Source: Planctomycetota bacterium
GTDB lineage: Bacteria; Planctomycetota; Phycisphaerae; Phycisphaerales; SM1A02
Length of the DNA stretch: 64,000 nt
Direction: 5' to 3'
Assembly: GCA_022566535.1 (NCBI GenBank)
Contig: JADFIR010000002.1
Location: forward strand, 124,001 to 188,000
Of this stretch, positions 1 through 64,000 are shown one piece after another (position 1 is the stretch's first letter; every line of letters starts with the position of its first letter). Both the position numbers and the translations under genes were made by a program. The notes below the pieces were generated by a model. That model was given only the letters and a program-made list of their open reading frames with translations. It ran no database searches and was not told the DNA's origin.

Positions 1-1
1 C

Positions 2-835
2 CCGGTTGGCGTCATTCTCCTGATCATTCTGACCGCAGTTCTACTTAGCTTTCTTGCAGCGGATCTCGCCGCCAGGGGCGGGGTGGAGCCTCCTCGCTGG
101 TCCAGGTTGCTTACATACCCGGTCCTTCGACTCTTCCAAATCGATCCTGAGAAGCTCACCGACGACGTATATGCGCGTGTCATCGCGATCGCGCTCTCCG
201 GATTCTTAGCGCTCATCGCAATCTGGTACTCCTTTATGCCAGTGCTTGCATACTTCAAGCATCGGTCAGCCCTTGAAAAGGCATCTGTCGTCGAGATTCA
301 TCCAGTACGACCGGGTAGCAAAGACGACCTCCAGACGATGTACAATTACTATCACAAGGGAACGTTTATCACTGTATTTTCAGGTGACTTTGATTGGATC
401 CTCAAACACACTGAACTTCGCAATTTGATTGTACGCCTGGCCGGCCAACAAAAAATCCTCCTCGTTAGCTATAAACAGCAGGGCGAGATTGAACAGGGAT
501 GGAAAGATACTGCACAAGAATTGGACATGGCAGAGCCTTACCAGAAGACGCTTGCGCAACTCCACTCGAGGTTCCGATTCCCTGAGGAGAAAAGGAAGTT
601 CAAATTTACCCTGATCGAGATTGGATCGGATCAGCACTCATTCCTGTCACTCGTGCCTGCGTTCCCAGGCACAGGCAAGGAGCGGGACACAAACATCGGC
701 GTCCATAGCGGAAAGAGCGCGCATGCTCTTGCCATCGTGAAGGTCGTGCGCGAGTTCTGCGATCCGACCGTATTGGACAAGCTGCCCGGATGGAACCACG
801 AACAGCCGAAGCCACAATCCACGGACAACGTATAG
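2..835 (+). CDS. Two-TM membrane protein, 5' end outside window
   Basis: The reading frame has no stop back to the first bases of the window, so the true start lies upstream; a GTG at 83 is only an internal candidate. The first codons encode a hydrophobic stretch (about residues 2-24, rich in V, I, L) and a second hydrophobic segment lies at about residues 60-85, followed by a roughly 190-residue soluble region with mixed charge (STxxVEIHP and later GVHSGKSAHALAIVKVV). This predicts a membrane-anchored protein with a cytosolic or periplasmic C-terminal domain. I do not recognise the family. It is followed after 26 bases by the methyltransferase gene and is likely co-transcribed with it. Confidence 0.7.
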   Translation, partial: PVGVILLIILTAVLLSFLAADLAARGGVEPPRWSRLLTYPVLRLFQIDPEKLTDDVYARVIAIALSGFLALIAIWYSFMPVLAYFKHRSALEKASVVEIHPVRPGSKDDLQTMYNYYHKGTFITVFSGDFDWILKHTELRNLIVRLAGQQKILLVSYKQQGEIEQGWKDTAQELDMAEPYQKTLAQLHSRFRFPEEKRKFKFTLIEIGSDQHSFLSLVPAFPGTGKERDTNIGVHSGKSAHALAIVKVVREFCDPTVLDKLPGWNHEQPKPQSTDNV

Positions 836-861
836 AGTTTCTGAGCAGGCAGCAGTTATTC

Positions 862-1599
862 ATGACCATCCCCGCGACAAGAACCAATGATGTGTGGCTT
901 GACAAGGCAGAGGCATACTTGGCTCTTATCCACGACGCCGACCGTGACTCGCACTACCTCCGCGCCCACGGGTTGAAGCCGAGCCTTCTTCGCATGGTCG
1001 GCGACTGCTCTTGCGTAAGAGTGCTTGACACTGGATGCGGCGACGGCTGGCTCCTGGATGCGTTGGCACCGGCCGAGGGGTACGGTGGTGATATCTACCG
1101 ATACAACCAATTCCCCGCCCGCTGGCACTTTTCCGTCGAAGACGTGCGGAAAATGTCCTACGCGGATGAGTTTTTCGATGTGACAGTAGCAAGCCTGTTG
1201 CTCATGTGGTTCTCTGAGCTTGATGCGGCTCTAGCGGAGATTCGTCGCGTAACGAAATCTGGAGGCAGGGTCATCATCGCTCTGATGCATCCGGATTTCT
1301 ATAGAACGGGCGAGGTCAGGGCCGATGGTGACTATGTCGTAACCTGCAACCTGGGAACCTCGTTCGTCATCGAGGATCACAGAATTGCTGGAGCTGTTGG
1401 ACCTTTTCAATACCATTACCGCCGCCTGTCCGAGTACGTCAACGCATGCGTCCGGGCCGGCCTGCGGATCGAGGAATTGGCCGACTGGTTCGTCAACATG
1501 GACGACTTTGTGGCGACCTTTGGGAGTGATTGTCCTTCCGGCATGCGAAGAACCGGCAAGGTGCCAATGTACGCCTTTATCCGATGTACTAAGGTGTAA
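862..1599 (+). CDS. Class I SAM-dependent methyltransferase
   Basis: A 245-residue protein with the class I methyltransferase fold. Motif I, VLDTGCGDGW, sits at about residues 54-63 and binds the S-adenosylmethionine methionine/ribose part; the stretch FDVTVASLLLMWFSELDAALAEI and the following RVTKSGGRVIIALMHP match the usual post-IV and motif VI region of Methyltransf_11 proteins. The substrate cannot be read from sequence. I chose ATG 862 because an alternative start at 790 would overlap the upstream gene by 46 bases; the frame is open that far. The next gene starts two bases after the stop, so this belongs to a tight cassette with the P-loop ATPase and the TudS-like protein. Confidence 0.85.
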   Translation: MTIPATRTNDVWLDKAEAYLALIHDADRDSHYLRAHGLKPSLLRMVGDCSCVRVLDTGCGDGWLLDALAPAEGYGGDIYRYNQFPARWHFSVEDVRKMSYADEFFDVTVASLLLMWFSELDAALAEIRRVTKSGGRVIIALMHPDFYRTGEVRADGDYVVTCNLGTSFVIEDHRIAGAVGPFQYHYRRLSEYVNACVRAGLRIEELADWFVNMDDFVATFGSDCPSGMRRTGKVPMYAFIRCTKV

Positions 1600-1601
1600 A
1601 C

Positions 1602-2135
1602 GTGCAACGCATTGGCATTTCGGGAACACGCTGGACTGGCAAGTCGACTACTATTCGTACGATCGTCAAGCAGAATCCACAACTGACGATCGAGACATTC
1701 AGGCTAGGATCGTTGGTAGAGGAGTGCCCACACGCAACTGGCGAGCATCAAACGCTGGAAGCTTCTCGCTGGGTAACCGAGCGCTTAGCCGAAGTCCTAG
1801 CATCTCCCTCGACAGCGGACATCCAAGTCTTTGATCGTACACCACTGGATGTGTTCGCCTACACGCTGCTCGCACAGGGCGGCAAGAAGGGTCGAGGACG
1901 TGAGATATTTGATGACCTGCTCGACCTGGTGCGTAGGTTCGATCGTATCTTCTTCGTCCGTGCCTCAGAGCAGTGGCCGCTGGGCGGGCCGCATTCAGAG
2001 ACGGAAATCGAGTTTGCGTTGAAAATGGACGGCCTGATGGATGAAGCAGTGCGCCGGTTCGAACTCGATGTTTTCATACTACCCTGGGACCCAGCCGAGC
2101 GCTATGACATCATCACCACACACATCAAACACTGA
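1602..2135 (+). CDS. P-loop nucleoside kinase / NadR-like ATPase
   Basis: A 177-residue P-loop protein starting with GTG two bases after the methyltransferase stop. The N-terminus carries a Walker A motif, GTRWTGKST (residues 8-16), directly after a hydrophobic beta strand. A DRTPLDVFAYTLL stretch near residue 78 resembles the substrate/DR motif of small nucleotide or nucleoside kinases and NadR-type ATPases (AAA_28). A second strand, FDRIFFVRA, fits the lid-flanking region. The phosphate acceptor is unknown. The placement between a methyltransferase and a TudS-like protein suggests one small-molecule or nucleobase modification route, which is inference only. Confidence 0.75.
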   Translation: MQRIGISGTRWTGKSTTIRTIVKQNPQLTIETFRLGSLVEECPHATGEHQTLEASRWVTERLAEVLASPSTADIQVFDRTPLDVFAYTLLAQGGKKGRGREIFDDLLDLVRRFDRIFFVRASEQWPLGGPHSETEIEFALKMDGLMDEAVRRFELDVFILPWDPAERYDIITTHIKH

Positions 2136-2159
2136 TCCGACTAACGCGAGGATATCGCT

Positions 2160-2762
2160 ATGAAGCGTTCACGCCGGTGCGTCTTCCTTTCTCACTGCCT
2201 CCTCGCCCAGGCAGTCCGGGCAAAGGGTCTGGCGAAGTACTTTGCTGGGGCGGTGAAGCCTGTCGTCCAGTTCTGTTTGGACAACGACATCAACATGATG
2301 CAGATGCCGTGCCCAGAGAGTCTATGTGCTGCGGGCGGATTGGAACGCGAGCCGCATGGCAAGGCTTGGTACGAAAAGCGTGGCCTCCGTGAAACGAGCG
2401 CCGAAATTGCATCGCGGCAGGCCGCCTATATGCACGAGCTCGTCGAAGCCGGATTCGAGATCCTCGCCGTCATCGGCATGGAGTTCTCGCCTGCGTGCGC
2501 GGTCACATATTTGAACAAAGGTCCGCGCATCTACAGAGATCGCGGCATCTTCATGGAGGAGCTGCAACGCGAGCTGGATCGTCGCCAGCTCAAGATTCCC
2601 TTCATTGGAGTAGGCCAACGCTGGCTCAAGAAGTTGGATCGACAGCTCAACGAGTTGCTAGATGACGAACTGACGAGATTGAAAACTGGTTCGGGCGAAG
2701 CAATCGAATGTGAAGGCCGCAAGCGAGATTTTTCGCTGCCCGTTCACCCGATCGACGTGTGA
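2160..2762 (+). CDS. TudS/DUF523-like cysteine cluster protein
   Basis: A 200-residue cytosolic protein with a cysteine pattern like the DUF523/TudS family: SHCLLAQ (C13), MPCPESLCAAGG (C51 and C56) and FSPACAV (C113). In characterised TudS proteins such cysteines hold an Fe-S cluster that removes sulfur from thiouracil. Here the family assignment is by motif order (SxCL, PCPE, SPxC), not by a search; this protein is larger and more divergent than typical DUF523 proteins. It is the last gene of the short methyltransferase/ATPase cassette, 24 bases after the kinase stop. Confidence 0.65.
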   Translation: MKRSRRCVFLSHCLLAQAVRAKGLAKYFAGAVKPVVQFCLDNDINMMQMPCPESLCAAGGLEREPHGKAWYEKRGLRETSAEIASRQAAYMHELVEAGFEILAVIGMEFSPACAVTYLNKGPRIYRDRGIFMEELQRELDRRQLKIPFIGVGQRWLKKLDRQLNELLDDELTRLKTGSGEAIECEGRKRDFSLPVHPIDV

Positions 2763-2825
2763 TTACGGCCGTCTAATCGGGCGGCCGTGTTTTATTACGG
2801 TTCAGAGAGGCAGTGTGGGAAGCGC

Positions 2826-2891
2826 TCACGCGCACCGCCCCCAGTTGGCCAGCAGCGTCAGCAGGTCGAGGATGCCGACGGTGCCGTCACG
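2826..2891 (-). pseudogene. Orphan dockerin-like C-terminal tail, copy 1
   Basis: On the minus strand this stretch reads RDGTVGILDLLTLLANWGRCA followed by a stop, that is the last EF-hand-like half of a planctomycete dockerin-type tail, with no gene attached upstream. About 40 bases are nearly identical to the end of the FG-GAP gene at 3663 and to the third copy at 5920. It lies between two plus-strand genes. It is most simply the 3' remnant of a lost secreted-protein gene, or a dispersed tail-coding repeat. Confidence 0.7.
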
Positions 2892-2962
2892 CGAAGGGGG
2901 TAGGGACCCCCATTGGCGATTCAGCTGCGGGGGAGTTACGCAAGGCGCGGTATCATGGCTGG

Positions 2963-3625
2963 ATGTTGCCTGCCAAACAAGCACAAGCGACCCTCTGGGC
3001 GATTGGCCGCTTCTTCGCCTTCTGGTTCTACGTCTGCCCAGTCAGAGCATTTTGGCTGGCTTTCAACCACTCTCTATCGCTGCTGCTGGGGGGCCTCGTG
3101 CTTTCCGCCTCGCTCTATGTATCGCTTCCCGTGCTGGCGTCGTGGGTAGGGAAAGAAGAAGCGCTTCACGAAGCAAACTACATCAAGCACGGCCTCGTTG
3201 CACTCGGCTTTGCTGCCGTCGCCCTGTTCGTGCTTTTCATCATCGTCGCCCCAGCATCAATGTATTGGGAGCAGAAGGACGAACTCGCTCTCGGTGGCAT
3301 TGATACAACTGGCAGATTGCGCAAGCTCAAGAAGTTGAAAGCGGAGGGAGAGTCAATAAAGGTCGAGGTCCCAAAATATGAATCAGATGCATCTGCGATC
3401 CCAGCTTGGAAAGGGAAACTCATCAGATGGCAATCGGACGTACTGATAGAAATCGAGGATCACAAACTTGCAGAGGCGTTCAAGAACCCGCCGGAGCCTT
3501 CGGCCGAGCAAAAGCAACAATGTGAACTTTCACGTTTCACTGAGATGAAAGAGTGTCTCATCCGCCTCGATCGGCAGTTGTTGATTCTCGACGATGTGAT
3601 CTCTGACCTGGGGCTAGGCCACTAG
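2963..3625 (+). CDS. Small membrane protein, unknown function
   Basis: A 220-residue protein with hydrophobic segments at about residues 11-34, 36-62 and 75-99, followed by a charged soluble C-terminal domain of 120 residues with heptad-like leucines (LRKLKKLKAEGESI, LIRLDRQLLILDDVISDL). The frame is open upstream to 2813 but those codons run through the orphan dockerin remnant and look non-coding, so I place the start at ATG 2963. No family recognised. Its base composition is slightly lower in GC than the chromosome genes beyond 12 kb. It faces the FG-GAP gene tail to tail. Confidence 0.7.
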   Translation: MLPAKQAQATLWAIGRFFAFWFYVCPVRAFWLAFNHSLSLLLGGLVLSASLYVSLPVLASWVGKEEALHEANYIKHGLVALGFAAVALFVLFIIVAPASMYWEQKDELALGGIDTTGRLRKLKKLKAEGESIKVEVPKYESDASAIPAWKGKLIRWQSDVLIEIEDHKLAEAFKNPPEPSAEQKQQCELSRFTEMKECLIRLDRQLLILDDVISDLGLGH

Positions 3626-3662
3626 CTCTTTGTACTCACGTCGGCGTCGGCGGTCCTCGCCA

Positions 3663-5729
3663 TTACCCGCACGCCCCCCAGCTCGCCAGCAGCGTCAGCA
3701 GGTCGAGGACGCCGACGGTGCCGTCGCCGTCGAAGTCGGCGGGATGGCCGGGGTTGCTACCCCACGCGGCCAAGAGCGCAAGCAGATCGAGGATACCGAC
3801 GCTTCCGTCGCCATCGAGGTCCCCAACGCACTCACACTCATCCGGAATCCAGTTGCCGTTGTCGTCACTCAGATCTCCATTGATGATGTCGCAGATGTCG
3901 GGTACAGCGTTGCCGTTGCAGTCGTCATCAGTGGTCGCCTGATACTCGACCTGGACCGTGATGGAAGAATCCGCGCATAGCGCCGGGTCCACGGCGAACG
4001 AAGCCACAAGTTGAAACTCAGCATCACCGCCGGCAACCAGGGTGTTGAACGTCGCCACGTCCAGGGTCAGTTGCTCCTCGTCTGGCAAATCTGGGCAGTC
4101 ATTGTTGCCTTGCTCGAAGACCGTACCGATTAGCTGACCGTTGAGAAACACCTCAATCCACTCAGTCGGTGCGGATAAGTCGGCGTGGGCCATGAGCGAA
4201 ATCAAAACCTCTGTTGTTGGCTGCGGCGAAGGCTCCGGCGGGTCTGAAATGACGTACGTCTGAGGGAAGCCGTCGCCAATCGGCCCCAACGGCGGTGAGG
4301 TGTCCACGAAGTAGAGCGTCTGACAATCGTCCGGGATCTCGTCGCCGTCGCAGTCCTCGCTGGTGCCGTTCGCAACGTCGCACTCGTCCGGGATGCCGTT
4401 CCCGTTGCAATCTTGACTGGTGCCGGAGGTGATGTCGCACTCGTCCGCAACGCCGTTTCCGTTGCAGTCTGGTTCGCAAGGGTCTGGGATGCCGTTGCCG
4501 TTGCAGTCGGGTGCGTCCAAATCAACGGAGAAAACGTACGCCGACCCGGAGAATTTTCCGTTATCGTTGTTCAGAGGCGCCCCGGCAATCGCGAGAGCCG
4601 CATCGATAGCGACGGTAGTGCCGAACGCATCACTCGGTAGACCGTCAGAAGCCTCAAGCTTCGCTTCCTCAATCCACGTCGAGCCGTCATACCGGAAGAT
4701 GTAGGCAGCGTCACCACCTCCCACCAGCGCGAGGTCACCGCTCACGCTGACGGAGAAGCCGAAGTTGTCATCCGGCATTCCGTCCGAAGCGAGAAGCTTC
4801 GTTTCTTCAACCCAATCCAAGCCGTCGAATCTATAGACGTATGCTGAGCCGGAACTGTTGCCATTGTCGTCGTCTTGAGGGGCTCCTACTATGGCGAGCT
4901 CACCATCGATTGCGACGGAGGTGCCGAAGTGGTCCTGGCTGATGCCATCAGATGCGATGATCTGGACCCTGCCCCAAGAGCCGGTGCCGTCGTGGTGAAA
5001 GGCATACGCCGCACCACGATTAAAACCGGCCTCATCGTTTCCAGGTTCCCCGACAATCGCGATGTCACCGGCCATCGCAACAGAACTGCCAAACTGGTCA
5101 CCCGAGTTTGGGTCAAGCCCGCTCACCCTGGTTTCCAGAAGCCACTCCGTCCCCACAAAGCGATAGATGTCGGCACGTCCGGAATCAGTCTGAAAACGTT
5201 GGATATCTCGACCGAAGGGCACGCCAACGATGGCGGCAGCGCCACTCATGGCCACCGAACGACCGTACTCATCGGTCGTGTCACCGAAGAACGTGTTCAG
5301 CAACTGGGTTTGTGCGACCCAGTCCACACCGTCATATCGGTATATGTACGCTGCGCCCAAAGAGTTCTGGGGTGCGCCAGCAATTATGGCGTCACCACTA
5401 ATCGCAACTGAAGTCCCAAAGTGGTCGCCGCTGGACTCATCGCTGGCGAGGAGCTTTGACTCCTCAACCCATTTCGATCCATTGAAGCGATACACGTAGG
5501 CTGCGCCCGCATCGATCCCGTTGCCATCGGCCAAGTGCGATCCAATGACCGCCACGTCGCCGCTTATCGCAACGGACTTGCCGAACTCGTCGAAGGCCTC
5601 ACCATCAGAGGCCAGCAACTTCTCAAGCTCGCACTGCCCCCACGCCGGAGCGCTTATCACGCCAAGGGCCGCAGCAACGACGCTGACAAGCCCACGACGC
5701 GCTCTCATGCCTGCACTGCTGTAGTCCAC
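3663..5729 (-). CDS. Secreted FG-GAP repeat protein with dockerin-like tail
   Basis: A 688-residue exported protein. Residues 1-31 form a signal peptide (RARR, a hydrophobic core, then APAWG before QCE). About seven FG-GAP beta-propeller-like repeats follow to residue 405, each with the DxFGxSVAISGDxAIVGAP pattern and a YxYRFDG strand. Then come DCNGNGIPDECD-type calcium-loop repeats (about 409-470), a beta-rich insert, and two EF-hand/dockerin-like repeats at the end (DLDGDGSVGILDLL and DFDGDGTVGVLDLL). Extracellular, probably calcium-binding; ligand unknown. GTG 5729 is favoured as start by a strong AAGGAGG seven bases upstream. Both flanks carry orphan copies of its last codons. Confidence 0.88.
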   Translation of the reverse strand: MDYSSAGMRARRGLVSVVAAALGVISAPAWGQCELEKLLASDGEAFDEFGKSVAISGDVAVIGSHLADGNGIDAGAAYVYRFNGSKWVEESKLLASDESSGDHFGTSVAISGDAIIAGAPQNSLGAAYIYRYDGVDWVAQTQLLNTFFGDTTDEYGRSVAMSGAAAIVGVPFGRDIQRFQTDSGRADIYRFVGTEWLLETRVSGLDPNSGDQFGSSVAMAGDIAIVGEPGNDEAGFNRGAAYAFHHDGTGSWGRVQIIASDGISQDHFGTSVAIDGELAIVGAPQDDDNGNSSGSAYVYRFDGLDWVEETKLLASDGMPDDNFGFSVSVSGDLALVGGGDAAYIFRYDGSTWIEEAKLEASDGLPSDAFGTTVAIDAALAIAGAPLNNDNGKFSGSAYVFSVDLDAPDCNGNGIPDPCEPDCNGNGVADECDITSGTSQDCNGNGIPDECDVANGTSEDCDGDEIPDDCQTLYFVDTSPPLGPIGDGFPQTYVISDPPEPSPQPTTEVLISLMAHADLSAPTEWIEVFLNGQLIGTVFEQGNNDCPDLPDEEQLTLDVATFNTLVAGGDAEFQLVASFAVDPALCADSSITVQVEYQATTDDDCNGNAVPDICDIINGDLSDDNGNWIPDECECVGDLDGDGSVGILDLLALLAAWGSNPGHPADFDGDGTVGVLDLLTLLASWGACG

Positions 5730-5736
5730 GACTGAA

Positions 5737-5743
5737 CCTCCTT
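5737..5743 (-). promoter_or_regulatory. Strong ribosome binding site deciding a GTG start
   Basis: On the minus strand AAGGAGG lies seven bases before GTG 5729. It supports that start over the in-frame ATG seven codons later. Confidence 0.7.
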
Positions 5744-5919
5744 CCCCGCGAACGAGGCCGCACGGCGGTGATGCTCAGCTTGTTGGCCGATCCGTGGCCG
5801 CCGGCACCCCCTGATGCGGCCGGAGAATCTGTGCGGCAACAGTGTACCACGGCTAACGGGCCGGTTGCAATGTTTATCTCGGGCGATTGCCGCGGCTCAG
5901 ACCGCCTCGACCGCTGCGC

Positions 5920-5991
5920 TCATAGACACGGCCCCCAGTTCGCCAGCAGCGTCAGCAGGTCGAGGATGCCGACGGTGCCGTCGTTGTCGAG
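5920..5991 (-). pseudogene. Orphan dockerin-like C-terminal tail, copy 2
   Basis: The minus strand reads LDNDGTVGILDLLTLLANWG then PCL and a stop. It matches the end of the adjacent FG-GAP gene at the nucleotide level over about 45 bases but has no coding region before it: upstream codons turn into unrelated sequence. The orientation is the same as the FG-GAP gene and as the first orphan tail, which suggests remnants of a once larger set of secreted-protein genes. Confidence 0.7.
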
Positions 5992-6064
5992 GCATGCCCG
6001 AAGCTGCCGGCGGCGGTAAAGGCGGGCATCGTGGCGTTGGTTCACACCACCGAGAAATGACCTG

Positions 6065-6080
6065 CCCCGATGGATCGGGG
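6065..6080. repeat. Perfect short hairpin CCCCGAT-gg-ATCGGGG
   Basis: Two seven-base arms with a two-base loop, just upstream of the small gene at 6126. There is no T-run after it, so it is not an obvious terminator. It may mark the edge of the accessory region; function unknown. Confidence 0.45.
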
Positions 6081-6125
6081 CCGCGACATCACTGCCTGAC
6101 GCTGGGCCAGGACCGGGTGCCGCAG

Positions 6126-6404
6126 GTGAATAAAGCGCACGGTATCGCGCGGCGTGTGTACGCGCGCGAGGCTACGATCATCCTGGACATGCTGGACCCG
6201 AAGAATCCCATCATCCGCCGGCTCCGCAAGCGCGGCTTCAAGGTCTCTGCCCAAGCGCACCTACTGGACGACGATCAGATGACGGCGGACTACATCGCTT
6301 GGAACCCGGAGACGACGCAGAAGTTTCAGGGCCGATCGACGACCGGCGACTGGGCGGCGGCCCTGGCAGAGTTGGACCGCCAGGCACGGCTGGGTTTGCG
6401 GTAG
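6126..6404 (+). CDS. Small hypothetical protein, 92 residues
   Basis: The protein-like part of this frame begins at GTG 6126 (MNKAHGIARRVYAREATI, then LDMLDPKNPIIRRLRKRGFK) and is basic in the first half and mixed in the second. An upstream ATG at 6057 in the same frame is possible but those codons run over a hairpin and look unlike protein. No domain recognised. A degenerate second copy of its first 45 bases lies right after its end (6412-6458). It sits at the left side of the integrative element, reading towards it, and could be part of that element or a host relic. Confidence 0.45.
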   Translation: MNKAHGIARRVYAREATIILDMLDPKNPIIRRLRKRGFKVSAQAHLLDDDQMTADYIAWNPETTQKFQGRSTTGDWAAALAELDRQARLGLR

Positions 6405-6749
6405 GCCGATGCCGAATAAACAGCGCAGTACGCGCGGGGGGTGTACGCGCGCGAGGCGGCCCGGAAGCGCAGGACCCAAAACAGGACCCTTGTTCGGATT
6501 CGGTCGGTTCAAGTCTTTGCTACGCGAGCGGATGCGCCACTGACGCCTTCGGCTTACTAGGCAGACGCTCAGCATCAGCCCCATAGTCGCCGCGAACTGC
6601 GCCGAATGTGGTTGACGGCATTGCCCCCATGATGTAACGTCGCCGACCGAGGGTCAGGCGGGTAGCTTCCGCCGAGAGGGCACGGCGCCGCGGGCTTCAT
6701 TGCACTCGCGGCCCCGGCTCCGTCGCCCGGCCCGGACAGCGGGTGCATC
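6405..6749. other. Non-coding gap with duplicated gene-start fragment
   Basis: This 345-base stretch holds a degenerate copy of the start of the preceding gene, including an exact 17-base match (6156-6172 and 6441-6457). A 44-codon frame from ATG 6409 is rich in R and G and is not convincing. The rest, up to the next start at 6750, is GC-rich with no clear promoter, RNA or gene. Confidence 0.5.
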
Positions 6750-8078
6750 ATGTCAAGCCCTTCGACCCCTGACCGACTTATTCCAAGCGCCGAAGAATTG
6801 ACCGAGGTCGTACAGGCGGTAACGCGCGTTGTTGCCACCTTCGAACAAGAGAACTCCCGCACCGTTCTACGGGAGGACCAGCCTGATTTCGAGTTCTGGG
6901 ATCAGGTCTTTTCGGGGGCGACGACGCTTGAGCGACTGCACAATGCGCTGCACCAATCGTCTCTCTGCCACTCGCTTAGCGACACGTCTGGATGGCCGAT
7001 CTCGGTAGCTACCTCTCTGGTTTGGTTGCGTGTATTCCTCGATGAGATGCCGGGTCGTGGCACGATTGATCTGCAAACGAAAGAAGGAATGATCGCAGCC
7101 GCCGCGCGGATCGAAGAGGCTGTCGAACATGTGCGCGCCAGAAATAAAGCGCGTCGGGATGCTAATACCATCGGCGATTCGGCGGACGGATCGTCCGATT
7201 GCGGCGGCAAGGTCGTTTCGGCCGCCGACAAGGCTCACAGCGCGCTGACCAACCTATATGAAGCAACCATGTCTCTGGGTGATGCGCTCTTTGACTACAA
7301 GAACGATGGGTTGGCGAGCGTTTCGCCGGTGTACGCAGCGATCGAACAGTGGTATGAAGCGAAGGACGCGGCGAGCCAACAGATTCTGCGCGCTGCCCAT
7401 CGCATCGATGATAGCCTGGCGGAAGGCCCCCAACCGACTACGGTTCTTTTGAACGAGCTCGATCAACTTGGGCGCGAGTGCGAAATCCTACAGACGAAGG
7501 CTGCGACGCCGACTTATTTATGGGCTCCTGGTCCTGAGCGGATGCGCGCCTTGCTTATGGTTTACGGGATCGGTTTTTTCAAGGGATTGGTGGATCAAGT
7601 GATCACCATGCGCCGACAATGGGACAAGCTCACGGGCTTACTCGATCGGCCGGGGCAAGGTCACGTTCGCAGCGCCGGATCGGCCGCGGAAGAAAACCTC
7701 CCCGGCGCAGCATCGCATCCGGCAATGACGCGCCAGGAAGCCAACATCAAGGCTCGTGAACTTCTCAAAGTTGACGCGACCTTCGCCGACAAGTCGCAGC
7801 GCGATTGGGCCAGTGAGATCGGCTGTTCAGTCGGGCTTGTTTTCAATCTGCCCATGCGGCGAGCTGTGATGGAGCAGCGCTCCAAGTTACGGAAGCCTAA
7901 GGTACGGAAGCCCAATGTGGTCGCCCTGACCCACAAGTTAGAAGCAACGATCGGCAAACCTGATAAGGCATTGGAGCACCTGCTCAGCGAGCACCAGGAC
8001 GACCAGGAGCCAAGCCCCCTGGACCATGATGACCCTTGCTCGAAGCCGCAGCGGGTGAAAGCCCGCCGTCAGGTGTGA
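6750..8078 (+). CDS. Accessory-element protein with C-terminal HTH-like domain
   Basis: A 442-residue soluble protein. Residues 1-290 are largely helical with no motif I know. The C-terminal part (about 325-400) contains ANIKARELLKVDATFADKSQ followed by RDWASEIGCSVGLVFNLPMRR, which looks like a helix-turn-helix of the kind seen at the end of phage and integrative-element proteins in planctomycetes. The extreme C-terminus is charged and disordered. It is the first large gene of the element that ends with the integrase at 12275. The role (replication or regulation) is not determined. Confidence 0.65.
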   Translation: MSSPSTPDRLIPSAEELTEVVQAVTRVVATFEQENSRTVLREDQPDFEFWDQVFSGATTLERLHNALHQSSLCHSLSDTSGWPISVATSLVWLRVFLDEMPGRGTIDLQTKEGMIAAAARIEEAVEHVRARNKARRDANTIGDSADGSSDCGGKVVSAADKAHSALTNLYEATMSLGDALFDYKNDGLASVSPVYAAIEQWYEAKDAASQQILRAAHRIDDSLAEGPQPTTVLLNELDQLGRECEILQTKAATPTYLWAPGPERMRALLMVYGIGFFKGLVDQVITMRRQWDKLTGLLDRPGQGHVRSAGSAAEENLPGAASHPAMTRQEANIKARELLKVDATFADKSQRDWASEIGCSVGLVFNLPMRRAVMEQRSKLRKPKVRKPNVVALTHKLEATIGKPDKALEHLLSEHQDDQEPSPLDHDDPCSKPQRVKARRQV

Positions 8079-8159
8079 GCGCTCACGCTGCATTCGTGAG
8101 CGCTTATCGTCCATAAGCCCTTGCCAACACTCACCTCGTGCCCGCGCTCTCGTGAGCGC
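8075..8159. repeat. Three GTGAGCGC repeats, one palindromic
   Basis: GTGAGCGC occurs at 8075-8082, 8096-8103 and 8152-8159; the first is part of the perfect 12-base palindrome GTGAGCGCTCAC (8075-8086), which overlaps the stop of the preceding gene. The three lie in the 118-base gap before the HTH genes and could be binding sites for an element-encoded regulator, Rep protein or excisionase. Confidence 0.4.
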
Positions 8160-8165
8160 CCGCCT

Positions 8166-8183
8166 ATAGGTGCATACACCTAT
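8166..8183. promoter_or_regulatory. Candidate operator, ATAGGTG-cata-CACCTAT
   Basis: A perfect inverted repeat with seven-base arms and a four-base centre, 13 bases upstream of the start at 8197. Its size and symmetry fit a dimeric HTH regulator; the Cro-like protein at 10725 or one of the two small HTH proteins is the natural candidate ligand. Confidence 0.45.
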
Positions 8184-8196
8184 TGCTGAGGATGTG

Positions 8197-8418
8197 ATGG
8201 CAAGCGTGTACACCCCGAAACTACGAACCGCAGGAGTGATCGCGGCTGAGCTTGGCGTGCCGCTGCATCGCGTGCTGCACGTACTGCGGACACGACAACA
8301 CATTCGACCGTCTGCGCGTGCCGGAACGCTTCGGCTTTACGACCGCGAGGCGTTGGCACTGATCCGCCATGAGTTGAACGCCATCGACGCCCGGCGGAAA
8401 GGGGGCAGCGATGGTTGA
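8197..8418 (+). CDS. Small MerR/HTH-like DNA-binding protein
   Basis: A 73-residue protein: TAGVIAAELGVPLHRVLHVL forms a plausible helix-turn-helix, followed by RTRQHIRPSARAGTLRLYDR and an EALALI helix, the wing and linker order of minimal MerR-like proteins. ATG 8197 is preceded by GAGGA and sits just after the palindrome at 8166. It overlaps the following excisionase-like gene by eight bases, so the two are translated together. It probably regulates the element; partner unknown. Confidence 0.6.
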   Translation: MASVYTPKLRTAGVIAAELGVPLHRVLHVLRTRQHIRPSARAGTLRLYDREALALIRHELNAIDARRKGGSDG

Positions 8419-8647
8419 GCGAACCCCCATCGTCGAAGGGCTGCTGACCTACGACCAAGCCGGGAAGCTGCTCGGCGTCACCGGCCGGACTGTCTGGACA
8501 CTGGTTCATCGCGGCGGCCTACCGGCGGTGCCTTTCGGTCACAGCGTCCGCATCGACCCCGCCGACCTGCGGGCCTTCATCGAGCGATCGAAGCAAGGCC
8601 CCGCCTCGGACACCGCCGGAAACGCCGGGGAAGGGGGCAGCCGATGA
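8411..8647 (+). CDS. Excisionase-family helix-turn-helix protein
   Basis: A 78-residue HTH_17 protein of the excisionase/MerR-like type: LTYDQAGKLLGVTGRTVWTL as the helix-turn-helix, then VHRGGLPAVPFGHSVRI as wing, and DPADLRAFIERSK as the final helix. Such proteins direct excision by tyrosine integrases or act as small regulators. It starts inside the preceding HTH gene and ends with an ATGA overlap into the primase-ATPase gene, so it is part of the element operon. Confidence 0.75.
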   Translation: MVERTPIVEGLLTYDQAGKLLGVTGRTVWTLVHRGGLPAVPFGHSVRIDPADLRAFIERSKQGPASDTAGNAGEGGSR

Positions 8648-10728
8648 CCCCTGGACACTGGCGCGAAGTGAAGCGGAATGAGCCCTGCCCCATCTGCGGC
8701 AAGCCCGACTGGTGCGGCCGATCTCACGATGGCGCGATCCGCTGCATGAGGATCGCCGATCCACCGGCGGGGTGGCGCAGACTGAAGACGTGCCCCGATG
8801 GCGGCACGGTCTTCCGCCCGGCAGATGAGCCGAGCTACACCGCGCCGGCCCCGCAGAAGCGATCCAGTGCGGCGAGGGGCCGGCATAGCAGGACCTTCCC
8901 GACTGCCGACATCGCAGCCGCCAATGTTCTGCGAATGATTCAGCAGGAGCACGGCGCGGACTGGGTGCAGGTGGCGACGTTCATCTACAGCGAGGGCCTG
9001 GGGCGAGAGGTGGCGCGCGTGCTGCGCTATGAGCCGCCGGACCGCGGCCCGAAGAAACTGAAGCAACTGCGGCCGATCCATTGCGACGGCGGGAGCTGGT
9101 CAATCGGCGATCCGGCCGGGCAATGGCCGCTGTACCGGCTCACGGAGTTGAACGGCTCGCAGCGCATCTTCATCCTCGAAGGCGAAGGAAAGGCCGATGC
9201 ACTGCGATCGTTTGGACTCATCGCCACGACTTCGGCCCACGGCTCGAAGGCCGCTGCGAAGACGGATTGGCAACCGATGGCCGGCAAAGAGTGCATCATC
9301 CTGCCCGATGAAGACGACGCCGGGCGGCACTATGCCGAAACCGTGGCAAGCATCCTGCATCGACTTCAGCCGCCGGCAATGGCCCGCATCTTACACCTAC
9401 CGGATCTACCGCCCGGCGGCGATATCTGCGAGTTCATCGAGGATCGGCGGACTGACGCAAAGGACGGCCTCGCCATTCGGACGGAGATCTCCGACCTGGC
9501 GGCGCTGGTCCCTGAGCATGTGCCTTCAGCCGGCGACGATCGGGGCGACGGACGGCGTCCGGTCATCGTCCGCTTGGCCGACGTGAAGGCCGAGCCGGTG
9601 CGCTGGCTTTGGCCCGGCCGCATCGCCTTGGGGAAGGTCACGCTTCTCGCCGGCGATCCCGGGCTCGGCAAGAGCTTCATCACCCTGGACATGGCGGCGC
9701 GCGTTTCCAGCGGCACGCCCTGGGCCGACGCGCCAAAGGAACCGAACGAAGTTGGCGGCGTTGTGCTGCTAAGTGCTGAAGACGACGTGGCCGACACGAT
9801 CCGGCCCCGGCTGGACGCGGCGGGCGCGGATGTGTCGCGGATCATCGCGCTTGAGGCCGTGGTCCAACGTGACCCTGAAACCGGCGCTGCGATGCGAACG
9901 CCATTCTGTCTGGCGACCGACCTGCCGGCGCTGGAAACGGCTATCGAGCAAGTGGGCGACTGCCGGCTGGTCGTGATTGACCCGATCACGGCCTACTTGG
10001 GAGCAACCGATTCTCACAAGAATGCCGAGCTGCGCGGGCTGCTCCACCCGCTGGCCGACCTGGCCAGGCGGCGTCGCGTGGCGGTGGTAGCGGTTACGCA
10101 TTTACGCAAGGCCGGCGGGCGGGCGATGTATCGCACGATGGGAAGTCTGGCATTCGTCGCAGCGGCGCGTGCGGTCTGGGTCGTAACGAAGTACAAGGAC
10201 GACCCCAGGCGCCGGTTGGTCCTGCCCGTAAAGAACAACCTAGCCCCGGACATTGGGGGCCTGGCGTATTCGCTGCTGGCCGATGCCGACGGTGTGCCCC
10301 GCGTTGCGTGGGAGGCTGATCCAGTAAACCTCACTGCCGATGATGCCCTGAGCGAAGATGGCGACGATGACGTGCGATCGGAGCGCGAAGCGGCAGCAGA
10401 TTGGCTGCGCGATGCGCTTGCGGCCGGGCCGATGCCCGCGAAGGAGGTGAAGCGCGAAGCCAAAGAGAACAGCATCGCCGAGCGGACGCTGAAACGGGCC
10501 AAAAAGGACATCGGCGCGGAAGCCCGCCGGCTGGGATTCGGAAAGGGTGCGACATGGTTCTGGTCGCTTCCTGGCACCTGGGATGCCCATAGTGGGCCAA
10601 GCGAAGGCATAGAGGGCCAACCCCAAGACGTGGCCCCCAATGGGGAATCTGGCCCCCTATGCGATGACGAGGCGGGCGGCGGCAACCTGGCCTTTCTCCA
10701 AGTTTCGGAAGGTGGAGCTTTACAATGA
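8644..10728 (+). CDS. TOPRIM primase-like / RepA-type AAA ATPase fusion
   Basis: A 694-residue replication-type protein. The N-terminus has a zinc-binding ribbon with C15, C18, C24 and C34 (CPICGKPDWC then RCMR), like primase zinc domains. A TOPRIM domain follows: FILEGEGKADAL near residue 175 and LPDEDDAGRHYA near 219, giving the glutamate and DxD metal ligands. From about residue 310 there is a RepA/AAA_25 ATPase with Walker A AGDPGLGKSF (near 336) and a Walker B-like LVVIDPITAYLG. The C-terminus is a winged-helix-like segment (AKEVKREAKENSIAERTLKR). This organisation is typical of primase-helicases of satellites, plasmids and integrative elements. ATGA overlaps join it to both neighbours. 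Confidence 0.85.
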   Translation: MTPGHWREVKRNEPCPICGKPDWCGRSHDGAIRCMRIADPPAGWRRLKTCPDGGTVFRPADEPSYTAPAPQKRSSAARGRHSRTFPTADIAAANVLRMIQQEHGADWVQVATFIYSEGLGREVARVLRYEPPDRGPKKLKQLRPIHCDGGSWSIGDPAGQWPLYRLTELNGSQRIFILEGEGKADALRSFGLIATTSAHGSKAAAKTDWQPMAGKECIILPDEDDAGRHYAETVASILHRLQPPAMARILHLPDLPPGGDICEFIEDRRTDAKDGLAIRTEISDLAALVPEHVPSAGDDRGDGRRPVIVRLADVKAEPVRWLWPGRIALGKVTLLAGDPGLGKSFITLDMAARVSSGTPWADAPKEPNEVGGVVLLSAEDDVADTIRPRLDAAGADVSRIIALEAVVQRDPETGAAMRTPFCLATDLPALETAIEQVGDCRLVVIDPITAYLGATDSHKNAELRGLLHPLADLARRRRVAVVAVTHLRKAGGRAMYRTMGSLAFVAAARAVWVVTKYKDDPRRRLVLPVKNNLAPDIGGLAYSLLADADGVPRVAWEADPVNLTADDALSEDGDDDVRSEREAAADWLRDALAAGPMPAKEVKREAKENSIAERTLKRAKKDIGAEARRLGFGKGATWFWSLPGTWDAHSGPSEGIEGQPQDVAPNGESGPLCDDEAGGGNLAFLQVSEGGALQ

Positions 10729-10967
10729 AGAAAGTATCGGATACCGTGTCGATCATGTCCAAAATCCACGACGCCATCCGCAAGGCCATCGCCAAGAGCG
10801 AGAAGACTCGCTATCGGCTGTGGCAGGAGACGGGCATATCCCAGGCCCAGCTATGCGAGTTCCTGCACGGCCGGCGCGGCATGAGTATCGAGTATCTGGA
10901 AACGCTGGCCCAGGCCCTTGGGTTGGAAATCACGGTCCGGCCGGCAAAGCGAAAGAAGGGACGCTGA
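10725..10967 (+). CDS. Cro/C1-type HTH regulator
   Basis: An 80-residue XRE-type protein. The helix-turn-helix is in TRYRLWQETGISQAQLCEFL, followed by HGRRGMSIEYLETLAQALGL, the classical helix 4-5 pattern. It overlaps the primase gene by four bases and stops three bases before the integrase, so it is likely the element's repressor or integrase regulator. The palindrome at 8166-8183 is a candidate operator. Confidence 0.8.
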   Translation: MKKVSDTVSIMSKIHDAIRKAIAKSEKTRYRLWQETGISQAQLCEFLHGRRGMSIEYLETLAQALGLEITVRPAKRKKGR

Positions 10968-10970
10968 ATC

Positions 10971-12275
10971 ATGGCGAGCATTAGCAATGATCCGAACGGC
11001 CGGCGGCGCATTCTGTTCGTCGGTGCAGACGGCAAGCGAAAGCCAATCCGGCTAGGGAAGGTCTCGCTTCGGCACGCCGAATCGGTCAAGGTGAAGGTGG
11101 AGGACCTTGTTTCCGCCAGCATCACCGGCCATCCGCCGGCCGACGAAACTACACGATGGCTAGGCAAGCTGGATGCATCCCTGTACGACAAATTGGCGCG
11201 CGTGGGCCTGACCCAGCCACGAGAATCGGCGACGCTCGCCGAGTTCACCCGCAACTACATCGACAGCCGTTCCGACGTGAAGCCGGGGACCATCAGGAAC
11301 CTTGAGCAATGCCGCGCGTACCTGCTCGAATGCTTCGATGAGGCCCATGCGCTTCGTGCCTTCACCGCCGGCGACGCCGAAGATTTCCGACTACACATGG
11401 TCCGCACCGGCCGGGCGGACAATACAACCCGGCGCGCGATAGGCCGTGCGCGTCAGTTCTTCACGGCGGCGAAGCGCCGTGGGCTGATCCAAGAGAATCC
11501 CTTCGAGGGCATCCCGGCGTCCGTTCGCGCGAATACCGAGCGCTTCTACTTCATCAGCCGACGCGAGGCCCAGCGGGTCTTGGACGCCTGCCCCGATGCG
11601 CAGTGGCGTCTGATCTTCGCCTTGGCGCGTTTCGGCGGCCTGCGCTGCCCGTCCGAAGTACTCGCCCTGACTTGGGATGATGTGAACTGGGAGCAGAACC
11701 GCATCCGTGTCCCCAGCCCGAAGACGGAGCACAACGAAGGGGGCGGCAGCCGGATCATTCCGCTGTTCCCGGAGTTGCGGCCACACCTGCTAGAAGCATT
11801 CGACGAAGCCGAACCGGGAACGCAATACGTCATCACACGCTGCCGCGACAGCCGGACGAACTTGCGGACACAGATGCACCGGATCATACGCCGGGCCGGC
11901 TTGGAGCCGTGGCCGAAGACGTTCCAGAACCTTCGCAGCACGCGGGAGACGGAGCTAGCCGAGCAGTTCCCGATGCACGTGATCTGCAAGTGGATCGGCA
12001 ACAGCCAGCCAGTGGCCGCCCAGCACTACCTGCAACTGACTGATGAGCACTTCGAGCGGGCCATTGAGCCCGCAGCGGTAGGGGGCACACAGGCGGCGCA
12101 GAATGCGGCGCAGCAACCGCACGAAGCCACCGGAAATGGCACGAAGCCCACGCCGTTGGCTGATCCTGGAAGCCCTGTTTCTTCCGGCGATTTCAGCGGA
12201 GTTCCAGCGATTGCGGGATACTTCACTGGCGAGAAAGCACCCCGTAGGGGATTCGAACCCCTGTTACCAGGATGA
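10971..12275 (+). CDS. Tyrosine recombinase (integrase)
   Basis: A 434-residue phage-type integrase. A SAM-like core-binding domain lies at about residues 85-180 (TLAEFTRNYIDSRSDVKPGT) and the catalytic domain at about 185-360: box I arginine in ARFGGLRCPSEVLALTW, the second arginine in FQNLRSTRETELAE, and the nucleophile tyrosine in AAQHYLQLTDEHF. In box II the usual histidine two residues before the arginine is asparagine here. A low-complexity tail leads to RRGFEPLLPG, codons read antisense through the 3' half of the tRNA-Glu gene, so the stop codon lies inside the attachment site. The integrase therefore marks the right end of an element inserted at tRNA-Glu. Confidence 0.9.
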   Translation: MASISNDPNGRRRILFVGADGKRKPIRLGKVSLRHAESVKVKVEDLVSASITGHPPADETTRWLGKLDASLYDKLARVGLTQPRESATLAEFTRNYIDSRSDVKPGTIRNLEQCRAYLLECFDEAHALRAFTAGDAEDFRLHMVRTGRADNTTRRAIGRARQFFTAAKRRGLIQENPFEGIPASVRANTERFYFISRREAQRVLDACPDAQWRLIFALARFGGLRCPSEVLALTWDDVNWEQNRIRVPSPKTEHNEGGGSRIIPLFPELRPHLLEAFDEAEPGTQYVITRCRDSRTNLRTQMHRIIRRAGLEPWPKTFQNLRSTRETELAEQFPMHVICKWIGNSQPVAAQHYLQLTDEHFERAIEPAAVGGTQAAQNAAQQPHEATGNGTKPTPLADPGSPVSSGDFSGVPAIAGYFTGEKAPRRGFEPLLPG

Positions 12276-12310
12276 GAACCTGGCGTCCTGGGCCTCTAGA
12301 CGAACGGGGC
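12238..12310 (-). tRNA. tRNA-Glu (anticodon CTC)
   Basis: The minus strand folds as a complete cloverleaf: acceptor GCCCCGT/ACGGGGT, D arm with TCGTCTAGAGG, anticodon stem CCAGG/CCTGG around the loop TTCTCAT giving CTC, and a T arm AGGGG-TTCGAAT-CCCCT. The discriminator base is G and CCA is not encoded. The sequence resembles bacterial tRNA-Glu strongly. Its 3' half is also the integrase attachment site: codons of the plus-strand integrase run 37 bases into it without breaking the fold. Confidence 0.92.
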
Positions 12311-12337
12311 AACGAGGTCCTCTCATAGCGCATGGTT

Positions 12338-12365
12338 AGACTACGGCAACCCCTTGTGAGGTCAA
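12338..12365 (-). promoter_or_regulatory. Candidate promoter of tRNA-Glu
   Basis: On the minus strand TTGACC (12360-12365) and TAGTCT (12338-12343) are separated by 16 bases and lie 28 bases before the tRNA 5' end. This matches a sigma-70 arrangement with a short leader. Confidence 0.4.
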
Positions 12366-12510
12366 GTGGATACCAATCACTCAAGGCATGGATGGGCATG
12401 AGTTGCGCAGACCTACTGGGCGGTTGATTCTCGCCGAGTTTGCCATAGCATGACCCGGCAAAGCTCAGGTTCTCCGGCAGCGCGAGAGCGCTGCTGATGG
12501 AGTTTCCATC

Positions 12511-13416
12511 ATGCTCCCCAAGGCCCCTGCTCGTTCGGGCCAGGTCGGCTTTCTTTTCGTGCCGCCGTATCGCGTCCAGGGCATCAGCATTGCCGGCGAG
12601 CAGACGGTCGTGCAGATCCCCGAGCTGGACGTCGCGTTCGATATCGGGATGTGTCCGCGCATCGCGCTGAGTTCGCCGTATGTCGCCCTGACCCATGGTC
12701 ACATGGATCACGTCGGGGGGCTGCCATACTACTTCAGTCAACGAGTATTCCAGCGAATGGGCACGGGAAAGTGCGTCTGTCACGCCCGGCTGGCCGATGC
12801 TCTACACACGATGATGCAGAGCTGGGAGGCGCTGGAGGGCCAGCGAACACCGTACGAGCTCATCCCCCTGGAGGCGGATCAGCAGATTGAGGTCAAGAAC
12901 AACATCTTCCTGCGGGCCATCGAGGTCAGCCATGCGCTGGGGGCCATGGGCTACGCGCTGATCGAGCGGCGCAGCAAGCTCAAGCCAGAGTATCTAGACT
13001 ACCCTCAGGAACGGCTGCGGGAGCTCAAAGGGAGCGGCGTCCAGATCACCCGATCACTTGAAATCCCGCTGGTCGCGTACACCGGCGATACGGAACTCGG
13101 CCCATATCTCTTCCGGGATGAATTTGCCGCGGCGAAGATCGTCATTTGTGAATGCACTTTCTTCGAACCGGACCACGAACGGCGGGCTCGGGTTGGTAAA
13201 CACTTGCACCTTCAAGACCTAGCGAAGTTGCTCAAGGTCTGGCAGGCCGAGGCGGTCATCCTCGTACACCTGTCACGCCGGACCAACCTCGCCGAGGCCC
13301 ACGACCTATTGATCTCCACGGTCGGCGAAGAGGAATCTGCGCGAATTCACTTCCTGATGGACCACCGGGCGAACCGCCAACGGTATGAACGGCAACAGAT
13401 TGAAGTGACCGCCTAA
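12511..13416 (+). CDS. MBL-fold ribonuclease Z-like protein
   Basis: A 301-residue metallo-beta-lactamase-fold protein. The zinc motif THGHMDHVGGLPYY (H62, H64, D66, H67) is followed by a second histidine region AIEVSHALGAMGYAL and an AYTGDTE strand holding the bridging aspartate, the order of tRNase Z and related phosphodiesterases. RNase Z makes the tRNA 3' end before CCA addition, which fits a genome whose tRNA-Glu lacks encoded CCA. It is close to the length of short tRNase Z but the exosite arm is not obvious, so another MBL hydrolase remains possible. Confidence 0.75.
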   Translation: MLPKAPARSGQVGFLFVPPYRVQGISIAGEQTVVQIPELDVAFDIGMCPRIALSSPYVALTHGHMDHVGGLPYYFSQRVFQRMGTGKCVCHARLADALHTMMQSWEALEGQRTPYELIPLEADQQIEVKNNIFLRAIEVSHALGAMGYALIERRSKLKPEYLDYPQERLRELKGSGVQITRSLEIPLVAYTGDTELGPYLFRDEFAAAKIVICECTFFEPDHERRARVGKHLHLQDLAKLLKVWQAEAVILVHLSRRTNLAEAHDLLISTVGEEESARIHFLMDHRANRQRYERQQIEVTA

Positions 13417-13605
13417 CGTGTCGGCGGCGACGTGTCCCGCGAAACTTCAATCGGGCGGTTGACGGCCTCGGCATGTCGCCGTAGATTCCGCATCGGATGT
13501 GGCGCACGCGCGTCCGATGAACGAAACTTGATCGGCTGGTGGGCTTCGCTGGAGCGGTCAGCGCAAAAAACGAAGCGTCGGGCGAGTCCCCGGGAGGCAG
13601 GACCG

Positions 13606-14976
13606 ATGGGGCAAGCGGACCCGCATGTGTGGGATGCCATTCTCGCGCAGTTGCGAGTTGCCAACCCAACCACGTGGCGCCGATGGTTCGAGGACATCGA
13701 GCCACTGGAGCTCGCGGCTGGGACACTCAAGCTGCTGGTGCGAGAACCTGTACAGTTGAAATACCTGCAGCAGCGCTGCAAGCAGCAGTTCACGGAAGCT
13801 GCCCAGGCGGTCATGGAGCTGCTAGTCGCGGTGCGGTTTGTCGGCGAGGCGGACCTCGAGCAACCCGTTGCGGCCGGGCCCAGCGACGGGGCTACTGCGG
13901 CAGCACACGATCCGCTCTCCCACCCACCTCAATGCGAGGGGTTTGATGACGAGATGCTCATCTGCCCTGACTATTTGTTTGAGAACTTTGTGGTCGGTCC
14001 GGGCAACGAGTTGGCCCACGCCGCAGCCATCGCTGTCGCCCGCAAACCCGGGTGGGTGTACAACCCATTCTTCATCCACGGAGGTGTTGGGCTGGGCAAG
14101 ACCCACCTGCTGCAAGCCATCTGCCAAGCGGCCATGTATGGTAGTCCAGACTTTCGAATCTACTACACTTCGTGCGACGGGTTCATCAACCAGTTCGTCG
14201 GGGCCGTCGGAGCTGGGCGGATGGACGACTTCCGGCATCGCTACCGTCACGTTGAGATGCTTGTGATCGATGACATCCATGGATTATCGAGTCGGGAGCG
14301 GACGCAGGAGGAGTTCTTCCACACCTTCAACAGCCTCTACCAGGCCGGCAAACAAATCGTGCTCAGCTCTGATGCCGCCCCAAACGAGATCCCAGCGCTC
14401 GAGGAGCGACTCACCAGCCGGTTCAACTGCGGGTTAGTGGCTGAAATCCAAAGGCCCGCCTTCGAAACGCGGATCGCGATCCTCAAGACCAAAGCCGCGC
14501 TGCGCAGGATCACCCTATCCAACGACGTCGCTAGCTACCTCGCGGCAAAGATCGACACCAACGTCCGGGAGCTCGAGGGCGCGATCACCATGATGCAGGG
14601 TCTTGCCGCCATCAACAATGGTCCTCTGAACCTTGAACTCGCTAAACGCGCCGTTGGTGAGAAAAATGGCTCCAGCGACACACAACTGCCGACCATCCAG
14701 GACATTGTTGACACGGTCACGAGCCATTACGGCGTCAAGCTCAGTGATCTACTGTCGAAGCGCCGCCACCGATCCATCGCGATGCCCCGCCAAGTCTGCA
14801 TGTGGCTGGCTCGCAAGCACACCCGCTACAGCCTTCAAGAGATCGGCGGATACTTCGGGGGCAGAGATCACACAACTGTCATGCACGCAGTCAAAGCTGT
14901 CAATATGAAGCGTGGTAAAGATTCCACAATCGACCAGGATGTGACTCAAGTCGAGCAACAGCTCCTTGCACCATAG
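13606..14976 (+). CDS. dnaA: Chromosomal replication initiator DnaA
   Basis: A 456-residue DnaA. Domain I (residues 1-80) has WRRWFEDIEPLELAAGTLKL; domain III carries Walker A GGVGLGKTHLL (near 158) and Walker B MLVIDDIHGL (near 218), and domain IV the signature GGRDHTTVMHAVKAV (near 418) that contacts the DnaA box. DnaA binds origin boxes and opens DNA in its ATP form. I use ATG 13606, preceded by AGGCAGG, instead of the open frame from 13432, whose codons are arginine-rich and unlike DnaA. No dnaN follows; mutM lies convergent after a 354-base gap. Confidence 0.95.
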   Translation: MGQADPHVWDAILAQLRVANPTTWRRWFEDIEPLELAAGTLKLLVREPVQLKYLQQRCKQQFTEAAQAVMELLVAVRFVGEADLEQPVAAGPSDGATAAAHDPLSHPPQCEGFDDEMLICPDYLFENFVVGPGNELAHAAAIAVARKPGWVYNPFFIHGGVGLGKTHLLQAICQAAMYGSPDFRIYYTSCDGFINQFVGAVGAGRMDDFRHRYRHVEMLVIDDIHGLSSRERTQEEFFHTFNSLYQAGKQIVLSSDAAPNEIPALEERLTSRFNCGLVAEIQRPAFETRIAILKTKAALRRITLSNDVASYLAAKIDTNVRELEGAITMMQGLAAINNGPLNLELAKRAVGEKNGSSDTQLPTIQDIVDTVTSHYGVKLSDLLSKRRHRSIAMPRQVCMWLARKHTRYSLQEIGGYFGGRDHTTVMHAVKAVNMKRGKDSTIDQDVTQVEQQLLAP

Positions 14977-15330
14977 ACGTTGCTTCACCAGCAGTCGATC
15001 CTCACCTACAGGCGTCACCTGCCAGCCCCCAGGAATGTGGAACGCCTGCCGCCTGCCGCTGAATGAGTCTGGTTCTCACGTCGGTACGCGCGTCGAGCGC
15101 CCGGCCACCTACCATGCCCGCCGCTATTCTTGCTCAGCAACAAGCACCCAGCGCCCTCCTGCGCCAGCTAACTGACAGGCTCCCAACACAGCAGGATCAC
15201 TCCTAACCCTTTGACGTCTTGTATTTATAAGACAATCCAGGCTATATCCACAATAAGACAACGCTCACCCCGAGTATGGTGAAGGGTATTTATTACCTAT
15301 AGGAGAAGTGACCTGAACATCGCTTGACCT
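14977..15330. other. AT-richer gap after dnaA, possible origin
   Basis: A 354-base gap between convergent dnaA and mutM. From about 15205 it is clearly richer in A and T. It holds ATATCCACA (15244-15252), one mismatch from the DnaA box TTATCCACA; the nonamer ATAAGACAA twice (15227-15235 and 15253-15261); and a small inverted repeat GTCTT/AAGAC (15216-15233). Only one near-consensus DnaA box is visible, so origin function is uncertain. No gene seen. Confidence 0.3.
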
Positions 15331-16272
15331 TCATTTCGCAGGCATCTTGTTTATGTGGTCGATGGCCGTTCGCACACCCGTTCGGTTGTTTGAAGGCCAT
15401 CGCACACGCGGCCCATTGAAGATACGTTGGCATTTTGGGCAGACTATGGTCGTCCGCTGGATTACCTTGATTGACTGGAGTTGTTGGCCGCAGCGGAGGC
15501 AGGGCTGCAATGGTCGCCCGTAGACCTGGTGGCATTTGGCAAAGCTGCCGGGCTGGCCGTGACCATCGATGTAGTCGTGCGTGGTGGAACCACCTGCGGC
15601 GATTGCGCGGCGGAGAATGGAATGGATTGTGTGGGCCAGGGTGCGATAGTCCATCGTGGAGATTGAGTTGGAGATCGAGAGCGGGTGGATCTGAGCGGCA
15701 AAAAGGATTTCGTCAGCATAGATATTGCCGATCCCTGCCACGACGTGCTGGTCGAGGAGAGCGGCTTTGATAGGGCGACGCGTCTGGCAGAGGCGGCGTC
15801 TGAGCGTTTGCGTACCTATCGACAAGGCGTCCGGGCCCAGGCGCGACCATCGTGTGGCGTGCAGTGCCTTGGTGGATGGGAAGGTCCAGAGGCCGCCAAA
15901 GCGGCGGGGGTCGCGGAAGACCAACCGGCCGGAGATTGTCGGTGAGTCGATCCACCAGATACAGTGCACGTGGTCGCGGCGCTGAAGGTGAAGACGTGAA
16001 GGCTGGTACCAAAGCTGGCCGGACATGCCCAGATGCACACAGATCAAGGGCCCGGTGCCTGAGTTGATCGTCAATTCCTTGCCGTGCCGAGTAAGCGATT
16101 CGATTGTGTCGCCGAGCAGGAGATCCCTGCGCTTGGTCCGGTGGTGGGAGCCGTCGCAGGTGAAGCTGTGGGCGACATCGCGTCGTAGCAGACGCACCTG
16201 CCGGACCCGAGCACCGACGAGCACCGGCTCTAGAGATCGTCTTAGATGCTCTATCTCCGGTAGCTCGGGCAA
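15331..16272 (-). CDS. mutM: Formamidopyrimidine-DNA glycosylase
   Basis: A 313-residue Fpg/MutM base-excision enzyme that removes 8-oxoguanine and other oxidised purines and cleaves the abasic strand. The N-terminus PELPEIEHLRRSLEP gives the catalytic proline and glutamate after methionine removal; RHGKELTI holds the conserved beta-lysine; GIGNIYADEILF is the helix-two-turn-helix asparagine region; and a zinc finger CLRCG...CPKCQ ends the fold (about 260-285). A basic tail of about 25 residues follows and is longer than usual. It is divergent to the MoxR operon with a 144-base intergenic region. Confidence 0.93.
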   Translation of the reverse strand: MPELPEIEHLRRSLEPVLVGARVRQVRLLRRDVAHSFTCDGSHHRTKRRDLLLGDTIESLTRHGKELTINSGTGPLICVHLGMSGQLWYQPSRLHLQRRDHVHCIWWIDSPTISGRLVFRDPRRFGGLWTFPSTKALHATRWSRLGPDALSIGTQTLRRRLCQTRRPIKAALLDQHVVAGIGNIYADEILFAAQIHPLSISNSISTMDYRTLAHTIHSILRRAIAAGGSTTHDYIDGHGQPGSFAKCHQVYGRPLQPCLRCGQQLQSIKVIQRTTIVCPKCQRIFNGPRVRWPSNNRTGVRTAIDHINKMPAK

Positions 16273-16416
16273 CAGCTACGCATCCAACCTAGAAACAGTT
16301 GAGGTGATGTCACAGACCGCCGAGAGGACAAGGAAGCAGCGGGAGTATACTCAAAGTGGCCGTGGGAGCTTGGGGGCGAATCGCAGCCCAGAGCAATCCA
16401 TCATGGGAGGTTGGTG

Positions 16417-17493
<1,077 letters not shown>

Positions 17494-17535
17494 GCGATCC
17501 TCCAAACGGCGGTCGCGACGCTGAAGGATCCCTCG

Positions 17536-18510
17536 ATGGCAGAGACCAAGAACATTCGAGCTGAGCAGTATCTAGCTCCTGAAACGCTTGCGCAGCTTTC
17601 GCCGTTTGAGCTGCGAGCGAAGATGATCGTCGAGGGGGTGATGAGCGGTACCCACCGCTCCCCGTACCAGGGCATGGCGGTCGAATTCGCCGAGCACCGC
17701 CAGTACGTCGCGGGCGATGATCTGAGGCACCTGGACTGGAAGGTGTACGGCCGGTCGGACAAGCTGTACATCAAGCAGTACCAGCAGGAGACGACCCTCG
17801 ACGTCGTTCTGCTTGTGGATGCCTCCGCGTCCATGAGCTACGGGTCGCTGGCGGTGAAGAGCGGATGGGGAGGCACCACAGCCAGCCGCCGCCGCACGGT
17901 ATGGACGAAGTACGATCACGCGACAGCGGTCGCTGCCGCAATCGCCTATCTGTGTCTGCATCAGCAGGATCGCATAGGTCTGGTGGTCTTCGCCGACGAG
18001 ATTCGAACCATCGTGGGTCGTAGCGGCACCCGTCCGCAGTGGAGGCGGATTGTCAACGCCCTGAGCGGTGAGCCGGTCGAAGCGACAACAAACTTGGCCA
18101 AGGTAACCGATCAGGTGGTCTCCAAGATCAGCAACCGTGCGCTGTTCGTGATCATTTCGGACCTGTTCGACGACCTGGAGTCGATCCGCCAGGCGCTCGC
18201 GCGGTTTCGCCACCGCCGCCACGATGTCATCGTGCTTCAGACGCTCGACCGGGAGGAGATGAGGTTCGGTTTTTCTCAACCGGCGCCGTTCGAAGGGCTG
18301 GAGGGCGAGGGGAAAGTGCGTATCGATCCACGAGCGCTGCGCAGCGGTTACCTCGAGGCGTTGTCGAATCACATCGACGCCGTGAGCAGGATTGCGCTGG
18401 GGTTCGGATTCGACTATCACCGCCTCGACACGCACGAGTCGGTCGGGCCGGCGCTGTCCTACCTGCTTGCGCGCCGCAATGTGCAGAGCAAGCGGAGCAA
18501 AGCCGGATGA
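17536..18510 (+). CDS. DUF58 / VWA-like domain protein
   Basis: A 324-residue DUF58 protein. It has the family signature GDDLRHLDWKVYGRSDKLYI (residues 67-86), then a VWA-like core LLVDASASMSYGS with an intact DxSxS metal site and FVIISDLFDDLESI. The known partner of MoxR ATPases is of this type. It is cytosolic by sequence and lies 42 bases after moxR. The likely role is to present substrates to, or be regulated by, the MoxR ring. Confidence 0.92.
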   Translation: MAETKNIRAEQYLAPETLAQLSPFELRAKMIVEGVMSGTHRSPYQGMAVEFAEHRQYVAGDDLRHLDWKVYGRSDKLYIKQYQQETTLDVVLLVDASASMSYGSLAVKSGWGGTTASRRRTVWTKYDHATAVAAAIAYLCLHQQDRIGLVVFADEIRTIVGRSGTRPQWRRIVNALSGEPVEATTNLAKVTDQVVSKISNRALFVIISDLFDDLESIRQALARFRHRRHDVIVLQTLDREEMRFGFSQPAPFEGLEGEGKVRIDPRALRSGYLEALSNHIDAVSRIALGFGFDYHRLDTHESVGPALSYLLARRNVQSKRSKAG

Positions 18511-18586
18511 AGCGCGATGCCGTCAGCCATGATGTTCGGGGTTTGCGATCGGTGAGGTCGGTCTGTCTGGGCTCGGAACCCCGCCG

Positions 18587-20875
18587 ATGATGTTTGTAAC
18601 CATAGGTCTGGCCATCGCCGGGGCCGCCTCGGTAATCGTGCCCATTCTCATCCACCTGCTCAGCCGGCAACGGCGAAGGCCGGTCCGGTGGGGGGCGATG
18701 AGATTCCTTATCGAAGCGCTGCGCAAGCACCGCCGCCGGCTTCAACTTGAGCAGTTGCTGCTGCTGGCGGTGCGGTGTTTGATTCTCCTTGTTCTGGGTG
18801 CGGCGCTGGCACGTCCGATCCTTGACGCGGCCGGGATCTTCGAAACCGGCGGGTCGAGGGCCGTATTCATCGTGATCGATAACGGCTTGGCTTCAGGGGT
18901 CCGTCTGGATTCAGCCGGTGAGATCGCTCGAACTGCTTTGGACCGGTCCGTTGAACAGGCGATTGATCTGATCAAGTCGCTGGGCCCGGGCGATGTCGTC
19001 GGTGTGGTGACCGCGGCCCGTCCCGCCAACGGGATGGTCATTCCCCCATCCAGCGATCACGCGGCGATCATTGACCTGCTTCGGTCGATCGAACCGGCGG
19101 ACGCCCCGACCGATCTTGCCGCTGCTTTGCCCCTGCTCCGCTCGGCCCTGGATGAGCTTGAACCCGAGCGAGAGTCGCCAGTCGTCTACCTGCTCAGTGA
19201 TTTCCGCCGCGGGTCAGTGCCGCTTGATCGTTCGTTGCCGTCGGCGCCCGTCGATGTCGGCAGCGCAACGATGCTTCTGGCCGCCCCGGCCGCGCAGACC
19301 ATCGCTCCAAATGTGCAGGTCGCATCAATCAAGCCGATGCGCGGCCTGATTCTGTCACCGGGCTATGAGGGATCCGGGCAGGTCACCGTCGGGCTTTCCC
19401 GATCCGGGGGCGAGTTGGGGCGCGACGTCACCCAGGTGCGACTGATCGGAGAGGATCTACCACTGATTGACCCGAAGGTTGTGCACTGGGAGCCGGGCCA
19501 ATCGCTCGCGCGAGTGGACTTCGTGATGGACCTCGCTGCCGGCGTTGACGGGGCGCTGGCTCTCACCGCGGAGATCGACCACGACACGCTGGTCGCCGAC
19601 AACCGGCGGCACATCGTACTGCCGGTTCGTCGGCAGATTCGCGTACTGCTGATCGATCGGCGAGGCTTCGGATCGGAGCCGAACCTTGATCGCCTCGAAG
19701 CGGGTCAGTGGATTCGGCGTGCGCTGCAGCCGTCCGATCAGAGTCCCATGGACGTTGTGGAGATTGATCCGGTTGCGCTCGAGGCGGTGGATGTGCGCGG
19801 TGTTGATGCAGCTGTGTTGCCTCGCCCTGACTTGGTCAGCGACCGGGGCTGGCCGATCCTGCGGTCGTTCGTGGAAGGCGGGGGACTTCTGATCGTGATG
19901 CCGCCCGCAGAAAGCATTGTCCACCAATGGACCGACCGCCTCGTCGGGAGCATGAGCTTGCAGTGGCGAATTATGTTGGAGGTCGTCGAACATGAATCCG
20001 GGCTCGGGCTGGCTGAGGAGCAGCCGGCGTCGGAGCTGCTGCGCTTGCTGTCCGGCGACCTCAAGGAGCTGCTTCGACCTGTGTTGGCCTATCGTGTGCT
20101 CCCGGTTGATGACGCCCAGACGCAGGCGCAGCATGTATTGCGATTTGCCGATGGATCACCCATGGTGATTGTCTCCGGCCCGCCGGCCCAGGTGCCGCAG
20201 GATTCGCCTTCCGGGGCGAACGCATCGGCCTCGCACGGTATGGTCGTCTATCTGGCTGTCGCGCCGGTGTTTGGCAGCTCGCCGCAGCAGGGATGGACGA
20301 CCCTGCCCACCAAGCCGTTGATGGTGCCGCTGTTCCATGAGTTGATCCGCCAGGGGGTGGGTTTGATTCGCACCTCGCAGCAATATAGCGCCGGTGAGCG
20401 GCCGGGGCTTGGCCTCACCATGTCCGCAGCGGTGCTGGTCGGCCCCCACGGCAAGACGATCTCGATCGACCCCGACGGGCGACCCGGCCAGCCGCTGGAC
20501 CGGTCGGGACTTTACGGGCTCTTTGACCACGCGATGCAGCGGATCGGAACGGTTGCGGTCAACGTCGATCCTGCCTCGGGGCGGACCGATCCTCAGAACC
20601 AGGCCGCGGTGCTCGAATGGCTGGGGAAGTCCGGGTCGTGGAAGATCTTCGACCCCGCCGATCCCGCAGCGGCCCTGCGAACCGTCGAGTCCGGCTCACC
20701 ATTGGCCGGGTTCCTTCTGCTTGTGGTCCTGGCGCTGGTCGTGATCGAAACCGGATTGGCGCGTTGGTTCAGCCACGCGTTGCCGGCCGGGCGCTCCGCC
20801 CTGGGCGGATTTGCACAAGGGCTGCGTCCAAGCGCTGCCGATGCGCCGTCTCCGGCGGGGGGGCACGTTCGATGA
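18587..20875 (+). CDS. BatA-like membrane protein with degenerate VWA domain
   Basis: A 762-residue protein. The N-terminus is the BatA double-transmembrane hairpin: a first TM to LIHLLSRQRRRPVRWGAMRF, a basic loop and a second TM (LLLLAVRCLILLVLGAALAR). The VWA-like domain that follows reads FIVIDNGLASGV where DxSxS is expected, so the metal site looks degenerate. A long beta-rich region and a third TM near residue 700 (FLLLVVLALVVIETGLA) end the protein. Its stop overlaps the next start (ATGA). It probably forms a membrane complex with the following VWA protein. Confidence 0.85.
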   Translation: MMFVTIGLAIAGAASVIVPILIHLLSRQRRRPVRWGAMRFLIEALRKHRRRLQLEQLLLLAVRCLILLVLGAALARPILDAAGIFETGGSRAVFIVIDNGLASGVRLDSAGEIARTALDRSVEQAIDLIKSLGPGDVVGVVTAARPANGMVIPPSSDHAAIIDLLRSIEPADAPTDLAAALPLLRSALDELEPERESPVVYLLSDFRRGSVPLDRSLPSAPVDVGSATMLLAAPAAQTIAPNVQVASIKPMRGLILSPGYEGSGQVTVGLSRSGGELGRDVTQVRLIGEDLPLIDPKVVHWEPGQSLARVDFVMDLAAGVDGALALTAEIDHDTLVADNRRHIVLPVRRQIRVLLIDRRGFGSEPNLDRLEAGQWIRRALQPSDQSPMDVVEIDPVALEAVDVRGVDAAVLPRPDLVSDRGWPILRSFVEGGGLLIVMPPAESIVHQWTDRLVGSMSLQWRIMLEVVEHESGLGLAEEQPASELLRLLSGDLKELLRPVLAYRVLPVDDAQTQAQHVLRFADGSPMVIVSGPPAQVPQDSPSGANASASHGMVVYLAVAPVFGSSPQQGWTTLPTKPLMVPLFHELIRQGVGLIRTSQQYSAGERPGLGLTMSAAVLVGPHGKTISIDPDGRPGQPLDRSGLYGLFDHAMQRIGTVAVNVDPASGRTDPQNQAAVLEWLGKSGSWKIFDPADPAAALRTVESGSPLAGFLLLVVLALVVIETGLARWFSHALPAGRSALGGFAQGLRPSAADAPSPAGGHVR

Positions 20876-23253
20876 ATCATGGCTTGATCCGCTGGCTGCT
20901 GGATCTCGACGTCATCCCACCGGACGCCCAGGGGGTCCGTCTAGTTTGGGAACACGCTTGGCCGGGGTGGGTGTGGGTCGTCTTGCTCCTGGGCGCGGCG
21001 TTACTTTCCGCCTGGAGCTACACCCGACTTCTTGGGCCGGCCAGGGGCCGGGCGGTTCTGGCGGTGACGAGGACTCTGCTCGTGGTGCTGATACTTCTGA
21101 TTATCAGTGGCCCGATGCTCCAGCAGCCGCGGGAAACCGTCGAGCAGGACTGGGTGATCGTGCTCGTCGATCGCAGCGCCTCCATGAACATCTCCGACGT
21201 CCAAGCGTCCCCGTCGGCGGTGCAGGGCGGGAGGCTCAGCCGCGACGATCAGTTGCGTTTGCTGCTGCGTGAGCATGCTCAGATGTGGCAGCACCTCGCT
21301 GAGGCTCGGCACGTAGTATGGCTGGGGTTTCACGACGCCACATTCAATCTGCCCACGGCGTCACCGGCCTCCCGAGCGGCTGATCTCGCTGCGCCGGTCG
21401 ATCTCGGAGAGCCGAGCGGGCGGCGAACACGCCTCAACGCCGCCCTTGAGCAAGCACTCCAGCGGGCCGCGGCACGGGCGGTCAGCGGGATTGTGCTCTT
21501 TAGCGATGGCCGGACCACTGATCCGCCGACCCGCGCCATCATCAGCCGGCTGCGCAGCGACAAAATAAGCGTCTTTGCTGTTGGGCTCGGTTCCTCCGAG
21601 CCGTTTGGCGATTTGGCCATCCGGAGTGTCGAGGCGCCGCAGCGGGCATTTATCCGCGACGAAGTGCCGGTGGTGGTCGAGTTGGATCAGCTCGGATCGG
21701 CCGTTGGTGGTGCTCCGGCCGTGGTCAGATTGATCGACGAAACCACTGGGCAAGAGCTTGATCGCGTGGAGCTGCCGGACTGGGGCGATTCGATTGACCG
21801 CCCTGGGCGGGTGGCAATGACCGCTCGGCCGCTTCTGGCGGGTGAGGCCACCTGGAAAGTCGTCGTCCAGAGCGATCAGCCGGACCTTGTTAGCGAGAAC
21901 AACGTCCGGACCTTCCGGATCGAGTTGATTGATCGGCCGTTGCGGGTGCTTTTCGTGGACGGGTATCCGCGGTGGGAGTACCGATACCTCAAGAACCTGC
22001 TGATCCGCGAGAAGTCGATCGAGAGCTCGGTGATGCTGATCTCGGCTGATCGCGACTTTGCCCAGGAAGGGAATCAGCCGATCTCCCGCCTGCCGCGGTC
22101 GCCTGAGGAGTTCGCGCCGTTTGATGTGATTCTGTTGGGCGACGTACCCGCATCCTTCTTCTCGCCCGAACAACTGGACATGATTCGGGATCATGTTGCC
22201 CAGCGGGGGGCCGGGCTGTTGTGGATCGGCGGCGAGCGGTACACGCCCAGCACCTATGCGGGCACAGTGCTGGCTGATCTGCTGCCGATGCGCGGGTCAT
22301 TGGCGCTGCGGGCGATCGGCAGCCCCGTGAACATGGTCCCCACGGCGCTGGCGGATCGGCTCGGTCTGCTGCGGTTGGCTTCAGACGACCACGCCGGCTG
22401 GCCGCGAGAACTCGCCGAGGCGAGCTTTGGATGGTCGCGGCTTCATTACGCTCAGCGGATCGAGCCCGGGCGGCTCAAACCCACCGCGGAAGTCCTGGCC
22501 GAGACCGCCGCCGAGTTCCGCGGGGCGCGACTGCCGCTGGTCATCCATCTGCGCTATGGTGCCGGACAGATCGTCTATGTCGCCACGGATGAAACCTGGC
22601 GTTGGCGATACGGGCGGGGCGAGTTGCTGCCGGAACGGTTCTGGGTGCAGATCATCCGTATGCTCGGCCGCGAAAGCCTCGCCGGCTTGGGTGATGCCGC
22701 CACGCTCGACGTGAACCCCCGGCGACTGACGACCAGCCAGGCGATGCGGATCAATCTGGAATTGCTCGACGCCCGCTTGGCGCAAGAGTCGCGGCTCAGC
22801 ATCGCGGCGATCGTGGAGACGTCCGACGGCACACCAATCGCCGAGATCGAGCTGCATCGTCTTGATCGGTCGTCGAGACTTGACCGGGATCGCGTGGCGA
22901 ACTACGCAGCAACATTTGTGCCGGGGGTGAGTGGGCAACTGCGGGTGCGCATCAATGATCCGACGCTGGCGGATCTCACGTTGGAAGTCCCGATCGAAGT
23001 GTACGCCCCGGATGATGAGCTGCGTCGGCCGGAGACCGATCATCCCCTGCTGGAGGTCCTGGCGGCCCAGACCGGCGGACGAATGCTGGCGCCCGATGAA
23101 CTCGATCAGCTTCCCAGCCTTTTGCCCAATCGCTCGGTGCGTACCATCAATCCGATCACGGAGCGGATCTGGGACTCGCCGTTGGCGTTTGGGCTCTTGC
23201 TTCTGCTGGCGGCGGGTGAATGGGTCGGCCGCAAACTCATCCGCCTTGCCTAG
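20872..23253 (+). CDS. Membrane VWA / glutamine amidotransferase-like protein
   Basis: A 793-residue protein starting inside the preceding stop. Two N-terminal TM segments (VWVVLLLGAALLSAW and TLLVVLILLIISGPML) are followed by a VWA domain with a complete metal site, VLVDRSASMNISD, and VLFSDGRTTDPPT. A second half contains RVLFVDGYPRWEYRYLKN and an amidotransferase-like fold (LLWIGGERYTPSTYAG), as in the large BatA-type proteins of planctomycetes. A final TM segment lies near residue 775. It complements the degenerate VWA partner before it. Confidence 0.85.
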   Translation: MNHGLIRWLLDLDVIPPDAQGVRLVWEHAWPGWVWVVLLLGAALLSAWSYTRLLGPARGRAVLAVTRTLLVVLILLIISGPMLQQPRETVEQDWVIVLVDRSASMNISDVQASPSAVQGGRLSRDDQLRLLLREHAQMWQHLAEARHVVWLGFHDATFNLPTASPASRAADLAAPVDLGEPSGRRTRLNAALEQALQRAAARAVSGIVLFSDGRTTDPPTRAIISRLRSDKISVFAVGLGSSEPFGDLAIRSVEAPQRAFIRDEVPVVVELDQLGSAVGGAPAVVRLIDETTGQELDRVELPDWGDSIDRPGRVAMTARPLLAGEATWKVVVQSDQPDLVSENNVRTFRIELIDRPLRVLFVDGYPRWEYRYLKNLLIREKSIESSVMLISADRDFAQEGNQPISRLPRSPEEFAPFDVILLGDVPASFFSPEQLDMIRDHVAQRGAGLLWIGGERYTPSTYAGTVLADLLPMRGSLALRAIGSPVNMVPTALADRLGLLRLASDDHAGWPRELAEASFGWSRLHYAQRIEPGRLKPTAEVLAETAAEFRGARLPLVIHLRYGAGQIVYVATDETWRWRYGRGELLPERFWVQIIRMLGRESLAGLGDAATLDVNPRRLTTSQAMRINLELLDARLAQESRLSIAAIVETSDGTPIAEIELHRLDRSSRLDRDRVANYAATFVPGVSGQLRVRINDPTLADLTLEVPIEVYAPDDELRRPETDHPLLEVLAAQTGGRMLAPDELDQLPSLLPNRSVRTINPITERIWDSPLAFGLLLLLAAGEWVGRKLIRLA

Positions 23254-23345
23254 CCCACCAGTCCGTATCGGCAGTGGATTCTCTTGGCCGCCGAACGAAA
23301 CGCCGCCGATAGCAGTAGTGATTGCTTGAGAGCGAGTCCCCGCCT

Positions 23346-26300
23346 ATGCGGCAGATCATCGCCGAGCTTCAACGGATCCGACGGCGCAGCCGGGCGATGC
23401 TTCTTGCGCAGCGGCTGGCAGTGATGACCGCCTATGCGCTGGGCTTGGCGCTCGCGCTGACCGGGCTTGATTTTCTGTTGCGACTTCCCAGCACGGTCCG
23501 TCTGGTGTTGCTGCTGGCTGCCGGCGCGGCCGTGGCCTACGCGATATGGACGTATCTTCGGCCGGCATTGCGTTTCCGGCCAGGGCTCGCCGAGCTTGCG
23601 CTGCGGGCCGAAGCGACGTTCCCAGAGGTGGCGGGACGTCTTGCCTCAAGCGTGGAGTTCGCGGCTTCGGGCGTTGACAAGACGAACGCACTGGCGGCGA
23701 GAAGTGTCTTGGAGACCCGGAACCGGCTCGCCGGCGAATCGCTTGCCCGCGTGCTCAGCCACGCACGAACCTGGCGAAGCGCAGGTCTCATGCTGGCGAG
23801 CATCGCGGTGGTCACCATGGTCGCCATCACCACTCCCTCGGGTGCGCGGACCGGTCTTGTCCGCTTGTTCTTGCCCTATGGGGCGACCCAATGGCCGGCC
23901 AGGACCGGTGTCGAATCGTTGATGGGCCAAGTGCTGGTCTTGAGCAACGTCCATCCCCGCGGCCAGGCCCTGCCCCTGCGAGCCGGCGTCACCAAGGGCG
24001 ATCCAGATCATGTCGATGCCCACTACCGGCTCCAGGCCAACGGCCGGCTTGGTCCGTGGCAGCACATCGTCTTGACCGATCAGGGCGGCGGGGTGCACGA
24101 GCGGCTGGTCGATACCACCGCCGAGGCGATCGAGCTGTACTTCGAGACCTCCGACGCCCGCACCCATTTGGAGCGGATCACGCTGGCAGCGCCCCCCGCG
24201 GTTCGGCGGGCAACGCTGGCCGTCTCGCCGCCTCCGTATGCAGCGGCGTGGCATCGGCCGCTGGAGACGGACCTCGGCCCGGGCCTCGACCAGCGAGCGG
24301 TAACGGATACGCCGTCGCTGATTGGTTCCGACGTGAAGCTCGAACTCCAGTTGAACAAGCCCATTCCCCGGCCGAGAGACGATGATGAGCTGATCGAAGC
24401 GCTCGGTTGGGATGAGGGCGAACCGCCCACCTTCACCGTTGACGAGGCGTCACCGGACCGCTGGGTGATCAGTTGGCGGTTGGCTGCAACCCGGTCGCTC
24501 AGCCTGCACCTGGTCGATGAGTACGGCCTGACCAGCGCGGAGCCGATTGCCTACCGAATCGATGCCATCGAGGACCGCCCGCCTGACGTCACGGTCATGG
24601 AGCCGGAGTCCGACGAGCCGGTCCTCGCATCGGCCGTCGTTCCCGTCTCGGCTGAGGCTCGTGACGACGTCGCCCTGGCCACGATCGGCATCGAGGCCGG
24701 CCTTCAACGCGGTGACCGGCAGCCCACGGCCGAGCAGCCGCTGTGGGAAACCCATCGCTCCGCTCGCACACCAGCGGCGACGATCGCAGCCGAGCTGGAT
24801 CTGGCCTCGTTTGAGCTTGCGGTAGGAGACGTCGTGCTTCTGCGCGGTGTCGGTGAGGACGTGTTTGAGCTCGACGGACAAAGACATCCGCTCGTCCGTT
24901 CCACAGCCCGGCGACTCCGCATCATCAGCGAGCTCGACTTGACCGCCCGGCTTCGCCGCCAGCTCGGCGTGGTTCGACAGAACGCAATCAGGATCGAGGC
25001 GTTGCAGCGCGAGCTCCAGGATGACGTGATCCAGGAGGGCGTGCAGCCGGGTGTTGAGCGAGCGCAGGCGCAGGCGGGGGCACGGATCGCCACTCAGCGC
25101 CAGGCGATGGATCGGATCGTGCAGCGCATTGGGCTCAATCGGCTCGATGACCAGCAACTTGGCCGGTTGGTTCGCCAGGCGGGTGACCTACTGGACTTCG
25201 CCGGCCGAGCTGCAAATCGGGCCGTCGAGGCGATCGAGAGCCGCCATGCCGAACTGCGCAGCAACACTCGCGCTCCAGGCGGTTCGTCTGGTCAAATCCC
25301 CCCAAATATTCGTCAATCTGCCGAAGACGACCAACCGCGCCACGGGGACCAGCCGCCCGGCTCTGGTCCACGTGATGGGCTTGAACTTCGCCAGCCGTCT
25401 CCGCAGGACCGCCTCGTTGTCCGAGCTCAGCAGGAGGTGCGCGACGAGTTGATCGATCTCATTACATTGCTCGACCGAGATGAGGACACCTGGCTGGCCG
25501 CGCGGCGGCTTGAAGACCTTATGGATGCTCAGACGAAGCTCGAAGTCGAAACGGCTGCGCTCGGCCGACAGACCATCGGGCGAACGTTGGACGAGCTGAC
25601 GGCGGATCAACGAACGCAGTTGAGCCGCATCGCTGAGCGTCAGGGCGATCTCAGTGAACAGAGCCGGCAGATGATCGAAGACTTGCACCGGCAGGAAGAA
25701 GACCTCAAAGACGTGGAGCCTCACGGCGCCGCGGCGATGCGCGCCGCCGCTACGACCGGCGAGCAGGGCGAGCTGGTCCGGGACATGGATCGCGCCGCCG
25801 ATCGCCTCAAGCAGAATCAGATACGCACCGCCCAGGGCGCGCAGCAGGCCGCCCGACGCACACTGGAGCGAATGTTGCACGACATTCGAGAGTCCAAACG
25901 AGCCAGCGCCGAGGAGCTGCTGCGCCGGTTGGCGAGTTTGATTGAATCGATTGAGCAGCTGATCACCGTGCAGGAAAGCGAGCTGACCGCGCTGGCCAGG
26001 GCGGTCGAGGCAGGTTCGTTCTCCGGCCGGGATCGGGCGATGATCCGGCTGAATCAGAATACGCAGGCAGTGGCCGCGCTGGCCCGCGCCGCCTCACAGG
26101 AGACTCGACGGATTGCCCGCGTGCTGGATCGGGCAGCGGATGCGCAGGGCGCCGCGGTTGTTGTGCTGCGCACTGAGCCCATGGACGCGCGCGAGGTGGA
26201 GCTCGCGGAGAACCGTTCGCTGGACCTTCTTCGCGAAGCAATGGATCTCGCCGAGCAGCTTGAGCGGGTGATCGAACAACGTGAAATGAGGCGGCAGCGC

Positions 26301-26945
26301 GCTGACGTCATCGCAGCATATCGGGAATATGTTGACCGTGAAGTCGCTCTGCGCGCCGAAACCCTCGAGTTGGCGGGAGATGGTGAGCTCGATCGGCGGC
26401 GGCTCATCGAAGCCCGCAGGCTCAGCGGTGCGCAGGAAGAGATCCGCCTCGGGCTAAATGAGCTTCGCTCTACAAGACATGAGCTGAATGAGTCGCTGGT
26501 ATTTTCGCATGTGCATGCGCTGCTTGATGATTGGGGACGTCTGGTGATCGACGACTTGATCAAAGGAGAGGTGGGCGCGGAGGTGACCCGGCGTCAGCAG
26601 CGCATCGTTGCCAGCATTGGCCGGTTGATCGAAGCCCTGGAGGAAGTCGTGGAACCGGCCAGCGAATTCGCCCAGCAGCAAGGCGGCGGCGGCGGCGGCG
26701 GTCAGCCACGGCTCATCCCGCCGCTGGCCGAGCTGCGATTGCTTCGGGGCATGCAGGAGCAGGTCTATAATCTCACACGGGCCATTGACGGCCGCACCGA
26801 CCTGGAGCCGGCCCAGCGTAGCCGACGCCTGCGAGACCTCGGCCGATCACAACGAGAGCTACAGAGTCTGGGACGACAAGTACTTGACATGCTCCACGGG
26901 CCATCCAACGGAGCCGATTCAAGCCCGGGAGTGCGTCCGCAATGA
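23346..26945 (+). CDS. DUF4175-like giant coiled-coil membrane protein
   Basis: A 1199-residue protein. Two TM segments lie near the N-terminus (AYALGLALALTGLDFLL and LVLLLAAGAAVAYAIW) and a third around residue 155. A periplasmic beta-rich region with Ig-like strands runs to about 520, and the remaining 650 residues are almost wholly coiled coil, rich in E, R, Q and L, ending with a short glycine run and QPRLIPPLAELRLLRGMQEQ. This is the layout of DUF4175 proteins found in MoxR operons. ATG 23346 is preferred to a TTG eight codons earlier. It overlaps the next gene by ATGA. Confidence 0.8.
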   Translation: MRQIIAELQRIRRRSRAMLLAQRLAVMTAYALGLALALTGLDFLLRLPSTVRLVLLLAAGAAVAYAIWTYLRPALRFRPGLAELALRAEATFPEVAGRLASSVEFAASGVDKTNALAARSVLETRNRLAGESLARVLSHARTWRSAGLMLASIAVVTMVAITTPSGARTGLVRLFLPYGATQWPARTGVESLMGQVLVLSNVHPRGQALPLRAGVTKGDPDHVDAHYRLQANGRLGPWQHIVLTDQGGGVHERLVDTTAEAIELYFETSDARTHLERITLAAPPAVRRATLAVSPPPYAAAWHRPLETDLGPGLDQRAVTDTPSLIGSDVKLELQLNKPIPRPRDDDELIEALGWDEGEPPTFTVDEASPDRWVISWRLAATRSLSLHLVDEYGLTSAEPIAYRIDAIEDRPPDVTVMEPESDEPVLASAVVPVSAEARDDVALATIGIEAGLQRGDRQPTAEQPLWETHRSARTPAATIAAELDLASFELAVGDVVLLRGVGEDVFELDGQRHPLVRSTARRLRIISELDLTARLRRQLGVVRQNAIRIEALQRELQDDVIQEGVQPGVERAQAQAGARIATQRQAMDRIVQRIGLNRLDDQQLGRLVRQAGDLLDFAGRAANRAVEAIESRHAELRSNTRAPGGSSGQIPPNIRQSAEDDQPRHGDQPPGSGPRDGLELRQPSPQDRLVVRAQQEVRDELIDLITLLDRDEDTWLAARRLEDLMDAQTKLEVETAALGRQTIGRTLDELTADQRTQLSRIAERQGDLSEQSRQMIEDLHRQEEDLKDVEPHGAAAMRAAATTGEQGELVRDMDRAADRLKQNQIRTAQGAQQAARRTLERMLHDIRESKRASAEELLRRLASLIESIEQLITVQESELTALARAVEAGSFSGRDRAMIRLNQNTQAVAALARAASQETRRIARVLDRAADAQGAAVVVLRTEPMDAREVELAENRSLDLLREAMDLAEQLERVIEQREMRRQRADVIAAYREYVDREVALRAETLELAGDGELDRRRLIEARRLSGAQEEIRLGLNELRSTRHELNESLVFSHVHALLDDWGRLVIDDLIKGEVGAEVTRRQQRIVASIGRLIEALEEVVEPASEFAQQQGGGGGGGQPRLIPPLAELRLLRGMQEQVYNLTRAIDGRTDLEPAQRSRRLRDLGRSQRELQSLGRQVLDMLHGPSNGADSSPGVRPQ

Positions 26946-27703
26946 GCGCGAAGATGGTGATACTGCCCCGCTGGTTGCTATCACGGCCTCCGGCGACAGC
27001 GCTGCTGGCCTTGGCCGCCGTGGGGCTTGCCGATGCGACGGCCCCGCCGCAAGGTGATGCACCCACTGCTGATTTAGGCCGCCAGCAGCACACTTCCCAA
27101 CGGCCCGACGAAGCACCGCCGTCGCTGGACGAGCTGCTCGGCCTCGAGCGTGAAGACCAGGATCGCAGTGCGATCGAGGCGGCCCGGCGCGACGCCGAGC
27201 AGGAGCTTCAGCGCGCCCTTGCCGAAGCCAGGATCACTGACGCCTTTGCCCTGGCGTTGGAAAAGATGACTATCAGCGCCGACCTCTTAGAGCTAGAGCT
27301 CGATCCCGGCCTTGGCACGCAGCGCCTTCAGGAGGAGATCCTATCCAAACTGGACGAATTGATCGATCAGGCTCGCAAGTTGAGATCGGTGGGCGGGAAG
27401 CCGCCGCCGGATAGCGGGCGGTCGCAAAGTCGTTCCGTGCCCAGACGTCAGCCCGGACACGATGCCTCCTGCGATTGCGACCGGTGCGCGTCTTCTCCTC
27501 AAGACCCTCAGCAGGGTGGGCTTCCGCCACGCCGCGACGAAGAGATCAATCGCGTTCTCGAAGAGACCGCAACGGAGTGGGGCCACCTTCCCGGACGCAT
27601 CCGCGACATGTTGCTTCAGGGGCGTAACGAAAGATTCTCCAGTTTGTACGAGCAGCTTACGCGGGAGTATTACGAGCGCCTGGCCGAGGAGGGGTCTTTG
27701 TGA
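26942..27703 (+). CDS. Exported coiled-coil protein of the MoxR operon
   Basis: A 253-residue protein with a signal-peptide-like N-terminus (PRWLLSRPPATALLALAAVG, then LADAT). The rest is charged and helical, with a heptad-like middle (DRSAIEAARRDAEQELQRAL) and a cluster CDCDRCASS near residue 178 in a proline- and serine-rich linker. The C-terminus (LPGRIRDMLLQGRNERFSSL) is conserved-looking in this class of proteins, where it follows the DUF4175 protein. Function unknown; both ends overlap neighbours by four bases. Confidence 0.7.
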   Translation: MSAKMVILPRWLLSRPPATALLALAAVGLADATAPPQGDAPTADLGRQQHTSQRPDEAPPSLDELLGLEREDQDRSAIEAARRDAEQELQRALAEARITDAFALALEKMTISADLLELELDPGLGTQRLQEEILSKLDELIDQARKLRSVGGKPPPDSGRSQSRSVPRRQPGHDASCDCDRCASSPQDPQQGGLPPRRDEEINRVLEETATEWGHLPGRIRDMLLQGRNERFSSLYEQLTREYYERLAEEGSL

Positions 27704-28833
27704 AGCGCCTCGTTGCAGTGACGTCCATGACTCGAATCTGGGTCAGCACCCTGACCTGCGCGATGCTTGTGCCGGCGACAAGTGGTCAACCTGATCGGGA
27801 GGCGCCTGACGCGGACCCTCCGATAGTCGAGCCGGCAGTCAAAGAGCCGGCGGATGTCGATCGCGCCCAGGGCAGCGCCCAGAACAACCCGACCGAAGGT
27901 GAGATGACCGCGAAGCTCGACGAAGCCATCGCCGGGGGGTTTGTGTATCTGATGGGCGAGCAAGACAGCGACGGGTCGTTTCGCAGTGGGCGCTACGGCA
28001 AGCACGTAGGCATCACGGCGCTGAGTGCGCTGGCATTTATGTCCAATGGGCATCTTCCGGGGCGCGGTGAGTATGGCGATCAGGTCGCAGCCGCTCTGGA
28101 GTTCGTGTTGGCCCACGCCACCGAAACCGGGCTGCTCGCCGCCGATACATCCCATGGGCCGATGTATGGCCACGGCTTTGCGGCCTTGTTTCTGGGCGAG
28201 ATTTACGGCATGAACCCCAGCGACAAACGGGTCCGCGACGCCTTGGTCAAAGCTGTTGATCTGATTGTCGGCACCCAGAATGACGAGGGCGGCTGGCGGT
28301 ACAACCCGGTTCCCTACGATGCCGACATCTCGGTGACGATCTGTCAGATCATGGCTCTGCGCTCGGCTCGCAATGCGGGCATCAAGGTGCCCAAGCAGAC
28401 GATCGATCGAGCGGTTGAATATGTGCGTCGGTGCCAGAATCCCGACGGGGGCTTCAAGTACATGCTCCAAGCGGGCGGGTCGGCCTGGCCCCGAACCGCC
28501 GGCGGCGTCGCAAGCCTCTTCTACGCGGGCATCCACGAGGACGACTCGATCACTCGCGGGCTTGAATACCTCATGCGAGCCGCACTGCCCGGGAAACGCA
28601 ATGCTGTTCAGGCCCACTATTACTACGGGCAGTACTACGCCGTTCAGTCGATGTACCTGGCCGGTGGCGAGTATTGGCAGACGTGGTGGCCGGCCGTCCG
28701 AGACGAGCTGCTTACCCGCCAGGCCAGCAACGGGGGATGGCTCGACCATCACGCCGGCGGGGCGTACGCCACGTCCATGGCCTTGATCATCCTTCAGATG
28801 CCAAGGCGCTATCTGCCGATCTTCCAGAGGTGA
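27700..28833 (+). CDS. Exported terpene-cyclase-fold repeat protein
   Basis: A 377-residue protein with a signal peptide and a spacer rich in D, P and E, then an alpha/alpha barrel of the squalene cyclase/prenyltransferase type: QDSDGSFRSGRYGKHVGITA, QNDEGGWRYNPVPYDADISV, CQNPDGGFKYML and NGGWLDHHAGGAYATSMA are QW-like repeats. The acidic DxDD motif of true terpene cyclases is not seen, so a binding role is more likely than cyclisation. GTG 27700 overlaps the preceding stop. It is a regular member of MoxR operons in this phylum, as far as I recall. Confidence 0.8.
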   Translation: MKRLVAVTSMTRIWVSTLTCAMLVPATSGQPDREAPDADPPIVEPAVKEPADVDRAQGSAQNNPTEGEMTAKLDEAIAGGFVYLMGEQDSDGSFRSGRYGKHVGITALSALAFMSNGHLPGRGEYGDQVAAALEFVLAHATETGLLAADTSHGPMYGHGFAALFLGEIYGMNPSDKRVRDALVKAVDLIVGTQNDEGGWRYNPVPYDADISVTICQIMALRSARNAGIKVPKQTIDRAVEYVRRCQNPDGGFKYMLQAGGSAWPRTAGGVASLFYAGIHEDDSITRGLEYLMRAALPGKRNAVQAHYYYGQYYAVQSMYLAGGEYWQTWWPAVRDELLTRQASNGGWLDHHAGGAYATSMALIILQMPRRYLPIFQR

Positions 28834-30014
28834 TGAGCTATTGGCCCGCCATGGTGGGGTGCCTCGTTGCGGCGCTGGCTGCGACCGCGCCGTCGGCCAT
28901 CGCCTCCGACGGGCACTTACTGATAAGACGCGACCATCAGGTGCAATCGGTCCGGTTGGTGCGACTCAACGATCGGTCGCTCGTGCATGGAGATGCAGCT
29001 GGGGGCTTGAGGACCGTCGCTATCGAGCATTGTGTGGCTCTGCTGGATCCCGAAGCTGCCCCGGCGGCCCCGGGCGGAGGGCTCTTGCGGTTGGCCGACG
29101 GGCAGCGGTTTCCCGGTGAAGCGCTCTCCGGAGGCAGGCCCGCCGATGACGTGCTGGTGTGGATCCACCCCTTGCTGGGCAGGATGGAGGTTCCGCTGGA
29201 TCGGATCGAGTCGGTGATGTTCACCGAGAGTGCTGCCTTACCCGCAATGAAATCGGCGCGCGCTGCGGATGTCCTGCTGCTGGCCAACGGCGACGAGCTC
29301 GAGGGGTTCGTGACGGCGTTGGGTGATCCCATCACAATTGAGGTGTCAAATGGGGTGCCGACCGGTGACGGGCAAACCATCGAGATACCGCTGAGCCGCG
29401 CCGCCGCTGTACGAATGATCACGCCCCCGCGAAAGCCCACAGGATGGCGGCTGTGGCTCTCCGGCGGCACCGTGGTCGATGTCGCCCGCATCGTGCTCAG
29501 CGAGGATGGGTTCGTTCAACTCGTCGGCCTGCCCTTTCTTACGGAGCAGCAGCCGAAGCAGGTACCGCTGTCGGCGTTGGCTGCGGTGCTGTTCGATCCC
29601 GATGCGCTGAGCCCGTTTGCGGCACTTTCGCCGACACAGGTTGAGGGGCCGCCGACACGATACGTTGTGCCTCCGCCGAAAGCATTGGACGACTTCGCCC
29701 CGCTTGGGCTGTCGCGGGTGGAGTTCCGTGGGCCCGTCACGGTCCGCTATGACTTGGTATCGGGTCCGATGTATTTCTCGGCCGAAGCTCGCCTGTCACG
29801 CATGGCACGGGCGTGGGGCGATTGCGAACTCGTGATTCGAGATGATGAACAAGAGGTGTTTCGCGCCCGGCTCAATGCCGAGCACCCCACCGCATCGATC
29901 GGCATCGCCCTGCACGTCTCGCAGCTGACCATCGAAATCACCGAGGGATCAAACGGCCCCATCCAGGATCACGTTGTTCTACACCGCGCGATGCTGCTTT
30001 CGGCGCAGCCCTGA
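28833..30014 (+). CDS. Exported beta-rich protein, possible NPCBM-like domain
   Basis: A 393-residue exported protein, last of the MoxR operon; its ATG overlaps the previous TGA. A signal peptide (MVGCLVAALAATAPSAIA) precedes beta-rich repeats of the form LLLANGDELEGFVTAL and LWLSGGTVVDVARI. The last 110 residues (VRYDLVSGPMYFSAEARLSR ... IEITEGSNGPIQDHVVLHRA) resemble an NPCBM-type carbohydrate-binding module. The binding target is unknown. The upstream frame back to 28674 is a shadow of the cyclase-fold gene. Confidence 0.7.
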   Translation: MSYWPAMVGCLVAALAATAPSAIASDGHLLIRRDHQVQSVRLVRLNDRSLVHGDAAGGLRTVAIEHCVALLDPEAAPAAPGGGLLRLADGQRFPGEALSGGRPADDVLVWIHPLLGRMEVPLDRIESVMFTESAALPAMKSARAADVLLLANGDELEGFVTALGDPITIEVSNGVPTGDGQTIEIPLSRAAAVRMITPPRKPTGWRLWLSGGTVVDVARIVLSEDGFVQLVGLPFLTEQQPKQVPLSALAAVLFDPDALSPFAALSPTQVEGPPTRYVVPPPKALDDFAPLGLSRVEFRGPVTVRYDLVSGPMYFSAEARLSRMARAWGDCELVIRDDEQEVFRARLNAEHPTASIGIALHVSQLTIEITEGSNGPIQDHVVLHRAMLLSAQP

Positions 30015-30047
30015 GCGATGAGCCATACGAACCGAAGTGACTCGCCC

Positions 30048-31172
30048 TCAGCCCCCGGCTCTGCCGGGGGGTTCTTCATTTGACAGTTCAACCAAACGCC
30101 CAAGCGTGACTGCCGCCGCGCCGGAGTCGATCGCCCGGGCGGCAAGTTGCAAGCCTTGTTCAAGCGAAGCGGCCTTGTCGGCGACAAGCAACGTCGCGGC
30201 GGTATTGAGCAGCGCCATGTCGCGCGGTGGGCCGGTTTCCGTGCCTTCGATGACGCTGCGCATCATCGCCGTCGCATGTTCCAGGTCGACGGCCAGGACA
30301 GTTTCACGGTCAGCAGGTGATAGCCCCAGCGATCGGGGATCGACGGTTTGCTCAGCGAGCTGACCATCGGACACATGCACGAGCCGGGTCGGGGCTGAGA
30401 TCGATAGCTCATCCAGGCCGTCGTCGCTGTGGACGACGATCGCGCGGACGGCGCCGAGGGCGACCAGGGCCTGGGCGATCGGTTTCAGGAACCGTCGGTC
30501 GTAGACGCCCATGAGCTGCCGACGGGCGCCGGCGGGGTTGGTCAGCGGTCCCAGCAGATTGAAGATCGTGGGGAATCCCAGGGCCAGACGCACGGGCATG
30601 GCGTACTTCGCCGCGGGATGATGATGAATGGCGAAGCAGAAGCAGATGCCGACTTGTTCGAGGCATCGCGCCTGCGTGTCCCGATCGGCGTCAACGTTGA
30701 CGCCGAGCCGCGCGAGCACCTCGGCCGACCCTCGGCCCGTCCGTGATCGGTTGCCGTGCTTGGCCACGGTGGCCCCAGCGGCGGCGGCGATGATGGCTGC
30801 GGCGGTCGAAACGTTGAATGTCTTGGGGGCCCCGCCGGTACCCGCGGTGTCCACAATCTGAGACGGATCACAAGACGATCGCACCGCATCAACATGGCTG
30901 CGCATAACACCGGCGGCGCCAAGGATTTCATCGGCGGTCGGAACATGAGTGGCCAGCAGGGCCAGCAGTGCGCCGATCTCGCCGTCGTGCGCCTGACCCG
31001 ACATGATCGCCTCGAACGCGGTGACGGCTTCGTCGGCCGAAAGTGTCGCCCCGGACAGCAGCACCTTCAGTGCAGGCGTCAAATCGCCTGGCTTGGCCTG
31101 GCCCCGGAACTCCGGCGGCGCGGAGTGTGCCCCGTGTGGGTTGGGGGACAAGTTCGTTCGTTTGGCGGTCAT
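30048..31172 (-). CDS. trpD: Anthranilate phosphoribosyltransferase
   Basis: A 374-residue TrpD, second step of tryptophan synthesis, joining anthranilate to PRPP. The glycine-rich PRPP loop DTAGTGGAPKTFNVSTAAA, KHGNRS and the magnesium-binding HSDDGLDEL region are all present, and LLGPLTNPAGA is typical. I start at ATG 31172; upstream codons of the open frame overlap the divergent lgt region and look non-coding. The N-terminus has about 25 extra residues compared with usual TrpD. No other trp gene is near, so tryptophan genes are scattered. Confidence 0.93.
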   Translation of the reverse strand: MTAKRTNLSPNPHGAHSAPPEFRGQAKPGDLTPALKVLLSGATLSADEAVTAFEAIMSGQAHDGEIGALLALLATHVPTADEILGAAGVMRSHVDAVRSSCDPSQIVDTAGTGGAPKTFNVSTAAAIIAAAAGATVAKHGNRSRTGRGSAEVLARLGVNVDADRDTQARCLEQVGICFCFAIHHHPAAKYAMPVRLALGFPTIFNLLGPLTNPAGARRQLMGVYDRRFLKPIAQALVALGAVRAIVVHSDDGLDELSISAPTRLVHVSDGQLAEQTVDPRSLGLSPADRETVLAVDLEHATAMMRSVIEGTETGPPRDMALLNTAATLLVADKAASLEQGLQLAARAIDSGAAAVTLGRLVELSNEEPPGRAGG

Positions 31173-31290
31173 ATTCTCAACGGTTTCCTGAGTCCGGCCG
31201 CCGCGCTCGCCTGCACCTGGCGGCAGAACTGCCGCGACTGATCCTGATACGCTATCACAAGGGGCGTGCCCTCCATCGAGCGCTATCGTC

Positions 31291-32349
31291 ATGACGATCT
31301 TCCTCGCTGAAGCGTATCTGCACCGGCTTGATCCGTTTGCCATCGAGTTCCCGGCGTCGTGGCAGGCCCTTCCGTTCATTCCCGACGGGATCCGGTGGTA
31401 CGGGCTGGCGTACCTGGCCGGCTTTGGGATCGCGTGGCTGCTGATTCGCCGGCTTGCCGGTTCGGGGCGCAGCACAATTCCCGCCAACGCGGTGGGCGAC
31501 TTGATGATCTACGTCATCTTGGGAGTGCTGGTCGGCGGGCGCCTCGGGTATGTCTTGTTCTACGATCAACCACTGCTGTGGGACTTCAGCACACAGTTCC
31601 CATTTTGGGGCCTTTTGGCGATCAATCGCGGCGGCATGGCGAGCCATGGCGGGATTCTCGGCGTCATCATCGCGTGCTGGCTGTTCGGCCGGCGCCACCG
31701 CATCTCGTCTTTACATCTCGTCGATGTGGGCGCGTTCGCTGCTCTGCCAGGCTTGTTTCTTGGACGGCTGGCAAATTTCGTCAACGCCGAGCTGTGGGGC
31801 CGCGCGCTGCCCGGAAAGATGCAAGCGGACCCGCCGTGGTGGAGTGTGAAATATCCGGAGGAAATCCTTAATCCTGATTTTCCGCATCTCCAGGCGCTTG
31901 AGGGTTTGCGCCAGATCGTGCCCGGCGACGAGACGTTCTACCGCAATATCATCGAGGCTGCACGAGTCGGCAACGCCCAGGTGACCGAGACGCTCACGCC
32001 CCTGTTGACCGCGTACTACCCGTCGCAGATTCTTCAGGCTCTTACCGATGGGCCGGTTCTGATGGGATTTCTTGCGCTGCTTTGGTGGCGCCCACGCAAG
32101 CCGGGCGTCATCGGTGCTTGGTTCCTGATTGGCTATGGCGTGATGCGGATCGTGACGGAGCTGTTCCGCCAGCCGGATGAGGGCGTGCCGGTACTGGCCA
32201 CGGCGTTAGGGGATGTATCGCGGGGGCAGATGTTGAGTCTTCTGATGGTCGCCGTCGGGATCGTGGGGCTGATTGTCTGTGCTCGCCGTCAGGTTGACCC
32301 GATCGGTGGCCTGATGAAGTTGCGCACCGCGAACGATGGACGATCATGA
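31291..32349 (+). CDS. lgt: Prolipoprotein diacylglyceryl transferase
   Basis: A 352-residue polytopic inner-membrane enzyme that adds diacylglycerol to the lipobox cysteine of prolipoproteins. It has seven or so hydrophobic segments, the GGMASHGGILG motif with the functional histidine, and the Lgt signature GRLANFVNAELWGR. It is longer than E. coli Lgt because of a loop between about residues 185 and 235. It serves the lipoproteins at 36260 and 59366. Its last six bases overlap the holB stop, tail to tail. Confidence 0.93.
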   Translation: MTIFLAEAYLHRLDPFAIEFPASWQALPFIPDGIRWYGLAYLAGFGIAWLLIRRLAGSGRSTIPANAVGDLMIYVILGVLVGGRLGYVLFYDQPLLWDFSTQFPFWGLLAINRGGMASHGGILGVIIACWLFGRRHRISSLHLVDVGAFAALPGLFLGRLANFVNAELWGRALPGKMQADPPWWSVKYPEEILNPDFPHLQALEGLRQIVPGDETFYRNIIEAARVGNAQVTETLTPLLTAYYPSQILQALTDGPVLMGFLALLWWRPRKPGVIGAWFLIGYGVMRIVTELFRQPDEGVPVLATALGDVSRGQMLSLLMVAVGIVGLIVCARRQVDPIGGLMKLRTANDGRS

Positions 32350-33444
32350 GCGAACCGGTTCGGCCGACAGCGCAGCCCATTGGACGACGAGGTTCTCCAG
32401 CAGCAACTTGAGGTTCACGTTGGCGTCAAGCTGCCGCTCGGCTTCGCGCAGAAGGTCGATCACTTCCAACCAGATTGTCGGGTCCTCATCCTCGTTGATG
32501 CGGTTGGCAAGTTTCCGGCGGGCATGGGCGGCCAGGATCGCCAGGAGATGCCTGGCCCCATCCTTGTTCGCCGCGTCCTTGCTGGCGTTTTCGTGTTGCT
32601 TGACCCATGAGGTTGCGAACGTCTCGATGAGCTCGGCCATGATCTGCCCCATCTCGGTCGGAAACGAACTTTGCTGGAGTTCGTCGAGCATCGGTTCCAA
32701 TGCCATCTGCCAGCGGCAGAAGCCGTAGTCGGCCGCGAGCTGGGCCATTCCTGGCGATCCCTCGCAGAACCGCTCAATCCAGGCTCGTTCGTCTTCGTCG
32801 ACGCCGAGCGCCGCCCGTTGAAACCAAGCTGCCATCGCCTCTGTATCCAGCGGCGTGAACTGCACATGCTGGCAGCGGCTGCGGATCGTCAGAAGCAAGC
32901 GCTGCGGCCGGTTGGTGATCAGGAAGATATAGGTCCGATCAGGAGGTTCTTCGAGCGTCTTGAGTAGCGCGTTCTGGGCCTCGTTGCTCCCGTGTGCGAG
33001 CAACTCCGCTTCGTCGATGATGAACACCTTGCCGTGCCCCAGCACCGCCGTTTTGTACACGGCCGGCTCATGGAATCTACCGTCGCCTGTGCGCCCGCCG
33101 ATCATGTGCTCGCGGACCACGTCCAGCGGGATGTTCAGTAACTTGCGGTCACGAATATCCGGGTTCTCGGAATACAGCGCCAATTCTTTGTAGATCACGT
33201 GAAGGTCGGGGTGTGCCCGGGCCTTGATCAGGCGCGTGGTCTCGCTCTGCGGATCGGCTGCGAGCGCCCCGGAAGGATCCACCACCGCGTTGGGGTCGAG
33301 GAGTATCTTTGCAAACTCGATTGCGGTGGTAAATTTCCCAACCCCGCGCGGGCCGGCGAAGATCCACGCGTGCTGAAGCCGCCCGCAGCGCAGTGCTGCG
33401 GCGAGCGTCTCGATCGCTCGTGTCTGGCCGAGGATGCGCTGCAT
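32344..33444 (-). CDS. holB: DNA polymerase III delta' subunit (clamp loader)
   Basis: A 366-residue clamp-loader subunit. MQRILGQTRAIETLAAAL opens the AAA+ domain; AGPRGVGKFTTA is a P-loop in which the last threonine/serine is phenylalanine, and VFIIDEAELL the Walker B-like strand. ALLKTLEEPPDRTYIFLITN and SRCQHVQFTPL match HolB/RuvB-like clamp loaders. A short insertion (residues 65-115) is charged. I start at ATG 33444, since the longer frame adds arginine-rich codons. The modified P-loop suggests weak or no ATP hydrolysis, as for delta' in other bacteria. Confidence 0.85.
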   Translation of the reverse strand: MQRILGQTRAIETLAAALRCGRLQHAWIFAGPRGVGKFTTAIEFAKILLDPNAVVDPSGALAADPQSETTRLIKARAHPDLHVIYKELALYSENPDIRDRKLLNIPLDVVREHMIGGRTGDGRFHEPAVYKTAVLGHGKVFIIDEAELLAHGSNEAQNALLKTLEEPPDRTYIFLITNRPQRLLLTIRSRCQHVQFTPLDTEAMAAWFQRAALGVDEDERAWIERFCEGSPGMAQLAADYGFCRWQMALEPMLDELQQSSFPTEMGQIMAELIETFATSWVKQHENASKDAANKDGARHLLAILAAHARRKLANRINEDEDPTIWLEVIDLLREAERQLDANVNLKLLLENLVVQWAALSAEPVRS

Positions 33445-33580
33445 GGGTTGCTGCCCGGCGCTGCTGGGAAAAAATCTGAATCGGGTCCGCACGGCAAGGA
33501 TAGCGGGCCCGGGGGTCGGCCGGCAGGTTTGATCGAGTAGCGCTTGCACTACAGGGCATCTCGGCCGACGATGGCACAAC

Positions 33581-36136
33581 ATGGCACCGGACGCCGCCTC
33601 GCCCGTCCCGGGGGTTCCATCTATTGCTGGGCCTGGGGCGGCGCCGCGTCGCGAAAGAATAACACTGCTGGCCCTGTGTCTGGCTGCGGGCATCACCATC
33701 GGATGGTTCCAGCCGCAGCCGATGGTTTGGCCGTGGCTGATGATCGCAGTGCTTGCCTTGCTCGGCGCTGGATTGGTGTATCGCCGCAGCCGGCCCCCAT
33801 CCCAAGGAGCGACCCTTGGCCTGATCGCCGTCGCGACGGTCAGTTTCGGGACAGCTTGGCTGACTCTTCGCCACCACTACGTGCCCCAGGACGATCTCGC
33901 CGCATGGTTGGGCGACCAAGCGACGCTCGTGCAGGTCCGCGGGGAAGCGCTGGGACCGCCTGTGATTCGCGATCGCTCAGTCGGTTCGATGGCCCAATTC
34001 GATTATCGTCCTCCGGCGACGTACTTCCCGCTACGAGTCGATGCGACGGTGTCGCGCGACGGCCGGCCGGAGCCGGTTCGGGGCAAGGTGCTCGTGCGAG
34101 TGGAACAGGCAGTCGCTCCCTTCCACGCCGGTGACCGGGTCGAGGCCACCGGGTGGCTGCATCGTTTGGGTGCTCCAATGAACCCGGGCGAGTTTGACTA
34201 CCAACGGTACGCCAGATCGCTTGGCCAAGCCGGTGTGCTCAGCGTCGAGCAGCGCGATCTGCTCACGGTGATGCCTGCCGATCGAAACAGCGTACATGGT
34301 GACCTGCTCAAGTGGCGCGATGCATTTCGGCGACGGGCCGGCGGGTGGCTGCTGTCGGACCTCCCGGAAACCGACCGGACCAAGCGCGACGCATTACTGG
34401 CAGCGCTCCTCTTGGGCCGGCGGGGGCCCGAGCTCGACGGTGTGGGTGAATCATTTCGGCGGGTGGGGCTCGCGCACCTGCTGGCAATCTCCGGTTTACA
34501 TCTGGGTGTGTTGGCCGGCTTTGTGTTGTTGCTGGCCCGACTGGGCGGGCATTACCAACGCTGGCACGGATGGCTGCTGATTGCGGTGGTGTTGGCGTAC
34601 CTCGTCTTGGTGGAAGTCAGGATGCCGGTCCTACGGGCGGGGGTGATGACCATCGTCGCCAGCCTCGGGCTTGCCTTCGGCCGGCGGATTCGCGTCAGCG
34701 GGCTGGTCGCGCTTAGCGCGATCGTCCTGTTGTTGTGGCGCCCGGATCAACTGTTTACCGCTGGGTTTCAACTCAGCTACGGCGTGGTGCTGGGCTTGCT
34801 TCACCTGCAGCCCGTGGTGCGACAGCGGTTGTTTGGCGTGCCGGATCGGCTCGCGTCGTCATCCCGCAAGATGGTTGGCCAATGGCTGCGTACCGCGGTT
34901 GCCGTGGCTGTGACGGCCTGGCTCATTGCGACCCCGCTTCAGATGTATTACTTCGGCACGATCTCCCCACTCGCTGTTCCACTCACGGTGATTGCGGTCC
35001 CGATTGTCGCGGTCTTGCTGGCGGTGGGATACGTGAAGATGGTGCTGGCCGTGGTGTTGCCAAGCGCCGCCCTGCTTCTGGGTGTGCCGCTGATGATCTG
35101 TGCCAATGTCTTGATTGCGATTGTCGACGGCATCGACGCGGTACCGGGCTCATTTGTTCATGTCCCATACCCGTCGGCGATCTGGTCGCTGCTTGCTCTG
35201 GCTTGGGTGTGCGGGCTGATCATGCATCGCTTGCGGTGGCAGCGGCGGCTGCTTGGGCTCGCCGCGCTGGTGATGGTGCTCTGGCTCTGCTGGCCGATGC
35301 TGCCTTTGGGGCGGTCACCGGCGCTTCGGATTGACATGCTTGCAGTGGGCGATGGATCGTGTTACGTCCTGCGCAGCGGTGGCAGTACGGTCCTGTTTGA
35401 TGCAGGTTCGAGCGCCAACCTGAATGCCGGCCGGCGATCCATCGTCCCTGCCATGCGCCGCCTCGGCGTGCGGTCGGTTGAGGCCATCGTCATCAGTCAT
35501 CCGAACTTCGATCATTATTCGGCCGTGCTGGAGATCGTTGATGATTTCAACGTCGGCGAGGTTCTGGTGACGCCGCTGTTCCTCGAAGCCGCCGGGGCGG
35601 ATTGGTTGGGCCCGGTTGCGTTTCTGCTCGACGAAATGGCGGAGCGCTCTGTCTCGGTATCGGTCGTGGTCCAGGGCGATGCTCGGACGTTCGGTTCGTC
35701 GCGCTGGAAGTGGCTGCATCCGGTTAGGCAGGCACAGTACGCGCGTGTCAATGATGGCTCGATGGTGATCCGCATCGAGGCAGCCGGCCGGCACGTCCTG
35801 CTTTGCGGCGACATTCAACGTAACGCGATGGAGATCCTCTTGAATTGCGACGACGACGTTGACGCGTGCATCCTTGAGTTGCCGCATCATGGCAGTCACC
35901 ATGATCTGGCGGCAGAGTTCACCCAGCGGGTCGGCGCGGAGGTGGTCATGCAATCGACGGGTTGGACGCGTTGGGATCGCACCAAAGGGGCGTGGGAGCA
36001 ACCGCTCGGGGCCGGCCAGCGGCTGGTCACCGCCCGCGACGGCGCCTGCTGGATTGAGATCGGCCAGGATGGAGCTATTCAGACTGGGCGGTTTCGTGAA
36101 CCAGCGGAGCCGATGACGCTTGACGTCCTGCCGTGA
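33581..36136 (+). CDS. comEC: ComEC/Rec2-type DNA uptake channel
   Basis: An 851-residue protein with N-terminal TMs, an OB-like DUF4131 domain, a Competence domain with about eight TMs (FRRVGLAHLLAISGLHLGVL is characteristic) and a C-terminal metallo-beta-lactamase domain: VISHPNFDHYSAVLEIV as metal motif and LPHHGSHHD. ComEC transports single-stranded DNA across the inner membrane. Other competence genes are not in this window. It is divergent from holB with a 136-base intergenic region. Confidence 0.9.
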   Translation: MAPDAASPVPGVPSIAGPGAAPRRERITLLALCLAAGITIGWFQPQPMVWPWLMIAVLALLGAGLVYRRSRPPSQGATLGLIAVATVSFGTAWLTLRHHYVPQDDLAAWLGDQATLVQVRGEALGPPVIRDRSVGSMAQFDYRPPATYFPLRVDATVSRDGRPEPVRGKVLVRVEQAVAPFHAGDRVEATGWLHRLGAPMNPGEFDYQRYARSLGQAGVLSVEQRDLLTVMPADRNSVHGDLLKWRDAFRRRAGGWLLSDLPETDRTKRDALLAALLLGRRGPELDGVGESFRRVGLAHLLAISGLHLGVLAGFVLLLARLGGHYQRWHGWLLIAVVLAYLVLVEVRMPVLRAGVMTIVASLGLAFGRRIRVSGLVALSAIVLLLWRPDQLFTAGFQLSYGVVLGLLHLQPVVRQRLFGVPDRLASSSRKMVGQWLRTAVAVAVTAWLIATPLQMYYFGTISPLAVPLTVIAVPIVAVLLAVGYVKMVLAVVLPSAALLLGVPLMICANVLIAIVDGIDAVPGSFVHVPYPSAIWSLLALAWVCGLIMHRLRWQRRLLGLAALVMVLWLCWPMLPLGRSPALRIDMLAVGDGSCYVLRSGGSTVLFDAGSSANLNAGRRSIVPAMRRLGVRSVEAIVISHPNFDHYSAVLEIVDDFNVGEVLVTPLFLEAAGADWLGPVAFLLDEMAERSVSVSVVVQGDARTFGSSRWKWLHPVRQAQYARVNDGSMVIRIEAAGRHVLLCGDIQRNAMEILLNCDDDVDACILELPHHGSHHDLAAEFTQRVGAEVVMQSTGWTRWDRTKGAWEQPLGAGQRLVTARDGACWIEIGQDGAIQTGRFREPAEPMTLDVLP

Positions 36137-36259
36137 ATCGGGCGGTCTGATCCCCTACGATGATCCGACATCGTCTCAGCGCGCTCGGTGTTGACGGGTG
36201 GCGTGGGATGGATTTCGGCTTGCGGAGACAGATCGGAGTAATCATTGTCGACCAGCGTG

Positions 36260-37546
36260 ATGCAAACGAACCGCGCAAGGCTGTTGGGCGTGGGCCCTTG
36301 CGCCTTCATATGTGTGCTTGGAAGTGTCGTCAGCGCTTGCGCTGACGGTAATGAGCATTCCCAGGCCGAGGCGGCCCAGGCAACACAGCCGGAGCGTGCA
36401 ACGGCCTCGCAGTCGCTGCCGACCGTCAGACTGTCCCGAGCATTTCCCAGGCTCAGGTTCTTGCGGCCCGTGTTCCTCACCCATGCCGGCGATGGTTCGA
36501 ATCGACTGTTTGTGGTTGAGCAGGCCGGCAGGATTCGCGCCTTTGAGAATCGACCTGACGTCAAGGCCGCGAAGGTCTTCCTGGACATCAAGTCCAGGGT
36601 CCTCAGTCCACCACGGGGGCACAACGAGGAAGGGCTGCTGGCCCTGGCCTTCCATCCACAGTACCGAAAAAACGGACATCTCTATGTCTACTACTCAGCA
36701 TCGCGGCCGCGGCGCGGGGTGCTCTCGCGGTTCACCGTCAGCGCGGATGATCCCGATCAGGCCGACCCCGCCTCGGAGCGGGTGATCCTCGAAGTGGAGC
36801 AGCCGTGGGGCAACCACAACGGCGCAACCGTGCTGTTTGGGCCCGATGGGTACATATACCTCAGTCTCGGCGACGGCGGCCAGGCCAACGATCCCCTGGG
36901 AAGCGGTCAGGACCTCTCCACGCTGCTGGGCACGATCCTTCGCATTGATGTCGATCACCAAGAGAACGGCCGTCCCTACGCCATCCCCAAAGACAATCCG
37001 TTTGTCAACCGCCCAGGCGCTCGTGGCGAGATCTGGGCCTACGGGCTGCGCAACGTCTGGCGGATGAGCTTCGATCGGCAGACCGGGGACCTCTGGGCCG
37101 GCGATGTCGGGCAGAACGCTTGGGAAGAAATTGACCTGATCGTCAAGGGCGGCAACTACGGCTGGAATATCCGCGAGGGCGCGCACCCGTTCAGGAGCGG
37201 CGAATCGACTGGCCCACTGATTGATCCGGTGGTGGAGTATCCGCAGCGCAGCGGGCGCCGGGTCATCGGCCTATCGGTCACCGGCGGATACGTCTATCGC
37301 GGCGATCGGCTGGCGGGCTTGAAGGGCGCGTATATCTACGCCGACTACGTGACCGGCCGAATCTGGGCGTTGCGTTATGCCGACGGCCGGGTCGCCGCTC
37401 ACCGCGAGATCTTCACGCCGCGCCCGCCCGTCTTCATCAGTTCCTTTGGCGAAGGACCGAACGGCGAGCTGTACATCTGCGCCTTCGACAGCCCCGACGG
37501 GCGCGGCGGCGGGACTGGCCGAATCTACCGCTTGGTTGAGAACTGA
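36260..37546 (+). CDS. PQQ-type glucose/sorbosone dehydrogenase lipoprotein
   Basis: A 428-residue protein starting at ATG 36260, with in-frame TTG 36245 and GTG 36257 as alternatives. The N-terminus ends in VVSAC, a lipobox, so it is probably a lipoprotein. A six-bladed propeller of the GSDH family follows: GRIRAFEN, HNEEGLLALAFHPQY, YLSLGDGG, IWAYGLRNVWRMSFD, GDVGQNAWEEIDLI and GGNYGWNIREG. Such enzymes oxidise sugars with PQQ, or use the fold otherwise. No PQQ synthesis genes are in the window, so the cofactor is unproven. Confidence 0.88.
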   Translation: MQTNRARLLGVGPCAFICVLGSVVSACADGNEHSQAEAAQATQPERATASQSLPTVRLSRAFPRLRFLRPVFLTHAGDGSNRLFVVEQAGRIRAFENRPDVKAAKVFLDIKSRVLSPPRGHNEEGLLALAFHPQYRKNGHLYVYYSASRPRRGVLSRFTVSADDPDQADPASERVILEVEQPWGNHNGATVLFGPDGYIYLSLGDGGQANDPLGSGQDLSTLLGTILRIDVDHQENGRPYAIPKDNPFVNRPGARGEIWAYGLRNVWRMSFDRQTGDLWAGDVGQNAWEEIDLIVKGGNYGWNIREGAHPFRSGESTGPLIDPVVEYPQRSGRRVIGLSVTGGYVYRGDRLAGLKGAYIYADYVTGRIWALRYADGRVAAHREIFTPRPPVFISSFGEGPNGELYICAFDSPDGRGGGTGRIYRLVEN

Positions 37547-37589
37547 CCGCGTTGAGACGGTGAAAGCGGCTTGGCAGACGAGAGGCGCA

Positions 37590-39413
37590 TCATTCCCCAC
37601 TCGCGGCTTGCAGAATACCGCTCAGCGCCTCGGTCTTGGCAAATCGCCAGCGCCCGACGAACCGGTCGTTGACGAAGATCGCGGGCACGGCGCGAAGACC
37701 GCTGCTCTGGGCGATCGTGGCGTCGGCCGCAATCGCCTCGGCCGCATCGATGCTGTCCATCGCTGCGCGGAAAGCCTGCGGATCGAAACCTAGCACGGAA
37801 ATGGCGTCGTCGAGCTTCTGCTCGTCGATCCCGGGCTGGTTCTCCATCAGCCACGCGTGTATCTTCCAATATCCTTCGACGCCGCCGAGGATGCCCGCCG
37901 CTTCCGCCGCCTTTGCGGCCAGGCAGGCAAAGGGATACTGGGTGGTGCTCACGACGGGATTGCAGGCCTCGTCGATCGGGAAATGCCGGAAGTGGTAGCG
38001 AACATCCGATCGTCCGGCCATGAAATTGCGGATGATTGCGTCGGCTTGGACGGTGCGCGGCTCCTGATAATCGCCCCACAGCATGATGTGGACGGTGGGA
38101 TCTTGGGTCCCCAAGGGCCATGACTGCGCATCGAGGGGCAGGGTCGCGGGCGCGCGCGCTTGCCACGTTTCCCGGGCGGTTTCTGCTGCGGTCTTGGGCT
38201 GATCGGCAGCCGCAGTGAGAGCCGGGGGATTCGTCGCGGCCAGAGCCTCGACCGCCTGCTGCACGCCGCCCTGCACGCGCCAGCCTTTCAGCTCCACGCC
38301 GTTTATGAAAATCATCGGTGTGTGTTGGACGCCGAGATCAAAGCCTTCGTCGATGTCCTGCTGGACCAAGCGGAGCGTTTCCTCGCCTGCCATCACGCGC
38401 GTCCATTGGTCGAAGTTGTAGCCCTGTTCGATGACGACGTCCCGCATCTGCTGGTTGCTAAAGAATCCCTCGTGCTCGAAGAGCCACTCGTGCATTTGCC
38501 AGAATCCGTCGTTGCCGCGGATGATTCCGGCCGCCTCAGCCGCTCTGGCCGCCCAGCACGCATTGGGATGGAGGTTGGTCCCGATGTACGCGTTGCAGTC
38601 CGTGGACATCGGGTAGTGCTTCACGGAGATCGACATGTCATCGCGCTGGGCGAAGAACGCGAAGATGTCGTCTTCAATATGGCCGCAGTCTTCGCACTGG
38701 TAGTCTGAGAAGATGACCAGACGGATCGGCGCCGCCTCGGGCCCCAGCCGGTACCGGCCGGTGAAGGTCGGCCCGTCCTGCTGCGGTTGTGTGGACGCTC
38801 CTCCGCCGTCCTGCGGTCGGCGCTGGATCACCTGCTCGGTGGACCGCGCAAGCTCGCCTTCTTCCTTCTCTAGGATGCGCTGCTTCTGCGTCACCTCGGC
38901 AACGGCCAGGGCCGCCGTGGCGAGCAGGAACACCACCCCTCCAATCGCCAGCGGGCGCAGTGACGGCGCCGCTGGCCGGGGGGCCATCTCGACCATCAGC
39001 AGAAACACCAGATTGGCCGCATGGGCCCCAAGGCAATAGGGGCAGAGGTAACCTCCTGCGAGCATCACCACGACGAAGCCCACCGAGATCACAGCGCCAA
39101 ACCGAACGAGTTGACGAAATCCGTTGGAGACGCCTTGCCGGGAAGTGAGCCACGCCATGAGCAATGCCAAGAAGTAAGCGAGGCCGACAAACGACACCGG
39201 CCAGTCCACCCACGGAACCCTGCCCCAGACACTCGCCGCCGCTTTGGCGCACGGGCTGCCGGGCCCGCAGCCAGGGACTTCCAAGCCGCCGAAATGCTGC
39301 TGCACGAGCGCCAATGACGCAACCACAGCCGTAGCGAGCAGGACGATACCGGTCGCGAAGAACGCCCGTGGCAGTGGCGCACCCGTGTCGGTCGTGACCT
39401 CCTGCGGCGTCAT
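37590..39413 (-). CDS. VKOR - DsbA - DsbA fusion, second of tandem pair
   Basis: A 607-residue membrane thiol-oxidation protein. Residues 15-180 form a VKOR domain with C49/C55 (PGCGPGSPC) and C124/C127 (LCPYCLGAH), the two redox pairs of bacterial VKOR. A first thioredoxin-like DsbA domain (about 225-400) has CEDC in SDYQCEDCGHIE and the cis-proline region HTPMIFINGVEL. A second DsbA-like domain (about 435-605) has WGDYQEPRTV where the active CxxC should be, but keeps a cis-proline (LRAVPAIFVNDRF). ATGA overlap joins it to the upstream paralogue. It likely introduces disulfides into exported proteins. Confidence 0.9.
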   Translation of the reverse strand: MTPQEVTTDTGAPLPRAFFATGIVLLATAVVASLALVQQHFGGLEVPGCGPGSPCAKAAASVWGRVPWVDWPVSFVGLAYFLALLMAWLTSRQGVSNGFRQLVRFGAVISVGFVVVMLAGGYLCPYCLGAHAANLVFLLMVEMAPRPAAPSLRPLAIGGVVFLLATAALAVAEVTQKQRILEKEEGELARSTEQVIQRRPQDGGGASTQPQQDGPTFTGRYRLGPEAAPIRLVIFSDYQCEDCGHIEDDIFAFFAQRDDMSISVKHYPMSTDCNAYIGTNLHPNACWAARAAEAAGIIRGNDGFWQMHEWLFEHEGFFSNQQMRDVVIEQGYNFDQWTRVMAGEETLRLVQQDIDEGFDLGVQHTPMIFINGVELKGWRVQGGVQQAVEALAATNPPALTAAADQPKTAAETARETWQARAPATLPLDAQSWPLGTQDPTVHIMLWGDYQEPRTVQADAIIRNFMAGRSDVRYHFRHFPIDEACNPVVSTTQYPFACLAAKAAEAAGILGGVEGYWKIHAWLMENQPGIDEQKLDDAISVLGFDPQAFRAAMDSIDAAEAIAADATIAQSSGLRAVPAIFVNDRFVGRWRFAKTEALSGILQAASGE

Positions 39414-41293
39414 TGGGCCGCCTCCTCGATCATGCGCTGGAGCGTGCGGTGCTCCTGGAAGCGCCATCTTGGCACAAACTTGTTGTTGATGAAGATCATT
39501 GGGATGCTGCGCAGGCCCAACGTTTTGCCCGCTCGGGCGTCTTCGGTGATGGCTGCGGCTACGTCGGGGGTCTCCATCTGGGCGAACAGAGCCTCGGGGT
39601 CGAGTCCCATGTCGGCGGCGGCCCCGCGAAGCGTCGCATCGCTGAACTGCCTTTGGTTGCTCATCAGCCAATCGTGCATCTTCCAATAGCCGTCGGTTCC
39701 GCCCAGCGCCCCCGCCGCCTCGGCCGCCTGCGCGGCCCGGCAAGCCAGCGGATGACGATTCGATTGCGTCGCCGGGTTGCACTCCTGGTTGAACGGGAAA
39801 TGCCGGAACGTGTATCGCGTGTCCGGCCGGGAGGCGGCGATCCGGCGAAGGATCCCGTCCGCCTCGGCGGTGAACGGCTCCTGATAATCGCCCCACACGA
39901 CAACATCTACCTTGGCGTCTTGCGGTCCGATCGTCCACGCCCGTGAATCGGCCGGGATGCTTCGTGCCGGCTGTTCCCGCCAATCGGCGACGTATTTCTT
40001 GGCCGCCGCTGGTGGGCGGTCGTGGGCCGCGGTCTGCCGCGGCGGATTGGTGGCCGCCAACGCCGCCACCGCTCGGATCAGGGCGTTGGGTGCGTTCCAA
40101 CCCTTCAGCTCCACGCCGTTGATGAAAACCATCGGCGTATAGTGCAGGCCGAGCGCCGACGCTTCGTCGGTATCCGCCGTGATGAGCTCCAGTGGTTGCC
40201 GGCTCTGCATGATGCCTAAGAACTGCTGAAGCTGCTGTGGATCGTAGCCAAGCTCGCGCAGACCTTGATGCAGCTCGGCGTCGGTGAATGCCCCGCCACG
40301 ATCGAACAGCCATCGGTGCATTTGCCAGAAGCCGTCGTTGCCGCGGAGGATGCCCGCGGTCTCGGCGGCTCGGGCCGCCCAGCACGCGTTGGGGTGCAGG
40401 GTCTTGCGGGCGTTGCGATTGCAGTCGGTGCACATCGGGAAGTGCTTCGCGGACAGCGAGATGTCGTCGCGCTGATCAAGGATTGCGCTCGCCTGCGCCT
40501 CAATGCGCTTGCAGTCGGGGCATTGGTAGTCCGAGATGATCACCAGCCGAATCGGCGCCTCGGCAGGGCCGATCAAGTGCCGGCCGGTGAAGCCCTCGGT
40601 GCGTCCGGCCGTTGTCGATTCGATAATCCGCTGAGTCGATTCCGCCTGCTCTCGTTCCGCCTTCTTTTCAGCGAGCTGTTTGAATGACCGCCGGGCGCCT
40701 TCCTGTGCCCCGGACGCGACCAGAAACACGACGCCGATCCAGACGAGCGGTTTCAACGATGCCGCTGAGGCCGTTGCCGAGCGTTGCACCGTCACAAGGA
40801 AGCCGAAATTGGCCACATGGACGGCTAGGCAGTACCAGCAGAGATGCCGGCTGAAGATCATCACCATGATAAACATCACGGAAAACGCCGCCCCGACCCA
40901 AACCAGGTACTTCAGGGCGATCGAGACGCCGCGGGCCCGGCCGGCCTGGATCCATGCCCCCAGCAGCGCGAGGAAGTACGCCAATCCGACAAACGACACC
41001 GGCCAGTTCACCAGGGGAACCTTGCCCCAGGCGCCTTGGGTCAACTCGGCACAGGCGCTGCCGGGCCCGCAGCCGGGAAGGCTCAGGGCGTCGAGATGCT
41101 GGAGCACGAGCATGAGCGATGCACCGATCGCGATGATGAGCGGAACCATCGCCGCCAGGACCAGGCCCGACGACGGATGCGGCTGGGCTGATGCCGCGGC
41201 GCCGTGTCCCGGCGCTGCCGATCGGGGCCGCCTCGGTGACTTCTTCTTCGCTCGCTTCCTTCGACTGGCCATCGCCTTTGCAATCTCCATCAT
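39410..41293 (-). CDS. VKOR - DsbA - DsbA fusion, first of tandem pair
   Basis: A 627-residue paralogue of the following gene. After a basic N-terminus (RRKRAKKKSPRR) the VKOR domain carries C75/C81 (PGCGPGSAC) and C152/C155 (LCWYCLAVH). The first DsbA-like domain has CPDC (SDYQCPDCKRIE, near 258) and HYTPMVFINGVEL; the second reads WGDYQEPFTAEADGI, without cysteines, yet retains LRSIPMIFINNKF. The same loss in both copies shows it preceded the duplication. The two genes share a four-base overlap and probably one transcript. The pair may be specialised for different electron acceptors or clients. Confidence 0.9.
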   Translation of the reverse strand: MMEIAKAMASRRKRAKKKSPRRPRSAAPGHGAAASAQPHPSSGLVLAAMVPLIIAIGASLMLVLQHLDALSLPGCGPGSACAELTQGAWGKVPLVNWPVSFVGLAYFLALLGAWIQAGRARGVSIALKYLVWVGAAFSVMFIMVMIFSRHLCWYCLAVHVANFGFLVTVQRSATASAASLKPLVWIGVVFLVASGAQEGARRSFKQLAEKKAEREQAESTQRIIESTTAGRTEGFTGRHLIGPAEAPIRLVIISDYQCPDCKRIEAQASAILDQRDDISLSAKHFPMCTDCNRNARKTLHPNACWAARAAETAGILRGNDGFWQMHRWLFDRGGAFTDAELHQGLRELGYDPQQLQQFLGIMQSRQPLELITADTDEASALGLHYTPMVFINGVELKGWNAPNALIRAVAALAATNPPRQTAAHDRPPAAAKKYVADWREQPARSIPADSRAWTIGPQDAKVDVVVWGDYQEPFTAEADGILRRIAASRPDTRYTFRHFPFNQECNPATQSNRHPLACRAAQAAEAAGALGGTDGYWKMHDWLMSNQRQFSDATLRGAAADMGLDPEALFAQMETPDVAAAITEDARAGKTLGLRSIPMIFINNKFVPRWRFQEHRTLQRMIEEAAQ

Positions 41294-41340
41294 GCCCGGC
41301 TTACGCTGCGCCCGGGCCCGCGACCTACAAGATCGTTACG

Positions 41341-43131
41341 CTACATCCGCTGCGGCGCTTCGATCCCCAGCAGGTCCAGACCGTCACCAAGCACCCGGCG
41401 GACCAGGCCACACAGCCGCAGGCGGGAGCGTCGAAGCGACTCGCTTTGGGCCTTGAGCACGGGACACCTCTCGTAAAACGAACTGTAGGCGTTCGCAAGG
41501 TCGTACAGGAATGTGCATAGGCGATGGGGCTCCAGCGTCGTGGCCGTGTCGGCGACCACGCCCCCGTAACGCAGCAAGAGAAGGGCCAGTTGTCTTTCTG
41601 AGCTGTCCTTCAATACGAATTCCGCGTCACCGACCTCTTCGGGATCCACGTTCGCCTTGGCGAAGATCGAGCACACCCGCGCGTGGGCGTACTGAAGGTA
41701 CGGGCCGGTGTTCCCCTCGAAGGCGATCATTCGGTCGAGGTTGAACACGTAATCGCGCACAAGATCGCTGGAAAGGTCGGCGTACTTGACCGCGCCGATC
41801 CCGACCGCCCGGCCGATCTGGGCCAGCTGCCGGGGGTCCAGGCCGTGGGTTGGGGCGGCCGGGTCCGCGGCGCGCTTCTTCACCTCCAGCGTTCCCCGAT
41901 CGATCGCTTTCTTGAGCAATGTCGCCAGCGGCACATTCTCCCCGCTGCGCGTCTTGAGCGGGGTGCGGTCCGCCCCCAGAACGGCGCCGAACGGAATGTG
42001 GATGAGCTGCGCCTGCGTGCCGTCCGGCAGGCGGTCCCAGCCGATTCTTCCAGCAGCGTCAAACACATCTCGGAAGTGGTCACGCTGTCTTGCATCCACC
42101 ACATAGATCACGCGGCTGGCGCCGAGCTGCTGCACGCGATAGCGCACCGCGGCCAGATCGGTGGTCGAATAGAGGTAGCCGCCGTCGGATTTGCGAATAA
42201 TGAGCGGCCGATCGCGATCGTCGAAACGAATGATGAGGGCCCCCTGATCTTCCTGTGCGAGTCCTGCCTGGATAAAAGCGTCGACCACCTCCGGAAGCTG
42301 GTCGCGGTAGGACGACTCCGGCCGGTTGTTCTGGGGACCGAGCTTCACGCCCAGCAGATCGAAGCTCTCGTACACCGCACGCATGGTGACGTCGATGATC
42401 TTCTGCCAGTCCCTGCGAACATCCGCATCGCCCTGCTGCAGCGCGACGAGCACTTCTTTGGCCGCGGCATCGGCATTCGTGTCCCCGGCGCATTGGTGCT
42501 GCGCGCGACGGTAGGCTGCGTCGAGATCGTCGAGCACCAGCGCATTAAGATCAGCCTTGGAGGCGCGAAGCTCACGAAGCACCATGGCGATGGTCAGGCC
42601 CCAGTCGCCCAGATGATTCTCTCGATGGACTTCTCGGCCACGCCGCTCCAGGATTCGCGCCAAGGCGTCTCCGATAATCGTTGAGCGGAGATGGCCCACG
42701 TGCATCTGCTTGGCGATGTTGACCCCGCAGAGATCAATGGCGATCGGGCGCGCATCCGGATCGGGGGCGATCCCCAGCGCGGCGGTGTCCATGGCCGCGA
42801 GCATCTCGGCGAGGGCCTTTGGTTTGAGGCGGATGTTGATGAACCCAGGCCCCGCCACTTCCGGGGGCTCGGCAATCGCCGACAGCTCGTTCGTTGCCGC
42901 CTTAGCAATCTGCTGTGCGAGCTTCCTCGGGTCCGTGCCGAGACGTTTGGCCAGGCTCATCGCGGCATTGGCCTGGAAGTCGCCGAACTCCGGCCGCTGG
43001 TTCGGCCGAATCAGCGGATCCGTGTCCCCGTAGTCATCGCCCAGCGTCGTGGTGATCGCACGGCGGAGGGCCGCGTCGAGAATCACGATTGGATCAGCGC
43101 TGCGCGAGCGTTGTGTCTGCGTCCTGCTCAC
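41341..43131 (-). CDS. argS: Arginyl-tRNA synthetase
   Basis: A 596-residue class I synthetase that charges tRNA-Arg. It has the N-terminal Add-1 domain, the HIGH-type motif KQMHVGHLRSTIIGD, SDGGYLYSTTDLAAVRYR, the GADRTPLKTRSGENVPL region that replaces KMSKS, and the C-terminal DALR anticodon-binding domain (NTGPYLQYAHARVCSI, ANAYSSFYERCPVL). No ATG is in the right place; GTG 43131 (VSRTQTQRSRSADP) is the best start, with TTG 43137 as alternative. Divergent from arsC, with 177 bases between. Confidence 0.92.
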   Translation of the reverse strand: MSRTQTQRSRSADPIVILDAALRRAITTTLGDDYGDTDPLIRPNQRPEFGDFQANAAMSLAKRLGTDPRKLAQQIAKAATNELSAIAEPPEVAGPGFINIRLKPKALAEMLAAMDTAALGIAPDPDARPIAIDLCGVNIAKQMHVGHLRSTIIGDALARILERRGREVHRENHLGDWGLTIAMVLRELRASKADLNALVLDDLDAAYRRAQHQCAGDTNADAAAKEVLVALQQGDADVRRDWQKIIDVTMRAVYESFDLLGVKLGPQNNRPESSYRDQLPEVVDAFIQAGLAQEDQGALIIRFDDRDRPLIIRKSDGGYLYSTTDLAAVRYRVQQLGASRVIYVVDARQRDHFRDVFDAAGRIGWDRLPDGTQAQLIHIPFGAVLGADRTPLKTRSGENVPLATLLKKAIDRGTLEVKKRAADPAAPTHGLDPRQLAQIGRAVGIGAVKYADLSSDLVRDYVFNLDRMIAFEGNTGPYLQYAHARVCSIFAKANVDPEEVGDAEFVLKDSSERQLALLLLRYGGVVADTATTLEPHRLCTFLYDLANAYSSFYERCPVLKAQSESLRRSRLRLCGLVRRVLGDGLDLLGIEAPQRM

Positions 43132-43308
43132 CGGCAATGAGTATATCGCTGCCGTGGCCTCCGCTGGGTACGCATACGGGACGGGGCGCACGCGACATGC
43201 GACTGGCGTTGGTGAGAGGCAGGGAATGTTGACGATGAAATGATGGAGCGGACCCGCCGCCGGCCGTTCAGCAACTACGCTGGTTGCGCTAATGATTGGA
43301 GGTGCCCG

Positions 43309-43800
43309 ATGACCGCCGATAAGCTGAGTATCCTGTTTCTCTGCACGGGCAATACCGCCCGCAGCCTGATGGCCGAGGCGATCGCCAACCACCAGTTCGC
43401 CCAGAAGCTCCAGGCCAGCTCAGCCGGCTCACAGCCCAAGGACCGGCCCCACGCCTTGACGCTCAAGACGCTGCAAAAGTACGGCGTCAGCGCCGATGGG
43501 CTGCGGTCAAAGAGCTGGGATGAGTTCAAGGATCAGTCGTTCGATTTGGTGATCACGCTCTGCGATGTCGCTCGCCAGGCGTCATGTCCGGAGTTTCCCG
43601 GCGAGCCGCGCCGGGCGCATTGGAGCCTGCCCGACCCGGCGGAGGCGCCCGATACGCTACAGAGCATGTTCGAGGCGATCTACGAGGCGCTGGTTGAGGC
43701 CATCGGCCTGCTGGTCTACGGGCCGAATCCGGACCTCCCCGCCCGGGCAGCCGAGGCCGGCCGGCAGCTCACCCGACGGTTCGCCCCCAGAGCAATCTGA
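43309..43800 (+). CDS. arsC: Arsenate reductase, LMW phosphatase type
   Basis: A 163-residue protein with the CX5R loop CTGNTARS (C12-R18), then a second and third cysteine in LCDVARQASCP (C85, C92), the cysteine relay of thioredoxin-coupled ArsC, and the SLPDPAEA aspartate motif. It reduces arsenate to arsenite. ATG 43309 follows GGAGGTG by four bases. The frame is open upstream to 43240. No other ars gene is next to it. Confidence 0.88.
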   Translation: MTADKLSILFLCTGNTARSLMAEAIANHQFAQKLQASSAGSQPKDRPHALTLKTLQKYGVSADGLRSKSWDEFKDQSFDLVITLCDVARQASCPEFPGEPRRAHWSLPDPAEAPDTLQSMFEAIYEALVEAIGLLVYGPNPDLPARAAEAGRQLTRRFAPRAI

Positions 43801-43908
43801 CCCGCTCGAAGCGGTTTCCGAATGGGTCGCGCCCAACGGCGAATGTTTTCGTCGTGCGCGCAGAGACCGCTATCATCCCAAGCTCGCACGAGGTCAGGCT
43901 CGTTCGTC

Positions 43909-45027
43909 ATGCCCACGCCGACTACTGAACCCACCACGCCCATTGAGCAGCTCGATCGCGTCGGCGACCTGGCGCACCGGCCGCGGGTGCTCTTGGGGAA
44001 GATCGGGCTCGACGGCCACGATCGCGGCGTGAAGCTCATCGCCCGGGCCATGCGCGATAGCGGCATCCACGTGATCTACTCGGGGCTCTGGCAGACGCCG
44101 CGCAGCCTCGCCATCTCCGCTCGCGACGAGGATGTCGATCTGATCGCCTGCTCCATGATGAGTAATTCGCACCTCGTGCTCGTGCCGAGGCTGATTGATG
44201 AGTGCGGCAAGGTTGGCCGGCCTGACATGGTCATCAACGTCGGCGGGATCATCCCCGCCGAAGATGTCCAGCCGATGCTCGATGCCGGCGTGCACCGAAT
44301 CTTCCACACCGGCACGAGCATGCACGAGATCATCGACGGTGTCCGTGAGGTCATTCGTGCCTACGGCCCGCTGGAATCCGATCATGCCGTTGCTCAGCTA
44401 TCGCGACAGATCAGCCGGGTGCATGGCGGTTGTGAGCCGGCGGATGCGCCCCTGGATCGCCCGGGTGATGTCGTCGGGCTGACCGGCTCCCCCGGGGCGG
44501 GGAAGTCCACGCTCGTTGCGGCCATGGCGGCGGAGGCGGTGCGCCGGGGCGAGAAGCTCGCTGTCGTCGCCTTCGATCCCATGAGCCCCATCACCCACGG
44601 CGCGCTGCTCGGTGATCGGCTGCGCGTCGATTTCAACGCCGTGGACGAGAACGTGTTCTACCGCAGCCTGGCGATCACCAATGAAGACTACTCGACGCTG
44701 CCGGGGATCATTGAACTGATCGGGGGGGCAGGGTTCGACAAGCTCATCATCGAGACGGTCGGGGCCGGGCAGAACGATGTGGCCATTCGCGAGCACGTCG
44801 ATCGGACCGCCGTAGTGATGGTGCCCGGCATGGGTGATGCGATCCAGATGGAGAAGGCGGGCATCCTGGAGATCGCCGACCTGTTCATCGTCAACAAAGC
44901 CGACTTCCCCCAGGGGCGCAAGCTCGTCCGCCAGCTCAAAGATATCGCCGGCACACGCCCGATCTACGAGACCGTCGCAACGCTCGGCAAAGGCACCGCC
45001 GAACTCCTCGACGGGCTGTTCGGCTGA
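43909..45027 (+). CDS. B12-binding domain fused to MeaB-type GTPase
   Basis: A 372-residue fusion. Residues 20-155 are a cobalamin-binding domain: GKIGLDGHDRGVKLIARAM with the DxHxxG histidine, CSMMSNSHL and NVGGIIPAEDV. From about 185 a G3E GTPase of the MeaB/ArgK type follows: Walker A GSPGAGKST (near 193), AFDPMSPITHGALLGDRLR, ETVGAGQNDVAI and NKAD. This corresponds to the first two parts of fused mutases of the IcmF type, without the catalytic mutase barrel, which is not in the window. It probably loads or protects a separate B12-dependent acyl-CoA mutase. Confidence 0.9.
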   Translation: MPTPTTEPTTPIEQLDRVGDLAHRPRVLLGKIGLDGHDRGVKLIARAMRDSGIHVIYSGLWQTPRSLAISARDEDVDLIACSMMSNSHLVLVPRLIDECGKVGRPDMVINVGGIIPAEDVQPMLDAGVHRIFHTGTSMHEIIDGVREVIRAYGPLESDHAVAQLSRQISRVHGGCEPADAPLDRPGDVVGLTGSPGAGKSTLVAAMAAEAVRRGEKLAVVAFDPMSPITHGALLGDRLRVDFNAVDENVFYRSLAITNEDYSTLPGIIELIGGAGFDKLIIETVGAGQNDVAIREHVDRTAVVMVPGMGDAIQMEKAGILEIADLFIVNKADFPQGRKLVRQLKDIAGTRPIYETVATLGKGTAELLDGLFG

Positions 45028-45094
45028 GCCACGTGGATTGGACGCAATTGATCTGCTGTCGCGGGCTTGGCGGATCGAGTTCTGTGCGGTGGTG

Positions 45095-45490
45095 TCAAGC
45101 GGGTTGGGCTGATGGTGAGGCGGGCAAGCTGCGCAGGGTGGCGATGAACAACACGAGGAAGACCAGGTCGAGCCAGGCGAACGGCACCCAAACCATCGGG
45201 ATGGACCCGAAGAAGAAGTGGCCGAGCACCGTCGTCGCGTAGGCCAGTTTGAACAGGACGCCCATCTTGATGATGTCGCGATTGCGAGCCGGGGCCTGGG
45301 CCACCAGCCAGAAGCCAATGCCGAAGACCGCCACCACCGCTGCCCCCCATTGCACATATCCATCGTGGTTGGGGAGCGTGATGTCGAGCCAGTTGTACGC
45401 CGGCTTGAAGAAAAGGAGAGCACCAAGGCCGAGGATGAGATCGTACAACGCGGCGACGATGAACAAGGGTTTGATCCAGTTGGCGGTCAT
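45095..45490 (-). CDS. Small four-TM membrane protein
   Basis: A 131-residue protein with four hydrophobic helices (FIVAALYDLILGLGALLFF; YVQWGAAVVAVFGIGFWLV; IKMGVLFKLAYATTVLGHFF; WVPFAWLDLVFLVLFIATL). No named family recognised. Its ATG overlaps the stop of the upstream membrane gene, so both are one transcript. Convergent with the B12/GTPase gene. Confidence 0.75.
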   Translation of the reverse strand: MTANWIKPLFIVAALYDLILGLGALLFFKPAYNWLDITLPNHDGYVQWGAAVVAVFGIGFWLVAQAPARNRDIIKMGVLFKLAYATTVLGHFFFGSIPMVWVPFAWLDLVFLVLFIATLRSLPASPSAQPA

Positions 45491-45996
45491 TGGCTGACTC
45501 CTTGTGTACTCGAGCCCTGGCCCTGGACCGGGCCCCGGCCAGCAGGCGGCGACTCACCGCCTGATCGTGGGCTGCGCAGCATTCGTACGGTGGCGATCGC
45601 CAGCAACACCACGCCGACGGCGAGGAGTGCAAGGGGGAAAGCGTCGGTGGTCTTGTAAACGCCGCCGAGGTGTTGCATGGTCTCGACGAGGCGTGGCTCG
45701 GCGGCGATCATCGGCGCCAGCCAGTGGTTGATCAGCAGCCAGAGAATGCCTACATCCACGCCCAGGACACCCCATAGCGTCAGTTGAAAGAAACCGCCGC
45801 CCCGGAAGACCCGCAGCGCGCACTCCATCATCACGATCGCGGTCAACGCCAGCCCGAGGCTGATCAGGACGCCAGTGGGAACGACTCTGGCCAGAAGTGA
45901 GGTCTGACCGCTCAACACGCACACCACCGCCAGGCCGATGATCCAGCCAAGGAAGCCGATGGTCATTCCGATGTATCCGGCGAGCTTGCCCTTCAC
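45487..45996 (-). CDS. Small four-TM membrane protein with polar tail
   Basis: A 169-residue protein with four hydrophobic segments (IGFLGWIIGLAVVCVLSG; PTGVLISLGLALTAIVMM; LTLWGVLGVDVGILWLLIN; FPLALLAVGVVLLAIATV) and a C-terminal tail rich in G, P and S. No motif recognised. It overlaps the following membrane gene by four bases. The 287 bases upstream (45997-46283) hold no gene I can support. Confidence 0.72.
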   Translation of the reverse strand: MKGKLAGYIGMTIGFLGWIIGLAVVCVLSGQTSLLARVVPTGVLISLGLALTAIVMMECALRVFRGGGFFQLTLWGVLGVDVGILWLLINHWLAPMIAAEPRLVETMQHLGGVYKTTDAFPLALLAVGVVLLAIATVRMLRSPRSGGESPPAGRGPVQGQGSSTQGVSQ

Positions 45997-46283
45997 GAAG
46001 TTGCCTCCATAGCCGTGGTGGGTGAAATGGCGGGACTGCCGCGGGGCGCTCGGCGTTCGCTCACTCCGTGGTCAGTGATCTACGCTCGTCGAACCGCCAC
46101 AGGCCGGCGGCGCGGGCCGGATACGCCGGTCTCGCGCCTTGGACGACAAATCGATGAGCAACTGCCGTGACCATGCTCGCTAAAGGGTAGGTCGCTTCGG
46201 CGCGCTCGTCAGCTTGTAGGGTCCGATTCGCGGACCGAGCTTCTTCTTTCAATGACCGGACATGGTGTCCCGCGCAGCGGACC

Positions 46284-47846
46284 CTACTCCAGGCGCTCGC
46301 GGTCGAGGATCTCGAAATCGTAGAGCCCTTGCAGCTGCGCGGCGGAAAGGTTCGGCAGGGTATTGAAGCGGTTGATGATCGCATCCGGGTCATGCACCGC
46401 GAGTGAGCCGAGCATCTGCCATTTGGCGCCTAAGAGCTCCGCCAAATTGGCCGTGGTGTTGCGGGCGTGTCCGGCGGGGTACATCACCAACCCGCTGTCA
46501 TAGATTTGACCATCCGTCGTGGTGATGATGAGCGAGGTGGGGATGCCATCGGGGTACTTCGCATCGTATTGCGGCCCGCCGTGGGCGAAGGTGATCTTCT
46601 CCATGAGCAGGCGCGTGGAATGATCGAAGATCGCCTGCTGGGAGTAGTCGAACGGGCTGAGCATCAGCGCTTTCCAATACTCGTCAGAGGTGTAGCTGGT
46701 TCCACCTCGGCTTGCCCGCTTCGCGAGCTCAATCGCTTTGCGCAGTGTCGTGGCGATGATGTAGACCATGGAGTGGTCGGCGGATTGGCGGGTCTGCGGG
46801 TCGCGCTTGGCCGGGTCGCCGATGATGCCAAAGGCCGGTTCGTAGGCGATGATTTTGATCGACGCGATCTTCTGCGGTTCTTCCAGGAGCTGCGGGTGCT
46901 CGACGAGCAGGTTGAGAAGACCTTGCAGCGCCCCGGCCGATTGATGTTCGTACAGGCCAAGCTTGAAGTGCATGCCCATGACGGCGAAGTCCTCGCCGCG
47001 ATGGGTCAGCACCAGATCAAAGGGGCTGTCGCCATCAGTCGGCTCAAACTGACGCCAGATCGCTTCGGGATTGCGGAAGATGTCAGCCGGCCCGACGAAT
47101 CCTCGCATCGCCCGCTGCATCGAGAGCACGGCGACTTCGGTGCTGATCGCTGCGGAAGCGCCTTTGGAATCCGAGAGCTGGCTGCCGGACCGGATCGCCC
47201 GCCAAGGGATGTAGTGGGCGACGACCATGCCGATCGCCGATTCGATTTGCTGGGGTGCCGCGCCGAGCATGGCCCCGTAGGTCGCAGCCGACGCGATCGC
47301 CCCGTGCACGACGTGATCGATCTTGTACGACTTGAGGCTGAAGGCCTCGGCAAGGCGACCGCGGATCTCATCCAGCAGCACCATCCCGCGCAGCGCATAG
47401 GCGCCGTCCCTGCTGGCGCGTTGCGCGGCCGCGATGGCGACGGGGTAGAAGTCGTTGTGGCCGAACTCGCCGGCTGTGTGGCCAAGCTTGGGGTTGTAAC
47501 CGAAGTTCGTGCCGTTGGCGTCCCACTCCCGCACCGCTGCACAGTTGGCGACGATCGCCTTCTCGGGCGCTACCCGCTTGGCGGAGCCGAAGATCGGAAC
47601 ACCGTCAAGCCGTTCATACTCCAGCGCTTCATCGCGCAGGACGGTCGGCGCGTTCGTGGCCATCGCGATGGCCGAGATCCCACAAATCACACTATCGGTG
47701 AAGAACATCACCGTGCGGTCGAGGACGCTCGCATCCGGCTCGCCGATCGTGCCAGTCATAAAGTCGACCGCAAACTCACCGATCCCCAGCGCTTGGTTGG
47801 AATCGCGAGCTATCTTCACTGACGATGTTGTGGCTTGTGTCGTCAT
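46284..47846 (-). CDS. MmgE/PrpD family dehydratase
   Basis: A 520-residue protein of the 2-methylcitrate dehydratase/cis-aconitate decarboxylase family. Typical stretches are EWDANGTNFGYNPKLGHTAG, HGAIASAATYGAMLGAAPQQ, AIRSGSQLSDSKGASAA and TTLRKAIELAKRASRGGTSY. PrpD works in the methylcitrate cycle of propionate oxidation; family members also have other substrates, so the reaction is not fixed. A thiolase and a B12/MeaB protein lie within 5 kb, but no prpB or prpC is seen. Confidence 0.88.
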   Translation of the reverse strand: MTTQATTSSVKIARDSNQALGIGEFAVDFMTGTIGEPDASVLDRTVMFFTDSVICGISAIAMATNAPTVLRDEALEYERLDGVPIFGSAKRVAPEKAIVANCAAVREWDANGTNFGYNPKLGHTAGEFGHNDFYPVAIAAAQRASRDGAYALRGMVLLDEIRGRLAEAFSLKSYKIDHVVHGAIASAATYGAMLGAAPQQIESAIGMVVAHYIPWRAIRSGSQLSDSKGASAAISTEVAVLSMQRAMRGFVGPADIFRNPEAIWRQFEPTDGDSPFDLVLTHRGEDFAVMGMHFKLGLYEHQSAGALQGLLNLLVEHPQLLEEPQKIASIKIIAYEPAFGIIGDPAKRDPQTRQSADHSMVYIIATTLRKAIELAKRASRGGTSYTSDEYWKALMLSPFDYSQQAIFDHSTRLLMEKITFAHGGPQYDAKYPDGIPTSLIITTTDGQIYDSGLVMYPAGHARNTTANLAELLGAKWQMLGSLAVHDPDAIINRFNTLPNLSAAQLQGLYDFEILDRERLE

Positions 47847-47979
47847 GGCAGGTGCGAACTTGAAGCGTGGGCATCGTTGAAGGAGCGATGGCGAAGGGGG
47901 ACATAGCCCGCAGCCATAGGCAAGGTTGGCTGCTATGATATAGCTCGATGGAGCCCCGGCCGATGGCCGATATCCAACG

Positions 47980-48213
47980 ATGGTGAGCCAGAACCCAAGA
48001 TCTTACACAGTGAGCGACGGCGACCTTGTGCTGCTTTTGCAGGAGGCCGAAGAGGGGGGGTATGTCGTCACTTCGCCGCTGGACCCACAACTCGTCACCG
48101 AGGCTGAGACGATTTCCGAGGCCTTTGCCATGGCTCGTGACGCGATGGAATCTCTGCAAGAATCAAGAGCCAAGCTCTTTGAGCAACTCAGAGCCTCTGA
48201 GGGCGCCGCCTAG
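47980..48213 (+). CDS. hicB: HicB-like antitoxin
   Basis: A 77-residue HicB-like protein: YTVSDGDLVLLLQEAEEGGY, VVTSPLDPQLVTEAETISEA and FAMARDAMESL match the partial RNase H fold of HicB antitoxins. No C-terminal DNA-binding domain is present, so it is a short form. Its partner HicA is not downstream in the same direction, as usual, but on the opposite strand, sharing the bases CTAG of both stop codons. The antitoxin is expected to block HicA by direct binding. Confidence 0.75.
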   Translation: MVSQNPRSYTVSDGDLVLLLQEAEEGGYVVTSPLDPQLVTEAETISEAFAMARDAMESLQESRAKLFEQLRASEGAA

Positions 48214-48407
48214 ACGGGCGACGGCACCTCGGGCTTCTCACCAATCGCCCTGACTGTTCCCCACTTCAGCTCGTTATGCCGCGGTACCGACACTTGCCGC
48301 AGTGTCTTGGCGTTTATCCAAACATCGTGCCGACCACCGTGGTGATGCAGCTCGCATCCATGCTCACGGAGATGTTTCTCAAGGTCGCGACGCTTCACGA
48401 TTCGCAC
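48210..48407 (-). CDS. hicA: HicA-like mRNA interferase toxin
   Basis: A 65-residue double-stranded RNA-binding-fold toxin. LEKHLREHGCELHHHGGRHD and VWINAKTLRQVSVPRHNELK, then WGTVRAI, match HicA, including the catalytic histidine in GGRHDVW (about H27) and the PRHNELKxGT motif. HicA cleaves mRNA when free from HicB. The convergent arrangement with hicB is unusual: both stops are read from the palindrome CTAG at 48210-48213. It must have its own promoter upstream of 48407. Confidence 0.78.
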   Translation of the reverse strand: MRIVKRRDLEKHLREHGCELHHHGGRHDVWINAKTLRQVSVPRHNELKWGTVRAIGEKPEVPSPV

Positions 48408-48508
48408 TCCATGCGACGCGAGAATCTTCTCTAAACCTTGTAATCCACAGCCAAGGGCTTGAGGAACGCCGCGATCCTTTCAGTCTTCTGTGATGTCGGG
48501 TCCCTTAT

Positions 48509-48726
48509 CTACCGGTTAAACCGATGTTGTGTCAGTAGTTTATGCAAAGACGACCCGCCGGGGAGGCCGCGGTGGCCTTGGCCCAAAGCGAGATCGATTG
48601 TGCTCCACCTTTCCTGCCAGCCACCAAGCCGGATCCATTGCTGGGCCATTTTGCTCTGCGGCGATAGTGCGCATCGGCCCAGGCCAGAATCTGGGTGATC
48701 GTCAATCGAGTTTGCTTCGCTTGCAT
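48509..48726 (-). pseudogene. Frameshifted LPGGSSL-type small protein
   Basis: On the minus strand the frame from ATG 48726 encodes TRLTITQILAWADAHYRRRA then KWPSNGSGL and runs out of family sequence; a second frame picks up GGWQERWSTIDLALGQGHRG then LPGGSSLHKLLTQHR to a stop at 48509. Together they match a short protein type I know from planctomycetes (LTxxQILAWADAH ... WP ... RGLPGGSSL ... LL). One indel near 48625 separates them. Either a pseudogene, a sequencing error or programmed frameshift; degraded gene is the simplest reading. Confidence 0.65.
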
Positions 48727-48787
48727 GCCGTGCGTGTCGAGCTACTCGTGGGGACTGTACGATCGCCCGCCTGAACACGACGGCGAG

Positions 48788-49783
48788 TCAGTCGGCGATC
48801 AGATGCTCCAGCACGTGATCGACCTCGGCGGCTGAGCCCATGATCACGGGCGTGCGCTGGTGCAGGCCCGTCGGCTGGATGTCCACAATGCGCTGCGCGC
48901 CGGCGACGGCTTTGCCGCCCGCCTGTTCCACGATCATCGCCATCGGGCTCGCCTCGTACATCAGTCGCAGCTTCCCTTGTGGGCTCCTCTGCGTCGGCGG
49001 ATAGAGAAACACCCCGCCCTGGACCAGGATTCGATGGATGTCGGCCACCATGGTCCCGATGTATCGGCTGGAGTAACCCTTCGTATGGACCCAGTCCAGG
49101 TAGCGTTGGTATCCGGCTGGGAAATCGGCACGGTACGCCTCGTTTATCGAATAGCTCTTGGCTGACTCGGGAATGCGCAGGTTCTGTTGAACCAGAATGA
49201 ACGCGCCGACGGCGGGATCGAGCACGAACAGGTTCACCCCGTGGCCGGTGGTGAGCACGAACACGCACGATGAGCCGTAGAGCATGTACCCGGCGGCGAC
49301 CTGTTTCGTGCCTGGCTGCAGGATCGATGTTTCAATGGGGTCGGCTTGGGTGTCGTGGCGGAGAATGCTGAAGATTGTTCCCACGCTCACGCACGCATCA
49401 AGGTTCGAGGAGCCGTCCAACGGATCGAACAGGACGCAGTATGGCCGATCCACCTTGGTCTGAAGGATGATTGGTTGTTCGTTTTCTTCTGAGGCGAGGA
49501 CGGCCACACCGGCTCGTTGGCCGAGGGCACGCAGTAAGATTTCGTTGGCGATCACGTCGAGCTTTTGCTGTGTGTCGCCGGTGATGTTCTTCGAGCCCAG
49601 CGTGCCCAGGACATCTTCAATGCGGGCCCGGCGGATCTTGCTGGCGATGATCTTCGCCGAAAGCGTCATCGCCCAGAGGATCCACGAAAGGGCACCCGTG
49701 GCCCCGGGATGCCGCGATTCCTCGGCCAGGATGTGGCTCTCAAGGGTCGCCAGGTTGTCCGCGGCAGGGTTCAGGTCGCTCAT
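48788..49783 (-). CDS. fbp: Fructose-1,6-bisphosphatase class I
   Basis: A 331-residue enzyme of gluconeogenesis, removing the 1-phosphate from fructose 1,6-bisphosphate. The metal site ASEENEQ and FDPLDGSSNLDACVSVGTIF are complete; LLYPPTQRSPQGKLRLMYEA in the form FLYPPTQRSPQGKLRLMYEA and MAMIVEQAGGKA finish the family pattern. Length is typical. The gene is monocistronic, divergent from the thiolase gene with a 242-base spacer. Confidence 0.95.
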   Translation of the reverse strand: MSDLNPAADNLATLESHILAEESRHPGATGALSWILWAMTLSAKIIASKIRRARIEDVLGTLGSKNITGDTQQKLDVIANEILLRALGQRAGVAVLASEENEQPIILQTKVDRPYCVLFDPLDGSSNLDACVSVGTIFSILRHDTQADPIETSILQPGTKQVAAGYMLYGSSCVFVLTTGHGVNLFVLDPAVGAFILVQQNLRIPESAKSYSINEAYRADFPAGYQRYLDWVHTKGYSSRYIGTMVADIHRILVQGGVFLYPPTQRSPQGKLRLMYEASPMAMIVEQAGGKAVAGAQRIVDIQPTGLHQRTPVIMGSAAEVDHVLEHLIAD

Positions 49784-49938
49784 GGCGCAATCACTGATCG
49801 AGGTTGGCGGCGGGGCTCAACAACGGCTCGTTGGTTCATCTCCCGGCGGTGCCGCCCGCAGTGTCCGCAACGGGCAGCTACGATGTCATCGCTCAAGCGA
49901 CGCACACGAGCGGTGGGACGCGATGCCTGCGATTGTAG

Positions 49939-49983
49939 CGGGCTCAGCCTGCCCGCTGCTTGCGTTGGGTTGCGCTGAGCCCG
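49939..49983. repeat. Inverted repeat upstream of thiolase
   Basis: CGGGCTCAGC (49939-49948) and GCTGAGCCCG (49974-49983) are perfect ten-base arms around a 25-base loop, 43 bases before the thiolase start. There is no T-run. It could be an mRNA leader structure or operator. Confidence 0.4.
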
Positions 49984-50025
49984 GATAAGATTATGCCTTC
50001 CGAATCAATTGTGGAGTGATTCGCC

Positions 50026-51201
50026 ATGATTCAACCAGTCATTCTCGCCGCCAAGCGGACGCCGGTGGGCCGGTTCCTTGGGGGGTTGAGCCGCACGCCC
50101 GCGCCTCAGCTTGGAGCGTACGCGATTCAGGCCGTGCTCGAAGAGGTCCCCGCGGCCAAAGACCACGTCGATGAGGCCATCTTCGGCTGCGCGCTGCAAG
50201 CCGGGGTCGGTCAGAATCCCGCCCGGCAAGCCGGGCTCAAAGCGGGGCTGCCCGATACGCTCAACGCTCAGACGATCAACAAAGTGTGCGGGTCCGGCCT
50301 CCAGTCCGTCATGCTCGCCGCCCAGTCGATCAAGGCCGGCGACAACCAGCTCGTCCTGGCCGGGGGATTTGAGAATATGTCGCTGGCGCCTCACATGGAC
50401 TACCTCCGGACGGGGGTGAAGTTCGGTGATAGCAAGATGATCGACCACATGGTCCACGACGGCCTGTCGTGCCCGTTTGAAGGCTGGGCCATGGGCTGTG
50501 CTGCGAACTACATTGCCCGCAAGCACGGCATCTCACGAAAAGAGCAGGACCGCTTTGCCGCACAATCGCATCACCGTGCCGCCGAAGCGACCGGCAAATG
50601 CTTCTTCAAGCCGGAGATCGTGTCGCTTGCTGCCGAGCAGCTCAAGCAGAAGCAGGGCGTTGAGAACGATGAAGGTATTCGTGCCGACTCCAGCGTCGAG
50701 AAGCTGGCGAAGCTCAAGTCCGTGTTCGACGCCGACGGCACCGTCACCGCGGGCAACGCTTCTCAGATCTCCGATGGCGCCGCCGCTCTCATCGTCGCTT
50801 CGCCGGCTAAGGCCGAGGAAATCGCCGCTGACCCGATCGCCTGGATCGTGGACTACCACACCGCCGGCGTCGCCCCCAAGGAGATCTTTGACGCGCCCGC
50901 CAAAGGCCTCAAAGCGCTGCTGGCGCGCAACAAGCTGACGATTGACGATATCGATCTCTTTGAGCTCAACGAAGCATTCGCCGCCCAGGTGCTGGCGAAC
51001 ATCAACGAGATCGACCTCCCCGAGGCTAAGCTCAACATCTGTGGCGGGGCGATCGCACTCGGTCATCCAATCGGGGCTTCCGGGGCCCGCGTCCTCACGA
51101 CCCTGCTGCACCAGATGATCCGCACGGGAGCCCGGCGCGGCATTGCGAGTCTCTGCCTCGGCGGCGGCAACGCCGTCTCCATGCTCGTGGAGCGGGGGTA
51201 A
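50026..51201 (+). CDS. Acetyl-CoA acetyltransferase (thiolase)
   Basis: A 391-residue type II thiolase. The acylated cysteine is C88 in [12 protein letters not shown]; the catalytic histidine is in [16 protein letters not shown] and the second cysteine in [10 protein letters not shown]. It condenses two acetyl-CoA or degrades acetoacetyl-CoA. No other beta-oxidation genes are adjacent. It is the last GC-rich gene before the AT-rich island. Confidence 0.93.
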
Positions 51202-51834
51202 GGGATGGGCGGAATCCCTGGGTTTTTGCTTTCTCAAGAAGGCTCTTTCAACTGAGCCACAGCGTGGCTACGTCTGGAAGCGGTCTCTCAAAAGACGTGG
51301 GAGCGTGATTCCTCGCGTGCACGCGAAAAGCTGGTCATTCGGGCTGAGATAGGCCGTTTTTTTCAGGTGTCAATGGCCACCAGGGTGGGCAAGCTTTCCA
51401 AGCTGCTAAGCGCCAGATGGTGAGGAAGCCAGGAGCTGGACCAAGAGCAACTTTCTTGGGGTTTCCCGGGAGACAACCGGCTTCCTGGAGCAAACTGGGT
51501 ACGAGGAGCCTCCAAACTGGCTCCTTCGTCCGATCCTGCCGACATTTCAGCTCGCAGGGGATGATGAGTCGCCCAAGCAGGGCGAGATCCACCTGGGTTG
51601 GGTCGGCTGATCTCACCAAATCTGGGGATATGTCCCAATCATCGAACGAGAGCTCCTCAGTTCTGACGTCTAGGTCTGCTAGGGCCCAAATGCCGTACTC
51701 ATGCGGCGGGGGGACCCTTTCGCGTCGCCACCAGCAAAGAGGAAAAAGGTGGGCACTTCGGGTTTGGCCCGGTAATTGATCAGTCGCAGCAAGGCTCGTC
51801 TCATTTACCGGGGACGCAGAAATACTTAGCCGTT
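51202..51834. other. Gap with decayed coding stretches before the island
   Basis: This 633-base region has no intact gene. Its plus strand shows protein-like open frames without starts. One runs 51410-51610 and includes TGYEEPPNWLLRPILPTFQL then AGDDESPKQGEIHLGWVG; after its TGA the same frame reads SHQIWGYVPIIERELLSSDV. The frame of the next gene is open from 51667 and includes KGGHFGFGPVIDQSQQG. These may be the broken 5' part of the metallopeptidase gene or of another gene. A short hairpin GGCTC/GAGCC at 51241-51258 lies behind the thiolase stop but without a T-run. Confidence 0.35.
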
Positions 51835-53373
51835 GTGAAGGACTACCTTGAATACTACGGTAAGTTGCTTCACTCCGCTTATGTGGGCAACAAAGACAAT
51901 GGGGGGCGTAAATCTATTAGACCTACTAGAGAGCAGTTCCTCGTTCCCACACTTGCTCTGAAGCAGGCAATCAAAGGCGTGACAGAGACTGTTTTCGAGT
52001 TGATCCCTCTTATTAAGAGCCTTTGTGATGGGACAACTGATTGCATGCCGTATGCAATCGCCGGGTGGCTTGACTATGAGTTTCAATGCATCCGCAAAAC
52101 GATAAAGACCGGCACCACACGCGATGCGACTTCTGCCGACACAGGCAGGGTCTCGGCATCAGACGCGATTCACCGAAAAGAAGAACAAGATGGACTTGCC
52201 TTGTGTCCCGTTCCGGATGTGAATTTCTTTTATCAGAATCCAGGAGAAGTAGAAGAATTACTGCATGATACGCACAAGCATTTGTTAGGATGCGTGGAGT
52301 TACTCGGACAAGAGAACTTGCCCGCAAGTCCTACCTCGACTTCTCTGCCGTTCTATATCGGTTATCAATATGCAATGGACGAGGATGTATTATTCAATTC
52401 AATCCTTTTCCATGAGCTTGGACATCACGTGGCAAAGATGGTTGGCGTTCAAGACAAGCATGGTTCAAGGGTGGCGGATGGCCTGCACAAATATCTTCCG
52501 AGAATCAAGCTTTATCGAAAGTTGCGTCGAGATTCCCCCAGTGCCGCTGAGGATATGAAACTGCGATATGAGGAGTATGTGCTTAATTGGATCGAGGAAT
52601 TGTTCTGCGATGCATTTGGTGCTCTAATTGCCGGACCTCAGCTCGCGTTTGCTCTTCGTGACCTCTCTGAGCCATTGATTCATGAATGGGCATTCACTGA
52701 TTCACACCCGGCTTGGCGCTTCAGATTGAATTTCCAATGGAGAGTGTTGAAGAATGCTGGGTGGATCAAGGAACAAAAGATAAATCCTCGGCCAACGAAG
52801 AGGAATCAAAGGGCTTCGGACAAAGGTGGAACAAGTTTGTCATTCATCATCGAGGCCGATGATACCCTTCAAGCATTGAAGCCGGGCGAGGTCCCCAGCT
52901 ATGCTGGCTGGTACTGGGTCGAAGAGAAAATGCGTGTTGATAGGATAATAGCATTCGCAATCAAAATGCTCGATGAACGACTAGACGATATTGAAGCAAG
53001 CGCGAGAGAATGTGTCCATGATGCAGACGAAAGAGCAGCTTCCTTTTGGCAGGATGGGCCTGCCGTTCATGGTGCTTTCCTTGATCTCCTTGTGCCTTCA
53101 ACAATAGCGTTATCATCAAACAGAGAAAGCTTGGAAAGGAAAGAAGAATCTAGACGGAACGCGCAGCCGACTAGGATCATTCGCCCGCACCCAACGACTG
53201 TCATCAATGTGGCGCGTATAATCTATGAAGATGGTTGTCGTGGGTTGAAGGAACGTTGGCCTAAGGGTAACCAAGATAATGCGCCGTACCGAGTCCAGCA
53301 ACACATCGAGCGCCGGCTCTCGGCGTGGACACAAAAGGCTGTCAGCGACTGGTTCCTCTACAGAGGACGGTAG
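51835..53373 (+). CDS. Putative HExxH zinc metallopeptidase of AT-rich island
   Basis: A 512-residue soluble protein of unknown family. The strongest motif is LFHELGHHVAKMVG: H193, E194 and H197 form a classic HExxH zinc site. About 57 residues later NWIEELFCDAFGALIAGP supplies E254/E255 and D259, a plausible third ligand, as in gluzincin-like proteins with an ExxxD helix. A conserved-looking C-terminal half has no known motif. Start GTG 51835 is the only standard start in a frame open from 51667, so the N-terminus may be truncated. The gene is about 40-50% GC against 60% or more on both sides, and its end overlaps the dCTP-deaminase-like gene. Confidence 0.7.
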   Translation: MKDYLEYYGKLLHSAYVGNKDNGGRKSIRPTREQFLVPTLALKQAIKGVTETVFELIPLIKSLCDGTTDCMPYAIAGWLDYEFQCIRKTIKTGTTRDATSADTGRVSASDAIHRKEEQDGLALCPVPDVNFFYQNPGEVEELLHDTHKHLLGCVELLGQENLPASPTSTSLPFYIGYQYAMDEDVLFNSILFHELGHHVAKMVGVQDKHGSRVADGLHKYLPRIKLYRKLRRDSPSAAEDMKLRYEEYVLNWIEELFCDAFGALIAGPQLAFALRDLSEPLIHEWAFTDSHPAWRFRLNFQWRVLKNAGWIKEQKINPRPTKRNQRASDKGGTSLSFIIEADDTLQALKPGEVPSYAGWYWVEEKMRVDRIIAFAIKMLDERLDDIEASARECVHDADERAASFWQDGPAVHGAFLDLLVPSTIALSSNRESLERKEESRRNAQPTRIIRPHPTTVINVARIIYEDGCRGLKERWPKGNQDNAPYRVQQHIERRLSAWTQKAVSDWFLYRGR

Positions 53374-54232
53374 TGCTAGCACCGGAGGACTGTTAGGGAA
53401 GAGACGGATCCTCGAGTATTTGCGGACATTGACAAGTAAGCGCGAGTCTCTCGTGATCACGCCTCTTTGCTGGCACGATGATTATAAGGACGCTGAAGGA
53501 ATCAATGAAGATTCGGTTGATTTGCGATTGGGTTGTGATTTCTTTGTCCTTCGATCTGACCGACTATTTGCTCATATCCCTGGTGTTACGCTAGGTTACG
53601 AGTTTCAGCGGCCCGTTCACATACCGCTTGGAAGGTACATTGTTCTTCCTGGGCATCAGACTGTTCTTGCTGCGACGCTGGAATATATCAAGCTCCCACC
53701 TACTCTTTCTGCGATGGTGCTTACGAAGAGTTCTTGGGCCAGGAGCTTTATCACGATTGAGACTGCACCATGGGTGCACCCAAATTGGCGGGGGTGCCTT
53801 ACCCTGGAGATTGCCAATCATAGTGAGGTTGCCTTTATTCTATATCCAGGATACGCAGTAGCTCAGTTGATACTCTTCCAGGTAGATCACGCAGGTGAAC
53901 CCGTCGAAGAACCTTCTCGTCGCTATCTCGGTGCTACGAGGCCTGAACCTCCGGATATCAATGAACCAAGAATCGCACTTCGTGAACTTGGCATTTCCAA
54001 AGATCAGATTCAATCGCCGCCAGGTTATGCTATGAGCTGTCGCCGGTGCGATGTTGCATTGGAAAAAGTTGACAGCACAATGGCCGAAGCGGATCCAACT
54101 TGCTCAACGCCTGGCGAAGACTGGATACCAGATGTTAGAAAGCACATTACCAAGTGGAAGGATGTCGAGGTGTATACCTGTCCGCGGTGTAGACGTGTCG
54201 AATTCGTTGTTGATGGGATCGGGCAGGCTTAA
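53279..54232 (+). CDS. dCTP deaminase/dUTPase-fold protein with zinc ribbon
   Basis: A 317-residue fusion. Residues 40-205 match the dCTP deaminase/dUTPase fold: INEDSVDLRLGCDFFVLRSD, YIVLPGHQTVLAATLEYIKL, then TKSSWARSF with the SSxAR motif (S151-R155), ETAPWVHPNWRGCLTLEIAN with A163 and the catalytic-type E177, and YPGYAVAQLILFQ. The C-terminus is a zinc ribbon: C254, C257, C301 and C304 (MSCRRCD ... YTCPRCRR). In dCTP deaminases the equivalent glutamate activates water. The only standard start before the domain is ATG 53279, which overlaps the peptidase gene by 95 bases; a non-standard CTG is possible. Low GC like its partner. Confidence 0.75.
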   Translation: MRRTESSNTSSAGSRRGHKRLSATGSSTEDGSASTGGLLGKRRILEYLRTLTSKRESLVITPLCWHDDYKDAEGINEDSVDLRLGCDFFVLRSDRLFAHIPGVTLGYEFQRPVHIPLGRYIVLPGHQTVLAATLEYIKLPPTLSAMVLTKSSWARSFITIETAPWVHPNWRGCLTLEIANHSEVAFILYPGYAVAQLILFQVDHAGEPVEEPSRRYLGATRPEPPDINEPRIALRELGISKDQIQSPPGYAMSCRRCDVALEKVDSTMAEADPTCSTPGEDWIPDVRKHITKWKDVEVYTCPRCRRVEFVVDGIGQA

Positions 54233-54237
54233 TCAGC

Positions 54238-54386
54238 GACGCGAAGTGTGGCACGCCGACTTTTAGGTGGGCGACCTGGGAGAGCTCTTCGTCAATCCCG
54301 AACACTTTGACGTTTACGTCCGCCCGCGCTGTGGCCGGGTGGAACTGTTCATCGACGGGATCGGGGAGGAGTTTTGGCCGCATTGA
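54238..54386 (+). pseudogene. Decayed second copy of a zinc-ribbon C-terminus
   Basis: One frame reads DAKCGTPTF from 54238; after a one-base deletion near 54265 the next frame reads VGDLGELFVNPEHFDVYVRP then RCGRVELFIDGIGEEFWPH and a stop at 54386. It is clearly related to the end of the preceding gene (DVEVYTCPRCRRVEFVVDGI) but GC-rich, and has CGTP where a CxxC would be and RPRC for CPRC. So it looks like the end of a host gene homologous to the island's zinc ribbon, left behind after insertion or recombination. Confidence 0.6.
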
Positions 54387-54439
54387 TCTGCGGCTGAGCG
54401 CTGCTTGGCGCGTTGGGGCGCATCGGGTCTACTGCCCCA

Positions 54440-55717
54440 ATGGAAAGGCGCCTGATTGAGCCGGGCTATCGCTTTCGGCCGGCCAGACCGAGCCGGTTCT
54501 GGCAGTGGGCGCTGACTCCGCTGCGTCGCCGCGTGTATCGGCGCAGGTACCTGGTGCGAGACGGTCAGCTGCGCGGAGAGAAGCATGTGCGCTGGGCGCT
54601 GGCCCAAGGCGGTGGGGCGATGATTACGATCAATCATCCTGCCCACGGCGACCCGTTCATCATCTTCGAGGCGATGCATCGCCTCGGTGTGCCGTGTTGT
54701 TATCTCGCGGCGTGGCAGGTCTTCAAGGGTTGGTTCGGCTTGAAGGGGTGGGCGTTTCAGCGGCTCGGGGCGTTCAGCATTGACCGCGAGGGGACTGACT
54801 TGCGGGCGTTTCGCACTGCCGTCGATGTGCTTGCCCAGGGAAATCGATCGCTGGTCATCTTTCCCGAGGGCGAGGTATACCACCTCAACGACCGCGTGAC
54901 CCCGTTGCGCGAAGGGGCGGCGATGATCGCGCTGGCCGCGGCCCGGCGGCGCAGCCGCAGTGGCGGCTCCGCGCTGCACATCCTGCCCTGTGCGCTCAAG
55001 TACTTCTATCTCGACGATCCGACGCCGCAGTTGCAGTCTGTGATGACCCGATTGGAGCAGCGGCTGTATTGGCGGCCGCAGGTCGATCGTCCGCTCCTGG
55101 AGCGCATCTATCGTTACGCGGAAGCAATCCTGGGGTTGAAGGAGTTGGAATACCTCAACGAGTTCGGCAAGGGGTCGCTGCCGAAGCGCATCAGCCGGCT
55201 GACTGAGCACATCCTTTCGCAGATGGAGCAGCGCCGTCTCGGCCGGGTGGGCGACCAACCGATCCCCGCGCGTGTCAAGCAACTGCGGCATCACATCCTC
55301 CGCGAGTGGGGCGCCGATGAGGCCCAAGGCGACGATGCGGCAGCGGTCGGTGAGAACCCAGCCGGCGCCGAGTTGTCGCTGGAGGCGATCACGGCTGCGA
55401 AGCGCGATCTGGAGGACCTGAATCTGGTGACCCAGCTATTCAGCTATCCCGGCGATTACGTGACCCAGCAGCCGTCCATCGAGCGAATGACCGAGACGCT
55501 CGACAAGTTCGAGGAGGATGCGCTGGGAGCCCGCGAAGCAGGCGCGCGGGCGGCTCGGCGGGCGGTCGTCAGCTTCGCCCCGACGATCGACGTCACAGCC
55601 CACCTCGCTGAGGCGAAGGGCTCCGCCCGGGGCGCCGCTGGCACCCTGACCGCCCTCATCGAGCAACGCATCCAGGAGCAGCTCGATCAGATCGGCCAAC
55701 CGCAGCTGACGAAGTGA
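54440..55717 (+). CDS. PlsC-type acyltransferase with long helical tail
   Basis: A 425-residue protein. The acyltransferase domain (about 55-215) has the NHX4D box INHPAHGDPF (H66, D71) and the glycine box IFPEGEVYHL, so it transfers acyl groups to lysophospholipid or glycerol phosphate. A further 200 residues are helical, amphipathic and charged (RVKQLRHHILREWG, EAGARAARRAVVSF), longer than in simple PlsC proteins. No clear TM. ATG 54440 is used; a TTG nine codons earlier is an alternative. The acceptor is unknown. Confidence 0.8.
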   Translation: MERRLIEPGYRFRPARPSRFWQWALTPLRRRVYRRRYLVRDGQLRGEKHVRWALAQGGGAMITINHPAHGDPFIIFEAMHRLGVPCCYLAAWQVFKGWFGLKGWAFQRLGAFSIDREGTDLRAFRTAVDVLAQGNRSLVIFPEGEVYHLNDRVTPLREGAAMIALAAARRRSRSGGSALHILPCALKYFYLDDPTPQLQSVMTRLEQRLYWRPQVDRPLLERIYRYAEAILGLKELEYLNEFGKGSLPKRISRLTEHILSQMEQRRLGRVGDQPIPARVKQLRHHILREWGADEAQGDDAAAVGENPAGAELSLEAITAAKRDLEDLNLVTQLFSYPGDYVTQQPSIERMTETLDKFEEDALGAREAGARAARRAVVSFAPTIDVTAHLAEAKGSARGAAGTLTALIEQRIQEQLDQIGQPQLTK

Positions 55718-55939
55718 ACCCGCCGGATGCAACTTGACAGCCCGATCATCAACGACTTGACATCAGAGAGCGGACAAACGACGGCGTTTACACAGAACCA
55801 GCGATACCTCGCAAGGGACCGCCTGTGAAAGGCCAAGCGAACATCAGATCTGGTGGATGCTTAGCCGTGGCGGTGTGGTCGCGGTGCCTTGCCCGGTACG
55901 ATGGGAGCGGATCGTGAACACAACGAAGGCCGGTGAATC

Positions 55940-56596
55940 ATGATCTGCGGCCAGTGCCGGGCAATTGAGCGCCAGTTCGATCGGCGCGTGGCCGCCCGAC
56001 AGCTGAAGAAGTATCGCAGGAAGGGGCCGGCTTCCCCGACGCAGATGTTGATCGACGCGCTGCGGGCCGAGGGGATCCAAGGCGCGACGCTGCTGGATAT
56101 CGGCGGGGGTGTGGGAGCCATTCAACACGAGTTGTTGCGGGCCGGCGCGGCGACCGCCACCAGCGTCGAAGCGTCGGCTGCGTACATCGAAGCCGCCCGG
56201 GAAGGGGCGGACGGGCAAGGCCACGATGATCGTGTCGCGTACTACCACGGCGACTTCGTGGAGCTGGCCCCGCAGATCGAGTCGGCTGACATCGTTACCC
56301 TGGACCGGGTCATCTGCTGCTATGGCGACCTGGAATCGCTGGTCGGCCTGTCCTCAGCACGGGCCCGAAAGCTGTACGGCCTGGTCTACCCCCGCGAGAC
56401 CTGGTGGGTGAAGCTGGGTGTCGCCCTGATCAATCTCGGTTGCCGGCTGCGATGGCAGGCATTTCGGGTCTTCGTGCATCCGGCCGAAGCGGTCGAGGCC
56501 ATTGTGCGCAGCCACGGCCTGGAGCGGCGGTTCTATCGCCAGACATTCATCTGGCAGGTGGTGGTCTATGGATTGGCGGGGGCCCAGACCAGGTAG
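55940..56596 (+). CDS. Class I SAM-dependent methyltransferase
   Basis: A 218-residue methyltransferase. Motif I is LLDIGGGVGAIQHEL (near 51-65), followed by SVEASAAYIEAAREGA and IVTLDRVICCYGDLESLVGL. Four cysteines are present, with MICGQC at the N-terminus. The order and the ICCYGD stretch recall methyltransferases similar to Mg-protoporphyrin O-methyltransferase, but no pigment pathway is near. Stands alone between an acyltransferase and the phosphatase gene, with 221- to 222-base spacers holding no supported gene. Confidence 0.82.
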   Translation: MICGQCRAIERQFDRRVAARQLKKYRRKGPASPTQMLIDALRAEGIQGATLLDIGGGVGAIQHELLRAGAATATSVEASAAYIEAAREGADGQGHDDRVAYYHGDFVELAPQIESADIVTLDRVICCYGDLESLVGLSSARARKLYGLVYPRETWWVKLGVALINLGCRLRWQAFRVFVHPAEAVEAIVRSHGLERRFYRQTFIWQVVVYGLAGAQTR

Positions 56597-56817
56597 CTGG
56601 TATCGCCACCGGTGAGCTCCCAGGCCCCGCGGATCTCACGTCGATGGAAAAGCGTCGGTTTGATTCCCAGTACCGTTTTCGGCCGCTGACGCCGGGCCGA
56701 GCGGGACATCGCCTTGCGTCCGGGATGGCCCGGCTCGCTTGATGCCGGCCACAGGCCACTGCGAATAACGGCTATCATCCACAACGTTGTTCGCTGGCTT
56801 GAAAGGGGCGATCATTC

Positions 56818-58233
56818 ATGCCGCGGGTCGAGCAGACGGTGCCGAAGACTGGCCGGGAGGAGAATCTCGGCGGGATGCGGTGCGTTGACACCTCGGGCAA
56901 CCCCCGCATTCCCGTTTTGATGGAGATGGTGGGGGCGCTCAGCCGGGCGGTCGAGCCACAGGAGGTGCTGCAGGTCTTTTCCGCTCATGGTGAGCAGCTG
57001 TACGGGCCACGCGGGTATATATCACTCTCCACCCGCGGGATGGCGCCGGGCGAATACAAGATCACTCGTTTTGTCCACCACCACGAGCCCTTCGACCTGG
57101 CGTCGGGCGAGCCTTGGCGGCAGTGGCACGATCTGCCCGTGCAGACCGGGGGTTTCCTGGGCCAGCTGATCCGTTCCGCGTACCCCGAGCTGATTCATCA
57201 TCTCACCGTTGGCGACGATCCGATCGTTGGTGACGCCCTGGCCGGATACGGCTCGCTGATGGCAATTCCCCTGTTTGATGACGGCGAGCCGCTGAACTGG
57301 GCGATCTTCCTGCGCACGGATCCCGAAGGCTTCAGCGTGGAGGACCTGGAGCACGCGATCCTGCGCGCTAACTTGGTGGGCACGGCGGTCAAGAACGTAC
57401 TCATTGCCAAGGAGCTCCGCGACGCGCATGGAAAGATCCGCGCCGAGGTCGAGCGCGTCGCGGCCATCCAGCGAGCGCTGCTGCCCCATCCGATCCCCGA
57501 CATCCCCGGACTGACGATTGCCGCCAGCTATCAGACGTTCGACCAGGCCGGCGGTGACCACTACGACTTCCGTCCGCTGCGATCCAGCTCAGACGGATCG
57601 GGGGCCGATCCGAACGGTCCGTGGCTGATGCTGATTGCCGATGCCTCCGGTCACGGCCCAGCGGCGGCGGTCGTGATGGCCATGCTCCACGCGATTCTGC
57701 ACGCCTACCCCCGCGACCCGGACGGACCCGCCGAGCTGCTCGAGCACGCCAACCGGCATCTGGCCGCCAAGCGAATCCAGAATTCCTTCGTCACTGCGTA
57801 CCTGGCTGTGTATGACCCGCCTCGAAGGCGCTGGACCTATGCCCGGGCTGGGCACAACCCCCCGCTTCTCAAGAAGCCGGGCGTCGCCGGCTCGGTTCAG
57901 CGGCTCGATGCCGTCGGCGGCGTTCCGCTGGGTGTGCTTGATCGGGTCCGTTATGAGGAAGCGACCGTCGATCTTGAGCCCGGCCAGACGGTCGTGATGT
58001 ACACGGACGGAATAATCGAGGCTCGGGGTCCTGACGGTGCCATGTTCGGTGTGGCGGGAATCGAGCGGGCGCTCGAAGCATGCACCGGTGAGCCCGCTTG
58101 TGTGGTGCAGTCGCTCACCGATCCGCTGTCGCGACACCAGGCGGGTGTTCGCCCGATTGACGATCAGACGATCGTGGCGATCGGCGTCGAACCGGCGGAG
58201 GAAGACGCCTCCATTGATCGCGACGCGCCCTAG
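56818..58233 (+). CDS. GAF-like / SpoIIE-type PP2C serine phosphatase
   Basis: A 471-residue signalling protein. Residues 35-200 form a GAF-like sensory domain; a helical linker (ELRDAHGKIRAEVERVAAIQ) leads to a PPM/SpoIIE phosphatase at about 215-460 with DQAGGDHYDF, IADASGHGPAAAVVMAM, RAGHNPPLL, VVMYTDGIIEARG and RPIDDQTIVAIG, which carry the metal-binding aspartates. Such phosphatases usually act on anti-anti-sigma factors in partner-switch cascades. No STAS or anti-sigma gene is adjacent. It probably lies in the cytosol. Confidence 0.88.
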   Translation: MPRVEQTVPKTGREENLGGMRCVDTSGNPRIPVLMEMVGALSRAVEPQEVLQVFSAHGEQLYGPRGYISLSTRGMAPGEYKITRFVHHHEPFDLASGEPWRQWHDLPVQTGGFLGQLIRSAYPELIHHLTVGDDPIVGDALAGYGSLMAIPLFDDGEPLNWAIFLRTDPEGFSVEDLEHAILRANLVGTAVKNVLIAKELRDAHGKIRAEVERVAAIQRALLPHPIPDIPGLTIAASYQTFDQAGGDHYDFRPLRSSSDGSGADPNGPWLMLIADASGHGPAAAVVMAMLHAILHAYPRDPDGPAELLEHANRHLAAKRIQNSFVTAYLAVYDPPRRRWTYARAGHNPPLLKKPGVAGSVQRLDAVGGVPLGVLDRVRYEEATVDLEPGQTVVMYTDGIIEARGPDGAMFGVAGIERALEACTGEPACVVQSLTDPLSRHQAGVRPIDDQTIVAIGVEPAEEDASIDRDAP

Positions 58234-58280
58234 CCTGCATTGTTCATGCGGTGTTTGCGCTTGATTCACCCGGCGAGGCC

Positions 58281-59246
58281 TTAGCCGGCCGCGTAATACT
58301 CCAGCGCCTCCTTCAATCCATCTTTGAGTTCGACCACCGGCTCATAACCCAGCAGTTTGGCTGCGGCTTCGATGTTCGCCCGGCTGTGCATCACTTCGCC
58401 GACACGTGACGGCCCCAGCTCGTAGCTCGATTCGACGCCGAGGATCTGGGCCATCATTCCGATCAGTTCAAGCAGGCTGCAGCTCGTGCCGCAGGCGATG
58501 TTGACCGCCTCGCCGTGCAGCGGTTTGGTTGAGGCGCCGGCAAGAAGGTTTGCCTGCACCGCGTTGGCGACGTGGGTGAAATCGCGCGTCTGGGTGCCGT
58601 CGCCGTAGATCATCGGCTTCTCTCCTTTCAGCATGGCTTCGGCGAAGCGAGGAATGACCGCCGCGTAGGGTGAGTCCGGCCGCTGACGCGCTCCGAAGAT
58701 GTTGAAGTATCGAAGGCTGATGCCCGAGAGCCCGTGGCAGTGGACGAAGGCCCGAAGCATCAGCTCGCCGGCACCTTTCGCGGCGGCATAGGGTGACGTC
58801 GGCTGTGGGGTCATGGTCTCCACGACAGGGCCCCGGCCCCTGTCGCCGTAGATGCTGCTGGAGGAGGCGTAGATGAGGCGCTTCGTCCCGGCCGCCCGGG
58901 CTGCTTCCAGCACCTGCATCGTGCCGGTCGCGTTGACTTGATGGTAGCGATCGGGCTGCTCGACACTCCCCGGCACCGAGGTCAGCGCCGCCAGATGGAA
59001 GATCAACTCGGCCCCGTCGACGGCCTCGGCCAGGGCCTGGGATTCAAGGATCGAGCCCTGCACCAACCTAACCTGCCCGGGCCCCGTCGGTAGGTTCTGC
59101 GATGACCCGGAAGTGAGGTCGTCAATGACCGATACTTCCGCCCCAAACTTGACCAGCGCCGCGACCAGATGCGAACCGATAAAGCCCGCTCCGCCGGTCA
59201 CACAGACTCGACGCCCCTGATACGCGCTTTCAAGATCCGCAGACAT
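58281..59246 (-). CDS. NAD-dependent sugar epimerase/dehydratase
   Basis: A 321-residue extended SDR protein. The NAD-binding motif is VTGGAGFIGSHL, then DDLTSGSSQNL, a HLAALTSVPGSV strand, and the catalytic S/YxxxK in SSSIYG and SPYAAAKGAGE. Family resemblance is to UDP-glucose 4-epimerase-like and UDP-glucuronate enzymes. I start at ATG 59246. It probably supplies nucleotide sugars for envelope glycans. Confidence 0.9.
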   Translation of the reverse strand: MSADLESAYQGRRVCVTGGAGFIGSHLVAALVKFGAEVSVIDDLTSGSSQNLPTGPGQVRLVQGSILESQALAEAVDGAELIFHLAALTSVPGSVEQPDRYHQVNATGTMQVLEAARAAGTKRLIYASSSSIYGDRGRGPVVETMTPQPTSPYAAAKGAGELMLRAFVHCHGLSGISLRYFNIFGARQRPDSPYAAVIPRFAEAMLKGEKPMIYGDGTQTRDFTHVANAVQANLLAGASTKPLHGEAVNIACGTSCSLLELIGMMAQILGVESSYELGPSRVGEVMHSRANIEAAAKLLGYEPVVELKDGLKEALEYYAAG

Positions 59247-59365
59247 CGAGAACAGCCGGGACGCTACTCGTCCCGAGTCCGGCGGGCGTAGCCCGCCGGC
59301 TATTGTCGCGCACCGCAATCGGTTGGCATGTCAATCGGTGGACGATCACGGGACTGGCGCCTCCC

Positions 59366-59923
59366 CTACTTTTCGATATCGTCGGCGGATGCAGATTGCG
59401 GGCGGGATGCTTCTTCCGGCGGCGCTTGCGCCTCGACGGGTTGCGGTGTGTAGTGAGGAGGCGGCGGCCGGTTGCCGGTTCGCCACAGCCGGGTGCCGGC
59501 AAACTCATAGCCGCGAACCAGGTCCCGCTGAAATGAGATCGTGACGAAATCGTAGTAGCCGTCGGCCCGTGGATAGACCAGATCAACCTTTGCATCCGAC
59601 CAGCGCAGGGTCACCTTCGTGACGTGGTAGGCAGTTTCGCCTACCTCGAGCATCGGCCGGCCGGCCCCGAGGCGCGCGATGACTTCGTCGTAGACCGCCG
59701 CCGGCGTGCCCGGCGGGAGGTTGATCGCGAACGCATCATCATCATCACCGTAGCGGTCCTGAGCAAAGCGGATCGCTCTCGTCATCAGGGCGGGCACGGG
59801 CTTGGGCGCCGCTTCGCCCAGCTCGGTTGAACCCCCGGGAGGCGGATAGGTCACCGAGCCGGCACACGCGCTCAAGCAGCCCATTCCAAACCCCAGCAGC
59901 ACGGCAGATATGGCGGTCTTCAT
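59366..59923 (-). CDS. Lipoprotein of unknown function
   Basis: A 185-residue protein with a lipoprotein signal: LLGFGMGCLSACAGS has the lipobox LSAC. The mature part has a mixed alpha/beta middle (NLPPGTPAAVYDEVIARLG, VTLRWSDAKVDLVYPRA) and a proline-, glutamine- and alanine-rich tail. No family recognised. It is divergent from ubiX with 144 bases between. Confidence 0.75.
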   Translation of the reverse strand: MKTAISAVLLGFGMGCLSACAGSVTYPPPGGSTELGEAAPKPVPALMTRAIRFAQDRYGDDDDAFAINLPPGTPAAVYDEVIARLGAGRPMLEVGETAYHVTKVTLRWSDAKVDLVYPRADGYYDFVTISFQRDLVRGYEFAGTRLWRTGNRPPPPHYTPQPVEAQAPPEEASRPQSASADDIEK

Positions 59924-60067
59924 TGGGCCGATCCTTCGTGGAAAGCGTCAACGGCGAAGTGTACCACGTTGTCGGCAAGATCGCGCAAGGCGGATGACCC
60001 CGTTTTCCTATACTTTGGGGGGGGTTGCGGTATCCGGCGGCCATGCGGAGGATCGCGGGGCAGCGGT

Positions 60068-60673
60068 ATGACTGGTCGAATCCTCGTCGGGATCACCGGG
60101 GCCAGCGGGGCGACGTACGCCCGGCGGGTCATGGAGCAGCTGGCCGAGGCCCAGGTCGAGATCCACCTGACCGTTTCGGCCCTCGGCAAGCGGCTGCTGT
60201 TTGATGAGTTGGGCCTCAAGCGCGTCGATGCCGATGCGCTCACCGCCGGCCGAGGCGAGCTGGTCACCATCTACAACGACAAAGACGTTGGGGCGGCGAT
60301 CGCTTCCGGTTCGTTTCTTCACGACGGTATGGTGATCGTGCCATGCTCCAGCAACACGTTGGGGGCCGTCGCCGCCGGGATCACCGACAACCTCCTCAAG
60401 CGGGCCGCAGCGGTGACCCTCAAGGAACGCCGCCGATTGATCCTCGCCTACCGCGAGACCCCCGCCGGCCACATCGACATCTGCAATATGCAGCGGCTCA
60501 GTGAAGCCGGGGCGATCATCGCTCCGCTTTCGCCGGGCTTCTATCTTCATCCCAAGTCGATTGAGGATCTCGTGGACTTCATGGCCGGGCGCATACTCGA
60601 CCTGCTTGGCGTGGAGCACAACCTCTCCACACGCTGGGACGAATATCAAGCACAGCAGCGCATGCCCACGTGA
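60068..60673 (+). CDS. ubiX: UbiX-type flavin prenyltransferase
   Basis: A 201-residue flavoprotein that joins dimethylallyl phosphate to FMN, making the prenyl-FMN cofactor for UbiD decarboxylases. Motifs: GITGASGATYARRV, SGSFLHDGMVIVPCSSNTLG and NLLKRAAAVTLKERRRLILA, then ETPAGHIDICNM and APLSPGFYLHPKSIEDLVDF. ATG 60068 lies at the start of the family; the open frame goes back to 59969. No ubiD is in the window. Confidence 0.93.
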   Translation: MTGRILVGITGASGATYARRVMEQLAEAQVEIHLTVSALGKRLLFDELGLKRVDADALTAGRGELVTIYNDKDVGAAIASGSFLHDGMVIVPCSSNTLGAVAAGITDNLLKRAAAVTLKERRRLILAYRETPAGHIDICNMQRLSEAGAIIAPLSPGFYLHPKSIEDLVDFMAGRILDLLGVEHNLSTRWDEYQAQQRMPT

Positions 60674-60675
60674 AG

Positions 60676-60705
60676 GAAGCCCACGGGCTCGAGCGGGTGG
60701 GCTTC
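60676..60705. repeat. REP-like palindrome, left copy
   Basis: A 30-base inverted repeat GAAGCCCACGGGCTCGAGCG followed by GGTGGGCTTC, differing in two bases from the perfect copy at 61345-61374. It lies on the 3' side of the RAYT transposase gene and three bases after the ubiX stop. Confidence 0.8.
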
Positions 60706-60726
60706 AATGAACGACGGTTCTCACAA

Positions 60727-61290
60727 TCAAGCCTCTCGCGGCAGCGACCAAACGATAGCGCCTTCGTCAGCATGCCTGCGAACGTACTCGACGACGCTGT
60801 GGAAATGCGATGGGTCACTGATCGGTACGATCTTGGTTCGCTTCGCCCACAGGCCTCCGCGCTGGACAAGGCCCACATCACTCAACGCGCGACTGCTCCG
60901 CGACCGCGCGATACCGACGTAATGCCGTGGCGGATCGCTGATGTGCTTGATCTGAGCCGTATGTCCCACAGAGGTGAATCCGGCAAGAACATGGAAATGG
61001 GTTGCCGAAACGGACAACTCCTTGACCTCGACGTGATGAAACCGCAATGCCTCGATCATTGTCCGGCAAACCAGTTCGCGCTGATGGAAGGTGAGGACAA
61101 CCGGCTCGCGCTTCATCAGCGACTTCGAACGGACATGACGCCGGTGGTCCTTCCCCGGTGGTGGAGGATTCTTGTAATCACCCTCGACGTGCTCTCGATG
61201 GTGCCGAGAGCGCCAGCCCCGCGGGTCACCTGGCAGCCAGCTTCCATAGGTGCTGCCAACGATGTGATACCACCCGTTCCATGCCGGCAT
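60727..61290 (-). CDS. REP-associated tyrosine transposase (RAYT)
   Basis: A 187-residue Y1-type transposase. The N-terminus GWYHIVGSTYGSWLPGDPRG and HHREHVEGDYKNPPPPG are typical of a RAYT group in planctomycetes; the HUH motif is THFHVLAGF (H98, H100) and a candidate nucleophile tyrosine is in RHYVGIARSR (about Y124). LWAKRTKIVPISD and YVRRHADEGAIVWSL complete the fold. Both sides carry REP palindromes, as expected for a REP/RAYT unit. ATG 61290 is used; codons before it look non-coding. Confidence 0.85.
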   Translation of the reverse strand: MPAWNGWYHIVGSTYGSWLPGDPRGWRSRHHREHVEGDYKNPPPPGKDHRRHVRSKSLMKREPVVLTFHQRELVCRTMIEALRFHHVEVKELSVSATHFHVLAGFTSVGHTAQIKHISDPPRHYVGIARSRSSRALSDVGLVQRGGLWAKRTKIVPISDPSHFHSVVEYVRRHADEGAIVWSLPREA

Positions 61291-61344
61291 GTCGATGGTC
61301 CTCGATTGTACGGTTGGACGAGAGCGTAACAGAACCTCATAAAG

Positions 61345-61374
61345 GAAGCCCACGGGCTCGAGCCCGTGGGCTTC
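61345..61374. repeat. REP palindrome, right copy (perfect)
   Basis: A perfect 30-base palindrome with GAAGCCCACGGGCTC arms, 55 bases before the RAYT start on its 5' side. With the copy at 60676 it frames the transposase gene. It also lies just behind the stop of the VIT/VWA gene. Confidence 0.85.
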
Positions 61375-61407
61375 GGTGGGTGTCGATCGGCGCTGGGGCG
61401 CTGTGGT

Positions 61408-64000
61408 TCAGTCAGTGCTTGAGTCCATCCTCGTCGGCTCGATGCGCCGCACGATATCCAGCAGAGCGAGCGTCTCCAGGTCGCGTACCATCGCGGTGCC
61501 CACGACCATCGGCAGCGAGGTCGCGGTCGCTTCGATGGTCAGGCCCGCGTCGGTGAGGGCCTGTTTCGTCTCATCATCAACGCTGGTCACGAGAACCGTC
61601 AGGCGTCGTGACTCCTTGCGAGCCGCGCTGTCCGCAGGACGGTCTTCGTCGGCGCGCAGCTGCACAACCATCTCATACAGCCGCTCATCGAGCACACGCC
61701 GCACACGTGCCACGCGCCGGGCCTTGGTGAGGACCGCTTCAAGCTGCTTGCGGGCCTCCTGGCCGAGCTTGGCGATCGTCGCGTCGCGCTGGGCTTCGTC
61801 AAGCGATTCGTCCGCCAGCGCATCGCGCATCTTCACGCCGATCGCATAGTCGGGTCTCGATTCAGCGAGTAGCTCGGCGATCGTCTTGGCATCGTCGATC
61901 TCGCCGTTTTTGACGAGGTCTGCCACTCCCATCGCCAGGTGCTCGGCGAAGATCGGCCGGCCGGCGACGACGGACACCGGACGGGAGACGTCCTTGAACA
62001 ATTCCCCGAGAATCGGGATGTCACCGAGCAGCGGAACGCCTGGCGCCTCACCTGCCTTGTCGAGTTCGTTGAGGAACACGTGGGGAATTTGCACGATGCT
62101 AATCTTGCCGTTGACAACCGATGCTTGGGCGTCGTCCGCGCTCGTCGGCGCGCGCTGCCCGGGGAAGGTGATGGTTCCCGACTCGCCCGCTTTCCTAGAA
62201 GCACCGGAGCCGCCGCCGAAGCCACGACCACGGGAAAGGCCTGTGGCCGCAGCGCCAGCGCCGGACTCCGACATCAGTTGGTTGAGCGGGCTGGCGAGCT
62301 GGCTTGCGTCGGCCTCCTTCAGCATGACTCCAACCGGTGGGCCGGGCGGTGTGCGCGGCCCTGGAACCTTCGCTCTCCCACCGGGGCCGCTCGGCGTCGA
62401 GGCCAGCTGCGGGGGCGTAAATTCGGGGAATCGGGATGCATGCTTCGCGGCCTGCTCAAAGAACGCGGCGTCTGCTGAAGTCCTGCTGCCGTTTATCACA
62501 ATGACCTCCGTGCCTCGCGTCTGCAACTGAACGCCGAGGAAGATTGCCTCCTCGGCCTCGTGGTCGGCGACGCCGCCGAAGATGCCTTCGTAGGAGACGC
62601 CCGCGGGCATCTCGATGGGCACGGCCACGAGCACCGGCTTGCCGCCGATGGTCATTCGCGACTTCTCCACGGCCACGAAGCTCGTGTACTGAGTCATGAT
62701 CTGGAACTGCTCGCCCAGGGCGATGATTTGTTGTTGAAGGTCGGCTGGGAAGGCGTTCTGCTGAGCAGCTCTGAGGTCCTGGTTCATGATCGCCTCGATC
62801 TTGGCTCGCGCCCAAACGGTTGCGATCACATCGTGCTCAGCCTGCGTCTGCGGCAGCTCCAGGTCGATGGTACGGGTATACGGCCCGGCCCCGGTTCGCC
62901 CGCGAATGGTCAGCGTGCCCTTTCCGGGGGTCGTGTATCGGCCGAGAATGACCAGGGGCTTGACGTCGAACAGGTCGGGCACGGCGTCCGGCGAGGGCAG
63001 CAGGTCGGTGACCTGCAAACCATCGCTGAACTGAAGCTCGATATCCGTCAGCACCGGCGTCTCGATGCGCTTCGTGAAGCGATCGACGGCGTCGTCGGCG
63101 TCGGCCTCCAGCAATACGAACTCGACCTCGCCGCGCCCGGCCTGTGCCATGCCTTCCAGGAGGTAGCGATTGACCGAGTTGCCGATGCCGAAGCTGAACA
63201 CCCGCGTCGTGTGAGCGTTTTCTTTGACTGCGTTGATGATGCCCATGTCGTTTCCGACTTTGCCGTCGGTGAGGAACAGGACGATCCGCATCGGCTTGGC
63301 CTGGGCAGGTTCATCGACGTGGCGGGCCTCATCGACAATGAGGACCCGACGGCCGTCTTGGGTCGTCCACCGGCCGGTTACCAGCATGTGCGCGGCCCTG
63401 ATGTGCACATGCGGCTCGAGGCCGGGGACGACCAGGCTGTCGTCATTGGGAAGGCGAACGGTCGCGGCGGGCGCCTCATCTGCTGCGGCGTCCAGGTTGG
63501 CGACGTCGATATCGCCGCAGGACAGCAACATGGTGACCGTTCGGCCGTCGGCGGAAAGGTTTGCGACATCCCATGGGCTCAGCGGCTGCGGTCCCTCACC
63601 GACGGTTTGCACGAGCGCGGCTTCGATCGCTTTCATCATCTCGGTCCCGCCGCCACCTTGTCGCGATTCGACGAACGCCTTAGCTTCGGCGCGGTTCTCG
63701 GCCGTGGCTGGTCGGGGGGTGCCCCACAGAATCGCGGTGCGGCCGGCGAACGTGATGATGTTGAACGCGTCGGCCGGCCGCATGGCGTCGATCGCCCGCG
63801 TCATCACTTCCTTGGATTTCTCGATCGGGAAGCCGCTCATCGAGCCGGAGGTGTCCATCACGAAGATCAGCTCGCGCGGCCCAACGTCTGCGTCCTGGAC
63901 ACGATCCGGGGGTTGCAAGATCAGGGTGAAGAAGCCGCCGGAATAATCGCCATGCTGCTCGGACGTGTGGATGAACGTCGCTTCCTGGATTGCCTCGGCC
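61408..64000 (-). CDS. VIT/VWA domain protein, 5' end outside window
   Basis: The frame is open to the window edge, so the N-terminus lies beyond it; at least 863 residues are visible. The first codons end a VIT-type domain (FIHTSEQHGDYSGGFFTLIL). A VWA domain follows with an intact metal site, FVMDTSGSMSGFP, and IVLFLTDGKVGND. A second region around GVPLLGDIPILGELFKDVSR (61987-62044) repeats the loop found near the end of type II/III secretins. The C-terminus is helical. VIT-VWA proteins are usually envelope or secreted; export cannot be confirmed without the start. Confidence 0.85.
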   Translation of the reverse strand, partial: AEAIQEATFIHTSEQHGDYSGGFFTLILQPPDRVQDADVGPRELIFVMDTSGSMSGFPIEKSKEVMTRAIDAMRPADAFNIITFAGRTAILWGTPRPATAENRAEAKAFVESRQGGGGTEMMKAIEAALVQTVGEGPQPLSPWDVANLSADGRTVTMLLSCGDIDVANLDAAADEAPAATVRLPNDDSLVVPGLEPHVHIRAAHMLVTGRWTTQDGRRVLIVDEARHVDEPAQAKPMRIVLFLTDGKVGNDMGIINAVKENAHTTRVFSFGIGNSVNRYLLEGMAQAGRGEVEFVLLEADADDAVDRFTKRIETPVLTDIELQFSDGLQVTDLLPSPDAVPDLFDVKPLVILGRYTTPGKGTLTIRGRTGAGPYTRTIDLELPQTQAEHDVIATVWARAKIEAIMNQDLRAAQQNAFPADLQQQIIALGEQFQIMTQYTSFVAVEKSRMTIGGKPVLVAVPIEMPAGVSYEGIFGGVADHEAEEAIFLGVQLQTRGTEVIVINGSRTSADAAFFEQAAKHASRFPEFTPPQLASTPSGPGGRAKVPGPRTPPGPPVGVMLKEADASQLASPLNQLMSESGAGAAATGLSRGRGFGGGSGASRKAGESGTITFPGQRAPTSADDAQASVVNGKISIVQIPHVFLNELDKAGEAPGVPLLGDIPILGELFKDVSRPVSVVAGRPIFAEHLAMGVADLVKNGEIDDAKTIAELLAESRPDYAIGVKMRDALADESLDEAQRDATIAKLGQEARKQLEAVLTKARRVARVRRVLDERLYEMVVQLRADEDRPADSAARKESRRLTVLVTSVDDETKQALTDAGLTIEATATSLPMVVGTAMVRDLETLALLDIVRRIEPTRMDSSTD

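Follow-up and report, generated by a model that had tools for sequence, protein, structure and literature searches.

Two overlapping genes, designated A and B, lie within a GC-poor island of the window (the whole stretch of 64,000 nucleotides of Planctomycetota DNA that was analyzed). Gene A (51835..53373, + strand) begins with GTG and encodes a predicted M48-like zinc peptidase of 512 aa, designated as such from HMM comparison, motifs, and structural neighbors. Gene B (53279..54232, + strand) begins with ATG and encodes a 317-aa dCTP-deaminase-family enzyme with a C-terminal zinc ribbon, based on matches to PF22769 and PDB 4xjc. An earlier reading of the DNA from its sequence only had placed the island at 51835-54232. 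Both open reading frames do fall within that range, but the inserted or replaced segment is larger (51193..54390, no strand assigned), as delimited by GC content and by the points at which homology to two genomes of the same genus (G002 and G003) stops and restarts. It is flanked by a thiolase gene (50026-51201) and an acyltransferase-like gene (54413-55717). The insert is 3.2 kb long with a GC content of 51% (49% in its core), compared with 62% for the window. The low GC content that had been reported was reproduced: positions 51801-54230 have 49.2% GC versus 62.4% for the whole window, the lowest-GC stretch of equal length elsewhere in the window has 54.9%, and a recount of the 60 bases at 52201 gave exactly the 23 G or C previously noted.

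The thiolase and acyltransferase genes of G002 and G003 are separated by a gap of only about 104 bp, and the homology of the window to these genomes ends at about 51192 and restarts at about 54391. In a third genome of the genus, from a sister species, a toxin-antitoxin-like DUF433/DUF5615 pair occupies the site. Thus, the insert was not present in any of the three same-genus genomes. The two empty sites and the different gene pair at the third demonstrate that the island is a genuine insertion of foreign DNA at a variable insertion site. The DUF433/DUF5615 pair (L100, G001:C34:27100-28200) sits at the 3' end of the thiolase gene, a small insertion hotspot, and is accompanied by a 38-bp repeat of that 3' end. 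A separate candidate integrated element was observed at 8644-12310 of the window, where an AAA ATPase gene accompanies a tyrosine integrase (PF00589) that ends beside a tRNA-Glu (12237-12310); a dnaA-like gene follows shortly after, at 13432.

The sequence-only reading had assigned gene A an HELGHH zinc site and a later EExxxxD. Both are present, as H193-E-L-G-H197-H and E254-E255-L-F-C-D259, and the proposed metallopeptidase-clan motifs were supported by an alignment of 65 family members and by structural neighbors. An additional invariant motif, HP(x4)R, had been missed. The motif positions in gene A are HELGH 193-197, E255, D259, HP 291-292, and R297. HExGH, E, D, and HP....R were invariant across the alignment (65/65; H291 in 64/65). 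The order HExxH, ExxxD, HP...R is typical of M48 peptidases such as Ste24/ZMPSTE24 and HtpX. The predicted structure has a mean pLDDT of 56 overall but about 85 in the core, and is good over residues 184-311. With VIA-align 2 the best structural neighbors of the core were ZMPSTE24 (Z 6.3) and Ste24p (Z 6.0), weak matches over about 110-130 residues, and the best alignment had an rmsd of 6.0 over 109 residues (Z 6.3); Foldseek gave no match at E<=0.001. However, the flanks of the core are not recognizably M48, and gene A reached the threshold of no family in Pfam, NCBIfam, or PADLOC. Pfam Peptidase_M48 did not match the window gene, and the E. coli homologue scored 16.1 bits against it, below the cutoff of 20.3. 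Gene A is therefore named M48-like rather than M48, a member of an unnamed M48-like peptidase family.

Gene B was expected to match the Pfam DCD family, and it did (PF22769, E 5.6e-28, 98.4 bits against a cutoff of 27). The match covers residues 72-211, and the related dUTPase family was far behind in both Pfam and NCBIfam. The solved relatives of gene B are dCTP deaminases (PDB 4xjc at 2.9e-13). Its score against the NCBIfam equivalog for dCTP deaminase (TIGR02274), 89.5 bits, is just below the cutoff of 92.8, and thus gene B is assigned to the DCD family only and is not taken to be a proven dCTP deaminase. The SSxAR motif and catalytic-type glutamate that had been recognized are in place as S151-S152-W-A-R155 and E177, and these deamination residues are conserved among the B members (Ser151 in 64/64, Arg155 in 63/64, Glu177 in 63/64). 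At the "DPG/EPE" position the Asp/Glu of the housekeeping enzymes is replaced by His167 in the window; among the 64 members this position is Gln in 56, His in 5, and Glu in 2. The Asp of this motif serves the pyrophosphatase step in established dUTPase chemistry. With the Asp/Glu of the housekeeping motif missing, gene B would be expected to lack dUTPase activity. Its substrate or activity may also differ from that of a dCTP deaminase, given this substitution and the score below the equivalog cutoff.

In a phylogenetic tree the B proteins of the system formed a clade apart from five other DCDs, including the host's own, with 99/98 support and long branches. The possibility that gene B is the cell's only dcd was rejected because the window genome contains a further DCD-like gene, and E. 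coli K-12 likewise has another dcd. To judge from the separate clade and these additional genes, gene B is not the metabolic enzyme.

The zinc ribbon reported for the second open reading frame is present as a C-terminal CxxC...CxxC extension (54023..54229, + strand). It had no match in 20 relatives and is unique to the window copy among the aligned family members. A second, truncated zinc-ribbon coding fragment with no start codon (GDLGELFVNPEHFDVYVRPRCGRVELFIDGIGEEFWPH, 54270..54386, + strand) lies behind gene B inside the insert. It is 50% identical to the ribbon of gene B over 24 aa and also had no match in the 20 relatives. An origin of the ribbon in a gene native to the genus was considered but was not supported, as no relative carries it. 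The first approximately 36 residues of gene B, which lie inside the overlap with gene A, have no counterpart in relatives, and the true start of gene B may therefore lie downstream of 53279.

A tblastn search with the gene A of the window found nothing in plasmids, phages, genome contigs, viral contigs, or 100 relatives, and its family was reached only via the plasmid neighbors of gene B relatives. An HExxH gene was directly upstream of B relatives on plasmids of E. coli, Salmonella, Shinella, Rhizobium, Agrobacterium, Bradyrhizobium, and Emticicia. HMMs built only from the peptidases or deaminases of other genomes picked out gene A (E 1.4e-10) and gene B (E 6.6e-30) among 815 ORFs, and recognition of both genes is thus far beyond chance.

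The sequence-only reading had proposed a survey of whether the pair co-occurs in unrelated genomes, and this proved to be the case. When genomes were scanned using only the peptidase alignment, 54 loci were found, and B was directly downstream in all of them (54/54), usually in a frame overlapping that of A and frameshifted in two. Conversely, two loci from the same phylum that were found by B alone (L079 and L080) carry A upstream, and L080 adjoins what, read from its sequence, appears to be a type III restriction system. B starts -25 to +10 bases from the A stop in 54/57 loci (median, -4); the 95-base overlap in the window is odd by comparison. Divergence of A and B rises together (Spearman 0.87, uncorrected for shared species history). 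An ORF of about 100 aa that ends at A, designated S, was found directly upstream of A in 51/54 loci; this third gene had been overlooked. S encodes a helical, fast-evolving protein with a conserved M-[LFY]-x-[AS]-like start, for which Foldseek gave no fold match at E<=0.001. Six-frame translation of the stretch upstream of gene A (51202..51834, + strand), where S is positioned in other genomes, revealed no recognizable S, and the window copy is thus an A-B variant of the S-A-B operon.

These results demonstrate that S-A-B is a mobile operon, with A and B as its core genes, distributed across several phyla. It occurs, among others, in Pseudomonadota, Thermodesulfobacteriota, Bacteroidota, and the phylum of the window itself. 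The full cassette was present in 8 of 5426 E. coli genomes, and the examined copies were on P1-like phage-plasmids. The copies on two Salmonella plasmids (pSa1423; L013 and L014) appear to be broken by frameshifts in these records. A-like proteins without B alongside were also seen at two loci (L081 and L082); these are regarded as distant relatives outside the S-A-B system. At L082 (G196:C59, 947-9431) two further HEVGH peptidases with a distant resemblance to A have CHAT and AAA/STAND proteins as neighbors and no deaminase, suggesting that the peptidase family of A may serve other conflict systems as well. In a viral contig (L075, 698-2563), an S-A locus with DUF6527 has a gene A that is shortened where terminase-type prophage genes start. 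A phage appears to sit inside this operon. The hit had looked like a gene A fusion, a reading that was rejected because A is simply cut short beside the prophage genes.

S-A-B loci were found on conjugative plasmids and P1-like phage-plasmids, and their neighbors included type I and type III restriction systems, SIR2, toxin-antitoxin genes, AbiE, PrrC, and CapH/CapP. The annotated neighborhoods contained mobile and defense-type genes and no housekeeping nucleotide operon. The commonest neighbors, a ubiquitin-like association missed in the sequence-only reading, were genes for multiubiquitin, ThiF/E1, Prok-E2, JAB, and DUF6527. The ubiquitin-like module was within the fetched flank in 18-20 of about 60 loci, in varying orientation, whereas more than half of the loci, including those on the E. 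coli phage-plasmids and in the window, had no ubiquitin-like genes there. Among Hyphomicrobiales, Multi_ubiq was present in 9/10 genomes with S-A-B versus 20/295 others, a difference whose p value of 1.7e-9 is overstated because the ten S-A-B genomes are related. The other neighborhood counts are without a matched control. The window copy stands alone, with neither ubiquitin-like nor other defense genes beside it.

The sequence-only reading had linked the pair to antiphage defense, with the protease as a hypothetical activator or sensor. Of the three outcomes that it had named as refuting, two (a pair confined to this genome and a consistent place in housekeeping nucleotide operons) were contradicted by the data; regarding the third, the deaminase fold, the similarity of gene B to solved DCDs is clear from sequence. 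The DCD family, the peptidase motifs, the co-occurrence, and the location all stood, but the precedent on which it drew, that dCTP deaminases are established antiphage effectors, is not directly transferable. The 2022 papers of Tal and Hsueh are reportedly the founding ones on defense deaminases. Pfam and NCBIfam assigned gene B to DCD/dUTPase only and not to the superfamily of zinc-dependent cytidine/deoxycytidylate deaminases, to which AvcD presumably belongs. The characterized antiphage effector AvcD, which has an RNA antitoxin, is described as a deoxycytidylate deaminase (PMC10511110). Zinc-dependent deoxycytidylate deaminases show no relationship to DCDs in their sequence, structure, or mechanism (PMC12088426). 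The precedent is therefore an analogy of effect and not of family. Like AvcD and the dCTP deaminases of the 2022 papers, gene B would act on the deoxycytidine nucleotide pool if it deaminates dCTP. Compared with Dcd/DCD-DUT enzymes (PF22769, TIGR02274; PDB 4xjc, 2qxx, and 1xs1), B keeps the family sequence and the Ser-Arg-Glu residues but forms its own clade, has Gln/His at the "DPG" Asp/Glu, is always coupled to peptidase A, and in the window adds the zinc ribbon.

The polyUbl, inactive E2, JAB-E1, and metal-binding proteins of type 6e operons are frequent neighbors of S-A-B, but S-A-B often occurs without that module, and the components listed for type 6e polyUbl operons by Iyer et al. in 2006 exclude the S-A-B genes (PMC1779556). 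CapH/CapP, DNA-damage-responsive controllers of immune operons (PMC13373217), flank many S-A-B loci. CapP, however, is an IrrE/M78-type protease that regulates transcription, whereas A belongs to a different peptidase family and lies inside the operon. No PADLOC model was convincing for A, B, or S, and none matched gene B at E<=1. No published description of the A-B pair was found in the open-licence literature, and one may exist elsewhere.

The linkage, mobility, and neighbors of the A-B pair suggest that it is probably an undescribed immune system. The reading that we favor, tentatively and a little short of calling it probable, is that S-A-B is a mobile defense operon against phages or other mobile DNA in which A controls the DCD-type B. 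The tight linkage, the catalytic residues intact throughout, the separate B clade, the mobile and defense-gene context, and also the DUF433/DUF5615 pair at the same site in the sister species are consistent with this reading. We infer that S-A-B behaves as an immune operon of the toxin or abortive type, in which a protease controls an enzyme that acts on nucleotides. B would be a dedicated copy of a dUTPase-fold dCTP deaminase that converts dCTP to dUTP, and so would lower dCTP, with no dUTPase action. A, as an M48-like zinc peptidase, would control B, the direction presumably being from A to B. In the simplest form, infection or DNA damage would be sensed and A would then cut S, B, or a phage-altered partner. 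S, a small and fast-changing helical protein, would be the likely inhibitor or sensor. The more specific proposal that S-A-B represents an undescribed immune class, in which a dUTPase-fold dCTP deaminase gated by a zinc protease collapses the dCTP pool, and which is used both alone (on phage-plasmids) and as a partner of ubiquitin-like conjugation modules, is possible but distinctly less likely.

It is also possible, although rather unlikely, that the roles are reversed, with B the nucleotide sensor and A the toxic effector. A shift in deoxynucleotide pools upon infection, or a modified dCTP produced by it, would change the state of B, freeing A to cut host or phage proteins. The A-B linkage data fit this arrangement equally, the DCD/dUTPase fold binds dCTP, dUTP, and dTTP, and the change from Asp/Glu to Gln/His could indicate that B has moved from catalysis to sensing. 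Furthermore, immune effectors are often proteases, and in SaPI induction the dUTPases of phages serve as signals. However, the Ser, Arg, and Glu of B are invariant or nearly so, unlike those of most pseudo-enzyme sensors. The frequent adjacency to polyUbl/JAB-E1/DUF6527 modules matching the type 6e operons, and to CapH/CapP, raises an unlikely alternative, namely, that S-A-B, instead of standing alone as an antiphage system, is a module for stress or against plasmids, or else the effector arm of the multiubiquitin conjugation system. A would then process ubiquitin-like conjugates or targets, with B as the regulated enzyme. The varying orientation of the module and the majority of loci without ubiquitin-like genes in the flank argue against it.

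An accessory role in nucleotide metabolism, in which B is a mobile second dCTP deaminase supplying dUTP/dTTP and A an unrelated passenger, is already disfavored and appears highly improbable. Single dcd genes without A do occur on plasmids (L012, L018, and L019), one of them beside thyX, but the presence of A with B at 54/54 loci, in overlapping frames, the lack of a nucleotide operon in annotated neighborhoods, and the separate B clade do not fit a metabolic passenger. The window copy itself may be decayed or different, given its lack of a recognizable S and of adjacent defense genes. That it is a non-functional operon remnant, which would be compatible with any family-level reading, is doubtful. 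The missing S, the odd overlap, the broken ribbon fragment behind gene B, and the long branch are what decay would leave, but both frames are open (512 and 317 codons) and all catalytic residues are intact.

If the reading of S-A-B as a defense operon with A controlling B is confirmed, then dUTPase-fold dCTP deaminases, which to date have been known in housekeeping roles, would join the immune effectors, and S-A-B would clearly exemplify nucleotide starvation controlled by a protease. The operon is compact (about 2 kb) and intact on E. coli phage-plasmids, and is therefore testable at once in laboratory strains. Its recurrent place beside multiubiquitin modules, which were described in 2006, provides a handle on the function of those modules.
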